NCBI GenBank assembly: GCA_017510725.1
Contig: JAFWMD010000045.1
Location: 1-34,037, forward strand
DNA from: Mogibacterium sp.
Lineage (GTDB): Bacteria; Bacillota; Clostridia; Peptostreptococcales; Anaerovoracaceae
Direction: 5' to 3'
Length of the DNA stretch: 34,037 bases
Shown one piece after another: positions 1 to 34,037 of this stretch; the first letter of the stretch is position 1; each line of letters begins with the position of its first letter. Below the pieces are notes generated by a model. It saw only the letters and a list, made by a program, of their open reading frames with translations. It had not been told where the DNA came from and searched no databases. Position numbers and translations under genes: made by a program.

Positions 1-2
1 TC

Positions 3-218
3 GGAAAGAAATCCGGGAGCTCATTTCTTTTTTCTCCAACAGACCGAAAAGATACATCTCCACTTAAGGACCGGTTGGAGGAAATCGAGCAAAAATTGGA
101 GGAAATCAGAACAAAGGCTCTGGAACCGTTGAAATTACTGGGGTCTACAAAAGCGATTCCCTTCACCCGCTCCAACGAAAACGCCCCAACAGGGGCGTTT
201 TTCGGTGGAGCGACATGA
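3..218 (+). CDS. 3' end of an unidentified coding frame at the edge of an integrated element
   Basis: An open frame enters from the left edge and stops at TGA 216-218. Its middle section (around 66-135) encodes a charged, heptad-like stretch, KDRLEEIEQKLEEIRTK, that resembles a real coiled coil. The last 22 codons run through a tRNA-Gly 3'-end sequence and its terminator hairpin. This is what one expects when a gene near the end of an integrated element reads through the attachment site. No start is visible and no family can be named; a recombinase tail is possible but not shown. The frame could also be fortuitous. Confidence 0.3.
   Translation, partial: GKKSGSSFLFSPTDRKDTSPLKDRLEEIEQKLEEIRTKALEPLKLLGSTKAIPFTRSNENAPTGAFFGGAT
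153..174 (+). other. tRNA-Gly 3'-end fragment, candidate attachment site (copy 1)
   Basis: The bases ATTCCCTTCACCCGCTCCA (156-174), preceded by GCG, match the 3' half of the T-loop, the T-stem and the acceptor 3' strand of bacterial tRNA-Gly, ending just before the CCA-type end. The 5' part of the tRNA is absent: the upstream sequence is unrelated. A 3'-end fragment without its tRNA body is the usual footprint left by a tyrosine integrase that recombines inside a tRNA gene. The intact tRNA-Gly would then lie at the other end of the element, left of this window. Confidence 0.6.
179..202 (+). terminator. Rho-independent terminator after the tRNA-Gly fragment
   Basis: The stem AACGCCCC / GGGGCGTT with a 4-nt loop is followed by a T run. 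It sits directly after the tRNA-Gly 3' end, where a tRNA terminator would be, and would also end transcription from the coding frame entering from the left. Confidence 0.75.
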
Positions 219-266
219 GGCATCGAACCCGAGACGTAAGCCATACAATCAAAGAGGGTTCGTATC
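206..266. repeat. tRNA-like 61-bp direct repeat, copy A
   Basis: This sequence recurs at 3029-3091 with the same orientation and a perfectly conserved core TAAGCCATACAATCAAA. Read on the minus strand it ends with a T-loop-like GGGTTCGAT and a terminal CTCCA, like a tRNA 3' end, but the T-stem does not pair well. It could be a relic attachment site or a small repeated element. Confidence 0.6.
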
Positions 267-353
267 GGGGTGTAGAAACAAAAGACACCCCGAAAACGGC
301 GGTCAAGGACGCGGGAGCGCCGCGGAGCGGGCGAAGCTCCTTGACAGCCGGAT

Positions 354-372
354 ATTCCCTTCACCCGCTTCA
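354..372 (+). other. tRNA-Gly 3'-end fragment, candidate attachment site (copy 2)
   Basis: ATTCCCTTCACCCGCTTCA repeats copy 1 at 156-174 with one change (T for C three bases from the end). Both copies are followed by CAAAGAAA- or CAACGAAA-like sequence and then a terminator hairpin. Two copies about 198 bp apart in the same orientation suggest successive insertions or an excised element at one tRNA site. Confidence 0.5.
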
Positions 373-373
373 A

Positions 374-418
374 AGAAAGCTCCCTGCCGGGCAGTTGCCT
401 GCGGCAGGGATCTTTCCT
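374..418 (-). terminator. Bidirectional terminator downstream of the small leftward gene
   Basis: A long stem GAAAGCTCCCTGCCG / CGGCAGGGATCTTTC with one mismatch, flanked by T-rich sequence on both strands. It lies about 25 bp after the stop of the leftward gene at 444-722 and can also stop rightward transcription. Confidence 0.6.
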
Positions 419-443
419 TATGCGTGACTGTGATGTTGGCTTA

Positions 444-722
444 TTATGCTGCTTTGAGAGGGCTGCTTGCTCTGCCCTTTGTGCTGGCGATATCGTCAAA
501 AAGGGCCTCGATTGGCTTTGGCTCGGTCATGAGCCCCAGGATCTGTGTGGACTCCATATCTGCATAGCAGGTGGTCACATTCCATTCGGTCTCCAACTCA
601 AACTCGAGCATGTCGTTCTCTCTGCTGATGATTCTTACCTTGTAGTTCTCATTATCCATGATGCCTGCCTCGGCTGCGGCTTTTGTGATGATTGTATAGA
701 TCGTTGTGAAGCTGTTAGTCAT
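444..722 (-). CDS. Small conserved-looking hypothetical protein
   Basis: A 92-residue soluble, acidic protein. I do not recognise its family. The start is well supported: AGGAGG (731-736 on this strand) lies 8 nt before ATG 722. It has no membrane segment or signal peptide; the middle (about 26-60) alternates hydrophobic and charged residues as in a small alpha/beta fold, with a single Cys in NVTTCYAD. It stands alone, divergent from the two-component pair, with its own terminator at 374-418. It lies between two tRNA-like repeats, so it may belong to a small inserted segment. Real gene likely; function unknown. Confidence 0.7.
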   Translation of the reverse strand: MTNSFTTIYTIITKAAAEAGIMDNENYKVRIISRENDMLEFELETEWNVTTCYADMESTQILGLMTEPKPIEALFDDIASTKGRASSPLKAA

Positions 723-896
723 TTCATTTTCCTCCTTTATCTTTGAGATTTCGCTTATCCTCTAAGCTCCGGCTCATGCTGCCGGTGCTCTGTTTTCATC
801 TGATGGTTGTAGTATAGAACCCAAAATTAAGAGAATTATTAGAAAATGGTTATTTTTGAATAATATTGCGCGATATACTAAACATCATTCGGCTAA

Positions 897-924
897 TTGA
901 ATTCTTAGAATTATAAGGTAGAAT
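897..924 (+). promoter_or_regulatory. Candidate promoter of the two-component operon
   Basis: TTGAAT (897-902), 16-bp spacer, TAGAAT (919-924), about 77 bp before the response-regulator start. The odd palindrome AATTCTTAGAATT (900-912) covers the -35 edge and spacer and is a plausible binding site for an autoregulator, possibly the response regulator itself. Confidence 0.4.
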
Positions 925-1000
925 TACTTTGTAATCGAAGGCGGGCATGATGACACCCTGCCGATAGGGCATGAGCAATACAGAGAGAGGACCATGTAAC

Positions 1001-1675
1001 ATGAGGATCCTTGTAGTAGAAGACGAGAAAAACATGAACCGCCTTATCAGCGAGGCGATGAAAGATGAAAAGTACAGCGTCGACAGCTGCTTTGACGGGC
1101 AGGAAGCTTTGGACTACGCGCTGGCAGTGGATTACGATGTGATAATACTCGATGTGAATCTGCCTAAGATGGACGGTTTTGCCGTAGTTGAGAAGTTAAG
1201 GGGCGAAGGGTGTGTTTCTCCGGTACTCTTTCTTACCGCAAGGGACAGCATAGCCGACAAGGTGACCGGCCTTGGTGCCGGAGGCGATTACTATCTTACC
1301 AAGCCATTCAGCTTTGATGAGCTCCGCGCCGTAGTAAAGGTAATGGCGCGCAAGTACACCGGCAACAGGACTGATGAGTATTCCGTAGCGGACCTGAAGG
1401 TCGACACTTCTGCCAGGACGGTAGTCCGCGCGGGAGAGACCATAGAGCTTACATCGAAGGAGTTCGCCCTGCTCGAGTACATGATACGCAACCGTGGGAT
1501 AGTGCTCTCACGTGAGATGATTGAAGACAATCTCTGGAATTTTGATTATGAAGGCGGGACTAATGTAGTTGATGTATACATCGGCTACCTGCGCCGCAAG
1601 ATAGATAAAGGATTTGAAAAAAAGCTCATCCACACGGTGAGGGGGACAGGCTGGGTCCTCAGGGAGGATAATTAA
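1001..1675 (+). CDS. OmpR/PhoB-family response regulator
   Basis: A 224-residue two-domain DNA-binding response regulator. The N-terminal receiver domain has the acidic pair at E7-D8, the phosphoacceptor D51 in ILDVNLPKMDG, T79 and K101 in LTKPF. The C-terminal winged helix (about 128-222) carries ELTSKEFALLEYM and the recognition-helix region VVDVYIGYLRRKID, ending in HTVRGTGWVLR, all typical of the family. I prefer ATG 1001 over ATG 971 because it gives the canonical MRILVVEDE start and has GAGAGAGG just upstream. The loop before K101 reads GLGAGGDYYL instead of the common GLDAGADDYL. It is cotranscribed with the kinase that starts 2 nt after its stop. The signal is unknown. Confidence 0.95.
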   Translation: MRILVVEDEKNMNRLISEAMKDEKYSVDSCFDGQEALDYALAVDYDVIILDVNLPKMDGFAVVEKLRGEGCVSPVLFLTARDSIADKVTGLGAGGDYYLTKPFSFDELRAVVKVMARKYTGNRTDEYSVADLKVDTSARTVVRAGETIELTSKEFALLEYMIRNRGIVLSREMIEDNLWNFDYEGGTNVVDVYIGYLRRKIDKGFEKKLIHTVRGTGWVLREDN

Positions 1676-1677
1676 AA

Positions 1678-3027
1678 ATGTCTGCAAAACTCAGACTTGC
1701 ATTGTGGGTCACATTCATGGTGCTGCTGGTATCGACAATGGTACTTGTGTTTGTACTGGTCATAAACAGACACAGTCTGCCGGAGGATCCTGCGGCCTAT
1801 CTTGTCGATGTCGTAATAGACAATGCGAATGATGTCGAGTTTGACAGGGGCACTTTTGAGTGGGACGATCTGTCGGTCTATAAACGCGGTGTCTATTGCT
1901 CCTTTTATAACACTAATGGAGAACTGCTGCTTTCGGCAAACAAGGAAGACATGGATTTTTCCTCTGAGCCGTTCATTGCAAACCGGATAAGGACAGTTGG
2001 CTCCGGCGGACGTGAATTCTATTTATATGACGCGTATGTGGATATGGAGGTTTCCGGGCTCTGGATAAGAGGCATGACCATGACTGACAGCCATCAGGGA
2101 ATCACTGACATAATACTCAGGCTCACTGTGATTATACTTCCGGCAATACTTATCATCACATTCCTTGGCGCGCTTTGGATCTCATCCCGCACATTCAGGC
2201 CGATCGAGAAGATTGTTGAAACTGCCAATTCGATCAATGACGCTGACGATCTGACAGACAGGATAAACCTGAAAAGAGGACCTAAGGAAATGAGACAGCT
2301 TGCAGGATCGTTCGACAGGATGTTTGAGCGGCTCGAGAAGCTGTTTGAGGCTGAGCGCCAGTTCACTTCTGATGCATCGCATGAACTCAGGACACCTACT
2401 TCCGTGATACTCGCTGAATGCGATCACGCGAAACGAAGGGACAGGACAGCGGAAGAATATCTCGAGTCGATCGGACATATAGAGGAACAGGGGCAGCGCA
2501 TGTCCGCGCTCATAGAAGAGCTTCTGGGGATCACAAGACTCCAGCAGGGCACGGAGAAGTACCCTTTGAGAAAAGGTGACTTCAGCGAGTTTGTGAGCCT
2601 TACAACAGAAGGCTTCGTTCCGCAGGACGACAGAGGGATACGGCTCGAAACGAATATCGAAGACGGGATCATATGCAGCTTCAATGCGTCACTCATTTCG
2701 CGTGCCATATATAACCTGCTCCAGAATGCATATAAATACGGCAGTGAAAACGGATATGTAAAACTGACGCTTGGGCGTGACGGAGAGATGGCTGCTTTGA
2801 GCGTAGAAGATAATGGTATAGGCATCGCTACGGAAGATCAGGACAAAATATGGCAGAGATTCTGGCAGGCAGATCCTTCACGGGGCGAAAACGGCAGCAG
2901 CGGCCTGGGCCTGGCCATGGTAAAGGAGATTGCTGAGTTCCACGGAGGGAGTGTGTCGGTAGAGAGTGCCCCTGGAAGGGGAAGCGTATTCTCATTGCGT
3001 ATTCCGCTGGAGGAAAGTGATAAATAA
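1678..3027 (+). CDS. Membrane sensor histidine kinase (HAMP-HisKA-HATPase)
   Basis: A 449-residue EnvZ-like kinase partnered with the regulator upstream. TM1 spans about 8-29, an extracytoplasmic sensor domain of about 115 residues follows, and TM2 lies near 145-168. A HAMP linker leads to the dimerisation domain with phosphoacceptor H235 in SDASHELRTP. The ATPase domain shows the N box NLLQNAYK (N346, N350), the G1 box DNGIGI (D378) and the G2 box SSGLGLAMVKEI. GGGAGG inside the end of the regulator gene serves as ribosome site. The sensor domain contains one Cys (VYCSF) and no recognised ligand-binding motif, so the stimulus cannot be named. All catalytic boxes are intact. Confidence 0.95.
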   Translation: MSAKLRLALWVTFMVLLVSTMVLVFVLVINRHSLPEDPAAYLVDVVIDNANDVEFDRGTFEWDDLSVYKRGVYCSFYNTNGELLLSANKEDMDFSSEPFIANRIRTVGSGGREFYLYDAYVDMEVSGLWIRGMTMTDSHQGITDIILRLTVIILPAILIITFLGALWISSRTFRPIEKIVETANSINDADDLTDRINLKRGPKEMRQLAGSFDRMFERLEKLFEAERQFTSDASHELRTPTSVILAECDHAKRRDRTAEEYLESIGHIEEQGQRMSALIEELLGITRLQQGTEKYPLRKGDFSEFVSLTTEGFVPQDDRGIRLETNIEDGIICSFNASLISRAIYNLLQNAYKYGSENGYVKLTLGRDGEMAALSVEDNGIGIATEDQDKIWQRFWQADPSRGENGSSGLGLAMVKEIAEFHGGSVSVESAPGRGSVFSLRIPLEESDK

Positions 3028-3028
3028 T

Positions 3029-3091
3029 TGGAGTGAATCAAGGAATCGAACCCACGACATAAGCCATACAATCAAAAGAGGGTACGAAATC
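3029..3091. repeat. tRNA-like direct repeat, copy B
   Basis: Begins 1 nt after the kinase stop codon. It aligns with 206-266 over its full length with about ten mismatches and one 1-nt plus one 1-2-nt gap. The shared core is TAAGCCATACAATCAAA. On the minus strand it shows GGGTTCGATTCC and a terminal CACTCCA. The two copies bracket the 444-3027 genes. Confidence 0.6.
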
Positions 3092-3093
3092 AA

Positions 3094-3127
3094 GCCTCCA
3101 GAGCAATGCTCCGGAGGCCTTTGTTTT
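3094..3127 (+). terminator. Terminator of the two-component operon
   Basis: GCCTCCAGAGC / GCTCCGGAGGC with one mismatch and a 3-nt loop, followed by CTTTGTTTT. It immediately follows the tRNA-like repeat after the kinase gene. Confidence 0.8.
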
Positions 3128-3273
3128 GCATGAATCTAATGAACGCACAGCACCTGTACCATTCAATAGAGGCGCATACAAACTTTTCTGCAAAAGTGAT
3201 AGAATCATTGTAATGAAAATATAATATCTCCTTGTCTGAGAAGAGGGGGAAACTGAAAGGAGCCTGGATAACG

Positions 3274-3768
3274 ATGATCCAACTGCTTATAAAAAATGAA
3301 TCTGATCTGTACAATCCATATGATCCCTCTCAGACGAGGATCAACGAAGGCGTTTATCACTACCTGAAAACATACTGTTCCCCGCTAGAGGCCTCGAAAC
3401 ATGTTCATGACACTCTTCAGATCATTACAGACGGCCCGATAGATACGGACAGGTTCCAAAGAGTTCTTCATGATGCTGTTGAAAGAGACATTGCGGAATT
3501 TGACAGGCAGATTGCCAGGAACAAGCGCAGAATTATATGGGAGGGAGTTCTCGGCTTTTTATTCTGCGCCCTTGGTATAATGCTTACGGTCTATCTGGAT
3601 GAGCTGCTTCTGACGATTATTTCACTTCTCGGTACGATGGGCATCAAAGATGCCATCACTATCAGTACGACTATCAATCACGATATCAAAAACCTGAAAA
3701 AACTGCTGAGTCCTATAAGAGATATCAGGCTGGAAGTGGTTCAACGCAATGAGGAACTAAAACAATGA
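3274..3768 (+). CDS. Small membrane protein of unknown function
   Basis: A 164-residue protein. The start ATG 3274 is chosen because AAGGAG lies 11 nt before it; an upstream TTG start at 3232 lacks this. The first 80 residues are soluble and polar, followed by a basic stretch (RNKRR), two closely spaced hydrophobic segments at about 87-105 and 107-125, and a helical, charged C-terminus. Both ends are predicted in the cytoplasm. I do not recognise a family. Its stop overlaps the start of the HAD phosphatase (ATGA), so the two are translationally coupled. Confidence 0.75.
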   Translation: MIQLLIKNESDLYNPYDPSQTRINEGVYHYLKTYCSPLEASKHVHDTLQIITDGPIDTDRFQRVLHDAVERDIAEFDRQIARNKRRIIWEGVLGFLFCALGIMLTVYLDELLLTIISLLGTMGIKDAITISTTINHDIKNLKKLLSPIRDIRLEVVQRNEELKQ

Positions 3769-4406
3769 AATACAAATACTATCTTTTCGACCTTGACGGA
3801 ACTCTGACGGATTCCGGCATCGGCATAACCAATTCTGTCATGTATGCACTGGAAAAGTTCGGTATACATGTATCAGACAGAAAAGAATTATATCCGTTTA
3901 TCGGGCCCCCGCTTACAGACTCATTTAAGAAGTATTTTGGCTTTAATGAGAAAGATGCGCTTCAGGCTGTTGAATACTACAGGGAGTATTTTCGTGCAGG
4001 CGGGATTTTCGAGAATGCGGTTTATGAAGGAATTCCGGAAATGCTGGGAGAGCTGAAAAGCAGAAATGCAACGGTTGCGCTTGCCACATCCAAGCCGTAT
4101 GAATTTACTGTTCAGATACTCGATCATTTTGATTTGCATCAGTATTTCGATCATGTCGGAGCAGCAACAATGGATGGACGCATCAGCGGTAAGGCAGATG
4201 TTATCAGGCACCTTCTTGATAGGCTTGAGGTGACAGATAAATCATCTGTTCTGATGATCGGAGACCGGGATCAGGATGTTGATGGGGCGAAAGCAAACGA
4301 TCTTCACTGTGCGGGAGTGCTGTGGGGATACGGAAGCATCGATGAGCTTACGAATGCAGGAGCTGACTATATAGCTTCCGTACCTTCGGATATTCTCAGC
4401 TTATGA
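3765..4406 (+). CDS. HAD-superfamily phosphatase (phosphoglycolate phosphatase-like)
   Basis: A 213-residue cytosolic hydrolase of HAD subfamily IA. Motif I is FDLDGTLTDS with nucleophile D9 and acid/base D11. A helical cap follows (about 15-80). Motif II is LATSKP, and motif IV is MIGDRDQDVDGAKAND. The sequence resembles the Gph/PpaX group that removes phosphate from small sugar or nucleotide phosphates, but the substrate cannot be set from sequence. It overlaps the preceding membrane-protein gene by 4 nt, which suggests a two-gene operon ending at the weak terminator near 4451. Confidence 0.9.
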   Translation: MKYKYYLFDLDGTLTDSGIGITNSVMYALEKFGIHVSDRKELYPFIGPPLTDSFKKYFGFNEKDALQAVEYYREYFRAGGIFENAVYEGIPEMLGELKSRNATVALATSKPYEFTVQILDHFDLHQYFDHVGAATMDGRISGKADVIRHLLDRLEVTDKSSVLMIGDRDQDVDGAKANDLHCAGVLWGYGSIDELTNAGADYIASVPSDILSL

Positions 4407-4450
4407 CAAAGAGCGTTACGGAAACAGTAACAGGCAAGCTGCCGTACGCA

Positions 4451-4476
4451 GGCTCAGTCGTATGACTGGGTCTTTT
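4451..4476 (+). terminator. Weak terminator after the HAD gene
   Basis: A 9-bp stem, GGCTCAGTC / GACTGGGTC with G-T pairs and a GTAT loop, is followed by TTTTGATA. It lies between the HAD gene and the alpha-glucosidase gene. Confidence 0.45.
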
Positions 4477-4506
4477 GATATATGCCAACGATTGGAGATA
4501 ATAAAT

Positions 4507-6192
4507 ATGAAAAAGAAGTGGTGGCACGATAAAACAGCGTATCAGATATATCCCAAAAGCTTCTGCGATTCAAACGGAGACGGGATCGGAGATATTCAGG
4601 GCATTATTTCCCGGCTTGATTATCTGCAGTCACTTGGCGTTGATATAATATGGGTCTCACCGTGTTACCCGTCTCCATGGGCGGATCAGGGCTACGATAT
4701 TTCCGATTATTACAACGTAGATCCAAGATTTGGTACCATGGATGACATGGATCAGCTTATCCGGGAAGCGCGAAAGCGTGACATGTACATACTGATGGAT
4801 CTGGTCGTGAATCACTGCTCGGACGAGCATGAGTGGTTCAGAAAGGCATGTGAGGATCCTTGCGGCAAGTATGGTAAGTACTTTTATATCGAAAAAAGAG
4901 ACTCCTCGGGCGGTGTGCCATGCAACTGGCGTTCTGCTTTCGGAGGCTCTGTCTGGGAGCCGCTTCCTGGACATCCTGATATGTGCTATCTCCATATATT
5001 TCACAAAAAACAGCCTGATCTGAACTGGGAAAATCCGGAAGTGCGCGAAGAAGTGTACAACATCATAAAGTGGTGGATGGAAAGAGGCATTGCGGGCTTC
5101 AGGATCGATGCCATAATCGATATCAAAAAGGCGCTGCCTTTCAGAGACTATGCAGCCGGAAGAGAGGATGGCCTGTGTGATATAAGCGCCATGCTTGAGA
5201 ATGCCGAGGGCATAGGAGAATTCCTCGGTGAAATGAGAGATACAGCTTTCGCGCCGTATAAAGCTCTTACTATAGGTGAAGTGTTCAATGAGAAGTATGA
5301 TGAACTAGGGGCTTTCATAGGAGAAGACGGATACTTTTCTTCTATGTTCGACTTTTCACATGTAGTTGAAGGGCAGAGCCGTCTGGGCTGTTATGACCAC
5401 CGAAAAATCAGCGTTGATGATTATAAACGCTGCGTTTTTGCCGCACAAAAAAGAATAGGAGATATCGGCTTCTTCTCAAATGTGATCGAAAATCACGACA
5501 GACCGCGTGCGGCAAGTTATTACCTGCCGGAATCAGGCAGGACGGAAACAGGCAAAAAGTGTCTTGCGCTGGCATATTTCATGCTGAGAGGACTTCCTTT
5601 TATTTATCAGGGACAGGAAATAGGCATGGAAAATACTGTATTCAATACACCCGATGATTTCGATGATGTAGGCACTATTGGTGAATATCATGTGTCTGTT
5701 GATGCGGGGTTGAGCGAAGAAGAGGCTATGAAGGTGGCTGGCCGTTATTCAAGAGACAACGCCAGAACACCTATGCAGTGGGATGCCGGCCGTAATGCCG
5801 GCTTCAGCGAGGCAGTTCCCTGGCTGCCGGTAAACCCTGATTATAAAGTGATAAATGTGAGCGAACAGGCTGACCGACCGGATTCAGTTTACAATTTTTA
5901 CAGACAGCTCACAGCGCTGAGAAAAAATCCGGACTACCGGGAGACTCTGGTATGGGGTGAGTTTGATCCGGCGTATGAAGACAGAAAAGGACTGATGGCC
6001 TATTACCGCAGGGCAGACCGTATTGTGCTGGTTCTGGCTAATCTCAAGTCAGAGTCTGAGGAGATAGATGTCGGCTGTGAATACAGGATACTGCTGGACA
6101 ACCTGAATCCGTCCGTAACTCATGAACAAATGCAGGGGTGCATACACATGCAGGCCTGGCAGGGCTTGATCCTGGAACTGATGCATCATTAA
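4507..6192 (+). CDS. GH13 alpha-glucosidase / oligo-1,6-glucosidase
   Basis: A 561-residue cytoplasmic glycoside hydrolase of the GH13 oligo-1,6-glucosidase group, which cleaves terminal alpha-linked glucose from short malto- or isomalto-oligosaccharides. The opening KWWHDKTAYQIYPKSF is typical. Conserved regions: DLVVNHCSDEHEWF (region I), GFRIDAI with nucleophile D201, GEVFNE with acid/base E258, and ENHDRPR with transition-state D331. RDNARTPMQWD and a C-terminal beta domain follow. Start ATG 4507 has GGAG 9 nt upstream; the ATG at 4462 does not. No signal peptide. Trehalose-6-phosphate hydrolases and sucrose isomerases share this fold, so the exact substrate is open. It appears monocistronic. 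Confidence 0.93.
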   Translation: MKKKWWHDKTAYQIYPKSFCDSNGDGIGDIQGIISRLDYLQSLGVDIIWVSPCYPSPWADQGYDISDYYNVDPRFGTMDDMDQLIREARKRDMYILMDLVVNHCSDEHEWFRKACEDPCGKYGKYFYIEKRDSSGGVPCNWRSAFGGSVWEPLPGHPDMCYLHIFHKKQPDLNWENPEVREEVYNIIKWWMERGIAGFRIDAIIDIKKALPFRDYAAGREDGLCDISAMLENAEGIGEFLGEMRDTAFAPYKALTIGEVFNEKYDELGAFIGEDGYFSSMFDFSHVVEGQSRLGCYDHRKISVDDYKRCVFAAQKRIGDIGFFSNVIENHDRPRAASYYLPESGRTETGKKCLALAYFMLRGLPFIYQGQEIGMENTVFNTPDDFDDVGTIGEYHVSVDAGLSEEEAMKVAGRYSRDNARTPMQWDAGRNAGFSEAVPWLPVNPDYKVINVSEQADRPDSVYNFYRQLTALRKNPDYRETLVWGEFDPAYEDRKGLMAYYRRADRIVLVLANLKSESEEIDVGCEYRILLDNLNPSVTHEQMQGCIHMQAWQGLILELMHH

Positions 6193-6228
6193 ATATATCA
6201 GCGATTGCACTTGAGGAAAAACACAAAA

Positions 6229-6263
6229 AATTGTAAACTTTCGGCTGATATTTGTTTACAATT
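6229..6263. promoter_or_regulatory. Palindrome over the trpB promoter, candidate operator
   Basis: A perfect 10-bp inverted repeat, AATTGTAAAC (6229-6238) and GTTTACAATT (6254-6263), separated by 15 bp. The right arm includes the -35 hexamer TTTACA, so a bound repressor would block the promoter. There is no T run after it, which argues against a terminator for the alpha-glucosidase. Confidence 0.5.
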
Positions 6264-6283
6264 CACAAAATCAATGCTACAGT
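6255..6283 (+). promoter_or_regulatory. Promoter of the T-box/trpB transcript
   Basis: TTTACA (6255-6260), a 17-bp spacer, TACAGT (6278-6283), with an extended -10 TGC directly before the -10. The predicted start near 6290 fits the 5' end of the T-box leader. Confidence 0.6.
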
Positions 6284-6289
6284 AGCAAT

Positions 6290-6592
6290 AACTTAATACC
6301 AATAAACCTTTGATGGAGAGTGAGTAGGTTCCGATGCTTACATATGAGCGAACTGCCGGCGGTGAGAGGGCAGCATGTGGAGGCGGGATTGAATGGACTC
6401 CTGAGGGCGACAGGAAAGGGATGAAGATCCTGAGTATGGAAGACGGAGAAAAAACTTCGTTAACAAATGATGCATATGATGGTATGCAGTGAGTGGGCAG
6501 GGGCGACTCTGCCAAGCCGGGTGGCACCGCAGAAGTTTTGTATTATCATGCTTCTGTCCCAGCATGTATTATGCCGGGACGGGAGCGTTTTT
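6290..6592 (+). promoter_or_regulatory. Tryptophan T-box leader
   Basis: A leader RNA that senses uncharged tRNA. The diagnostic T-box sequence GGGTGGCACCGC is at 6519-6530; its ACC-G side pairs with the tRNA acceptor end in this family. Upstream, GAATGGACTCCTGAGG (6391-6406) has the form of a specifier loop with codon TGG (6394-6396), that is Trp. A terminator follows at 6550-6592. Uncharged tRNA-Trp would stabilise the antiterminator and allow transcription of the downstream trpB. The codon assignment agrees with the product of the gene it controls. The stem I and specifier structure was read by eye, not folded. Confidence 0.88.
6550..6592 (+). terminator. T-box regulated terminator
   Basis: CTTCTGTCCC (6551-6560) pairs with GGGACGGGAG (6576-6585) using G-T pairs, followed by CGTTTTT. 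It is placed directly after the T-box antiterminator sequence, as expected for attenuation. Confidence 0.8.
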
Positions 6593-6682
6593 GTTTCTCC
6601 CCTTCAGGCATCGGACAGGTCAGGTATAACCGGTCCGCTTACATTAACTCACTTATCGGAGACTGGAGAAAAGGAGAAAACA

Positions 6683-8050
6683 ATGGAAAACTACCGCATC
6701 TATCTGACAGAAGAAGAAATCCCTACACATTATTACAACCTGAGAGCAGACATGAAGAAAAAGCCTGCTCCACTGCTTAATCCCGGCACGATGCAGCCGA
6801 TGACAGCGGAAGAGCTTAAAGGGGTGTTCTGCGAGGAGCTTGTAGCACAGGAGCTCGACAACGATACGAGATACATCGAGATCCCGGAGGAGATAAGAGA
6901 CTACTACAGAACATACAGACCTTCGCCTGTTGTCCGCGCATACAATCTGGAAAAGCAGCTCGGAACTCCTGCCGCTATCTACTTCAAATTCGAAGGTAAT
7001 AATACTTCCGGCTCACACAAACTTAATTCAGCTGCCGCTCAGGCATATTACGCTAAAAAGCAGGGGTTGAAGGGAATCACGACTGAAACAGGAGCCGGCC
7101 AGTGGGGTACGGCCATGTCGATGGCATGCGCTCATTTCGGACTTGAGTGCAAGGTCTTTATGGTAAAGGGATCATATGATCAGAAACCGTTCCGCCGCGA
7201 AGTGATGCGTACTTATGGAGCAGATGTTGTTGCATCCCCGTCAGATACAACGCAGGTAGGACGTGCACTTCTTGAGCAGTTCCCGGGAACAACAGGGAGC
7301 CTGGGCTGTGCAATCTCGGAAGCTGTGGAAGTTGCAGTCGGAACAGAAGGATACAGATATGTACTCGGCAGTGTACTCAATCAGGTGTTACTGCATCAGA
7401 GTGTGATAGGACAGGAGGCCTATACAGCGCTTAAAAAGCTGGGAGTGAAACCTGACATCATCATCGGATGTACAGGCGGAGGATCGAATCTTGGCGGGCT
7501 GATCGCGCCATTCATGGGAGAAAAATTAAGTGGCGAAGAAGATTACAGATTCATTGCAGCTGAGCCGGCTTCCTGCCCGAGCCTTACCAGGGGCAGATAC
7601 ATGTATGACTTCTGCGATACAGGCAATGTATGCCCTCTGGCAAAAATGTATACTCTCGGAAATAAATTCATCCCGTCACCGATACATGCAGGCGGACTCC
7701 GGTTCCACGGAATGAGTACAATAATCTCAGAGCTGTATGACCAGGGCATGATGGAGGCAGTCGCATATGAGCAGACAGAGGTATTCGAGGCTGCAGAGAT
7801 GTTTGCAAGAGCCGAAGGTATACTTCCGGCCCCTGAAAGCAGTCATGCAATCAAAGCTGCAATAGATACTGCACTCGAATGCAAGGAAAGCGGAGAGGCC
7901 AAGACTATACTTTTTGGACTTTCCGGAACCGGTTACTTTGATCTCGTGGCATATCAGCAGTTCAACGATGGCACAATGACGGATTATATTCCTACAGATG
8001 AGGATCTTGCTGAAGCAATAAAATGCGTTCCGCCTCAGCCGGAAGAATAA
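6683..8050 (+). CDS. trpB: Tryptophan synthase beta chain, TrpB2 type
   Basis: A 455-residue PLP enzyme that joins indole and serine to give tryptophan. Its length and the early sequence fit the TrpB2 subgroup, which is longer than ordinary TrpB (about 400) and often lacks a TrpA partner. The PLP lysine is K113 in GSHKLNSA. TTETGAGQWG and GCTGGGSNLGG (phosphate loop) follow, with APESSHAIKAA and LSGTGYFDL near the end. Start ATG 6683 has AAAGGAG upstream; a longer frame from 6467 would translate the T-box terminator and is rejected. No other trp gene is present, so it probably salvages indole. It is controlled by the Trp T-box in front. Confidence 0.95.
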   Translation: MENYRIYLTEEEIPTHYYNLRADMKKKPAPLLNPGTMQPMTAEELKGVFCEELVAQELDNDTRYIEIPEEIRDYYRTYRPSPVVRAYNLEKQLGTPAAIYFKFEGNNTSGSHKLNSAAAQAYYAKKQGLKGITTETGAGQWGTAMSMACAHFGLECKVFMVKGSYDQKPFRREVMRTYGADVVASPSDTTQVGRALLEQFPGTTGSLGCAISEAVEVAVGTEGYRYVLGSVLNQVLLHQSVIGQEAYTALKKLGVKPDIIIGCTGGGSNLGGLIAPFMGEKLSGEEDYRFIAAEPASCPSLTRGRYMYDFCDTGNVCPLAKMYTLGNKFIPSPIHAGGLRFHGMSTIISELYDQGMMEAVAYEQTEVFEAAEMFARAEGILPAPESSHAIKAAIDTALECKESGEAKTILFGLSGTGYFDLVAYQQFNDGTMTDYIPTDEDLAEAIKCVPPQPEE

Positions 8051-8051
8051 A

Positions 8052-8146
8052 AGAGACAAGAAGAGGGGAGACAGGGAAGACAGGGGACGGTTCTGTGTCT
8101 CCAATGAGGAGACACAGAACCGTCCCCTGTCTCCCCTGTCTCTTTT
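8052..8146. repeat. REP-like long palindrome downstream of trpB
   Basis: A 23-bp perfect stem (arms 8080-8102 and 8108-8130, loop AATGA) is extended by AGAGACA (8052-8058) pairing with TGTCTCT (8137-8143) and ends in TTTT. The arm contains GGGGACGGTTCTGTGTCTC, which I recall as a widespread intergenic palindrome type in bacterial genomes, associated with REP-type transposases. It can act as the trpB terminator. Confidence 0.75.
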
Positions 8147-8150
8147 GCTG

Positions 8151-8159
8151 TGCTATAAT
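8151..8159 (+). promoter_or_regulatory. Extended -10 promoter of the EFR1 gene
   Basis: TGCTATAAT, an exact extended -10, lies 28 bp before the start codon and only 5 bp after the REP-like palindrome, so the -35 side falls inside the palindrome. No good -35 hexamer is seen. Confidence 0.55.
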
Positions 8160-8186
8160 AATGCAAAACGGAAAGAGGAATGAACT

Positions 8187-8972
8187 ATGGTTCTGTATTT
8201 CAGTGCAACGGGAAACACAAGATTTGTGGCAACTGAGCTCGCGAAGCATCTTGAAGATGAGGCGCTGGATCTGTGCAGCAAGGTAAAGCAGCATGATTAT
8301 GAAACTATCCGGTCTGACAAGCCGTTTGTCTTCTGCGCACCAACATATGTATGCGCAGCACCAGCGTTTTTCTATGACTTTCTGAGGAGAGTCGATCTTG
8401 CCGGAAGCCCTGATGTTTATATGATATCCACAAGCGGGGGGTATTCGGGAATAAGCAGTGATATAGCACGGGCAATCATTCGAAAAAAGCATATGAACTA
8501 TAAAGGCTGCGCGGAGTTTAAAATGCCGCCGAATTATATTGCCAACAAAAGCCACAAGCTTCCGGGTAAGGAAGAAATAGAGAAGAGGATAAGCGATACC
8601 TGTCAAAAGATAGAGCCGGTTGCAGATATAATCAGATCAGGCCAACCTCTCAGACACAGACACATCTGGCTCCTTGAAAAACTGATAGATTATCCGTCCA
8701 ATCCGGTATTAAGCCTGATCGGACACCGTGTTAAAGGATTCTATGCCACTGACGGCTGCATCGCCTGCGGACTTTGCGAGAAAAAGTGCCCGTTAAATAT
8801 TATTTCTATGCGTGATGGAAGGCCGCAATGGAAAGGAAGGACATGCGCCCATTGCATGGCGTGTATCCAGAACTGCCCGGTGGAAGCAATAGAATATAAA
8901 GAGATAACTAATGGAAGAAAGAGGTACCGATGCGATGATTACCGGAAGAACACTGGCCGGGCTATTAAGTAG
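8187..8972 (+). CDS. EFR1-type flavodoxin/4Fe-4S ferredoxin fusion
   Basis: A 261-residue soluble electron-transfer protein. The N-terminal flavodoxin-like part begins VLYFSATGNTRFVA, with the FMN phosphate loop SATGNT, and continues to about residue 150. The C-terminal part has two 4Fe-4S motifs: C191, C194, C197, C201 (CIACGLCEKKC) and C220, C223, C226, C230 (CAHCMACIQNC). This order matches the EFR1 family of anaerobes. It probably shuttles low-potential electrons; its partner is unknown. Start ATG 8187 has AAAGAGG upstream. It stands alone, with promoter-like sequences on both sides. Confidence 0.9.
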   Translation: MVLYFSATGNTRFVATELAKHLEDEALDLCSKVKQHDYETIRSDKPFVFCAPTYVCAAPAFFYDFLRRVDLAGSPDVYMISTSGGYSGISSDIARAIIRKKHMNYKGCAEFKMPPNYIANKSHKLPGKEEIEKRISDTCQKIEPVADIIRSGQPLRHRHIWLLEKLIDYPSNPVLSLIGHRVKGFYATDGCIACGLCEKKCPLNIISMRDGRPQWKGRTCAHCMACIQNCPVEAIEYKEITNGRKRYRCDDYRKNTGRAIK

Positions 8973-8991
8973 GCACCTTTAACTTTTTCTA

Positions 8992-9000
8992 TGCTATAAT
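8992..9000 (+). promoter_or_regulatory. Extended -10 promoter before the metallophosphoesterase gene
   Basis: TGCTATAAT, identical to the element at 8151-8159, sits 98 bp before the next start codon. The transcript would have a leader of about 90 nt in which I recognise no known motif. Confidence 0.5.
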
Positions 9001-9098
9001 TTATCTGGTCGTTTGACGGAATCCGATGCTTGCGCAATGCAGATACCGGCAGTCATTTTGCAACAATAATTCGATAAACGTTAAAATCCGGAGTAACT

Positions 9099-10280
9099 AT
9101 GTTTGGAAAGATTTTCCTGGTCCTTTACGTTATAGGTCAGATCCTGATTTCTGTTCTTACAGAGTATTCTATTAAAAACCACAGGTTTTTCAGTAAGATA
9201 GGCGGTAAGACCAGGATAATAAGAATATTCATATATGCATTTCTGGCCATTGTCCCTGTGCTGGGGGCATACCTCCCGAAAAGTCAGTTTAAGTATTTCT
9301 GCATGGGACTCGGAAACGTATGGCTCGGATTTTTCATATATTATTCCATTTTTGTCCTGCTGCTTTTCCCTGTCCTTCAGATCATTATTAAAAAAAGGGA
9401 AAAGGAGGACAAATCACTTATAGGCAGGGCTTTCCAGTTTGCTTTTCTGGCAGCGTTAATCATAGTCGTATATGGCCTTGTTCATGCTCAGCAGCCAAAA
9501 CTCGTCAATTATGATGTTGAACTGGCAAATGAAGCAGCTAAAGGTGAAAAAGCAAAAATAGTTCTGATTGCAGATCTCCACCTTAGCGTCAATTCCGATG
9601 TAAAGGCAACGGAAAAGATGGTTGAGCTCGTAAATTCGTGTGACCCGGACATTGTCGTTATCGCCGGAGATATTTTCACAAGTAATTTTGAAGGTCTGAA
9701 GAATCCTGAAAAATACTCCGATGCAATGAGCCGCATGCATGCAAAATACGGAGTATATGCAGTGTGTGGCAATCATGATGTGGATGAAGACCTTATAGGA
9801 GGGTTCTCCATTTCTCCAGTTTCCGAGGCGTTCAGAACACCTGAGATGGAGAAGTTCTTTGCTGATTCCGGATTCACTGTTCTGTACGATGAAAGCGTTG
9901 ATATCGGTGACGGGCTCTTTACACTTGCAGGAAGAATCGATGGAGAAAAAGCCGGGGATGGTACCAGCAACCGACTAAGCCCGGAAATTCTTTTAAAAGA
10001 TACTGATAAATCGAAACCGATCGTAGTGCTTCAGCATGAGCCTATCGAATTCAAGAGCCTGGCTGACAGCGGTGCGGATCTTGTCCTCTGCGGACATACG
10101 CATAACGGTCAGATATTCCCGGGAAATCTTGTGGTCCCGTTCTTTAATGAAAATGGATATGGGGTCAAAGAACTGTATGGATCAGCAACAGTTGTAACTG
10201 CCGGAGTTGGCTATTATGGCCCGCCGATGAGATTCGGAACTGACAGTGAAGTGACAGTGGTAAATGTTACATTCAAATGA
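9099..10280 (+). CDS. Membrane-anchored metallophosphoesterase (YkuE/YaeI-like)
   Basis: A 393-residue protein with four hydrophobic segments in the first 135 residues (about 1-20, 42-62, 70-100, 113-132), then a calcineurin-like phosphoesterase domain. Metal ligands appear in order: IADLHLS (D159, H161), AGDIF, GNHDVDE, QHEP and GHTHNGQ. Family members with this layout act on phospholipids or lipid-linked phosphates at the membrane; the substrate here is unknown. Start ATG 9099 has CGGAG upstream. The gene ends 40 bp before the next membrane-protein gene, with a small hairpin GGTATTT / AAATACC (10282-10300) between them, so the two may be cotranscribed. Confidence 0.9.
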   Translation: MFGKIFLVLYVIGQILISVLTEYSIKNHRFFSKIGGKTRIIRIFIYAFLAIVPVLGAYLPKSQFKYFCMGLGNVWLGFFIYYSIFVLLLFPVLQIIIKKREKEDKSLIGRAFQFAFLAALIIVVYGLVHAQQPKLVNYDVELANEAAKGEKAKIVLIADLHLSVNSDVKATEKMVELVNSCDPDIVVIAGDIFTSNFEGLKNPEKYSDAMSRMHAKYGVYAVCGNHDVDEDLIGGFSISPVSEAFRTPEMEKFFADSGFTVLYDESVDIGDGLFTLAGRIDGEKAGDGTSNRLSPEILLKDTDKSKPIVVLQHEPIEFKSLADSGADLVLCGHTHNGQIFPGNLVVPFFNENGYGVKELYGSATVVTAGVGYYGPPMRFGTDSEVTVVNVTFK

Positions 10281-10320
10281 AGGTATTTCCTATAAATACC
10301 GCACATCAAGAGATTGAAGA

Positions 10321-11928
10321 ATGAATAGTGACACAGCTGAATTCAAATGGAGCTATAAGGAGATAAGACGCAGAATAAGGCGAACGGTCTTTACAAAGGG
10401 CGTAAAGCCATATTTTGTGCTTGTTCTCATTATCTTTCTGTTTTCATTCATAGGAATACTGCAAATTAATGCTTCCGGGATCATAAACACCCTGGATATG
10501 CAATTTGGCAGGGGTGTCGTTAACAAGGATGACATCTTAAATATCCTTGACTATGTAAGAGGCACTCCGTTTATGCAGTCACTGCCTGAATTTATAAGAG
10601 AAGAAATAGTCGTCGACATCATCTGGGGCACTCTGTCTACGTACAGCTGGCTTATCAACCTCTTAGCCATGAATCATGCATACATGGAACGAAATATCGG
10701 AGAGGTGTTTGCGTTTGTTATGCTGTTCATGTTGCTGTATAAAGGCATTACATCCTTTTTTAAGAAAACACTGGCTGTCGGGCTTCACAGAGCTGTCATG
10801 GAAAACAGGTTTCAGAGGGATGTTAAGATCCGGCGTATTTTTGCACCTTTCGGCAACCACAAGTTCCTGCATGTGATAGGTGTGATGAGTATTTATGTCA
10901 TCGTGATGGCGCTGTGGTGGTTGACCATCATAGGAGGTATCATAAAGCATTATCAATACTTATTTGTGCCTTATTTACTGGCTGAGAATCCGGACCTGAG
11001 CTGGAAGAAAGCAAGAAATCTTTCCAGTAAAATGACACACTGGTACAAGTGGAAAATGTTCCTGACTGAAATGTCATATCTTTATCTTCTTATACCTGGA
11101 TTTCTTATTCCGATCAGTGACCTCTTTCTCGTTATGCCGATCGATTATACGATGGACACTGAAATGTATTTCACCCTCAGGCAGAGGCCTGATATCAGCA
11201 GGAAACGGTTCATAGAGACCGCATTTGATGGTGATGCATATGTTGACAGGATCAAGGCAGGGGAAAAGCCGGAAGATATCCATCCGGAATATCTGATGCA
11301 GGATATGCATATCAGGAATTCCAGCTTTGATGCAGCAGACGATTACCGGATCATAGACTATATTGCCATGTTTTTCATATTCTGCTTTATAGGTTGGCTG
11401 TGGGAAGTCGGACTGCATCTTGTAAAGGACATGGTATTTGTAAACAGGGGTGTCATGTATGGCCCTTGGCTTCCGATATATGGCGCCGGCGGTGTGTTTA
11501 TCATCGCCTTGCTTAACAGACTGAAGCACCATAAATTCAAACTGTTCGTTTCAACAATGGTGCTGTGCGGCATACTTGAGTACTTTACCAGTTTTGTGAT
11601 CGAGTTTTTCAGCAACAGGTCATACTGGGATTACCATGACATGCAGCTGAATCTGAACGGCAGAGTGTGTCTGGCAGGACTTATCGCATTTGATATCGGA
11701 GGGTTCCTGGGAATATTCATTGTAGGTCCTCTTATTAAAAACATGATGCACAGGCTTGGAGATAAGAGGGGGAAGATCTTATGCTCTGTACTGATAACTC
11801 TGTTTGTGATCGATATAATCTGCTGTAAAATTTTTGGACCTAACATCGGAGAAGGAATAGGAAAAGAATACTCCGAAAGGGGTGTTTACCGGGAGGTCGT
11901 TTATTTGTCTGAACAGCCCAGCCCCTGA
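10321..11928 (+). CDS. Polytopic membrane protein: DUF975-like plus CmpB-like domain
   Basis: A 535-residue integral membrane protein with about ten hydrophobic segments. The first half (to about 310) resembles DUF975 proteins: long membrane segments with NPDLSWKKARNLSSKMTHWYKWK before the next helix. The second half (about 345-510) has the features of the putative ABC-transporter CmpB family: FIGWLWEV, VNRGVMYGPWLPIYGAGG, then SYWDYHDMQLNLNGRVCL. Joining these two domains in one chain is uncommon as far as I know. No ATPase is encoded next to it, so a transport role is not shown. The ribosome site is weak (AGAGATTGAAGA). Confidence 0.75.
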   Translation: MNSDTAEFKWSYKEIRRRIRRTVFTKGVKPYFVLVLIIFLFSFIGILQINASGIINTLDMQFGRGVVNKDDILNILDYVRGTPFMQSLPEFIREEIVVDIIWGTLSTYSWLINLLAMNHAYMERNIGEVFAFVMLFMLLYKGITSFFKKTLAVGLHRAVMENRFQRDVKIRRIFAPFGNHKFLHVIGVMSIYVIVMALWWLTIIGGIIKHYQYLFVPYLLAENPDLSWKKARNLSSKMTHWYKWKMFLTEMSYLYLLIPGFLIPISDLFLVMPIDYTMDTEMYFTLRQRPDISRKRFIETAFDGDAYVDRIKAGEKPEDIHPEYLMQDMHIRNSSFDAADDYRIIDYIAMFFIFCFIGWLWEVGLHLVKDMVFVNRGVMYGPWLPIYGAGGVFIIALLNRLKHHKFKLFVSTMVLCGILEYFTSFVIEFFSNRSYWDYHDMQLNLNGRVCLAGLIAFDIGGFLGIFIVGPLIKNMMHRLGDKRGKILCSVLITLFVIDIICCKIFGPNIGEGIGKEYSERGVYREVVYLSEQPSP

Positions 11929-11955
11929 TAACAGAAACAAGGCCGGGGAGAATTG

Positions 11956-13860
11956 GTGAATGATATGGATATTTATGTAGATATAAAAGCAAGGAGTGGC
12001 GGTGACGGAAGTCAGGAAAGGCCATTCAGAAGCATAAACGAAGCGGCTGTAATTGCAGAACCGGGGGATACTGTTTGGGTGTCTCCCGGACTTTATCGTG
12101 AATCAGTAAATCCTTTGAATTCAGGAACCGAAAGCAAAAGGATAACTTATGTCAGCACCGAACCGCTGGCTGCAGTTATCACGGGTTCGGAGAGGGTATC
12201 ATCGTGGGAGCGTTATTCAGGGAGTGTATGGGTCGCAAGAGTCGATAACAGCCTGTTCGGAGATTACAATCCTTATACGACGCTGGTGTATGGTGACTGG
12301 TATTTTGCTAAGGCTGACAAGCATACGGGATGTGTCTATCTGAACGATGAGGCGATGTATGAAACTCCGGATCTTGAAGCGTGCATGCGTGGAGAGGTCA
12401 GTGAAGTCAGCTGGGATCCTGATAATTCCATATATAAATGGTATGCAGAGCAGGATGAAGAACGCAATGAAACTGTTATATATGCGAACTTTCAGGGTGT
12501 GGATCCAAACTGCGAAAATGTTGAGATCAATGTCAGGAGAGAGTGCTTCTGGCCATCAGAAACAGGGAGGAACTATATCACGGTCAGAGGGTTTAAGGTC
12601 GAAAAGGCTGCCACTACATGGGCACCTCCTGCAGCCTTTCAGGATGGCATGATAGGACCTCACTGGAGCAGGGGCTGGATCATAGAAGACTGCGAGATAG
12701 TCAACAGCAAGTGCGCAGGGATCTCCCTCGGCAGATACTATGACCCTGAAAACAACAATTACTTTACAACAAAATATGTCAAAAGCCCTACACAGATGGA
12801 AAGAGATTCCGTGTGCCGCGGGCAGTATCACGGCTGGCTCAAAGAGAACATAGGCGGCCACATCATTCGCCGCAATAACATACATCATTGTCAGCAGGGC
12901 GGCATCATCGGCCGCATGGGAGCTGTCTTCAGCATCATTGAAGACAATCACATTCATCACATCAATAACATGATGGAGCTTGGAGGCGCGGAAATCGCCG
13001 GAATCAAGCTTCATGCAGCAATAGATGTCATAATCCGGAGGAACCATATCCACCACTGTACAATGGGTATCTGGTGCGACTGGGAAGCTCAGGGTACCAG
13101 GATAAGCTGCAATTATCTGCACGATAATCAGCGCCCGGAAGGTGTTAAGCAGCTGAAGGGCGGCATGATGTCGCAGGATCTGTTCGTGGAAGTAAGCCAC
13201 GGTCCGACACTTATCGACAATAACATACTGTTTTCCGATGTGAGTCTCCGTTTCGCCGCTCAGGGAATTGCGATGATTCACAACCTCATCTGCGGAGCCT
13301 TTACCTGTGTGGGGGCCGGTACGGACTGGAGGTATACACCTTATCATATACCGCATCGAACAGAGGTCATGGGATTCATGACAACACTGCACGGTGACAA
13401 CAGATTCTGCAATAACATCTTCATACAGACGTGGCCGGCTGATGATGCGGTGATACTGCATGATTACGATGACGGACGGGAGTATGAGAACCGCAGGGTC
13501 GGGACATGGGTGTTCGATGAGTATCCGACCTTCGGGGAGTGGTATTCGCAGTTCGATTTTTCAAGGCCTGCGGATATGGCTGAGCTTGAGAAGGCGCACT
13601 TCGGCCATCTGCCTGTATGGTCAGAGGGCAATATCTATCTCAATGGAGCGAAAGCCTGCAGACATGAGAAGAAGGGGAAATGCAGGATGATCACTTCGGA
13701 CATACTCGGCAAGGCATTCGAGCCGGAGCAGCGGTTTGAGTCACCGGACGGATCGGATATCATTTTTGATACAGATTATTTCGGCGATGTCCGTACAGAT
13801 GTGATAATACCTGGACCATTCGCAAAACTGCATGATGACGGAAAAACGTCAAATACATAG
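11956..13860 (+). CDS. Right-handed parallel beta-helix protein, probable glycan-active enzyme
   Basis: About 634 residues. The N-terminus (DIYVDIKARSGGDGSQERPFRSI) and EPGDTVWVSPGLYRE match the start of beta-helix proteins of the pectate-lyase/GH141-like fold. Repeating turns such as IIRRNNIHHC, IIEDNHIHHI and VIIRRNHIHHC (about residues 240-400) form the helix rungs; their Asn/His ladder is typical. There is no signal peptide, so it works in the cytoplasm or is not exported by Sec. The start is uncertain: GTG 11956 has GGGGAG 5 nt upstream, while ATG 11965 is also possible. It begins the cluster with the diesterase, esterase and GPH symporter, which suggests action on an imported oligosaccharide. 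The activity is not assignable from sequence. Confidence 0.85.
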   Translation: MNDMDIYVDIKARSGGDGSQERPFRSINEAAVIAEPGDTVWVSPGLYRESVNPLNSGTESKRITYVSTEPLAAVITGSERVSSWERYSGSVWVARVDNSLFGDYNPYTTLVYGDWYFAKADKHTGCVYLNDEAMYETPDLEACMRGEVSEVSWDPDNSIYKWYAEQDEERNETVIYANFQGVDPNCENVEINVRRECFWPSETGRNYITVRGFKVEKAATTWAPPAAFQDGMIGPHWSRGWIIEDCEIVNSKCAGISLGRYYDPENNNYFTTKYVKSPTQMERDSVCRGQYHGWLKENIGGHIIRRNNIHHCQQGGIIGRMGAVFSIIEDNHIHHINNMMELGGAEIAGIKLHAAIDVIIRRNHIHHCTMGIWCDWEAQGTRISCNYLHDNQRPEGVKQLKGGMMSQDLFVEVSHGPTLIDNNILFSDVSLRFAAQGIAMIHNLICGAFTCVGAGTDWRYTPYHIPHRTEVMGFMTTLHGDNRFCNNIFIQTWPADDAVILHDYDDGREYENRRVGTWVFDEYPTFGEWYSQFDFSRPADMAELEKAHFGHLPVWSEGNIYLNGAKACRHEKKGKCRMITSDILGKAFEPEQRFESPDGSDIIFDTDYFGDVRTDVIIPGPFAKLHDDGKTSNT

Positions 13861-13899
13861 AAAAGAAAAGGACCGAAGAAAGTGATACAGGAGAATGCC

Positions 13900-14934
13900 A
13901 TGCATTACTACGATATGGAATTTCACAGGGGAGGCAGGGATGCACGCCCGGAGAATACACTTTATTCTTATCAGTATTCACTTGAGAAAGGGGCGTTGAC
14001 TATAGAATGCGACATGCAGATGACTGCTGACGGAGAGATCGTAATGTCGCACAATCCGGCGCTGAATCCGGATATTACAACAGACAGTGCGGGTAAGCGT
14101 ATTGAAGACAGTGATCACTATATACACGACATGACGCTGCAGGAAGTGCAGTCGTTCAATGTCGGCAGAATGGATCCTTCGATCGAATATTATGAACTTC
14201 ATGGCCGCACTCAGGTGCAGACGGATGCCTTCATCCCTTCGCTGCGCCAGATGTTCGAGCTGGTGAGAGACAGCGGCAATGAAGAAATAAGAATGAGTAT
14301 CGAGGCTAAGGCTTATCCTGATCCCGCTCTTGGGATCAGGTACGAGAAGAATCCTGATTACGATGAGCTGCTCAGAGAATTTCTCTCGCTCGTAAATGAG
14401 TTCGGTTTCCGTGACAGGGTGATACTGCAGTCGTTTGACTGGCTTGTACTCGTAAAGATGAAGGAACTCGATCCGGGGATCAGGACGATAGCACTTTACA
14501 GCGAACAGCCTTCCTGGGGCGTACCTGAAGGTACTACGCTGTGGCTTGACAGGGATGAGCCGTCACCATGGCTGGGCGGGATCGATATCCGGGATTTTGA
14601 TGGAAATCCGGTACGTGCAGCACACTCGCTCGGCATCGATGATGTAAGTCCGTACTTTAAGGAAATAACTAAGGAACTCACCGATGAGGCACACAGGCTT
14701 CACATGAAAGTAGTGCCCTGGACCGTGAATTCAAAAGCTGACATAGATAAAATGTATGAGATGGGAGTCGATGGCATCATTACGGACAGACCGTGGGTGC
14801 TCAGAGAATTCCTGGAAGGAAAGGGTGAAAAGCTGCCTCCTGTGAGAACTGTGGATCTGCCTTACCACCTCGGGCAAGACCATATAGAGGCAGAGGACAG
14901 AAAATCCGACGGCGGAAGAGATGCCGCATATTAG
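13900..14934 (+). CDS. Glycerophosphodiester phosphodiesterase family protein
   Basis: A 344-residue GDPD-fold enzyme (TIM barrel). The first catalytic His is H9 in HRGGRDARPENT. Metal ligands E36 and D38 lie in ECDMQMTADGE, and the second His is H51 in MSHNPAL. The usual HD pair is HN here. The C-terminus ends with the family signature MGVDGIITDRPWVLREFL. Start ATG 13900 has AGGAG 6 nt upstream; GTG 13882 is a weaker alternative. No signal peptide, so it is cytoplasmic. It lies between the beta-helix gene and the esterase, with 39-bp and 18-bp gaps, so all three are probably one operon. It may hydrolyse a glycerophospho-type or other phosphodiester. Confidence 0.88.
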   Translation: MHYYDMEFHRGGRDARPENTLYSYQYSLEKGALTIECDMQMTADGEIVMSHNPALNPDITTDSAGKRIEDSDHYIHDMTLQEVQSFNVGRMDPSIEYYELHGRTQVQTDAFIPSLRQMFELVRDSGNEEIRMSIEAKAYPDPALGIRYEKNPDYDELLREFLSLVNEFGFRDRVILQSFDWLVLVKMKELDPGIRTIALYSEQPSWGVPEGTTLWLDRDEPSPWLGGIDIRDFDGNPVRAAHSLGIDDVSPYFKEITKELTDEAHRLHMKVVPWTVNSKADIDKMYEMGVDGIITDRPWVLREFLEGKGEKLPPVRTVDLPYHLGQDHIEAEDRKSDGGRDAAY

Positions 14935-14952
14935 CGAAGGCAAAGGAGAAAG

Positions 14953-16296
14953 ATGGAAAAGGTAACCATTGAGACCGGCCTTGGAAAAGTGACCGGTACT
15001 GAAGAAAATGGCATACGCATGTTCCGCGGCATTCCATATGCGATAACGGAGCGTTTTGAGCTTCCAAAGCCGTATCCGGCCTGGGACGAGCTTGACGCGA
15101 CCGGCCCGGGAACCGACTGCTTCCAGTTCAGGGCTTATCATAAGGAATCCATTGGCCGTTACTGGTTCTACCACAGCGAATTCAGATATGGCCAGGACAT
15201 ACGTGACTGGAAATTCGCCGAATCACCGATGACTCTGAATGTGATCGCACGATCAGAGGCTAAGAAGGACCCCGTGCTCGTTTTCATACACGGAGGATCA
15301 TTCGAGAACGGAAACGTGGGAGAGCATCCATACGGAACGAGTACGGAGTATGCTGAGCGCGGAATAGTATACGTATCGCTCGGATACAGACTGAATGTGT
15401 TTGGTCTATACAAATCAGGCAACTACGGACTCCATGACATGGTGTTCGGACTTCGTTGGGTAAAGGATCACATAGCGGATTTCGGCGGTGATCCTGAGCG
15501 CATCACGATAATGGGACAGTCTGCAGGAGCAATGGCGGTGATGGACCTGCTTTATACTCAGCTCCTGAAGGATGTTGTTAAAGGCGCAGTGATGATGTCG
15601 GGCGCAGGGAACGTGCCGGACTTTGCAGGTCCTTACACTCCTGATGAATCCGATGAAATATTCTGGTCAAAGGTAAGGGAACGCGCCGGGGCTAAGAGTG
15701 AGGAGGAATTCAGAACACTCCCGGATCAGACGATATTTGACGCCTGGTACACCACCGGCCGTGAGATCGGAAACGTACGCACTCAGCAGCCGGGAATCGA
15801 CGGATTGATTATCCCTAAGATGCCGTCAAAGATAATGAAGGAAAACACTTATCTTGACGTTCCGATAATAGCCGGAGTAACATCACAGGATTTCATGCCT
15901 TATCTGATATACGATCTCGCACTCAGGCTGGGTAAACTGCATGCTAAACGGGGACAGTCCCCGGTATGGGGTTACATGTTTGACAAGACTCCGCCGGGAG
16001 ACAGGTTCAAGGCCTACCATGCAGCGGATCTCTGGTATGTGTTCGGAAACTTTGACAAGAGCTGGCGCCCGTTCGATGAGAACGACCGCAGGCTCAAGGA
16101 CGAGATGGCGGACTATATAGCCAATTTCGTTAAGACCGGTGATCCTAACGGAACGGGTCTTCAGAACTGGCCGGCAATCAGCAAAAAGAACAATAAGTTC
16201 AGGCTCTTCGACGGAAAGGGCGGCGGCCTGATCGGTCCTGCGCAGTGCAGGCTCAAGGAGTGGAACAGTTTTCTGCGCGACAAAGGTCCGATGTAA
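14953..16296 (+). CDS. Type-B carboxylesterase
   Basis: A 447-residue alpha/beta hydrolase of the carboxylesterase family (PF00135). It opens with GLGKVTGTEENGIRMFRGIPYA, has the oxyanion motif VFIHGGSF, nucleophile S190 in GQSAGA and catalytic H356 in AYHAADLWYVFG. The acid is probably the Asp in VTSQDFMPYL. It is somewhat shorter than the usual 480-550 residues and lacks a signal peptide. AAAGGAG lies before ATG 14953. Placed after the beta-helix and GDPD genes, it may remove acyl groups from an imported glycan fragment, which is inference. Confidence 0.9.
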   Translation: MEKVTIETGLGKVTGTEENGIRMFRGIPYAITERFELPKPYPAWDELDATGPGTDCFQFRAYHKESIGRYWFYHSEFRYGQDIRDWKFAESPMTLNVIARSEAKKDPVLVFIHGGSFENGNVGEHPYGTSTEYAERGIVYVSLGYRLNVFGLYKSGNYGLHDMVFGLRWVKDHIADFGGDPERITIMGQSAGAMAVMDLLYTQLLKDVVKGAVMMSGAGNVPDFAGPYTPDESDEIFWSKVRERAGAKSEEEFRTLPDQTIFDAWYTTGREIGNVRTQQPGIDGLIIPKMPSKIMKENTYLDVPIIAGVTSQDFMPYLIYDLALRLGKLHAKRGQSPVWGYMFDKTPPGDRFKAYHAADLWYVFGNFDKSWRPFDENDRRLKDEMADYIANFVKTGDPNGTGLQNWPAISKKNNKFRLFDGKGGGLIGPAQCRLKEWNSFLRDKGPM

Positions 16297-16301
16297 GGCA
16301 G

Positions 16302-16436
16302 ACTTCATTAATATCGTCAGGCACGCTCTCGCTGACATTCGGACGCAGCGGTACTAAGCTCTGTCTGTGCCTGACGGCTTGCCAGTCGCTAAGTACCGGC
16401 GTCCTCGAGTCACCTGCCGATATTATTGAAGCCTGA
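16302..16436. repeat. 135-bp imperfect palindrome between esterase and symporter genes
   Basis: The left arm CTTCATTAATATCGTCAGG (16303-16321) pairs with CCTGCCGATATTATTGAAG (16414-16432) with few mismatches. Inside, GGACGCAGCGGTACT (16341-16355) pairs with AGTACCGGCGTCC (16391-16403) with one 2-nt bulge. A third, weaker stem lies in the centre. There is no T run after it. It fills most of this 214-bp gap. It could be a MITE-like or structured-RNA element; no integrase is present. Confidence 0.6.
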
Positions 16437-16460
16437 GACTGTCTGATATTGTTAGTTATA

Positions 16461-16469
16461 TGCTAATAT
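16461..16469 (+). promoter_or_regulatory. Extended -10 promoter of the GPH symporter gene
   Basis: TGCTAATAT lies 41 bp before the symporter start and resembles the TGCTATAAT elements elsewhere in the window. The -35 region is poor. Confidence 0.4.
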
Positions 16470-16510
16470 AGATGTAGCGTTGTTGCTGTATCAAGGAGAG
16501 GGAAAACAAA

Positions 16511-18004
16511 ATGAAAGAGGAAATCGCAGGCAGAAAGCCCGGGTACGGCTTTTTTAACAGACTGACCTATGGAGTGGGTGAGATATTCGGAGGAGGATGC
16601 TTCGTTATCATTAATGCATTCTTCATCGTCTTCCTCACGGATGCCATGGGCATGAACGCGGCGCTTGCAGGCACCATTCCGATGGTGGGAAAGATCTGGG
16701 ATGCCATCACGGACCCTATTATGGGAAACATAACGGAGAGGACACACTCAAAGTATGGTGCCAAGAGGTTCTACATCCTGATCGGCAGTTTCGCTTCGGC
16801 AATCACGTTCGTCCTTATCTGGATGAACATCAATACGCCGTCAATGACTGCAAAGTACGTGTTCTATATGGTCATGTACTGCCTGTTCAACACGGCATTC
16901 ACGGTGCTGAGCGTCCCATACAACGGACTGCTTCCGGACATGATGGACGATTACAGGATGCGTGCGAAATTTTCCAACATGCGCATGATCTTTTCGACCC
17001 TCGGAGCTATGATCTGCGGACTGGTTCCGGGAATGATCATCAATCCGACCAATGAACCTGCACTCTACATGAAGTGCGGACTCATATTCGGCGTACTGTT
17101 CTTCGTAGTATCGATAACCGTTTTCTTCGGTACCTGGGAGAAGCAGAAGGATCCTGTAAAAACAACTCTTGGAGAGAGTTTCACACAGGCGGCAAGCGTA
17201 TTCAGGAGCCGTTCATTCCTGCTCTTCCTCGGTCTTTACCTCTTCGGACAGGGCGGCATGGACTTCATATCCGGCATGGCCGTTTACTACGTAAAACATA
17301 CGCTCGATGCGTACAATGACAAGGTGAACTACTACCTGCCTATACTGGCAGTACTGATGATAGCGCAGCTTATCGGCATGCTCATATTCGGACCGCTGAT
17401 GAGAAAAACTTCCAAGAAGATGGCGATCGTGATTGCTGCCCCTGTAAGGCTGGTCGGTGTCCTGGGACTGTTCGCGTTTTCACATCCGGGTGTATCTCTT
17501 GTGCCTATCCTGGCTCTGGCGGCCCTGATAGGACTCGGCAATGCAGGTTCCCTTACGGGAATCTTCGCGATCATGGCAGACATGACGGACGTGGACGAAC
17601 TTATCACATCTGTATGCAGACCGGGTATCGTATCCAGCATGGCCACATTCATCAGAAAGATCGCTTCGGGCATCTCAGCAGCCCTGATCGGATTCATGCT
17701 GTCGGCTGTTCACTATGATGAAGCTCTTGCGAATGCAGGAATGGCACAGAGTGCTGCAACACAGCATGGCATCGGGATCTGCTTCATAATGGCACCGGCA
17801 ATCCTTTCGGCACTTCTGCTTATCGTAGCTGTACTCTTCCCTATGACAAGCGAGGAGTTCGACCTTGTTCAGAAGGAAGTTGCACGCCGCAAGGGAGAGG
17901 ATGCGAGCGTAACAACGGAAGAAGAGAAAAAGATGCTTGAGAAAGTGACCGGATTCAGATATGACAGGCTCTGGAGCAAGGAAAACGCCGGCCTGAAGAA
18001 GTAG
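16511..18004 (+). CDS. GPH-family sugar:cation symporter (MelB-like)
   Basis: A 497-residue, 12-helix transporter of the glycoside-pentoside-hexuronide:cation symporter family. The N-terminus FFNRLTYGVGEIFGGG, the loop KIWDAITDPIMGNITERTHSKYGAKR and the central loop FGTWEKQKDP are typical of this group. The substrate is probably a small glycoside or oligosaccharide taken up with H+ or Na+. AAGGAGAGGG lies before ATG 16511. It follows the beta-helix/GDPD/esterase operon in the same direction with its own promoter candidate, so it likely imports the substrate these cytosolic enzymes process. A bidirectional terminator ends the gene. Confidence 0.92.
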   Translation: MKEEIAGRKPGYGFFNRLTYGVGEIFGGGCFVIINAFFIVFLTDAMGMNAALAGTIPMVGKIWDAITDPIMGNITERTHSKYGAKRFYILIGSFASAITFVLIWMNINTPSMTAKYVFYMVMYCLFNTAFTVLSVPYNGLLPDMMDDYRMRAKFSNMRMIFSTLGAMICGLVPGMIINPTNEPALYMKCGLIFGVLFFVVSITVFFGTWEKQKDPVKTTLGESFTQAASVFRSRSFLLFLGLYLFGQGGMDFISGMAVYYVKHTLDAYNDKVNYYLPILAVLMIAQLIGMLIFGPLMRKTSKKMAIVIAAPVRLVGVLGLFAFSHPGVSLVPILALAALIGLGNAGSLTGIFAIMADMTDVDELITSVCRPGIVSSMATFIRKIASGISAALIGFMLSAVHYDEALANAGMAQSAATQHGIGICFIMAPAILSALLLIVAVLFPMTSEEFDLVQKEVARRKGEDASVTTEEEKKMLEKVTGFRYDRLWSKENAGLKK

Positions 18005-18037
18005 TGCTGCAGAGGCCGGAAGATAGTTAACGAGAAA

Positions 18038-18065
18038 AACGGAGGGCATAGGCCCTCCGTTCCTG
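18038..18065. terminator. Bidirectional terminator between convergent operons
   Basis: AACGGAGGG (18038-18046) and CCCTCCGTT (18053-18061) form a perfect 9-bp stem. The leftward strand continues with TTTTTCTC and the rightward strand with CCTGTTTTG. It separates the GPH symporter from the leftward redox operon. Confidence 0.85.
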
Positions 18066-18082
18066 TTTTGATGATTTATTTT

Positions 18083-19291
18083 TTAATAGTATTCGCCAGG
18101 TACTATGATGGTTATGTCTGAAAGCGCAAATGAAGTGCATGGGTGGATCTCACCGCACTGCTTGTCAGCCCATCTTCTGCCGTCTGTTTCTTCAGGAATG
18201 AATACCTTGCCTGCTGTGACTCTTGAGCGGCACCATCCGCAGTCGCCTGAACGGCACTTTGAAGGGGCTTTGATACCTGCGCGCTCTATAGCTACCAGGA
18301 TCGGCTCATTTGCCAGACAGTCGCAAACGTACTCATTTGGTCCCTGCTTTACAGTGAGCTTGAATACTTTGTCTTTAGCTTCCTGAGGATAGCCAGGCTG
18401 CTCCCATACAGTCTTGGTCGCGCCGAGGAATTCGCTGCGAATGAATTTCTTCTCAAGGCCAAGCTTAGCAACTTCCTTGCCGATGAAGCGGTACATTGCT
18501 TCCGGTCCGCATATGAACACGCTGTAAGGTTCTTCACCCGCGTATTTCTTAATGAGATCGGCCGTGATGAAGCCGTGCTCAAATCCGTCTTTCTTTTCAT
18601 CCGAAAGCACGTGAATGACCTCTACTTTGTCGGTCTCAGCCATGATTTTATCGAACTCATCCCTGAAGAGGATGGCCTCTTCTTTTCTGCTTCCGAAGAG
18701 AATCGTCAGTTTGAAATCTTCAATTCCGTCTCTTATGGCATATGCCATGGAGAGGAAAGGAGTGATACCGGAACCGCCTGCCAGAGCTACAACGTGGTCT
18801 GCATCCCTGTACTTCTGATAATAAAATGCGCCAAGTCCCTCGGAACCTTTTACCTCATCTCCGACCTTGAAGCTGTCGAGCATCCAGTCAGCAGCAAAAC
18901 CGCCGGGATTGGCCTTGACCGTAACTGCCACCTTACCCTCGAGAGCCCACTTAGGCGAGGATGAGATCGAGTACGGACGTGTAACAAAGCTTTCTCCGAT
19001 AGGGAGCTTAAGAGATATATACTGACCGGCCCTGAAATATGAAGCCGGTTTTCCGTCAGCTCTTTTGAATACGAATGTCTTTGCGCCGGCAGCAGCGTGG
19101 TCTATGATCTTATCGATAACCAGAGGCTGGAAGTCAGGATGCATGGCCTTCGCGAAATTGTTGACCGGATAATCTGCTGTGATCTCTTTTGCAGGAGCTG
19201 CCGCGATTACTTTTTCCCTGTCCTTGGCTAGATTCGCAAACTTAAGCATGTCCAGAAGTCCTATAAGGCCTACTTTGAAATTGAGTGCCAT
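18083..19291 (-). CDS. FNR-type flavin reductase with C-terminal 2Fe-2S domain (copy 1)
   Basis: A 402-residue electron-transfer protein. After an N-terminal extension of about 55 residues, the FAD domain (about 55-155) has RPYSISSS, and the NAD(P) domain shows GGSGITPFLSM and CGPEAMYRF. The C-terminal plant-type ferredoxin domain has C346, C351 and C354 in CRSGDCGWC and a fourth ligand, C385, in IHPC. This is the layout of reductases that pass electrons from NAD(P)H through FAD to 2Fe-2S, as in oxygenase reductases, but no oxygenase is nearby. Its ATG overlaps the stop of the FAD oxidoreductase gene by 1 nt, so the two are coupled and probably partners. The paralogue at 25939-27150 has the same order. 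Confidence 0.92.
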   Translation of the reverse strand: MALNFKVGLIGLLDMLKFANLAKDREKVIAAAPAKEITADYPVNNFAKAMHPDFQPLVIDKIIDHAAAGAKTFVFKRADGKPASYFRAGQYISLKLPIGESFVTRPYSISSSPKWALEGKVAVTVKANPGGFAADWMLDSFKVGDEVKGSEGLGAFYYQKYRDADHVVALAGGSGITPFLSMAYAIRDGIEDFKLTILFGSRKEEAILFRDEFDKIMAETDKVEVIHVLSDEKKDGFEHGFITADLIKKYAGEEPYSVFICGPEAMYRFIGKEVAKLGLEKKFIRSEFLGATKTVWEQPGYPQEAKDKVFKLTVKQGPNEYVCDCLANEPILVAIERAGIKAPSKCRSGDCGWCRSRVTAGKVFIPEETDGRRWADKQCGEIHPCTSFALSDITIIVPGEYY

Positions 19292-20829
19292 TACTTGTTA
19301 CCTCCTTCCCTGAGATCTGCACAGACCATCTGTGCGCAGAGGTCTCCGTTGATCCATGTGGATGAGTATCCGTCTGCCATGAACGATCCTGCACCGATGT
19401 GGCGGAGACCCTTGATAGTGAAGTCTGCCTGTACGTCCATCATTCTCGCGATGATGCCGTCCCAGTCGCTTACCTCGAATCCGTAAGGCGTGCCGTCCGG
19501 TGTGCCGAGGTATCTTGCGAAGGTCATCGGCGTTGCGACTTCGACTTCCTCGATGTACGGAGTAAGGTCGATACCAAGATTCTTCTTTACGTCATCTATG
19601 CACTTTGCGATCATTTTATCCTTGATTTTGTAGTATTCTTCCGGAGTCAGTTTTGCCCAGTCATCGGACTCGCTGAACAGCTTGGTGAAGCTGACTACGC
19701 ATGTGCCTTCCGGCGAGAAATCAGGAATCAGGGTGTTGTAGCTGATAAGGATATTGTAATCGTTATCGATGCTCTTCATGTATTCGTATTCCTTGCGGGA
19801 ATCAGCAGTCTCCGCGAAGAAAATGCAGTAATCCTTGATGCCTATCTCTTCGACCGGTTTGTTGAGAGCCATGTAGACCATGCAGAACTTTGTACTGAAC
19901 TTCTTGTTCCTTGCGGCTGAGAGTTTCTTGTCGCGCTCAGGCACGAGTTCCTTAGGTATCATCTTCGCGTCTATGATATCCGGGTTGATGTTGGCAAGCA
20001 CCTGCTCACACTCTACATCTCCGAGGCTCGTTTTGACGCCGCAGACTTTGTCCCCGTCAAAGAGGAACTGCTCTGCTCTGCAGTTGAACCATGCTTCGCC
20101 GCCAAGCTCATAGAACCTGTTCATGAAGGTCATTGAAATCTCGTGGGACGTATGGTGAGGGATGACCGCCTGACGGATGACATACATGTCGATCATGTTT
20201 CCGAAGTGGAAGAAGTTGATCTCGTCCAGAGGGATTCCGAGGTAAGGCCAGTATACGCCAAGTATGTCGATTGCCCTCTGAGGGATCTTCAGTGCCTGCA
20301 TTACTCTGAGCGCATTGTATCCGCATGCCCTCAGGGTGTTAGGGAAGTGCTTTTGCATGTACTTGGCGTCGTTCGGAGTACCGTCGTTCATGTAAACCTT
20401 GGCTGCCCTGACTTCAAGAAGCAGGTCGAAGAACTTCTCCATGGAATTCTTTGAACCCGGGACGTACTTTTCCATCGCGGCTATGAATTCCTTGCGGCCG
20501 CACGGCATTGTGACGTCCATAGGAGTTCCGTCAGAGTACGTGGAAATGCACCTGTAACATTCAGGTACAGTGATCCAGTCGACGTTTACACCGTTTCTTT
20601 CCATGAGAAGTCTGACATGGCCTTTGTTATCTTCGGGGCCGAAGTCACAGATCTCATGGACGCTCGGGTCAAACTCGAACCGTCCTCTTCTGAAGCTGGA
20701 CGCACATCCTCCAGGCAGATTGTGCTGATCAATGAGCAGGGTCTTTTTCCCCTCGACAGCACATTTAACAGCTGCACTGAGGCCGGCGTTTCCGGCTCCG
20801 ACAACTACTACATCGTACTTTGCTGCCAT
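19291..20829 (-). CDS. CrtI-like FAD-dependent oxidoreductase (copy 1)
   Basis: A 512-residue flavoprotein of the phytoene desaturase/COG1233 family. The dinucleotide fold is VVVVGAGNAGLSAAV (G11, G13, G16), then the acidic end of the second strand in LLIDQH, and PGGCASSFRRGRFEFDPSVHE. The C-terminal FAD contact region reads GAGSFMADGYSSTWINGDLC. This family oxidises, reduces or isomerises C-C double bonds. No carotenoid gene is near, so the substrate is unknown. The start lies 22 nt inside the end of the MoxR gene, with GGAGAA as ribosome site there. It is followed directly by the flavin/2Fe-2S reductase, its probable electron partner. Confidence 0.92.
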   Translation of the reverse strand: MAAKYDVVVVGAGNAGLSAAVKCAVEGKKTLLIDQHNLPGGCASSFRRGRFEFDPSVHEICDFGPEDNKGHVRLLMERNGVNVDWITVPECYRCISTYSDGTPMDVTMPCGRKEFIAAMEKYVPGSKNSMEKFFDLLLEVRAAKVYMNDGTPNDAKYMQKHFPNTLRACGYNALRVMQALKIPQRAIDILGVYWPYLGIPLDEINFFHFGNMIDMYVIRQAVIPHHTSHEISMTFMNRFYELGGEAWFNCRAEQFLFDGDKVCGVKTSLGDVECEQVLANINPDIIDAKMIPKELVPERDKKLSAARNKKFSTKFCMVYMALNKPVEEIGIKDYCIFFAETADSRKEYEYMKSIDNDYNILISYNTLIPDFSPEGTCVVSFTKLFSESDDWAKLTPEEYYKIKDKMIAKCIDDVKKNLGIDLTPYIEEVEVATPMTFARYLGTPDGTPYGFEVSDWDGIIARMMDVQADFTIKGLRHIGAGSFMADGYSSTWINGDLCAQMVCADLREGGNK

Positions 20830-22271
20830 AATTCTTCTCCTTTCTTAAGGATTTCAAGTTTTCTTTCATACAGCTTTAGTGAATCATTGTTTTTATAATA
20901 TGCATCGCATCCATATCTGGATATGAATCTCGATGAATATGAACCTAATGTAAGTTCGGTGACCAGGATCACCATTTCCTGTCCCTGACCCCAGACCTTC
21001 TCAGCAAAAGCGAAAAGATTATCCAGCTTTATGCGGGCCTTAGCGGCAGCGGCTTTCATGTCCGCTGCCATCTTATCGTAGTCAGCCTTTATGGCTGCAA
21101 AATCTGCGTGTTCGTGATGCCGCAGGAAATCAAGCACGGTCTCATATTTGAGACGGGCGTCTGCAGAGAGAACACCCATCCTGCGGAAGCGATGATAGAC
21201 CGCTTCCTCTTCGCTTGTTATCTCCGAGATATCAGCACCTTCCTTTACCTGTCTGAGCAGTCTGACCAGTTCAGCTACACAGTCTTCTGTCTTTATTACT
21301 TCTGATATATCCGAATTGACATTGTCGAGGAGGAGGCCGGTGAGAGCAAGCCTCTCATCAAAAGGCGCATCTTTTGCGCGCTGAGCAATTACCGGGTCTT
21401 CCGTGCCGGACAGGATCTCCGCAATTTTATAATCAGACTTATATTTTTTAAACAGGTCATAGTAAGACGCAAAATCGTCTGCTGTTTCAGGATACTGCAG
21501 ATACTGAGCAACAAGGGCCTTGTCGACTGCAAGTCCGAGTTCTTCATAAATGCTTATGATCCTGCTGAGGTCAGTCCAGCCTCTGGCAGTTACAAAGCGT
21601 TTTCCGAGTGCGGTCTCTTCGATCCTGTAGAAGTTGGATCTGCGGGCCTCAAGATAGGTGACAACGGAAGCGTGTATACCCGTGCTGTATGAGTATGACT
21701 TCCAGGCATCAAAATCCGGATCTATGTCGATGCGCTTGAGCCTGTCCCATATCACGACATCGAATTCCTTTGCGTTGCGGTTGTATTCGACCGGATTGCC
21801 TGCGGTGACTATGATCCATCCCTCCGGCACCTTGTGCTTGCCAAATGTCTTGAACTGCAGGAACTGCAGCATGGAAGGGGTGAGGGTCTCCGACGCGCAG
21901 TTGACTTCGTCCAGGAACAGAATGCCTTCCCTGAGGCCTGTCTCCGACATTACATCATAAACGGATGAGATGATCTCACTCATCGTGTATTCGGATACGT
22001 CGTATTCATTGCCTTCATAGGTCTTATGAACTATCTTGGGGAGTCCAAGAGCTGACTGCCTTGTGTGGTGGGTTATGGAGTAACTTACCAGGCCTATTCC
22101 GAGCTCCTCGGCAACCTGGCGCACGATGGCTGTTTTGCCTATCCCCGGAGGGCCCATCAGGAAGAGAGGCCTCTGGTCTTCGACAGGCAGCAGATAATTG
22201 CCGAATCTGTCCCTTACAGAATATGCTTTTATCGTATTGACGAGCTGGGTCTTGGCTTCTGCAATATTCAT
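20808..22271 (-). CDS. MoxR-like AAA ATPase
   Basis: A 487-residue ATPase. The Walker A motif is GPPGIGKT (40-47), Walker B is ILFLDE (117-122), and sensor I is the TAGNP strand; the fold fits AAA_5/MoxR proteins. The C-terminal 200 residues are helical and specific to this protein, ending in a charged helix. MoxR ATPases work with VWA proteins as chaperones that remodel or activate partner enzymes. Such a partner (DUF2201) is encoded two genes upstream in this operon. It overlaps the LRR gene by 4 nt (ATGA) and the oxidoreductase gene by 22 nt, which implies tightly coupled expression. Confidence 0.9.
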   Translation of the reverse strand: MNIAEAKTQLVNTIKAYSVRDRFGNYLLPVEDQRPLFLMGPPGIGKTAIVRQVAEELGIGLVSYSITHHTRQSALGLPKIVHKTYEGNEYDVSEYTMSEIISSVYDVMSETGLREGILFLDEVNCASETLTPSMLQFLQFKTFGKHKVPEGWIIVTAGNPVEYNRNAKEFDVVIWDRLKRIDIDPDFDAWKSYSYSTGIHASVVTYLEARRSNFYRIEETALGKRFVTARGWTDLSRIISIYEELGLAVDKALVAQYLQYPETADDFASYYDLFKKYKSDYKIAEILSGTEDPVIAQRAKDAPFDERLALTGLLLDNVNSDISEVIKTEDCVAELVRLLRQVKEGADISEITSEEEAVYHRFRRMGVLSADARLKYETVLDFLRHHEHADFAAIKADYDKMAADMKAAAAKARIKLDNLFAFAEKVWGQGQEMVILVTELTLGSYSSRFISRYGCDAYYKNNDSLKLYERKLEILKKGEELWQQSTM

Positions 22272-22954
22272 AGTTCGAACTCTCCTTCTTCTGCGTGTCC
22301 TTTAATGGACATCAGCAGGGCTGTGATCTCGTTTGTTCCTGCGAGATTTGACTCTATTATGTATCTGCTTATATTTCCGCACAGCAGGTTCCGGCCTGCG
22401 ATCCCGCTCATGGCCGGAATGTTATTGTGTTTTATTATCCATTCCATTATAAGCTCTTCGTATTCATGTATGAATTTTTCTGCCCGCTCAGAGGTGGCTG
22501 CGGTGTGCCGGTCTGGGCAGGAGCACCAGAGAAGGGTGTACTGCAGCTCCTCGTGATGCCTTGTTTTTCCGGGATAGCCGCATGCAATATATCCCTCGCG
22601 GAGGTTATCACAGCATCCGAAAGCATCACTGTTTATCGCGGTTGAGCTCCCCGGCACTTCTATCCTGCGAAGCGATTCACAGCTGAAGAATGCTTTCTCT
22701 TCGATAAGCTCCAGCCCGGCGGGCAGCAACGCCTCTGTAATAGCAGTTTCACCAAACGCTTCTTCACGTATGTAACGCAGGCTCGAAGGGAAAACGACTT
22801 CCCGCAGGTTTGCGCATCCATAGAAGGCGATTTCGCCTATATCTGTGATGCCTTCGGGTATGACGACTGATGTGATGCTGAGGTCTTCTGCAAATGCGCC
22901 TTCGATTATGCGCCCGTTCAGTATTTTTTCTTTTCCGATCTCAAATCTTCCCAT
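22268..22954 (-). CDS. BspA-type leucine-rich-repeat protein
   Basis: A 228-residue protein. Residues about 25-125 hold four to five BspA-type repeats, for example ITSVVIPEGITDIGEIAFYGC, LREVVFPSSLRYIREEAF and LRRIEVPGSSTAINSDAFGCC. The C-terminal 90 residues form a Cys- and His-containing helical region (LLWCSCPDRH) that I do not recognise. There is no signal peptide, unlike surface BspA proteins, so it is cytoplasmic. It starts 9 nt after the VWA gene and overlaps the MoxR gene by 4 nt. It probably acts as a scaffold or substrate adaptor for the ATPase/VWA pair, which is inference. Confidence 0.85.
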   Translation of the reverse strand: MGRFEIGKEKILNGRIIEGAFAEDLSITSVVIPEGITDIGEIAFYGCANLREVVFPSSLRYIREEAFGETAITEALLPAGLELIEEKAFFSCESLRRIEVPGSSTAINSDAFGCCDNLREGYIACGYPGKTRHHEELQYTLLWCSCPDRHTAATSERAEKFIHEYEELIMEWIIKHNNIPAMSGIAGRNLLCGNISRYIIESNLAGTNEITALLMSIKGHAEEGEFEL

Positions 22955-22963
22955 TGATGCCTC

Positions 22964-24268
22964 TTACAGACCCATTATTTCTTCGCCCTGCATTTCGATC
23001 TTCATGGCCCAGTCCGGGACCCATATATCGCGCATGCTGTCATTATGTATTATAAATGCCACATCGTAGCCGGGTGCTTTTTCCGGGAACCTGCCCATGC
23101 CGTCGGTGAAGTAGAGCACCCCCCGCAGATCAGTAAGCCTGCGCTCTTCCAGAAGCTTGCCCACATATTCAAAGACCGGCCTGAAGTCCGTGCGTCCCAG
23201 GCCTTTGATCTCTTTATCTATAAAGTACCTGTCAAAATCGTCAGCCGATCTGATGATTTCGACATCCCTGATCTCATCATCACACTGGATGATATACAGG
23301 TTGATGCTGGTGTCAAAAGAATTCTGTGCTGCCAGAACGTCGTGCGTATGCTGTACGAATTTCTGAACGACCTCGCCTTTGACACTGCCTGATGTATCTA
23401 TGGCGATGACGAAGTCCCTGATGTTCTTCTTATCTCTGTATTCGAGCGGCTCAATAAGCGGTATGTCACCGTAGAGATCCAGCCCGTAAGTGTAGTAGTT
23501 GTTGTCAAATTCTTCTTCGGACAGCCGTATCGTTTCGGAGTGAATGCCGAAACGTTTCAGGAATTCCGTATAATTGTATCTCACACGATTGATATCCCTG
23601 AGGTTCTGCGTAAGTGCGCTGCTGTCATTGCGGAACAGTTCAAGCTCTGTCTGCATTCGCCTGGATATGTCATCCCAGAGCTCACGGAGGTCTATTTCGC
23701 TGGTGATGGTCTGATCCGGTGTGCCTCCGCCATACCATAGGTCATGCTGATCCCCGGCAAACAATTCACTCCACTCATAGCATCTGGTCATTGAAACCTC
23801 GCCGCTGCTGAGATAATTGTAGATCCTTTCGGCAGTAAGCGCCGGCAGTTTTTCTCTCAGCATGGAGATGACGGAAAACTGGCTGTCCTGACGTTTCACA
23901 ATGAGGAAGTCGCGTCCCAGTCCGTTGATCGAATCTTCGACCGCAATGTCACATGCCAGATCCCATCTCAGTCTTTCAATACCCGGACCCACGATGCTGT
24001 GCCTGAAGACACTGTGAAGAATGCTGTGAAGCAGGTTGCGGGGTATGAGGTTCTGCTCCTGCCTGTAAGATATTATAAGAGTCCATGGACTGTACATCAC
24101 GAATCCGCCGCCTGATGCAAAACCGTAATTCATGTTCGGGACACAGCGAAAATTGCCAACAGCCCGATCCATGAAACGAAGATTAACAAGGATCGAATTC
24201 CTGGCAAGAGTGATTATTTCACCTGATAATTCCTGTGCCTGACGGTCACGCTCGGTAAGATTGTCCAT
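22964..24268 (-). CDS. DUF2201-type VWA protein with pseudo-metallopeptidase N-domain
   Basis: A 434-residue protein. The N-terminal domain (about 20-150) matches the putative metallopeptidase domain DUF2201_N, but where such domains have an HExxH-like helix this one reads HSILHSVFRH (H81, H85, H90), without the Glu. The C-terminal VWA-like domain (about 285-430) has the metal-binding DTSGS motif (D291, S293, S295) and ends with YFTDGMGRFPEK. It is the first gene of the leftward five-gene operon and the likely partner of the MoxR-like ATPase. The start has no Shine-Dalgarno sequence and lies 7 nt after a -10-like hexamer, so the mRNA may be leaderless. Confidence 0.88.
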   Translation of the reverse strand: MDNLTERDRQAQELSGEIITLARNSILVNLRFMDRAVGNFRCVPNMNYGFASGGGFVMYSPWTLIISYRQEQNLIPRNLLHSILHSVFRHSIVGPGIERLRWDLACDIAVEDSINGLGRDFLIVKRQDSQFSVISMLREKLPALTAERIYNYLSSGEVSMTRCYEWSELFAGDQHDLWYGGGTPDQTITSEIDLRELWDDISRRMQTELELFRNDSSALTQNLRDINRVRYNYTEFLKRFGIHSETIRLSEEEFDNNYYTYGLDLYGDIPLIEPLEYRDKKNIRDFVIAIDTSGSVKGEVVQKFVQHTHDVLAAQNSFDTSINLYIIQCDDEIRDVEIIRSADDFDRYFIDKEIKGLGRTDFRPVFEYVGKLLEERRLTDLRGVLYFTDGMGRFPEKAPGYDVAFIIHNDSMRDIWVPDWAMKIEMQGEEIMGL

Positions 24269-24274
24269 GATTTA

Positions 24275-24302
24275 ATGATAAGCATTTTGACCTTTTTTTC
24301 AA
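24275..24302 (-). promoter_or_regulatory. Promoter of the MoxR/VWA/redox operon
   Basis: On the minus strand TTGAAA (24302-24297), a 16-bp spacer and TATCAT (24280-24275). The expected start falls at or next to the ATG at 24268. The sequence is AT-rich and shared with the divergent operon. Confidence 0.45.
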
Positions 24303-24315
24303 ACAATTATGGGAA

Positions 24316-24321
24316 TATAAT
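24316..24321 (+). promoter_or_regulatory. Candidate -10 of the divergent redox pair
   Basis: TATAAT lies 72 bp before the TTG start at 24393. No good -35 is at the standard distance; TTGACC at 24288 is 22 bp away. This gap of 124 bp holds both divergent promoters. Confidence 0.3.
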
Positions 24322-24392
24322 TAATTATCGAATGTTAACTTAAGCGTTGATAAATACTGTTGTTTGCCCAATTGACAAAGGGGGTGTATTGC

Positions 24393-25934
24393 TTGAAAAA
24401 ACATTATGACATAGTTGTTGTCGGCGCAGGCAATGCGGGTCTGTCGGCAGCTCTTCACAGTGCTGTCGAGGGTAAAAAGGTGCTGCTTATAGAGCAACAT
24501 AATCTGCCGGGCGGCTGCGCAACAAGTTTCAGAAGGGGAAGGTTTGAATTTGAGCCTTCACTGCACGAGCTCTGCGACATAGGAAGCGAAGATGATCCTG
24601 CAGAGATCCGTCAGATGATGATGGACTATGGAGTGAAAGTGGACTGGAAGGAAGTACCTGACTGCTTCCGCATCATAAGCAAGTATAAGGACGGAGCTCC
24701 GATGGATGTCAGCATGCCTTTCGGATGCGAAAACTTCATCGACAAGATGGAATACTACGTTCCGGGTTCACGTCCGAAGATGGAAGAGTATTTTGAACTT
24801 CTGAACGAGACGGTTGCAGGTACTGCATATATCAGCGCGTCAAACGGAAAGGCCGATTCGGGCGTTCTCAAGGAGAAGTATCCGAACCTGCTCAGGACGG
24901 GTTCGTACCCTGTTACAAAGGTATGGAAGGCCATGGGTATTCCTCAGAGATGCTGCGATATCATGTCTACATACTGGGGATATCTAGGAATAGACCTCGA
25001 CCGCATGGCGTTCATCCATTACTGCAACATGTTCATGAAGTATGTGTCGCGAGCCGCTTACATTCCGGCTCACACATCGCATGAGATAAGCAATGCGATG
25101 ATAGAGAGGCTCAGGGAGCTCGGCGGAGACATCTGGTTCAACTGCAGGGCTGAAGAGTTCCTGTTTGACGGAGATCAGCTGTGCGGAGTCCGCACAAGCT
25201 GCGGAGAAGTCGAATGCGACTACGTGCTTGCAAATATCAATCCGGATATCATCTACGCGAAGATGGTACCTAAGGAGCTTATCCCTGAAAGGGAGAAAAA
25301 GCTGTCTGCTGCAAGAGGCAAAAACTACAGCGCCAGAATGTATACCGTTTATGTAGGCCTTAACAAGACCGCCGAAGAGCTCGGGATCAAGGACTACTGC
25401 ATATTCTTTGCTGATACATCGGATTCAGTAGAGGAATATAAGAACATTCTCGGCGGATTCGATAAGAACAATTTTACGATCTTCCTCTGCAACAATGTCG
25501 TTAATCCTGACGCTTCGCCTGCGGGAACTTCCATGGGATTCTTCACATCCATGGGCAATCGTGAGGAGTGGAGCGATCTTTCCCAGGAAGACTACGTTGC
25601 ATACAAGAACAAATACGCCAAAAAGTTCATCAAGACGCTGAAGGACCGCGCGGGCATTGACATTGAGCCATACATCGAAGAGATATGCGTAGCATCGCCG
25701 TGGACTTTCGCAAGGTATCTTGGAACACCTGAAGGCTCCGTATATGGCTACGAGACAGCTGACTGGGACGGCATGATGGCGAGAATGATGATGCTGAACG
25801 AGGATTATCCAATCAAGGGACTCAGACCGATTGGCGCTGCAGGCCCGAGAGGAGACGGATACAGCTCGGCTTACGTATGCGGCAGGCTGATGGCTCGCCT
25901 TGCTATCAGGGATCTTAAGGAAGAAGGGAGGTAG
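24393..25934 (+). CDS. CrtI-like FAD-dependent oxidoreductase (copy 2)
   Basis: A 513-residue paralogue of the leftward oxidoreductase at 19291-20829, similar along the whole length (for example QHNLPGGCATSFRRGRFEFE and VLANINPDIIYAKMVPKEL). The dinucleotide fold is VVVGAGNAG (G11, G13, G16). I place the start at TTG 24393: AAAGGGGGTG lies just upstream and the length then equals the paralogue; the ATG-less frame from 24360 adds 11 residues without support. It is followed 4 nt later by its own flavin/2Fe-2S reductase. It diverges from the MoxR/VWA operon. The substrate is unknown; the duplicate pairs may act on related substrates or in opposite directions. Confidence 0.92.
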   Translation: MKKHYDIVVVGAGNAGLSAALHSAVEGKKVLLIEQHNLPGGCATSFRRGRFEFEPSLHELCDIGSEDDPAEIRQMMMDYGVKVDWKEVPDCFRIISKYKDGAPMDVSMPFGCENFIDKMEYYVPGSRPKMEEYFELLNETVAGTAYISASNGKADSGVLKEKYPNLLRTGSYPVTKVWKAMGIPQRCCDIMSTYWGYLGIDLDRMAFIHYCNMFMKYVSRAAYIPAHTSHEISNAMIERLRELGGDIWFNCRAEEFLFDGDQLCGVRTSCGEVECDYVLANINPDIIYAKMVPKELIPEREKKLSAARGKNYSARMYTVYVGLNKTAEELGIKDYCIFFADTSDSVEEYKNILGGFDKNNFTIFLCNNVVNPDASPAGTSMGFFTSMGNREEWSDLSQEDYVAYKNKYAKKFIKTLKDRAGIDIEPYIEEICVASPWTFARYLGTPEGSVYGYETADWDGMMARMMMLNEDYPIKGLRPIGAAGPRGDGYSSAYVCGRLMARLAIRDLKEEGR

Positions 25935-25938
25935 AGTC

Positions 25939-27150
25939 ATGGCAGTAAAAGTTAAAATCGGACTGATCGGTGCGCTCGACATGCTGAAGTTCAAGAACAT
26001 GGCAAAGGTGCGCGAAATGGCTATCCAGGCTGCTCCTGCCAATGAGATCACAGCTGATTATGCGATCAACAACCATGCCAGAGACCTGCATCCGGATTTC
26101 CAGGAACTGGTAGTAGATAAGGTGATCGACCATGAAGGAGCAGGCGCAAAAACCTTCCTCATGCGCTCAAAGAACGGCGGCCCGGTCGCTTACTTCCGCG
26201 CAGGACAGTATCTCTCACTGAAGCTGAATATTGACGGCAGCTCGATCAGCAGGCCTTATTCAATAAGCTCATGCCCAAAGGATGCTCTGAAAGGAGTTGT
26301 ATCAGTAACGGTCCGCAGCAATCCGGGCGGATTTGCGGCAGAGCACATGCTGAAAGAGTTCAGGGAAGGCGACGAGGTGCTCTCGTCCGGACCGCAGGGC
26401 AATTTCTATTATGAGCCTCTGCGTGATCCTGAGCATATAGTAGCTCTTGCAGGCGGAAGCGGCATCACACCTTTCCTCTCGATGGCACAGGCGATCGCAG
26501 ACGGAACAGAGGACTTCGATCTGACGATACTCTTCGGAAGCAGGACCAAAGATCAGATACTCTTTAAGGAAGAGCTCGATTACATAGCAGAAAAGTGCGA
26601 TAAAGTACATGTCGTTCACGTTCTTTCAGATGAAGAGGCTGAAGGCTTTGAGCACGGATTTATCACAGCTGAACTCATTAAGAAATACGCGAAGGAGCCA
26701 TACAGCGTATTCGTCTGCGGACCTGAAGCGATGTACAGATTCCTCAAGGGAGAGCTCGACAAGCTTGGCCTCCCGAAGAAGAACATCAGATGCGAGATGC
26801 TCGGAGTTACGAAGAAGATCGCTGAAGCGGAAGGCTTCCCTGAAGATGCAGTGGGCAGGGAATTTGACATTACGGTCAGACAGGGAGCTTATGAATACTT
26901 CCTCAAGGCGAATGCTGAAGAACCTATTCTGGTCGCGGTAGAGAGGGCAGGCATAACAGCTCCGTCGCGCTGCAGAAGCGGTGAGTGCGGCTGGTGCCGC
27001 TCTAAGGTGATCTCCGGCTCATATTTTGCTCCGGCTGAAAACGAGAACAGGAGATGGGCGGACGTCAAATGGGATTACATCCACCCATGCGCTACGTTCC
27101 CGACGTCAGACATGGTGATCGAAGTACCTGCTGAATACACACCGAAATAA
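25939..27150 (+). CDS. FNR-type flavin reductase with C-terminal 2Fe-2S domain (copy 2)
   Basis: A 403-residue paralogue of the protein at 18083-19291. The N-terminal extension KIGLIGALDMLKFKNMAKVRE is shared with copy 1 and is not part of the usual FNR core. RPYSISSC marks the FAD site, GGSGITPFLSM and CGPEAMYRF the NAD(P) domain. The 2Fe-2S ligands are C345, C350, C353 and C384. ATG 25939 has GGGAGG upstream and lies 4 nt after the oxidoreductase stop; an earlier TTG at 25900 would overlap that gene and is not supported. It probably feeds NAD(P)H electrons to the CrtI-like partner encoded upstream. Confidence 0.92.
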   Translation: MAVKVKIGLIGALDMLKFKNMAKVREMAIQAAPANEITADYAINNHARDLHPDFQELVVDKVIDHEGAGAKTFLMRSKNGGPVAYFRAGQYLSLKLNIDGSSISRPYSISSCPKDALKGVVSVTVRSNPGGFAAEHMLKEFREGDEVLSSGPQGNFYYEPLRDPEHIVALAGGSGITPFLSMAQAIADGTEDFDLTILFGSRTKDQILFKEELDYIAEKCDKVHVVHVLSDEEAEGFEHGFITAELIKKYAKEPYSVFVCGPEAMYRFLKGELDKLGLPKKNIRCEMLGVTKKIAEAEGFPEDAVGREFDITVRQGAYEYFLKANAEEPILVAVERAGITAPSRCRSGECGWCRSKVISGSYFAPAENENRRWADVKWDYIHPCATFPTSDMVIEVPAEYTPK

Positions 27151-27170
27151 AACAGAAGAAATCATAAAAC

Positions 27171-27192
27171 AGAGACGGCTCCGGCCGTCTCT
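27171..27192. terminator. Hairpin after the second redox pair
   Basis: AGAGACGGC / GCCGTCTCT forms a perfect 9-bp stem with a 4-nt loop but has no T run. It ends 13 bp before the next gene, so it may be a weak terminator or an RNA-stabilising hairpin. Confidence 0.5.
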
Positions 27193-27205
27193 GAATCACT
27201 TAAAA

Positions 27206-28093
27206 ATGGATAACAGGGTTTTCAGGAAATATTTGCTAATAATGCTGTCGGGCATTCTCTGGGGAACGATCGGACTGTTCGTCAAAGTGCTCGATGCAAA
27301 AGGGTCTACCTCAGAATACACCACGTTCATGAGGATGACCTTTGCGTTCCTGCTCCTGCTTGCGATCACCCTTGTAAAAGAGGGGGCCGCATCCTTCAGG
27401 GTAGGAAGTCGGACGCTGCTTTCGTGCGCGCTGCTCGGATTCGTGTCGATGTCGCTCAACAACCTTTGCTACACCAACGCGGTCAGCAGGCTTGGCATGT
27501 CGCTCGCTGCCGCGATCCTTTACATGGCGCCAATATTCACGAGCATGCAGTCTAAGCTGCTGTTCCATGAAAGGATCGGAAGAAACAAGCTGATAGCACT
27601 GGCATTCAATGTGCTTGGCTGTGTACTGGCTGCAACAGGAGGCAGGCTGTCACTCGAAGGGGTCTCGGTCATAGGATTGCTGTTCGGCATCGGGGCTGCG
27701 TTTGCATACTCGACTCAGAACATATTCGGAAGGCTTGCTACGGATGAGGCTTCACCTTTCGTTGTGGCAACATACAATTTCTTCTTTGCAGCTGTTTTCA
27801 CACTGGCGGTCGCCAGGCCGTTTTCAAATACGAGCAACCCGTTCGATCCTCAGATACTGATATGGGGACTCCTTTTCGGCCTTATTCCTACTACTATCGC
27901 ATACCTGCTTTACTTTGCAGGCATACAGGGCCTTACGGAAACGAGCAAGGTACCTGTGTTCTGCTCGCTGGAGCTCGTGGTGGCTACGATGCTCGGGGGG
28001 CTGCTTTTTAATGAAAATCTTCCGCCTGCATCGCTTGCGGGCACTGCATTGATACTTGTTTCCATCATGCTGATGAACCGCAGAACGGACTGA
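27206..28093 (+). CDS. EamA/DMT-family permease
   Basis: A 295-residue, ten-helix drug/metabolite transporter with two EamA repeats. The N-terminus has MLSGILWGTIGLFVK; the second repeat starts near residue 150 (GLLFGIGAAFAYSTQNIFGRL) and ends with LFNENLPPASLAGTALILVSIMLM. These proteins export or import small metabolites, amino acids or sugars; the substrate cannot be set. The start ATG 27206 has no clear Shine-Dalgarno sequence. An alternative ATG at 27242 has none either. It lies 18 bp before the alpha/beta hydrolase gene, so the two are probably an operon. Confidence 0.88.
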   Translation: MDNRVFRKYLLIMLSGILWGTIGLFVKVLDAKGSTSEYTTFMRMTFAFLLLLAITLVKEGAASFRVGSRTLLSCALLGFVSMSLNNLCYTNAVSRLGMSLAAAILYMAPIFTSMQSKLLFHERIGRNKLIALAFNVLGCVLAATGGRLSLEGVSVIGLLFGIGAAFAYSTQNIFGRLATDEASPFVVATYNFFFAAVFTLAVARPFSNTSNPFDPQILIWGLLFGLIPTTIAYLLYFAGIQGLTETSKVPVFCSLELVVATMLGGLLFNENLPPASLAGTALILVSIMLMNRRTD

Positions 28094-28111
28094 TACGGAC
28101 GGAGGGAGAAA

Positions 28112-28921
28112 ATGTTTCTGAACGCGAAAAATGGAAATATAAGATTCAACGGGCACGACTGCGATTACATAAGCTTCGGATCCGGCGATGATGTGCTGAT
28201 AATGCTTCCGGGAGTAGGGGACGGATTCAGGACGGCAAGAGGGATTGCGGTACCGTTCTCGATTATGTACCGCTGTTTTGCCAAGGACTTCAGGGTGTTT
28301 GTTTTCAGCAGAAGGAACAGAATGCTTAAAGGCTTCACGACTAAAGACATGGCTGATGACCTTGATGCCATCATGAAGAGGCTTGGCATCGGGGCGGCAC
28401 ATGTATTCGGAGTGTCGCAGGGCGGAATGATCGCGCAGCAGATGGCGATCCACCATCCGGATAAGGTAGAGAGCCTGGTGCTTGCTGTTACTGCATCCCG
28501 TCCGACCGGGGTGATGAGAGAAGCACTGATATCATGGCTCGGAATGGCTGACAAAGGCGATTATAAAGGGATAATGCTCGATACCGCAGAGCGTTCATAT
28601 ACCGGCACTTATCTGGAGCGGGGCAGAAAGCTGAACAAGCTGATTGCACTCGCCAAGCCGAAAGATTACACGAGATTCCGGATACTATGTGAATCCTGCC
28701 TTGAACATGACGCATATGATGACCTGAATAAAATAAACTGTCCGGCATTCATAATCGGAGCGGACAGCGACAAAGTACTTGGCGGAGAGGCGTCTGAAGA
28801 ACTTGCGGATAAGATACCGGGTGCAGAACTGTATATGTATGAGGGATACAGCCACGGGGTGTACGAACAGGCAAAGGACTTCAACGGCAGAGTACTCGAA
28901 TACTTAATAAGACAGAAGTAA
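28112..28921 (+). CDS. Alpha/beta hydrolase
   Basis: A 269-residue hydrolase. The nucleophile elbow is GVSQGG (S102), the acid probably lies in IIGADSDKVLGG, and the His is in YEGYSHGVYEQ. The oxyanion loop is LPGVGDG. There is no signal peptide. The family includes esterases, C-C hydrolases and lactonases, so no reaction is named. GGAGGGAG lies before ATG 28112. Its stop is followed at once by a bidirectional terminator. Confidence 0.88.
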   Translation: MFLNAKNGNIRFNGHDCDYISFGSGDDVLIMLPGVGDGFRTARGIAVPFSIMYRCFAKDFRVFVFSRRNRMLKGFTTKDMADDLDAIMKRLGIGAAHVFGVSQGGMIAQQMAIHHPDKVESLVLAVTASRPTGVMREALISWLGMADKGDYKGIMLDTAERSYTGTYLERGRKLNKLIALAKPKDYTRFRILCESCLEHDAYDDLNKINCPAFIIGADSDKVLGGEASEELADKIPGAELYMYEGYSHGVYEQAKDFNGRVLEYLIRQK

Positions 28922-28925
28922 AAAA

Positions 28926-28957
28926 GTCAGAGAGCTATTTGCGCTCTCTGACACTTT
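28926..28957. terminator. Bidirectional terminator between convergent genes
   Basis: GTCAGAGAGC (28926-28935) pairs with GCTCTCTGAC (28943-28952). TTTTT follows on the plus strand, and AAAAA precedes the stem, giving a T run on the minus strand. The stop codon of the leftward ribbon-helix-helix gene lies inside the stem. Confidence 0.88.
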
Positions 28958-29216
28958 TTGTGAGCAGATATTCGATCTGTCCGTTTATCGACCTGAAATC
29001 ATCTTCGGCCCATCTCGCTATTTCGTTCCACAGCGATTCGGGCAGACGTAGCACGATCTGCTTTCTTTTTGATTCTTTCGCTGCAAGCTCCTTTTCTCTG
29101 ACCCTGATATTGGCTTCGAGAGCGTCGAGCTTCTCCTTGCGCTTAAGCAGCTTTTCTTCACGGGCATCAAGCTCAGGTCCGCTTATTCCGTTGTTTTCAT
29201 TATTGCTTCCGGGCAT
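28935..29216 (-). CDS. Arc-like ribbon-helix-helix DNA-binding protein
   Basis: A 93-residue protein. Residues 17-50 form a charged coiled coil (AREEKLLKRKEKLDALEANI). The C-terminus has the ribbon-helix-helix pattern RKQIVLRLPESLWNEIARWA followed by DDFRSINGQIEYLL, as in Arc/CopG-type DNA-binding proteins. It lies 15 nt after the SPFH gene in the same operon; GAGG serves as ribosome site for ATG 29216. SPFH genes followed by small Arc-like genes occur in other Bacillota. It may bind the three-copy repeat at 30378-30406 upstream of the operon, which would make it an autoregulator; this is inference. Confidence 0.85.
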   Translation of the reverse strand: MPGSNNENNGISGPELDAREEKLLKRKEKLDALEANIRVREKELAAKESKRKQIVLRLPESLWNEIARWAEDDFRSINGQIEYLLTKSVRERK

Positions 29217-29231
29217 GGATACCTCACATTA

Positions 29232-30317
29232 TCAGTAGATCGAACCGCTGTTGACTATCGGCTGTGCGTCCTTGTTGCCGCAAAGTACTACGAGCAGGTT
29301 GGACACCATCTGAGCCTTGCGTTCCTCATCGAGATTTACGATATCCTCATCGCTCAGTTTATCGATGGCCATCTTTACCATGCTGACAGCTCCGTCTACG
29401 ATCTTGGCGCGGGCTGCGATTATTGCCGATGCCTGCTGCCTCTGGAGCATGGCTGCCGCTATCTCCTCAGCGTAAGCGATGTGGGTTATACGTACTTCTT
29501 CGATGACGAGTCCTGCGAATGCTACTTTCTCAGCGAGCTCTACCTGCATCTTCTCTGCTATTTCCTGCGAGCTTCCGCGCAGAGTCTGCTCGGCCTTGGC
29601 CGACGTGTCATCATCAAGCCCATCGTCAAACACATCGTAAGGATAGAGCCTTGCCATGTTTCTGATGGTGGAGTCCGTCTGTATCGACAGGAATTCAGTG
29701 TAGTTTTCAACATTGAATACAGCCTTTGTAGGATCTTCAACGTGCCAGAGCACGACTGCACCGATGATGATAGGGTTGCCGAGGGCATCATTGACCTTCT
29801 GTGTGCCGTTGTCGAGTGTCGCACGCTTGAGCGATACGGTCTTTCTGACTCTTGTGCTGCCGGTCTTGCTGGACTTGAGGCTGCTGCCTTTCAGGGCGTT
29901 GCCTGCTTCTGCGAGTTCAGCTGCCGCCTGGCTTTCATATGCCGGGTTGTTGTATCTCGCGAAAGGGTTCACGAAGAAGAATCCCGGTTTTACTATTGTG
30001 CCGTAGTATTTACCGAAGAGAGTGAGTACCAGAGCTTCGTTAGGCCTCACGCTGCGCAGTCCGGCGAACATGAACGGGAGCACTATGCAGAGCAGTATCG
30101 CCAGTATTACTCTGATGCCGCCGCCATACCATGACGTTGCTCCGCTTATGAAGAGCACAGGTACCATGAGGCAGAGGAAGATGAGTATGACCAGCACGAG
30201 CAGGCCGCTTGGCGGGTTTATTATCTTCTGCACTACAGGCTCGGTCCTGACTGTTGTCTTTACTTCAGCAGCTTGTTCGACCTGGGTCTCAAATTCAACA
30301 TGCTTATCGTCTGCCAT
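29232..30317 (-). CDS. SPFH/band-7 (stomatin-like) membrane protein
   Basis: A 361-residue protein. Two membrane segments lie at about 38-60 and 68-88, then the SPFH domain starts at RSVRPNEALVLTLFGKYYGT and VKPGFFFVNPF. A linker of about 40 residues rich in Ser and Lys (AAELAEAGNALKGSSLKSS) interrupts the domain. The helical tail after about 260 is Ala-rich (AEEIAAAMLQRQQASAIIAA), the usual oligomerising coiled coil. SPFH proteins build membrane scaffolds. AAGGAGG lies before ATG 30317. It is the first gene of a two-gene operon with the ribbon-helix-helix protein. Confidence 0.93.
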   Translation of the reverse strand: MADDKHVEFETQVEQAAEVKTTVRTEPVVQKIINPPSGLLVLVILIFLCLMVPVLFISGATSWYGGGIRVILAILLCIVLPFMFAGLRSVRPNEALVLTLFGKYYGTIVKPGFFFVNPFARYNNPAYESQAAAELAEAGNALKGSSLKSSKTGSTRVRKTVSLKRATLDNGTQKVNDALGNPIIIGAVVLWHVEDPTKAVFNVENYTEFLSIQTDSTIRNMARLYPYDVFDDGLDDDTSAKAEQTLRGSSQEIAEKMQVELAEKVAFAGLVIEEVRITHIAYAEEIAAAMLQRQQASAIIAARAKIVDGAVSMVKMAIDKLSDEDIVNLDEERKAQMVSNLLVVLCGNKDAQPIVNSGSIY

Positions 30318-30346
30318 ATTTATATCCTCCTTGTCAGATGTTTCTA

Positions 30347-30375
30347 TTTATATTGTTTTGAATAACAGATGTTAA
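30347..30375 (-). promoter_or_regulatory. Promoter of the SPFH operon
   Basis: On the minus strand TTAACA (30375-30370), a 17-bp spacer and TATAAA (30352-30347). The start would fall near 30340, 23 bp before the SPFH ATG. The three 11-bp-spaced repeats lie directly upstream of the -35. Confidence 0.55.
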
Positions 30376-30377
30376 GT

Positions 30378-30406
30378 GATATCATTTTGATATCATTCTT
30401 ATATCA
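30378..30406. promoter_or_regulatory. Three-copy 11-bp-period operator candidate
   Basis: The heptamer GATATCA occurs at 30378-30384 and 30389-30395, and TATATCA at 30400-30406, all in the same direction and exactly 11 bp apart. The flanking bases are AT-rich. GATATC is itself palindromic. Repeats with about one helical turn spacing are the usual binding pattern for ribbon-helix-helix repressors, and one is encoded in the operon whose promoter lies just beside this site. Confidence 0.6.
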
Positions 30407-30445
30407 CGTTCCGAACGCCGTGTCAATGCGTAACTGAGAAGCTCA

Positions 30446-30473
30446 TTGACTTGAAAATACATTCTTGTATAAT
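30446..30473 (+). promoter_or_regulatory. Promoter of the ArsP_2-like exporter gene
   Basis: TTGACT (30446-30451), a 16-bp spacer and TATAAT (30468-30473). The expected transcription start (30479-30481) coincides with the ATG at 30480. Confidence 0.75.
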
Positions 30474-30479
30474 AGGCGC

Positions 30480-31352
30480 ATGGCTGTAATTATTGACTCA
30501 TTAAAAGACACGATAAAGGATACGGTTACTCTGATACCGTTCCTGTTTATTACCTATCTGGTGATGGAATGGCTCGAGGATAAAACCGAAGATCAGTCTG
30601 TCGCAGTGCTTTCGCGTATAAATAAATTCAGCCATGTACTGGGAGCAGGAATCGGACTTATACCTCAGTGCGGATTCTCGGCCGGAGCCGCGAGTCTGTA
30701 CTCAGGAGGAGTGATCACGGCAGGTACATTGATAGCCGTGTTCCTTTCTACCTCCGACGAGATGATACCGATCTTTATCAGCTCATCGGTGGCGCCGGCC
30801 ACCATAGGCAAAATACTCGCAGCCAAGTTTGTCATTGCTCTCATCAGCGGCATTGTCGTTGATGCGGCCTCACATGTCATACGCTACGGCTTCCATGCCG
30901 ACAAGCATATTCACGACCTCTGCGAGCGTGAGCAGTGCGGCTGTGAAGATGAAGAGGGCGGCATAATCCATTCTGCGCTCGTTCATACACTTAAGATCAC
31001 GGGTTTCATATTCGCTATATCATTTGTACTGAGCCTTCTGATGGGATTTGCAGGCAAGGAAACCATCGCGTCGCTGCTGTCAGCAGTCCCGCTGCTGGGC
31101 ACGATCTTCACCGGGATCATAGGACTGATCCCTAACTGCGCCGCATCGGTCGTAATAACACAGATGTATCTTGAAGGCCTTCTCACGAGCGGCCAGCTGA
31201 TGTCAGGTCTTCTGGTAGGAGCCGGAGTCGGACTTCTTGTACTGTTCAGGACCAACAATCATCACAGGGAGAATATTGCCATAACAGCAACGATCCTTAT
31301 GCTTGGCATATGCTGGGGTGTTCTGATCGACATGTTCGGCATTATGTTCTAA
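30480..31352 (+). CDS. Putative heavy-metal exporter (ArsP_2-like)
   Basis: A 290-residue membrane protein with about eight to ten hydrophobic segments in two halves that each carry a GLIP motif: GAGIGLIPQCGFSAGAA and GIIGLIPNCAASVVI. This matches the ArsP_2-like putative 10-helix metal exporters. The central loop (about 140-160) is His/Cys rich: HADKHIHDLCEREQCGCEDEE, a probable metal-binding stretch. The start ATG 30480 lies 7 nt after the -10 hexamer and has no Shine-Dalgarno site, so the mRNA is probably leaderless. The in-frame TTG at 30465 overlaps the -10 and cannot be used. The metal (As, Mn or other) is not assignable from sequence. Confidence 0.82.
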   Translation: MAVIIDSLKDTIKDTVTLIPFLFITYLVMEWLEDKTEDQSVAVLSRINKFSHVLGAGIGLIPQCGFSAGAASLYSGGVITAGTLIAVFLSTSDEMIPIFISSSVAPATIGKILAAKFVIALISGIVVDAASHVIRYGFHADKHIHDLCEREQCGCEDEEGGIIHSALVHTLKITGFIFAISFVLSLLMGFAGKETIASLLSAVPLLGTIFTGIIGLIPNCAASVVITQMYLEGLLTSGQLMSGLLVGAGVGLLVLFRTNNHHRENIAITATILMLGICWGVLIDMFGIMF

Positions 31353-31376
31353 AGACAAAAAACTTTTTAAACTTCA

Positions 31377-31405
31377 TTGCCCAAAAGCGTTGTCAGGGCT
31401 ATAAT
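31377..31405 (+). promoter_or_regulatory. Promoter of the acidic-tailed membrane protein gene
   Basis: TTGCCC (31377-31382), a 17-bp spacer and TATAAT (31400-31405), 36 bp before the start codon of the next gene. Confidence 0.6.
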
Positions 31406-31440
31406 AAACGGGACTTTGTAATAGGAAGAGAGATTTAGAA

Positions 31441-32097
31441 ATGGCAGAAAACAAAGAACTCAAGGCATCAACCGAATCCAAGAGACAGAAAAAGGCAGAC
31501 AGAAGGGACGCCAAGGCGGCGCGTAAGGAAGCAAACAAGGCAGAAGACAAAAAGAGCAGACCTAATAATATATTGCTTGCCGTCATGATCTTCGGAGTCC
31601 TCATCATAATGTTTGCGTTTGCGGGCGGATACAATTATTTCAGTAAACCGGCCACGATCGAGAAGTATATGGCTGACAACGGGATCGATGAGATGTATAA
31701 GGAACTTCCGGTCAGTGAACATACGACGATGAAGATGCGCACTGAAAAGAATACAATAAAGATCTGGATTCTTGCGGACGAGGATGCTACAGAAGAAGAA
31801 CTTGCTCAGTACCAGGGCGAAGAAGGCATAGAGACGCTCAAGAATATGGGATCGTATTTCCTGACATCAACGAAACCGGAGACACGTGCTCTCAGCGGAA
31901 CTGTCAAAGTAAAAGCTAAAAAGGGTGACGAGTCGATCAACTACGTAGAGATGTCCTACAGCGAGGCAAAGAAGTTCGTAAAGGATGCACAGAAAAAGGC
32001 GGAAGAAGAAGCAGAGAAAGCAGAGACTGAATCTGACACCGATGCTGATGCTGATGCCGATGCAGCTGAGACTGAAACTGAAACCGAAGGCGAATAA
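31441..32097 (+). CDS. Single-pass membrane protein with acidic repeat tail
   Basis: A 218-residue protein. Residues 1-42 are very basic and Ala/Lys rich, one membrane segment lies at about 45-66 (NILLAVMIFGVLIIMFAFAGG), and the outer part has an unrecognised domain of about 100 residues. The tail is a coiled Lys/Glu helix followed by codon repeats that give DTDADADADAA and ETETETE (about 195-218). The basic side should be cytoplasmic. No family is recognised. The start ATG 31441 has GGAAGAGAG upstream. The acidic repeats are a likely site of length variation between strains. Confidence 0.75.
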   Translation: MAENKELKASTESKRQKKADRRDAKAARKEANKAEDKKSRPNNILLAVMIFGVLIIMFAFAGGYNYFSKPATIEKYMADNGIDEMYKELPVSEHTTMKMRTEKNTIKIWILADEDATEEELAQYQGEEGIETLKNMGSYFLTSTKPETRALSGTVKVKAKKGDESINYVEMSYSEAKKFVKDAQKKAEEEAEKAETESDTDADADADAAETETETEGE

Positions 32098-32132
32098 GCA
32101 AAAACCAGAAAAGGGGCTGTCGCACTAAAATA

Positions 32133-32165
32133 TGAACTGCTACCCGTCAAGAGGACAGTGAAAAA
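32133..32165 (+). repeat. IS left inverted end
   Basis: Starts TGAACTGCTACCCG and ends GACAGTGAAAAA. The last 12 bases match the right end exactly; the outer part matches about half. Confidence 0.8.
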
Positions 32166-32179
32166 TTAAAAGATTTTTG

Positions 32180-32213
32180 CAACCAGTAACAGCAATGTTG
32201 CTGGTTGTTTTTT
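32180..32213 (+). terminator. Rho-independent terminator inside the IS left end
   Basis: CAACCAG (32180-32186) and CTGGTTG (32201-32207), with an inner AACA / TGTT stem, followed by TTTTTT. It reads rightward, so it protects the transposase region from transcription of the gene upstream (31441-32097). Confidence 0.75.
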
Positions 32214-32239
32214 AGTTGCTTCCCTCGCCGGGTAGGCGG

Positions 32240-32335
32240 GTCAGCAGCGTGTTCCCGCTGCTGACGCAGAAGAGGGTATTCCGTGTCAGTACGTCAAGTG
32301 CTGCCCGGCCTTCGGCCAGCGTACTGTCACTTGAC
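32240..32335. other. Structured non-coding tail of the IS
   Basis: A perfect 9-bp hairpin GTCAGCAGC / GCTGCTGAC (32240-32265) is followed by two overlapping stems: CAGTACG (32287-32293) with CGTACTG (32320-32326), and GTCAAGTG (32293-32300) with CACTTGAC (32328-32335). The second pair crosses the first, so they form a pseudoknot or exclude each other. No gene is seen from 32166 to 32386. Confidence 0.55.
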
Positions 32336-32386
32336 TCCGTTCCCGCTCCCTGCGTTTGTTGAAGTGTATCGTAGATTCGAGAGGTA

Positions 32387-33319
32387 TCATGCTGCGAAAA
32401 GATATGACTCATGCTTTTCCATTGGAGTAAGTACTCCAAATCGACGCTGGTATCTCTCGTTATTGTAGTAGTAAATGTAGTTTTCAATCATTGCCATGAG
32501 TTCTTCACGGCTGTTGAAGCGCTTACCGTAATACCGTTCTCTCTTCAGGATTCCCCAGAAGCCTTCCATCGGACCATTGTCGATGCACTTGGCAACTCGG
32601 GACATGCTTTGTGTCATTCCGACAGCTTCAAGCTTACTGTGAAATGTCCTGCTAGTATATTGGTAGCCTCTGTCACTGTGACAAAGAGGAGTGGCTCCCG
32701 GATTTGCAGCTATAGCCTGATCGAACGTATCGAAGACGAGAAGATTGTCATTGTTGTTACCAATCGAGTAAGAGACTATCCGTCTGTCGTATAGATCAAG
32801 GATCGCACTAAGATAGATCTTATGCTTCTCCTTGTCTTCGTCATACCACTTGAATTCAGTAACATCGGTGAGCCATTTCTCGTTTGGTTTATCTGCTGTG
32901 AACTCTCTGTTCAAGATGTTTTCTGCGATGAACTGCGGATTATCTGCCTGGCGTGTGCATCCGAGGTTTCTGTACTTGATCGTAGATTTAATATCTTTGG
33001 CTCTGCATATCCGCAGTGCTCGCTTGTCGTTTATCTTGATGCCATGTTTACGGAGCAGGTCATCATTGATCCGCCGATAGCCCTTGGATGGATCCTTCAG
33101 ATGGATCTCCTCCATTTTTTCGGCGATGAGCGTGTTCTGTCTGACTCTTTCGCCAACATCACCTCGTAACCACTTGTAGTATGCTGACCTTGAAACATGC
33201 AGAATAACACAACACGACTCTATCGGATATCCTTTGGTTTCATTACAGTATTTGATCGAGCTGTAGAGATGGGACTGCCTTACTTGCGAAAGAGTTCTTC
33301 TCTCTCCAGCTCGTTCAAT
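32387..33319 (-). CDS. IS150-group transposase OrfB (reached by frameshift)
   Basis: The catalytic half of the transposase, about 310 codons in the -1 frame relative to orfA, open from the A7 slippery site at 33319-33325. It has the HTH_21-like region (SRSAYYKWL) and the rve integrase core with the DDE residues in WLTDVTEF, CHSDRGYQY and NGPMEGFWGILKRE. I see no strong internal start before ATG 33115, so it is probably made only as an OrfAB fusion. It ends with YYNNERYQRRFGVLTPMEK, typical of this group. It appears intact. Confidence 0.9.
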   Translation of the reverse strand: MERAGERRTLSQVRQSHLYSSIKYCNETKGYPIESCCVILHVSRSAYYKWLRGDVGERVRQNTLIAEKMEEIHLKDPSKGYRRINDDLLRKHGIKINDKRALRICRAKDIKSTIKYRNLGCTRQADNPQFIAENILNREFTADKPNEKWLTDVTEFKWYDEDKEKHKIYLSAILDLYDRRIVSYSIGNNNDNLLVFDTFDQAIAANPGATPLCHSDRGYQYTSRTFHSKLEAVGMTQSMSRVAKCIDNGPMEGFWGILKRERYYGKRFNSREELMAMIENYIYYYNNERYQRRFGVLTPMEKHESYLFAA

Positions 33320-33972
33320 TTTTTTAACAGATCACGCTCCATTTCTGTCATATACAGCTGGTGCTTCAGTTTTTCGATCTCGATCTGGAGCTTTTCAACT
33401 TCACTGCGAGGTTCCTGATCCACCTTGCGTTTACCACGGCGATCTTCAAGACCAGATTCACCAAGCTCCTTGTAACGCTGGACCCAACCATACACCTGTT
33501 GGTAGCTGACGTTATGCTTGATGGCCATCTCTCCATAGTTGCAGCCATTGGCGATACAGTCCTTTACAATCTGGATGCGTTCTTCTTTTGTGGTGCTTCT
33601 TGAGGTTTTCATACGGCTTCCTCCTGACATCTTGTGTGAGAAGTCCTCGCCGTTATTATACATCTTTATCCACTCTTCCAAACGGGAACACGATCGAATC
33701 CCATATTTTGCAGCTACAACGATCGGTGAGCTGTGCTCATTTATACATTCAAGCACTGCCCTTAATCTAAAGTCTTCAGAATACACACGGTTCTTTTCTA
33801 CTGGAAAAAAGCCATATTCTCCTTGAAACCTATATATGGTAACCCATTTGTGAATAGTTGCAGAGCTTGTACCAACTTCTTTTGCTGCAGATCGCAGACT
33901 TAATGATCCTTCTATGCATCGTCGTGCGACACTTATTTTAAATTCAGGACTATATTTCGTTTTGTGTGACAT
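33280..33972 (-). CDS. IS150-group transposase OrfA (helix-turn-helix)
   Basis: A 230-residue DNA-binding protein, longer than the usual 170-180 for the group. It contains three helix-turn-helix-like units: YSPEFKISVARRCIEG..., SEDFRLRAVLECINEH... and TKEERIQIVKDCIANG..., each followed by an HKW/EEW/YGW-type helix. A leucine-zipper-like coiled coil (EVEKLQIEIEKLKHQLY) is at the C-terminus. ATG 33972 is preferred over 33987 because GGGAG lies just before it. The gene ends 39 nt after the slippery site. OrfA alone probably binds the inverted ends and regulates transposition. Confidence 0.9.
   Translation of the reverse strand: MSHKTKYSPEFKISVARRCIEGSLSLRSAAKEVGTSSATIHKWVTIYRFQGEYGFFPVEKNRVYSEDFRLRAVLECINEHSSPIVVAAKYGIRSCSRLEEWIKMYNNGEDFSHKMSGGSRMKTSRSTTKEERIQIVKDCIANGCNYGEMAIKHNVSYQQVYGWVQRYKELGESGLEDRRGKRKVDQEPRSEVEKLQIEIEKLKHQLYMTEMERDLLKKLNELEREELFRK
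33319..33325 (-). other. Programmed -1 frameshift slippery site
   Basis: On the minus strand the reading TTA AAA AAA TTG contains A AAA AAA, a standard -1 slippery heptamer. After the slip, the frame continues open through orfB without a stop. Confidence 0.8.
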
Positions 33973-34004
33973 AAAAGCTCCCTTCATGATTAACAGTGAT
34001 TTTC

Positions 34005-34037
34005 TTTTTCACTGTCTCTCATAAAGGGAGCGTATCA
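34005..34037 (-). repeat. IS right inverted end
   Basis: On the minus strand it starts TGATACGCTCCC and has GACAGTGAAAAA inside. It ends exactly at the window edge with CA, as expected of an IS3 end. Confidence 0.8.

What the first reader, a model, noticed from the sequence alone, without database searches (positions are those of the whole stretch)
18083..27150. MoxR/VWA/LRR maturation module fused to a duplicated CrtI-like flavoprotein plus 2Fe-2S reductase system
Seen: a leftward operon VWA, LRR, MoxR, CrtI-like oxidoreductase, FNR/2Fe-2S reductase, where successive genes overlap by 22, 4 and 1 nt or lie 9 nt apart, facing a divergent operon with a second oxidoreductase/reductase pair. Known: MoxR/VWA pairs (RavA-ViaA, NorQ-NorD, CbbQ-CbbO) activate or mature metal or redox enzymes. 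Inference: the ATPase module serves the flavoprotein/2Fe-2S pair, and the system reduces or oxidises an unsaturated substrate in an anaerobe. I know of no named system with this composition.
Basis: partly seen in the sequence, partly recalled or inferred. Interest (0 to 1): 0.88.

Follow-up and report, generated by a model that had tools for sequence, protein, structure and literature searches.

The report
ATPase helper cassette beside redox enzymes
In a gut bacterium an ATP-driven helper machine is encoded in one operon with an electron-transfer enzyme pair; relatives show this linkage is conserved and that sister copies of the machine sit beside other iron-sulfur enzymes, so it is probably a dedicated activator and not a chance neighbour.

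Summary
In detail: the leftward genes VWA, LRR, MoxR-like, CrtI-like and FNR/[2Fe-2S] have the spacings claimed, and a second CrtI-like/FNR pair diverges. The VWA-LRR-MoxR trio is widespread in gut Clostridia and usually lacks CrtI: 10 of 119 operon strings carry it, two being one contig. The CrtI-FNR pairs examined elsewhere in the family had no trio. So the five-gene set is not a general unit. But CrtI-linked MoxRs form one supported clade; in the genus, 12 of 12 genomes with that MoxR have CrtI directly behind it, down to 56-58% MoxR identity and with different flanks. Sister MoxR clades are tied to other operons (molybdenum hydroxylase; corrinoid methyltransferase plus RACo), and all three partner sets include a plant-type [2Fe-2S] (Fer2) protein. 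At least 18 of 88 MoxR loci have Fer2 within 8 kb, 2.7 expected; PfkB control: none in printed rows. CrtI-linked LRR proteins end in EF[ED]L (13 of 13). Best reading: a portable MoxR-VWA motor with an LRR adaptor, dedicated to particular Fer2/flavin enzymes, working like NorQD, CbbQO or RavA-ViaA without shown membership. Nothing was tested biochemically; the CrtI substrate is unknown.

The parts
22964..24268 (-). VWA protein (DUF2201): degenerate zincin-like N-domain (H81, H85, H90, D107 invariant) and VWA with full MIDAS (D291, S293, S295, T360, D389)
   Evidence: invariance in 32 of 32 aligned members
22268..22954 (-). BspA-type LRR protein with a ~100-residue C-terminal region and C-terminal tail -GEFEL; proposed adaptor
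20808..22271 (-). MoxR-like AAA+ ATPase (Walker A GPPGIGKT, Walker B LFLDE, conserved N159, R177, R230)
19291..20829 (-). CrtI_A: CrtI/CRTISO-like FAD oxidoreductase, start overlaps MoxR end by 22 nt
18083..19291 (-). FNR_A: FAD/NAD(P) reductase with C-terminal plant-type [2Fe-2S] domain, ends -GEYY
24360..25934 (+). CrtI_B, divergent paralogue (56% identical to A)
25900..27150 (+). FNR_B, paralogue of FNR_A (likely start 25939), ends -AEYTPK
18038..18061 (.). 10-bp palindromic hairpin between FNR_A and the convergent MFS gene, terminator-like
   Evidence: pattern match only; 12 such patterns found in the region, 7.8 in shuffles
27170..27193 (.). 10-bp palindromic hairpin after FNR_B, terminator-like; sets off EamA and hydrolase genes
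   Evidence: pattern match only

Best explanation
A dedicated enzyme-activation cassette. MoxR hexamers (inferred) driven by ATP work on the CrtI-FNR pair through the VWA protein, whose MIDAS metal binds an acidic group. The LRR protein is proposed to be the adaptor: its solenoid would grip the client, and its short acidic-hydrophobic C-terminal tail (EFEL) would dock on the cognate VWA/MoxR. The client step is proposed to be insertion, repair or assembly at the FNR [2Fe-2S]/FAD module and its docking to CrtI. Then electrons flow NAD(P)H -> FNR FAD -> [2Fe-2S] -> CrtI FAD -> a C=C bond of an unknown hydrophobic substrate. Shown here: gene order, domains, conserved motifs, clade-specific linkage, recurrence beside other Fer2 operons. 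Inferred: physical contact, adaptor role, direction (activation rather than inhibition), electron path, substrate.
For: Linkage is clade-specific: partner labels (mine) need 8 changes on the MoxR tree against 29.4 when shuffled. Twelve of 12 genomes with the CRT-type MoxR have CrtI directly downstream; Fisher 1.2e-7 over 47 genomes, 2.5e-5 in the 32 at 80% completeness, 0.001 in the 19 at 90%, uncorrected for relatedness. Flanks are not conserved: 3 shared pairs among 71 flanking ORFs of 10 loci. Sister clades: XDH-type operon (5 loci) and corrinoid methyltransferase + RACo, with Fer2 above Pfam cut-off in the members tested. At least 18 of 88 MoxR loci have Fer2 within 8 kb, 2.7 expected; PfkB control none in its printed rows. 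In most corrinoid operons the LRR gene lies among the methyltransferase genes rather than beside MoxR (L047 is an exception). XDH loci L040 and L135 carry a trigger-factor-like gene. LRR tail EF[ED]L in 13 of 13; no 4-column body window of 221 is as conserved. Precedents read in passages: NorQD, RavA-ViaA, CbbQO, CoxDE.
Against: Most trio loci have no Fer2 gene in view (70 of 88 by printed rows) and the Lachnospiraceae loci have tandem LRR genes and no redox partner that I recognised. Five of 17 genomes with A- or B-type CrtI lack this MoxR, so the trio is not strictly needed. Collapsed to genus-clade units the Fer2 excess is 4 against 0.94 (p 0.016) without the XDH loci, 7 with them (p 6e-5), and partner labels were assigned by me after seeing the loci. 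Tails of the XDH, corrinoid and third clades are no more conserved than many body windows. DPF tails also occur in L048, L052, L055 and L056, where the full methyltransferase operon was not in view (L052 has a RACo gene), so tails track lineage and not client. The FNR tail GEYY also occurs on unlinked A-type FNRs. No structure, no assay.
Confidence: 0.5

Rival explanations
1. Remodelling regulator: the trio physically represses, unloads or removes the flavoprotein pair (or aids its turnover) rather than maturing it, as RavA-ViaA is reported to lower fumarate reductase activity; the zincin-like domain would be a sensor or remnant protease.
For: RavA-ViaA precedent through the ViaA VWA domain and FrdA (passages); conserved histidines in the VWA N-domain, DUF2201_N in 31 of 32.
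Against: The HExxH glutamate is absent (HSILH in the window), so proteolysis is unlikely; two XDH loci add a trigger-factor-like gene, which fits folding better.
Confidence: 0.2
2. Biological-conflict system of the MoxR-vWA ternary type, with LRR proteins as diversifying sensors; enzymes are bystanders.
For: bpMoxR Pfam model hits 26 of 28; tandem LRR genes in Lachnospiraceae; repeat proteins are common sensors (general knowledge).
Against: PADLOC gave only weak IetA and TRIP13 P-loop hits for MoxR, a partial Cas2b hit for the VWA and nothing for LRR; the window VWA ends shortly after its VWA domain with no effector domain matched; its P-loop is GPPGIGKT, not the GXXXTAKS of the FtsH and beta-propeller systems (PMC7159879 passages); MoxR clades follow metabolic operons.
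Confidence: 0.12
3. Operon capture without functional contact: the trio and the redox pair share a promoter in this lineage only.
For: Most trios and most CrtI-FNR pairs seen live apart.
Against: Retained at 56-58% MoxR identity, with an inverted VWA in L132 and unrelated flanks; same pattern with other Fer2 operons.
Confidence: 0.18

Closest known systems
NorQ-NorD (iron insertion into cNOR)
   Same: MoxR-like AAA+ plus MIDAS VWA in the client's operon; MIDAS thought to bind acidic client residues (PMC9976466, PMC13036017 passages)
   Different: No LRR protein in the passages read; client is a membrane nitric oxide reductase; the VWA here is DUF2201 with a zincin-like N-domain
CbbQ-CbbO (rubisco activase)
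   Same: Separate isoform pairs dedicated to different client forms in one cell; client C-terminal peptide stimulates the ATPase (PMC4660213 passages)
   Different: Client is rubisco; CbbO itself is the adaptor, no separate repeat protein in the passages; the tail here is on the LRR protein
CoxD-CoxE (CO dehydrogenase Mo-Cu site)
   Same: AAA+/VWA genes in a cluster with the Mo enzyme genes coxMSL, like the XDH-linked trios here (PMC4240915 passages)
   Different: No CoxE-named Pfam model was among the five families matched by the VWA set here; the Clostridial loci have an LRR gene and in two tested cases a trigger-factor-like gene
RavA-ViaA
   Same: MoxR/VWA acting on a flavoprotein plus Fe-S enzyme (PMC10585395 passages)
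   Different: No frd genes in the 18 kb around E. coli ravA-viaA; hhalign to RavA covers only the P-loop/Walker B region at 77% probability, ViaA 33%, YehP 1.5%
MoxR-vWA ternary conflict systems (VMAP, iSTAND, FtsH, beta-propeller)
   Same: MoxR-vWA pair plus a third, varying component (PMC7159879 passages)
   Different: Third component here is LRR (ankyrin-like in L038, L058); no effector domain matched on the window VWA; metabolic partners

Membership tests
MoxR-type AAA+ ATPase | Walker A, Walker B, sensor 1, arginine finger | tested here: met
   K46, D121, E122, N159, R177 and R230 invariant in A3 and A4; residue roles assigned by me from recalled AAA+ anatomy
MoxR-type AAA+ ATPase | Helix-2 beta-hairpin insert | not testable with these tools
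   structure prediction switched off
MoxR-type AAA+ ATPase | Pfam assignment to a MoxR model | tested here: inconclusive
   AAA_5 28 of 28, bpMoxR 26 of 28, AAA_3 1 of 28
MoxR/VWA enzyme-maturation pairs | VWA with complete MIDAS encoded next to the ATPase | tested here: met
   DxSxS, T360, D389 invariant in 32 of 32; VWA in 103 of 119 MoxR operon strings
MoxR/VWA enzyme-maturation pairs | ATPase shown to activate or mature the client | not testable with these tools
   needs mutants or reconstitution
MoxR-vWA ternary conflict systems | Third component VMAP, iSTAND, FtsH or a beta-propeller on the VWA, effector domain after the VWA | tested here: not met
   window VWA matches only DUF2201 and weakly DUF2201_N and ends shortly after the VWA; third gene is LRR_5
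CrtI phytoene desaturase family | NCBIfam crtI_fam or carot_isom cut-off | tested here: not met
   54.0 bits against 238.1 and 100.6 against 586.9 for CrtI_A; so CrtI-like only
FNR-type reductase with plant-type ferredoxin domain | FAD_binding_6, NAD_binding_1 and Fer2 over cut-off | tested here: met

The most novel reading that the evidence does not exclude
A modular set of MoxR-VWA motors in gut Clostridia, each dedicated to one plant-type [2Fe-2S] enzyme system (CrtI-FNR reductase, xanthine-dehydrogenase-type hydroxylase, RACo-activated corrinoid methyltransferase) through an LRR adaptor whose C-terminal tail (EFEL, KYSI, DPFx) is an address label that keeps parallel motors in one cell apart. 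The window's genome carries three such trios with three different tails (EFEL, DPFQ, LEEL).
Probability: 0.3. Interest if true: 0.87.

Novelty: new variant of a known kind. Interest (0 to 1): 0.7.

Why it matters
Few of the many MoxR/VWA pairs have a known client (general knowledge). A lineage with a separate repeat adaptor, up to three paralogues per cell and a partner operon beside many of them turns 'what does this MoxR do' into a direct test. It also suggests how anaerobes may keep [2Fe-2S] flavo-enzymes, Mo hydroxylases and corrinoid methyltransferases active. I saw no paper naming this combination in the listings of searches; four of those listings (30, 68, 86, 87) were cut short, and the library holds open-licence papers only.

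Tried and rejected
Defence role: PADLOC gave weak P-loop hits for MoxR (IetA 1.5e-5, TRIP13), a partial Cas2b hit for the VWA, a desaturase-named hit for CrtI and nothing for LRR or FNR; kept as a rival. Substrate of CrtI: paper searches (12 of 95 listed) showed nothing on point in titles and abstract starts; I do not name a substrate. FNR tail GE[YF][YF] as a client tag: the trio-downstream FNRs read have it, but unlinked A-type FNRs in G295 and G795 also do, so dropped as diagnostic. IOR partner (L137, L138, L140): one genus, and L134 of the same MoxR clade lacks it, so not counted as a partner class. Amidohydrolase partner (L034, L142, L202): changes on the tree no better than shuffles (L202 was not on that tree). 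Solved structures: one non-significant hit for the VWA profile, generic AAA+ P-loop hits for MoxR. Rfam and tRNA scans of the window: none.

Rows dropped or merged: L127 is the same contig as L077 and L200 probably the same as L076 (equal contig lengths), counted once for tails. L075 ends at MoxR and cannot show CrtI (its LRR ends EFEL; not in the 13). L078 ends inside CrtI; its LRR is counted. L110 and L111 were left out as a fragment and a distant hit. Other named and unnamed loci could be the same genomes. The Fer2 and PfkB counts use printed rows only; both lists were cut by the tool and I matched positions to MoxR by eye.
Full report
OBSERVATION. Domains: VWA-like DUF2201; LRR_5; AAA/AAA_5/bpMoxR; a Rossmann FAD oxidoreductase nearest to carotenoid isomerase and desaturase models but far below their cut-offs; a reductase with FAD_binding_6, NAD_binding_1 and Fer2. 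CrtI_A and CrtI_B are 56% identical. Two palindromic terminator-like hairpins (18038-18061, 27170-27193) bound the two divergent units (pattern matches only). The closest named records are uncultured Clostridiales and a sheep-colon MAG called Mogibacterium.

THE TRIO ON ITS OWN. One search covered 119 family genomes (72 with a match at E 0.001, many of them distant AAA proteins), 392 order genomes (54 with a close homologue), 391 class genomes (26), and one search returned 37 named loci. I examined 119 MoxR loci: a VWA gene is in 103 of 119 operon strings and an LRR gene in 81 (108 and 88 anywhere in the stretch), while CrtI is in 10, L127 and L077 being one contig. Many contigs are short, so these are lower bounds. 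In Lachnospiraceae the pattern is often VWA, three or four tandem LRR genes, MoxR, with no redox gene that I recognised. In L038 and L058 a repeat protein near MoxR has ankyrin matches. So the trio is a unit of its own.

CONSERVED CHEMISTRY. The MIDAS residues (D291, S293, S295, T360, D389) and H81, H85, H90 with D107 are invariant in 32 of 32 VWA proteins. The N-domain matches DUF2201_N, a putative metallopeptidase domain, in 31 of 32 at E 0.01, but the window reads HSILH and not HExxH, so peptidase activity is unlikely (inference). MoxR keeps Walker A, Walker B and other AAA+ residues (roles recalled).

LINKAGE WITH CRTI-FNR. On a tree of 118 MoxRs (quick search, SH-aLRT only, midpoint root, partner labels mine) the CRT-linked rows form one group with support 100; L075, whose contig ends at MoxR, lies inside. 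In 47 genomes of the genus, 12 have a MoxR at 57% identity or more over the full length, and each has an A- or B/D-type CrtI directly downstream; 17 genomes have such a CrtI, 5 of them without this MoxR. Fisher p is 1.2e-7 for all, 2.5e-5 for the 32 at 80% completeness and 0.001 for the 19 at 90%, uncorrected for relatedness. The MoxR/CrtI overlap is 22 or 25 nt in the closer set; in L132 and L133 there is a gap of 30 and 24 nt, and in L132 the VWA is inverted yet still adjacent. Flanks are not shared: 3 pairs among 71 flanking ORFs of 10 loci, one pair from two close relatives. The trio-downstream CrtIs are of two types, A and one that groups with B. Fifteen CrtI stretches from other family genomes held an adjacent FNR in 14 (the other contig ends inside CrtI) and no MoxR, VWA or LRR match.

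OTHER PARTNERS. XDH-type Mo hydroxylase genes precede the VWA in five loci of three genera (L040, L043, L135, L148, L150; MoxR support 99). A corrinoid methyltransferase/B12-protein/RACo operon follows MoxR in L047, L146, L149, L155 and L159, in L035 and in L203, L204 and L206. Its LRR gene lies between methyltransferase genes in L035, L146, L149, L155, L203, L204 and L206, beside MoxR in L047, and is not in view in L159. Tetrapyrrole genes precede VWA-MoxR in L035 (Pfam) and like-sized genes do so in L146, L149, L154 and L156. Pfam confirms RACo, B12-binding, URO-D, DUF1638, MoCoBD and Fer2_2 and trigger-factor domains in L040 and L135. Fer2 is over its cut-off in the tested FNR (1), XDH (2) and RACo (3) proteins. 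In 71 genomes at least 18 of 88 MoxR loci have a Fer2 gene within 8 kb, 2.7 expected by density. Collapsed to 43 genus-clade units it is 4 against 0.94 (p 0.016), or 7 if the XDH units, which were not in the printed rows, are added (p 6e-5). PfkB, a neutral family of similar copy number, had none within 8 kb in its printed rows. Against this, 70 of the 88 loci show no Fer2 in printed rows.

TAILS. CRT-linked LRRs end EF[ED]L in 13 of 13, although the least similar pair is 32% identical; no 4-column window of 221 in the body is as conserved (an earlier count on 10 sequences gave 1 of 224). Corrinoid-linked LRRs end DPFx (11 of 11), XDH-linked end [KR]Y[SRA][IL] (5 of 5), a third clade ends [DEG][DE]L (11 of 11), but in these three many body windows are as conserved (52 of 243, 109 of 639, 159 of 430). 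A third-clade trio fetched afterwards also fits (FDEL). The own genome holds the three MoxR clades seen in its genus, with tails EFEL (window), DPFQ (C33) and LEEL (C37). DPF tails also occur in L048, L052, L055 and L056 without the full methyltransferase operon in view. A docking-label role is therefore a hypothesis, best supported for EFEL.

MECHANISM. In NorQD and CbbQO the VWA MIDAS is reported to contact acidic client residues and ATPase work to remodel the client; CbbQO has isoform pairs for two rubiscos and responds to a client C-terminal peptide; ViaA binds the flavoprotein FrdA (passages read). By analogy the trio should remodel the CrtI-FNR pair, with LRR as adaptor. Activation is favoured over inhibition because of the NorQD, CbbQO and CoxDE precedents (CoxDE passages) and the trigger-factor gene, at moderate confidence. 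Profile comparison shows only the P-loop/Walker B region shared with RavA (77%) and a weak VWA match to ViaA (33%), so it works like, but is not shown to be a member of, those families.

NOVELTY. Paper searches listed no MoxR-VWA-LRR enzyme cassette. The library is open-licence papers only, and listings (20 of 198; 25 of 310; 10 of 17; 12 of 21) were cut. Listings were read as titles and abstract starts; five papers on MoxR/VWA pairs (PMC9976466, PMC10585395, PMC13036017, PMC4660213, PMC4240915) and two eLife surveys (PMC7159879, PMC8195603) were read in passages.

Noticed in passing
window 32387-33987 (-): IS3-like transposase pair (rve/HTH_21 and HTH_Tnp_1 matches; family name recalled) near the end of the contig.
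   Followed up: no
L085, L091, L107, L108, L109: Lachnospiraceae and Oscillospiraceae loci carry three to five tandem LRR genes upstream of MoxR, VWA first where the contig shows it; no redox gene recognised in the operon.
   Followed up: partly
L040:10958-12142, L135:10580-11593: Trigger-factor-like gene in the operon of XDH-linked trios.
   Followed up: partly
L153: Cobalamin-biosynthesis-like genes (one CbiA/CobB-type confirmed) directly upstream of VWA-MoxR.
   Followed up: partly
window 20808-24268: Phage protein families match MoxR (phrog_1297) and nearly the whole VWA protein (phrog_1314), so phages may carry a related pair.
   Followed up: no
L190 (G787 contig 67): A CrtI_B copy with an in-frame stop beside a VWA gene; that assembly holds another trio on contig 33.
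   Followed up: no
L121-L125: A distant CrtI-FNR type; in L122, L124 and L125 a second flavoprotein-like gene lies next to it, and in L125 also ligase- and thioesterase-like genes (read by eye).
   Followed up: no
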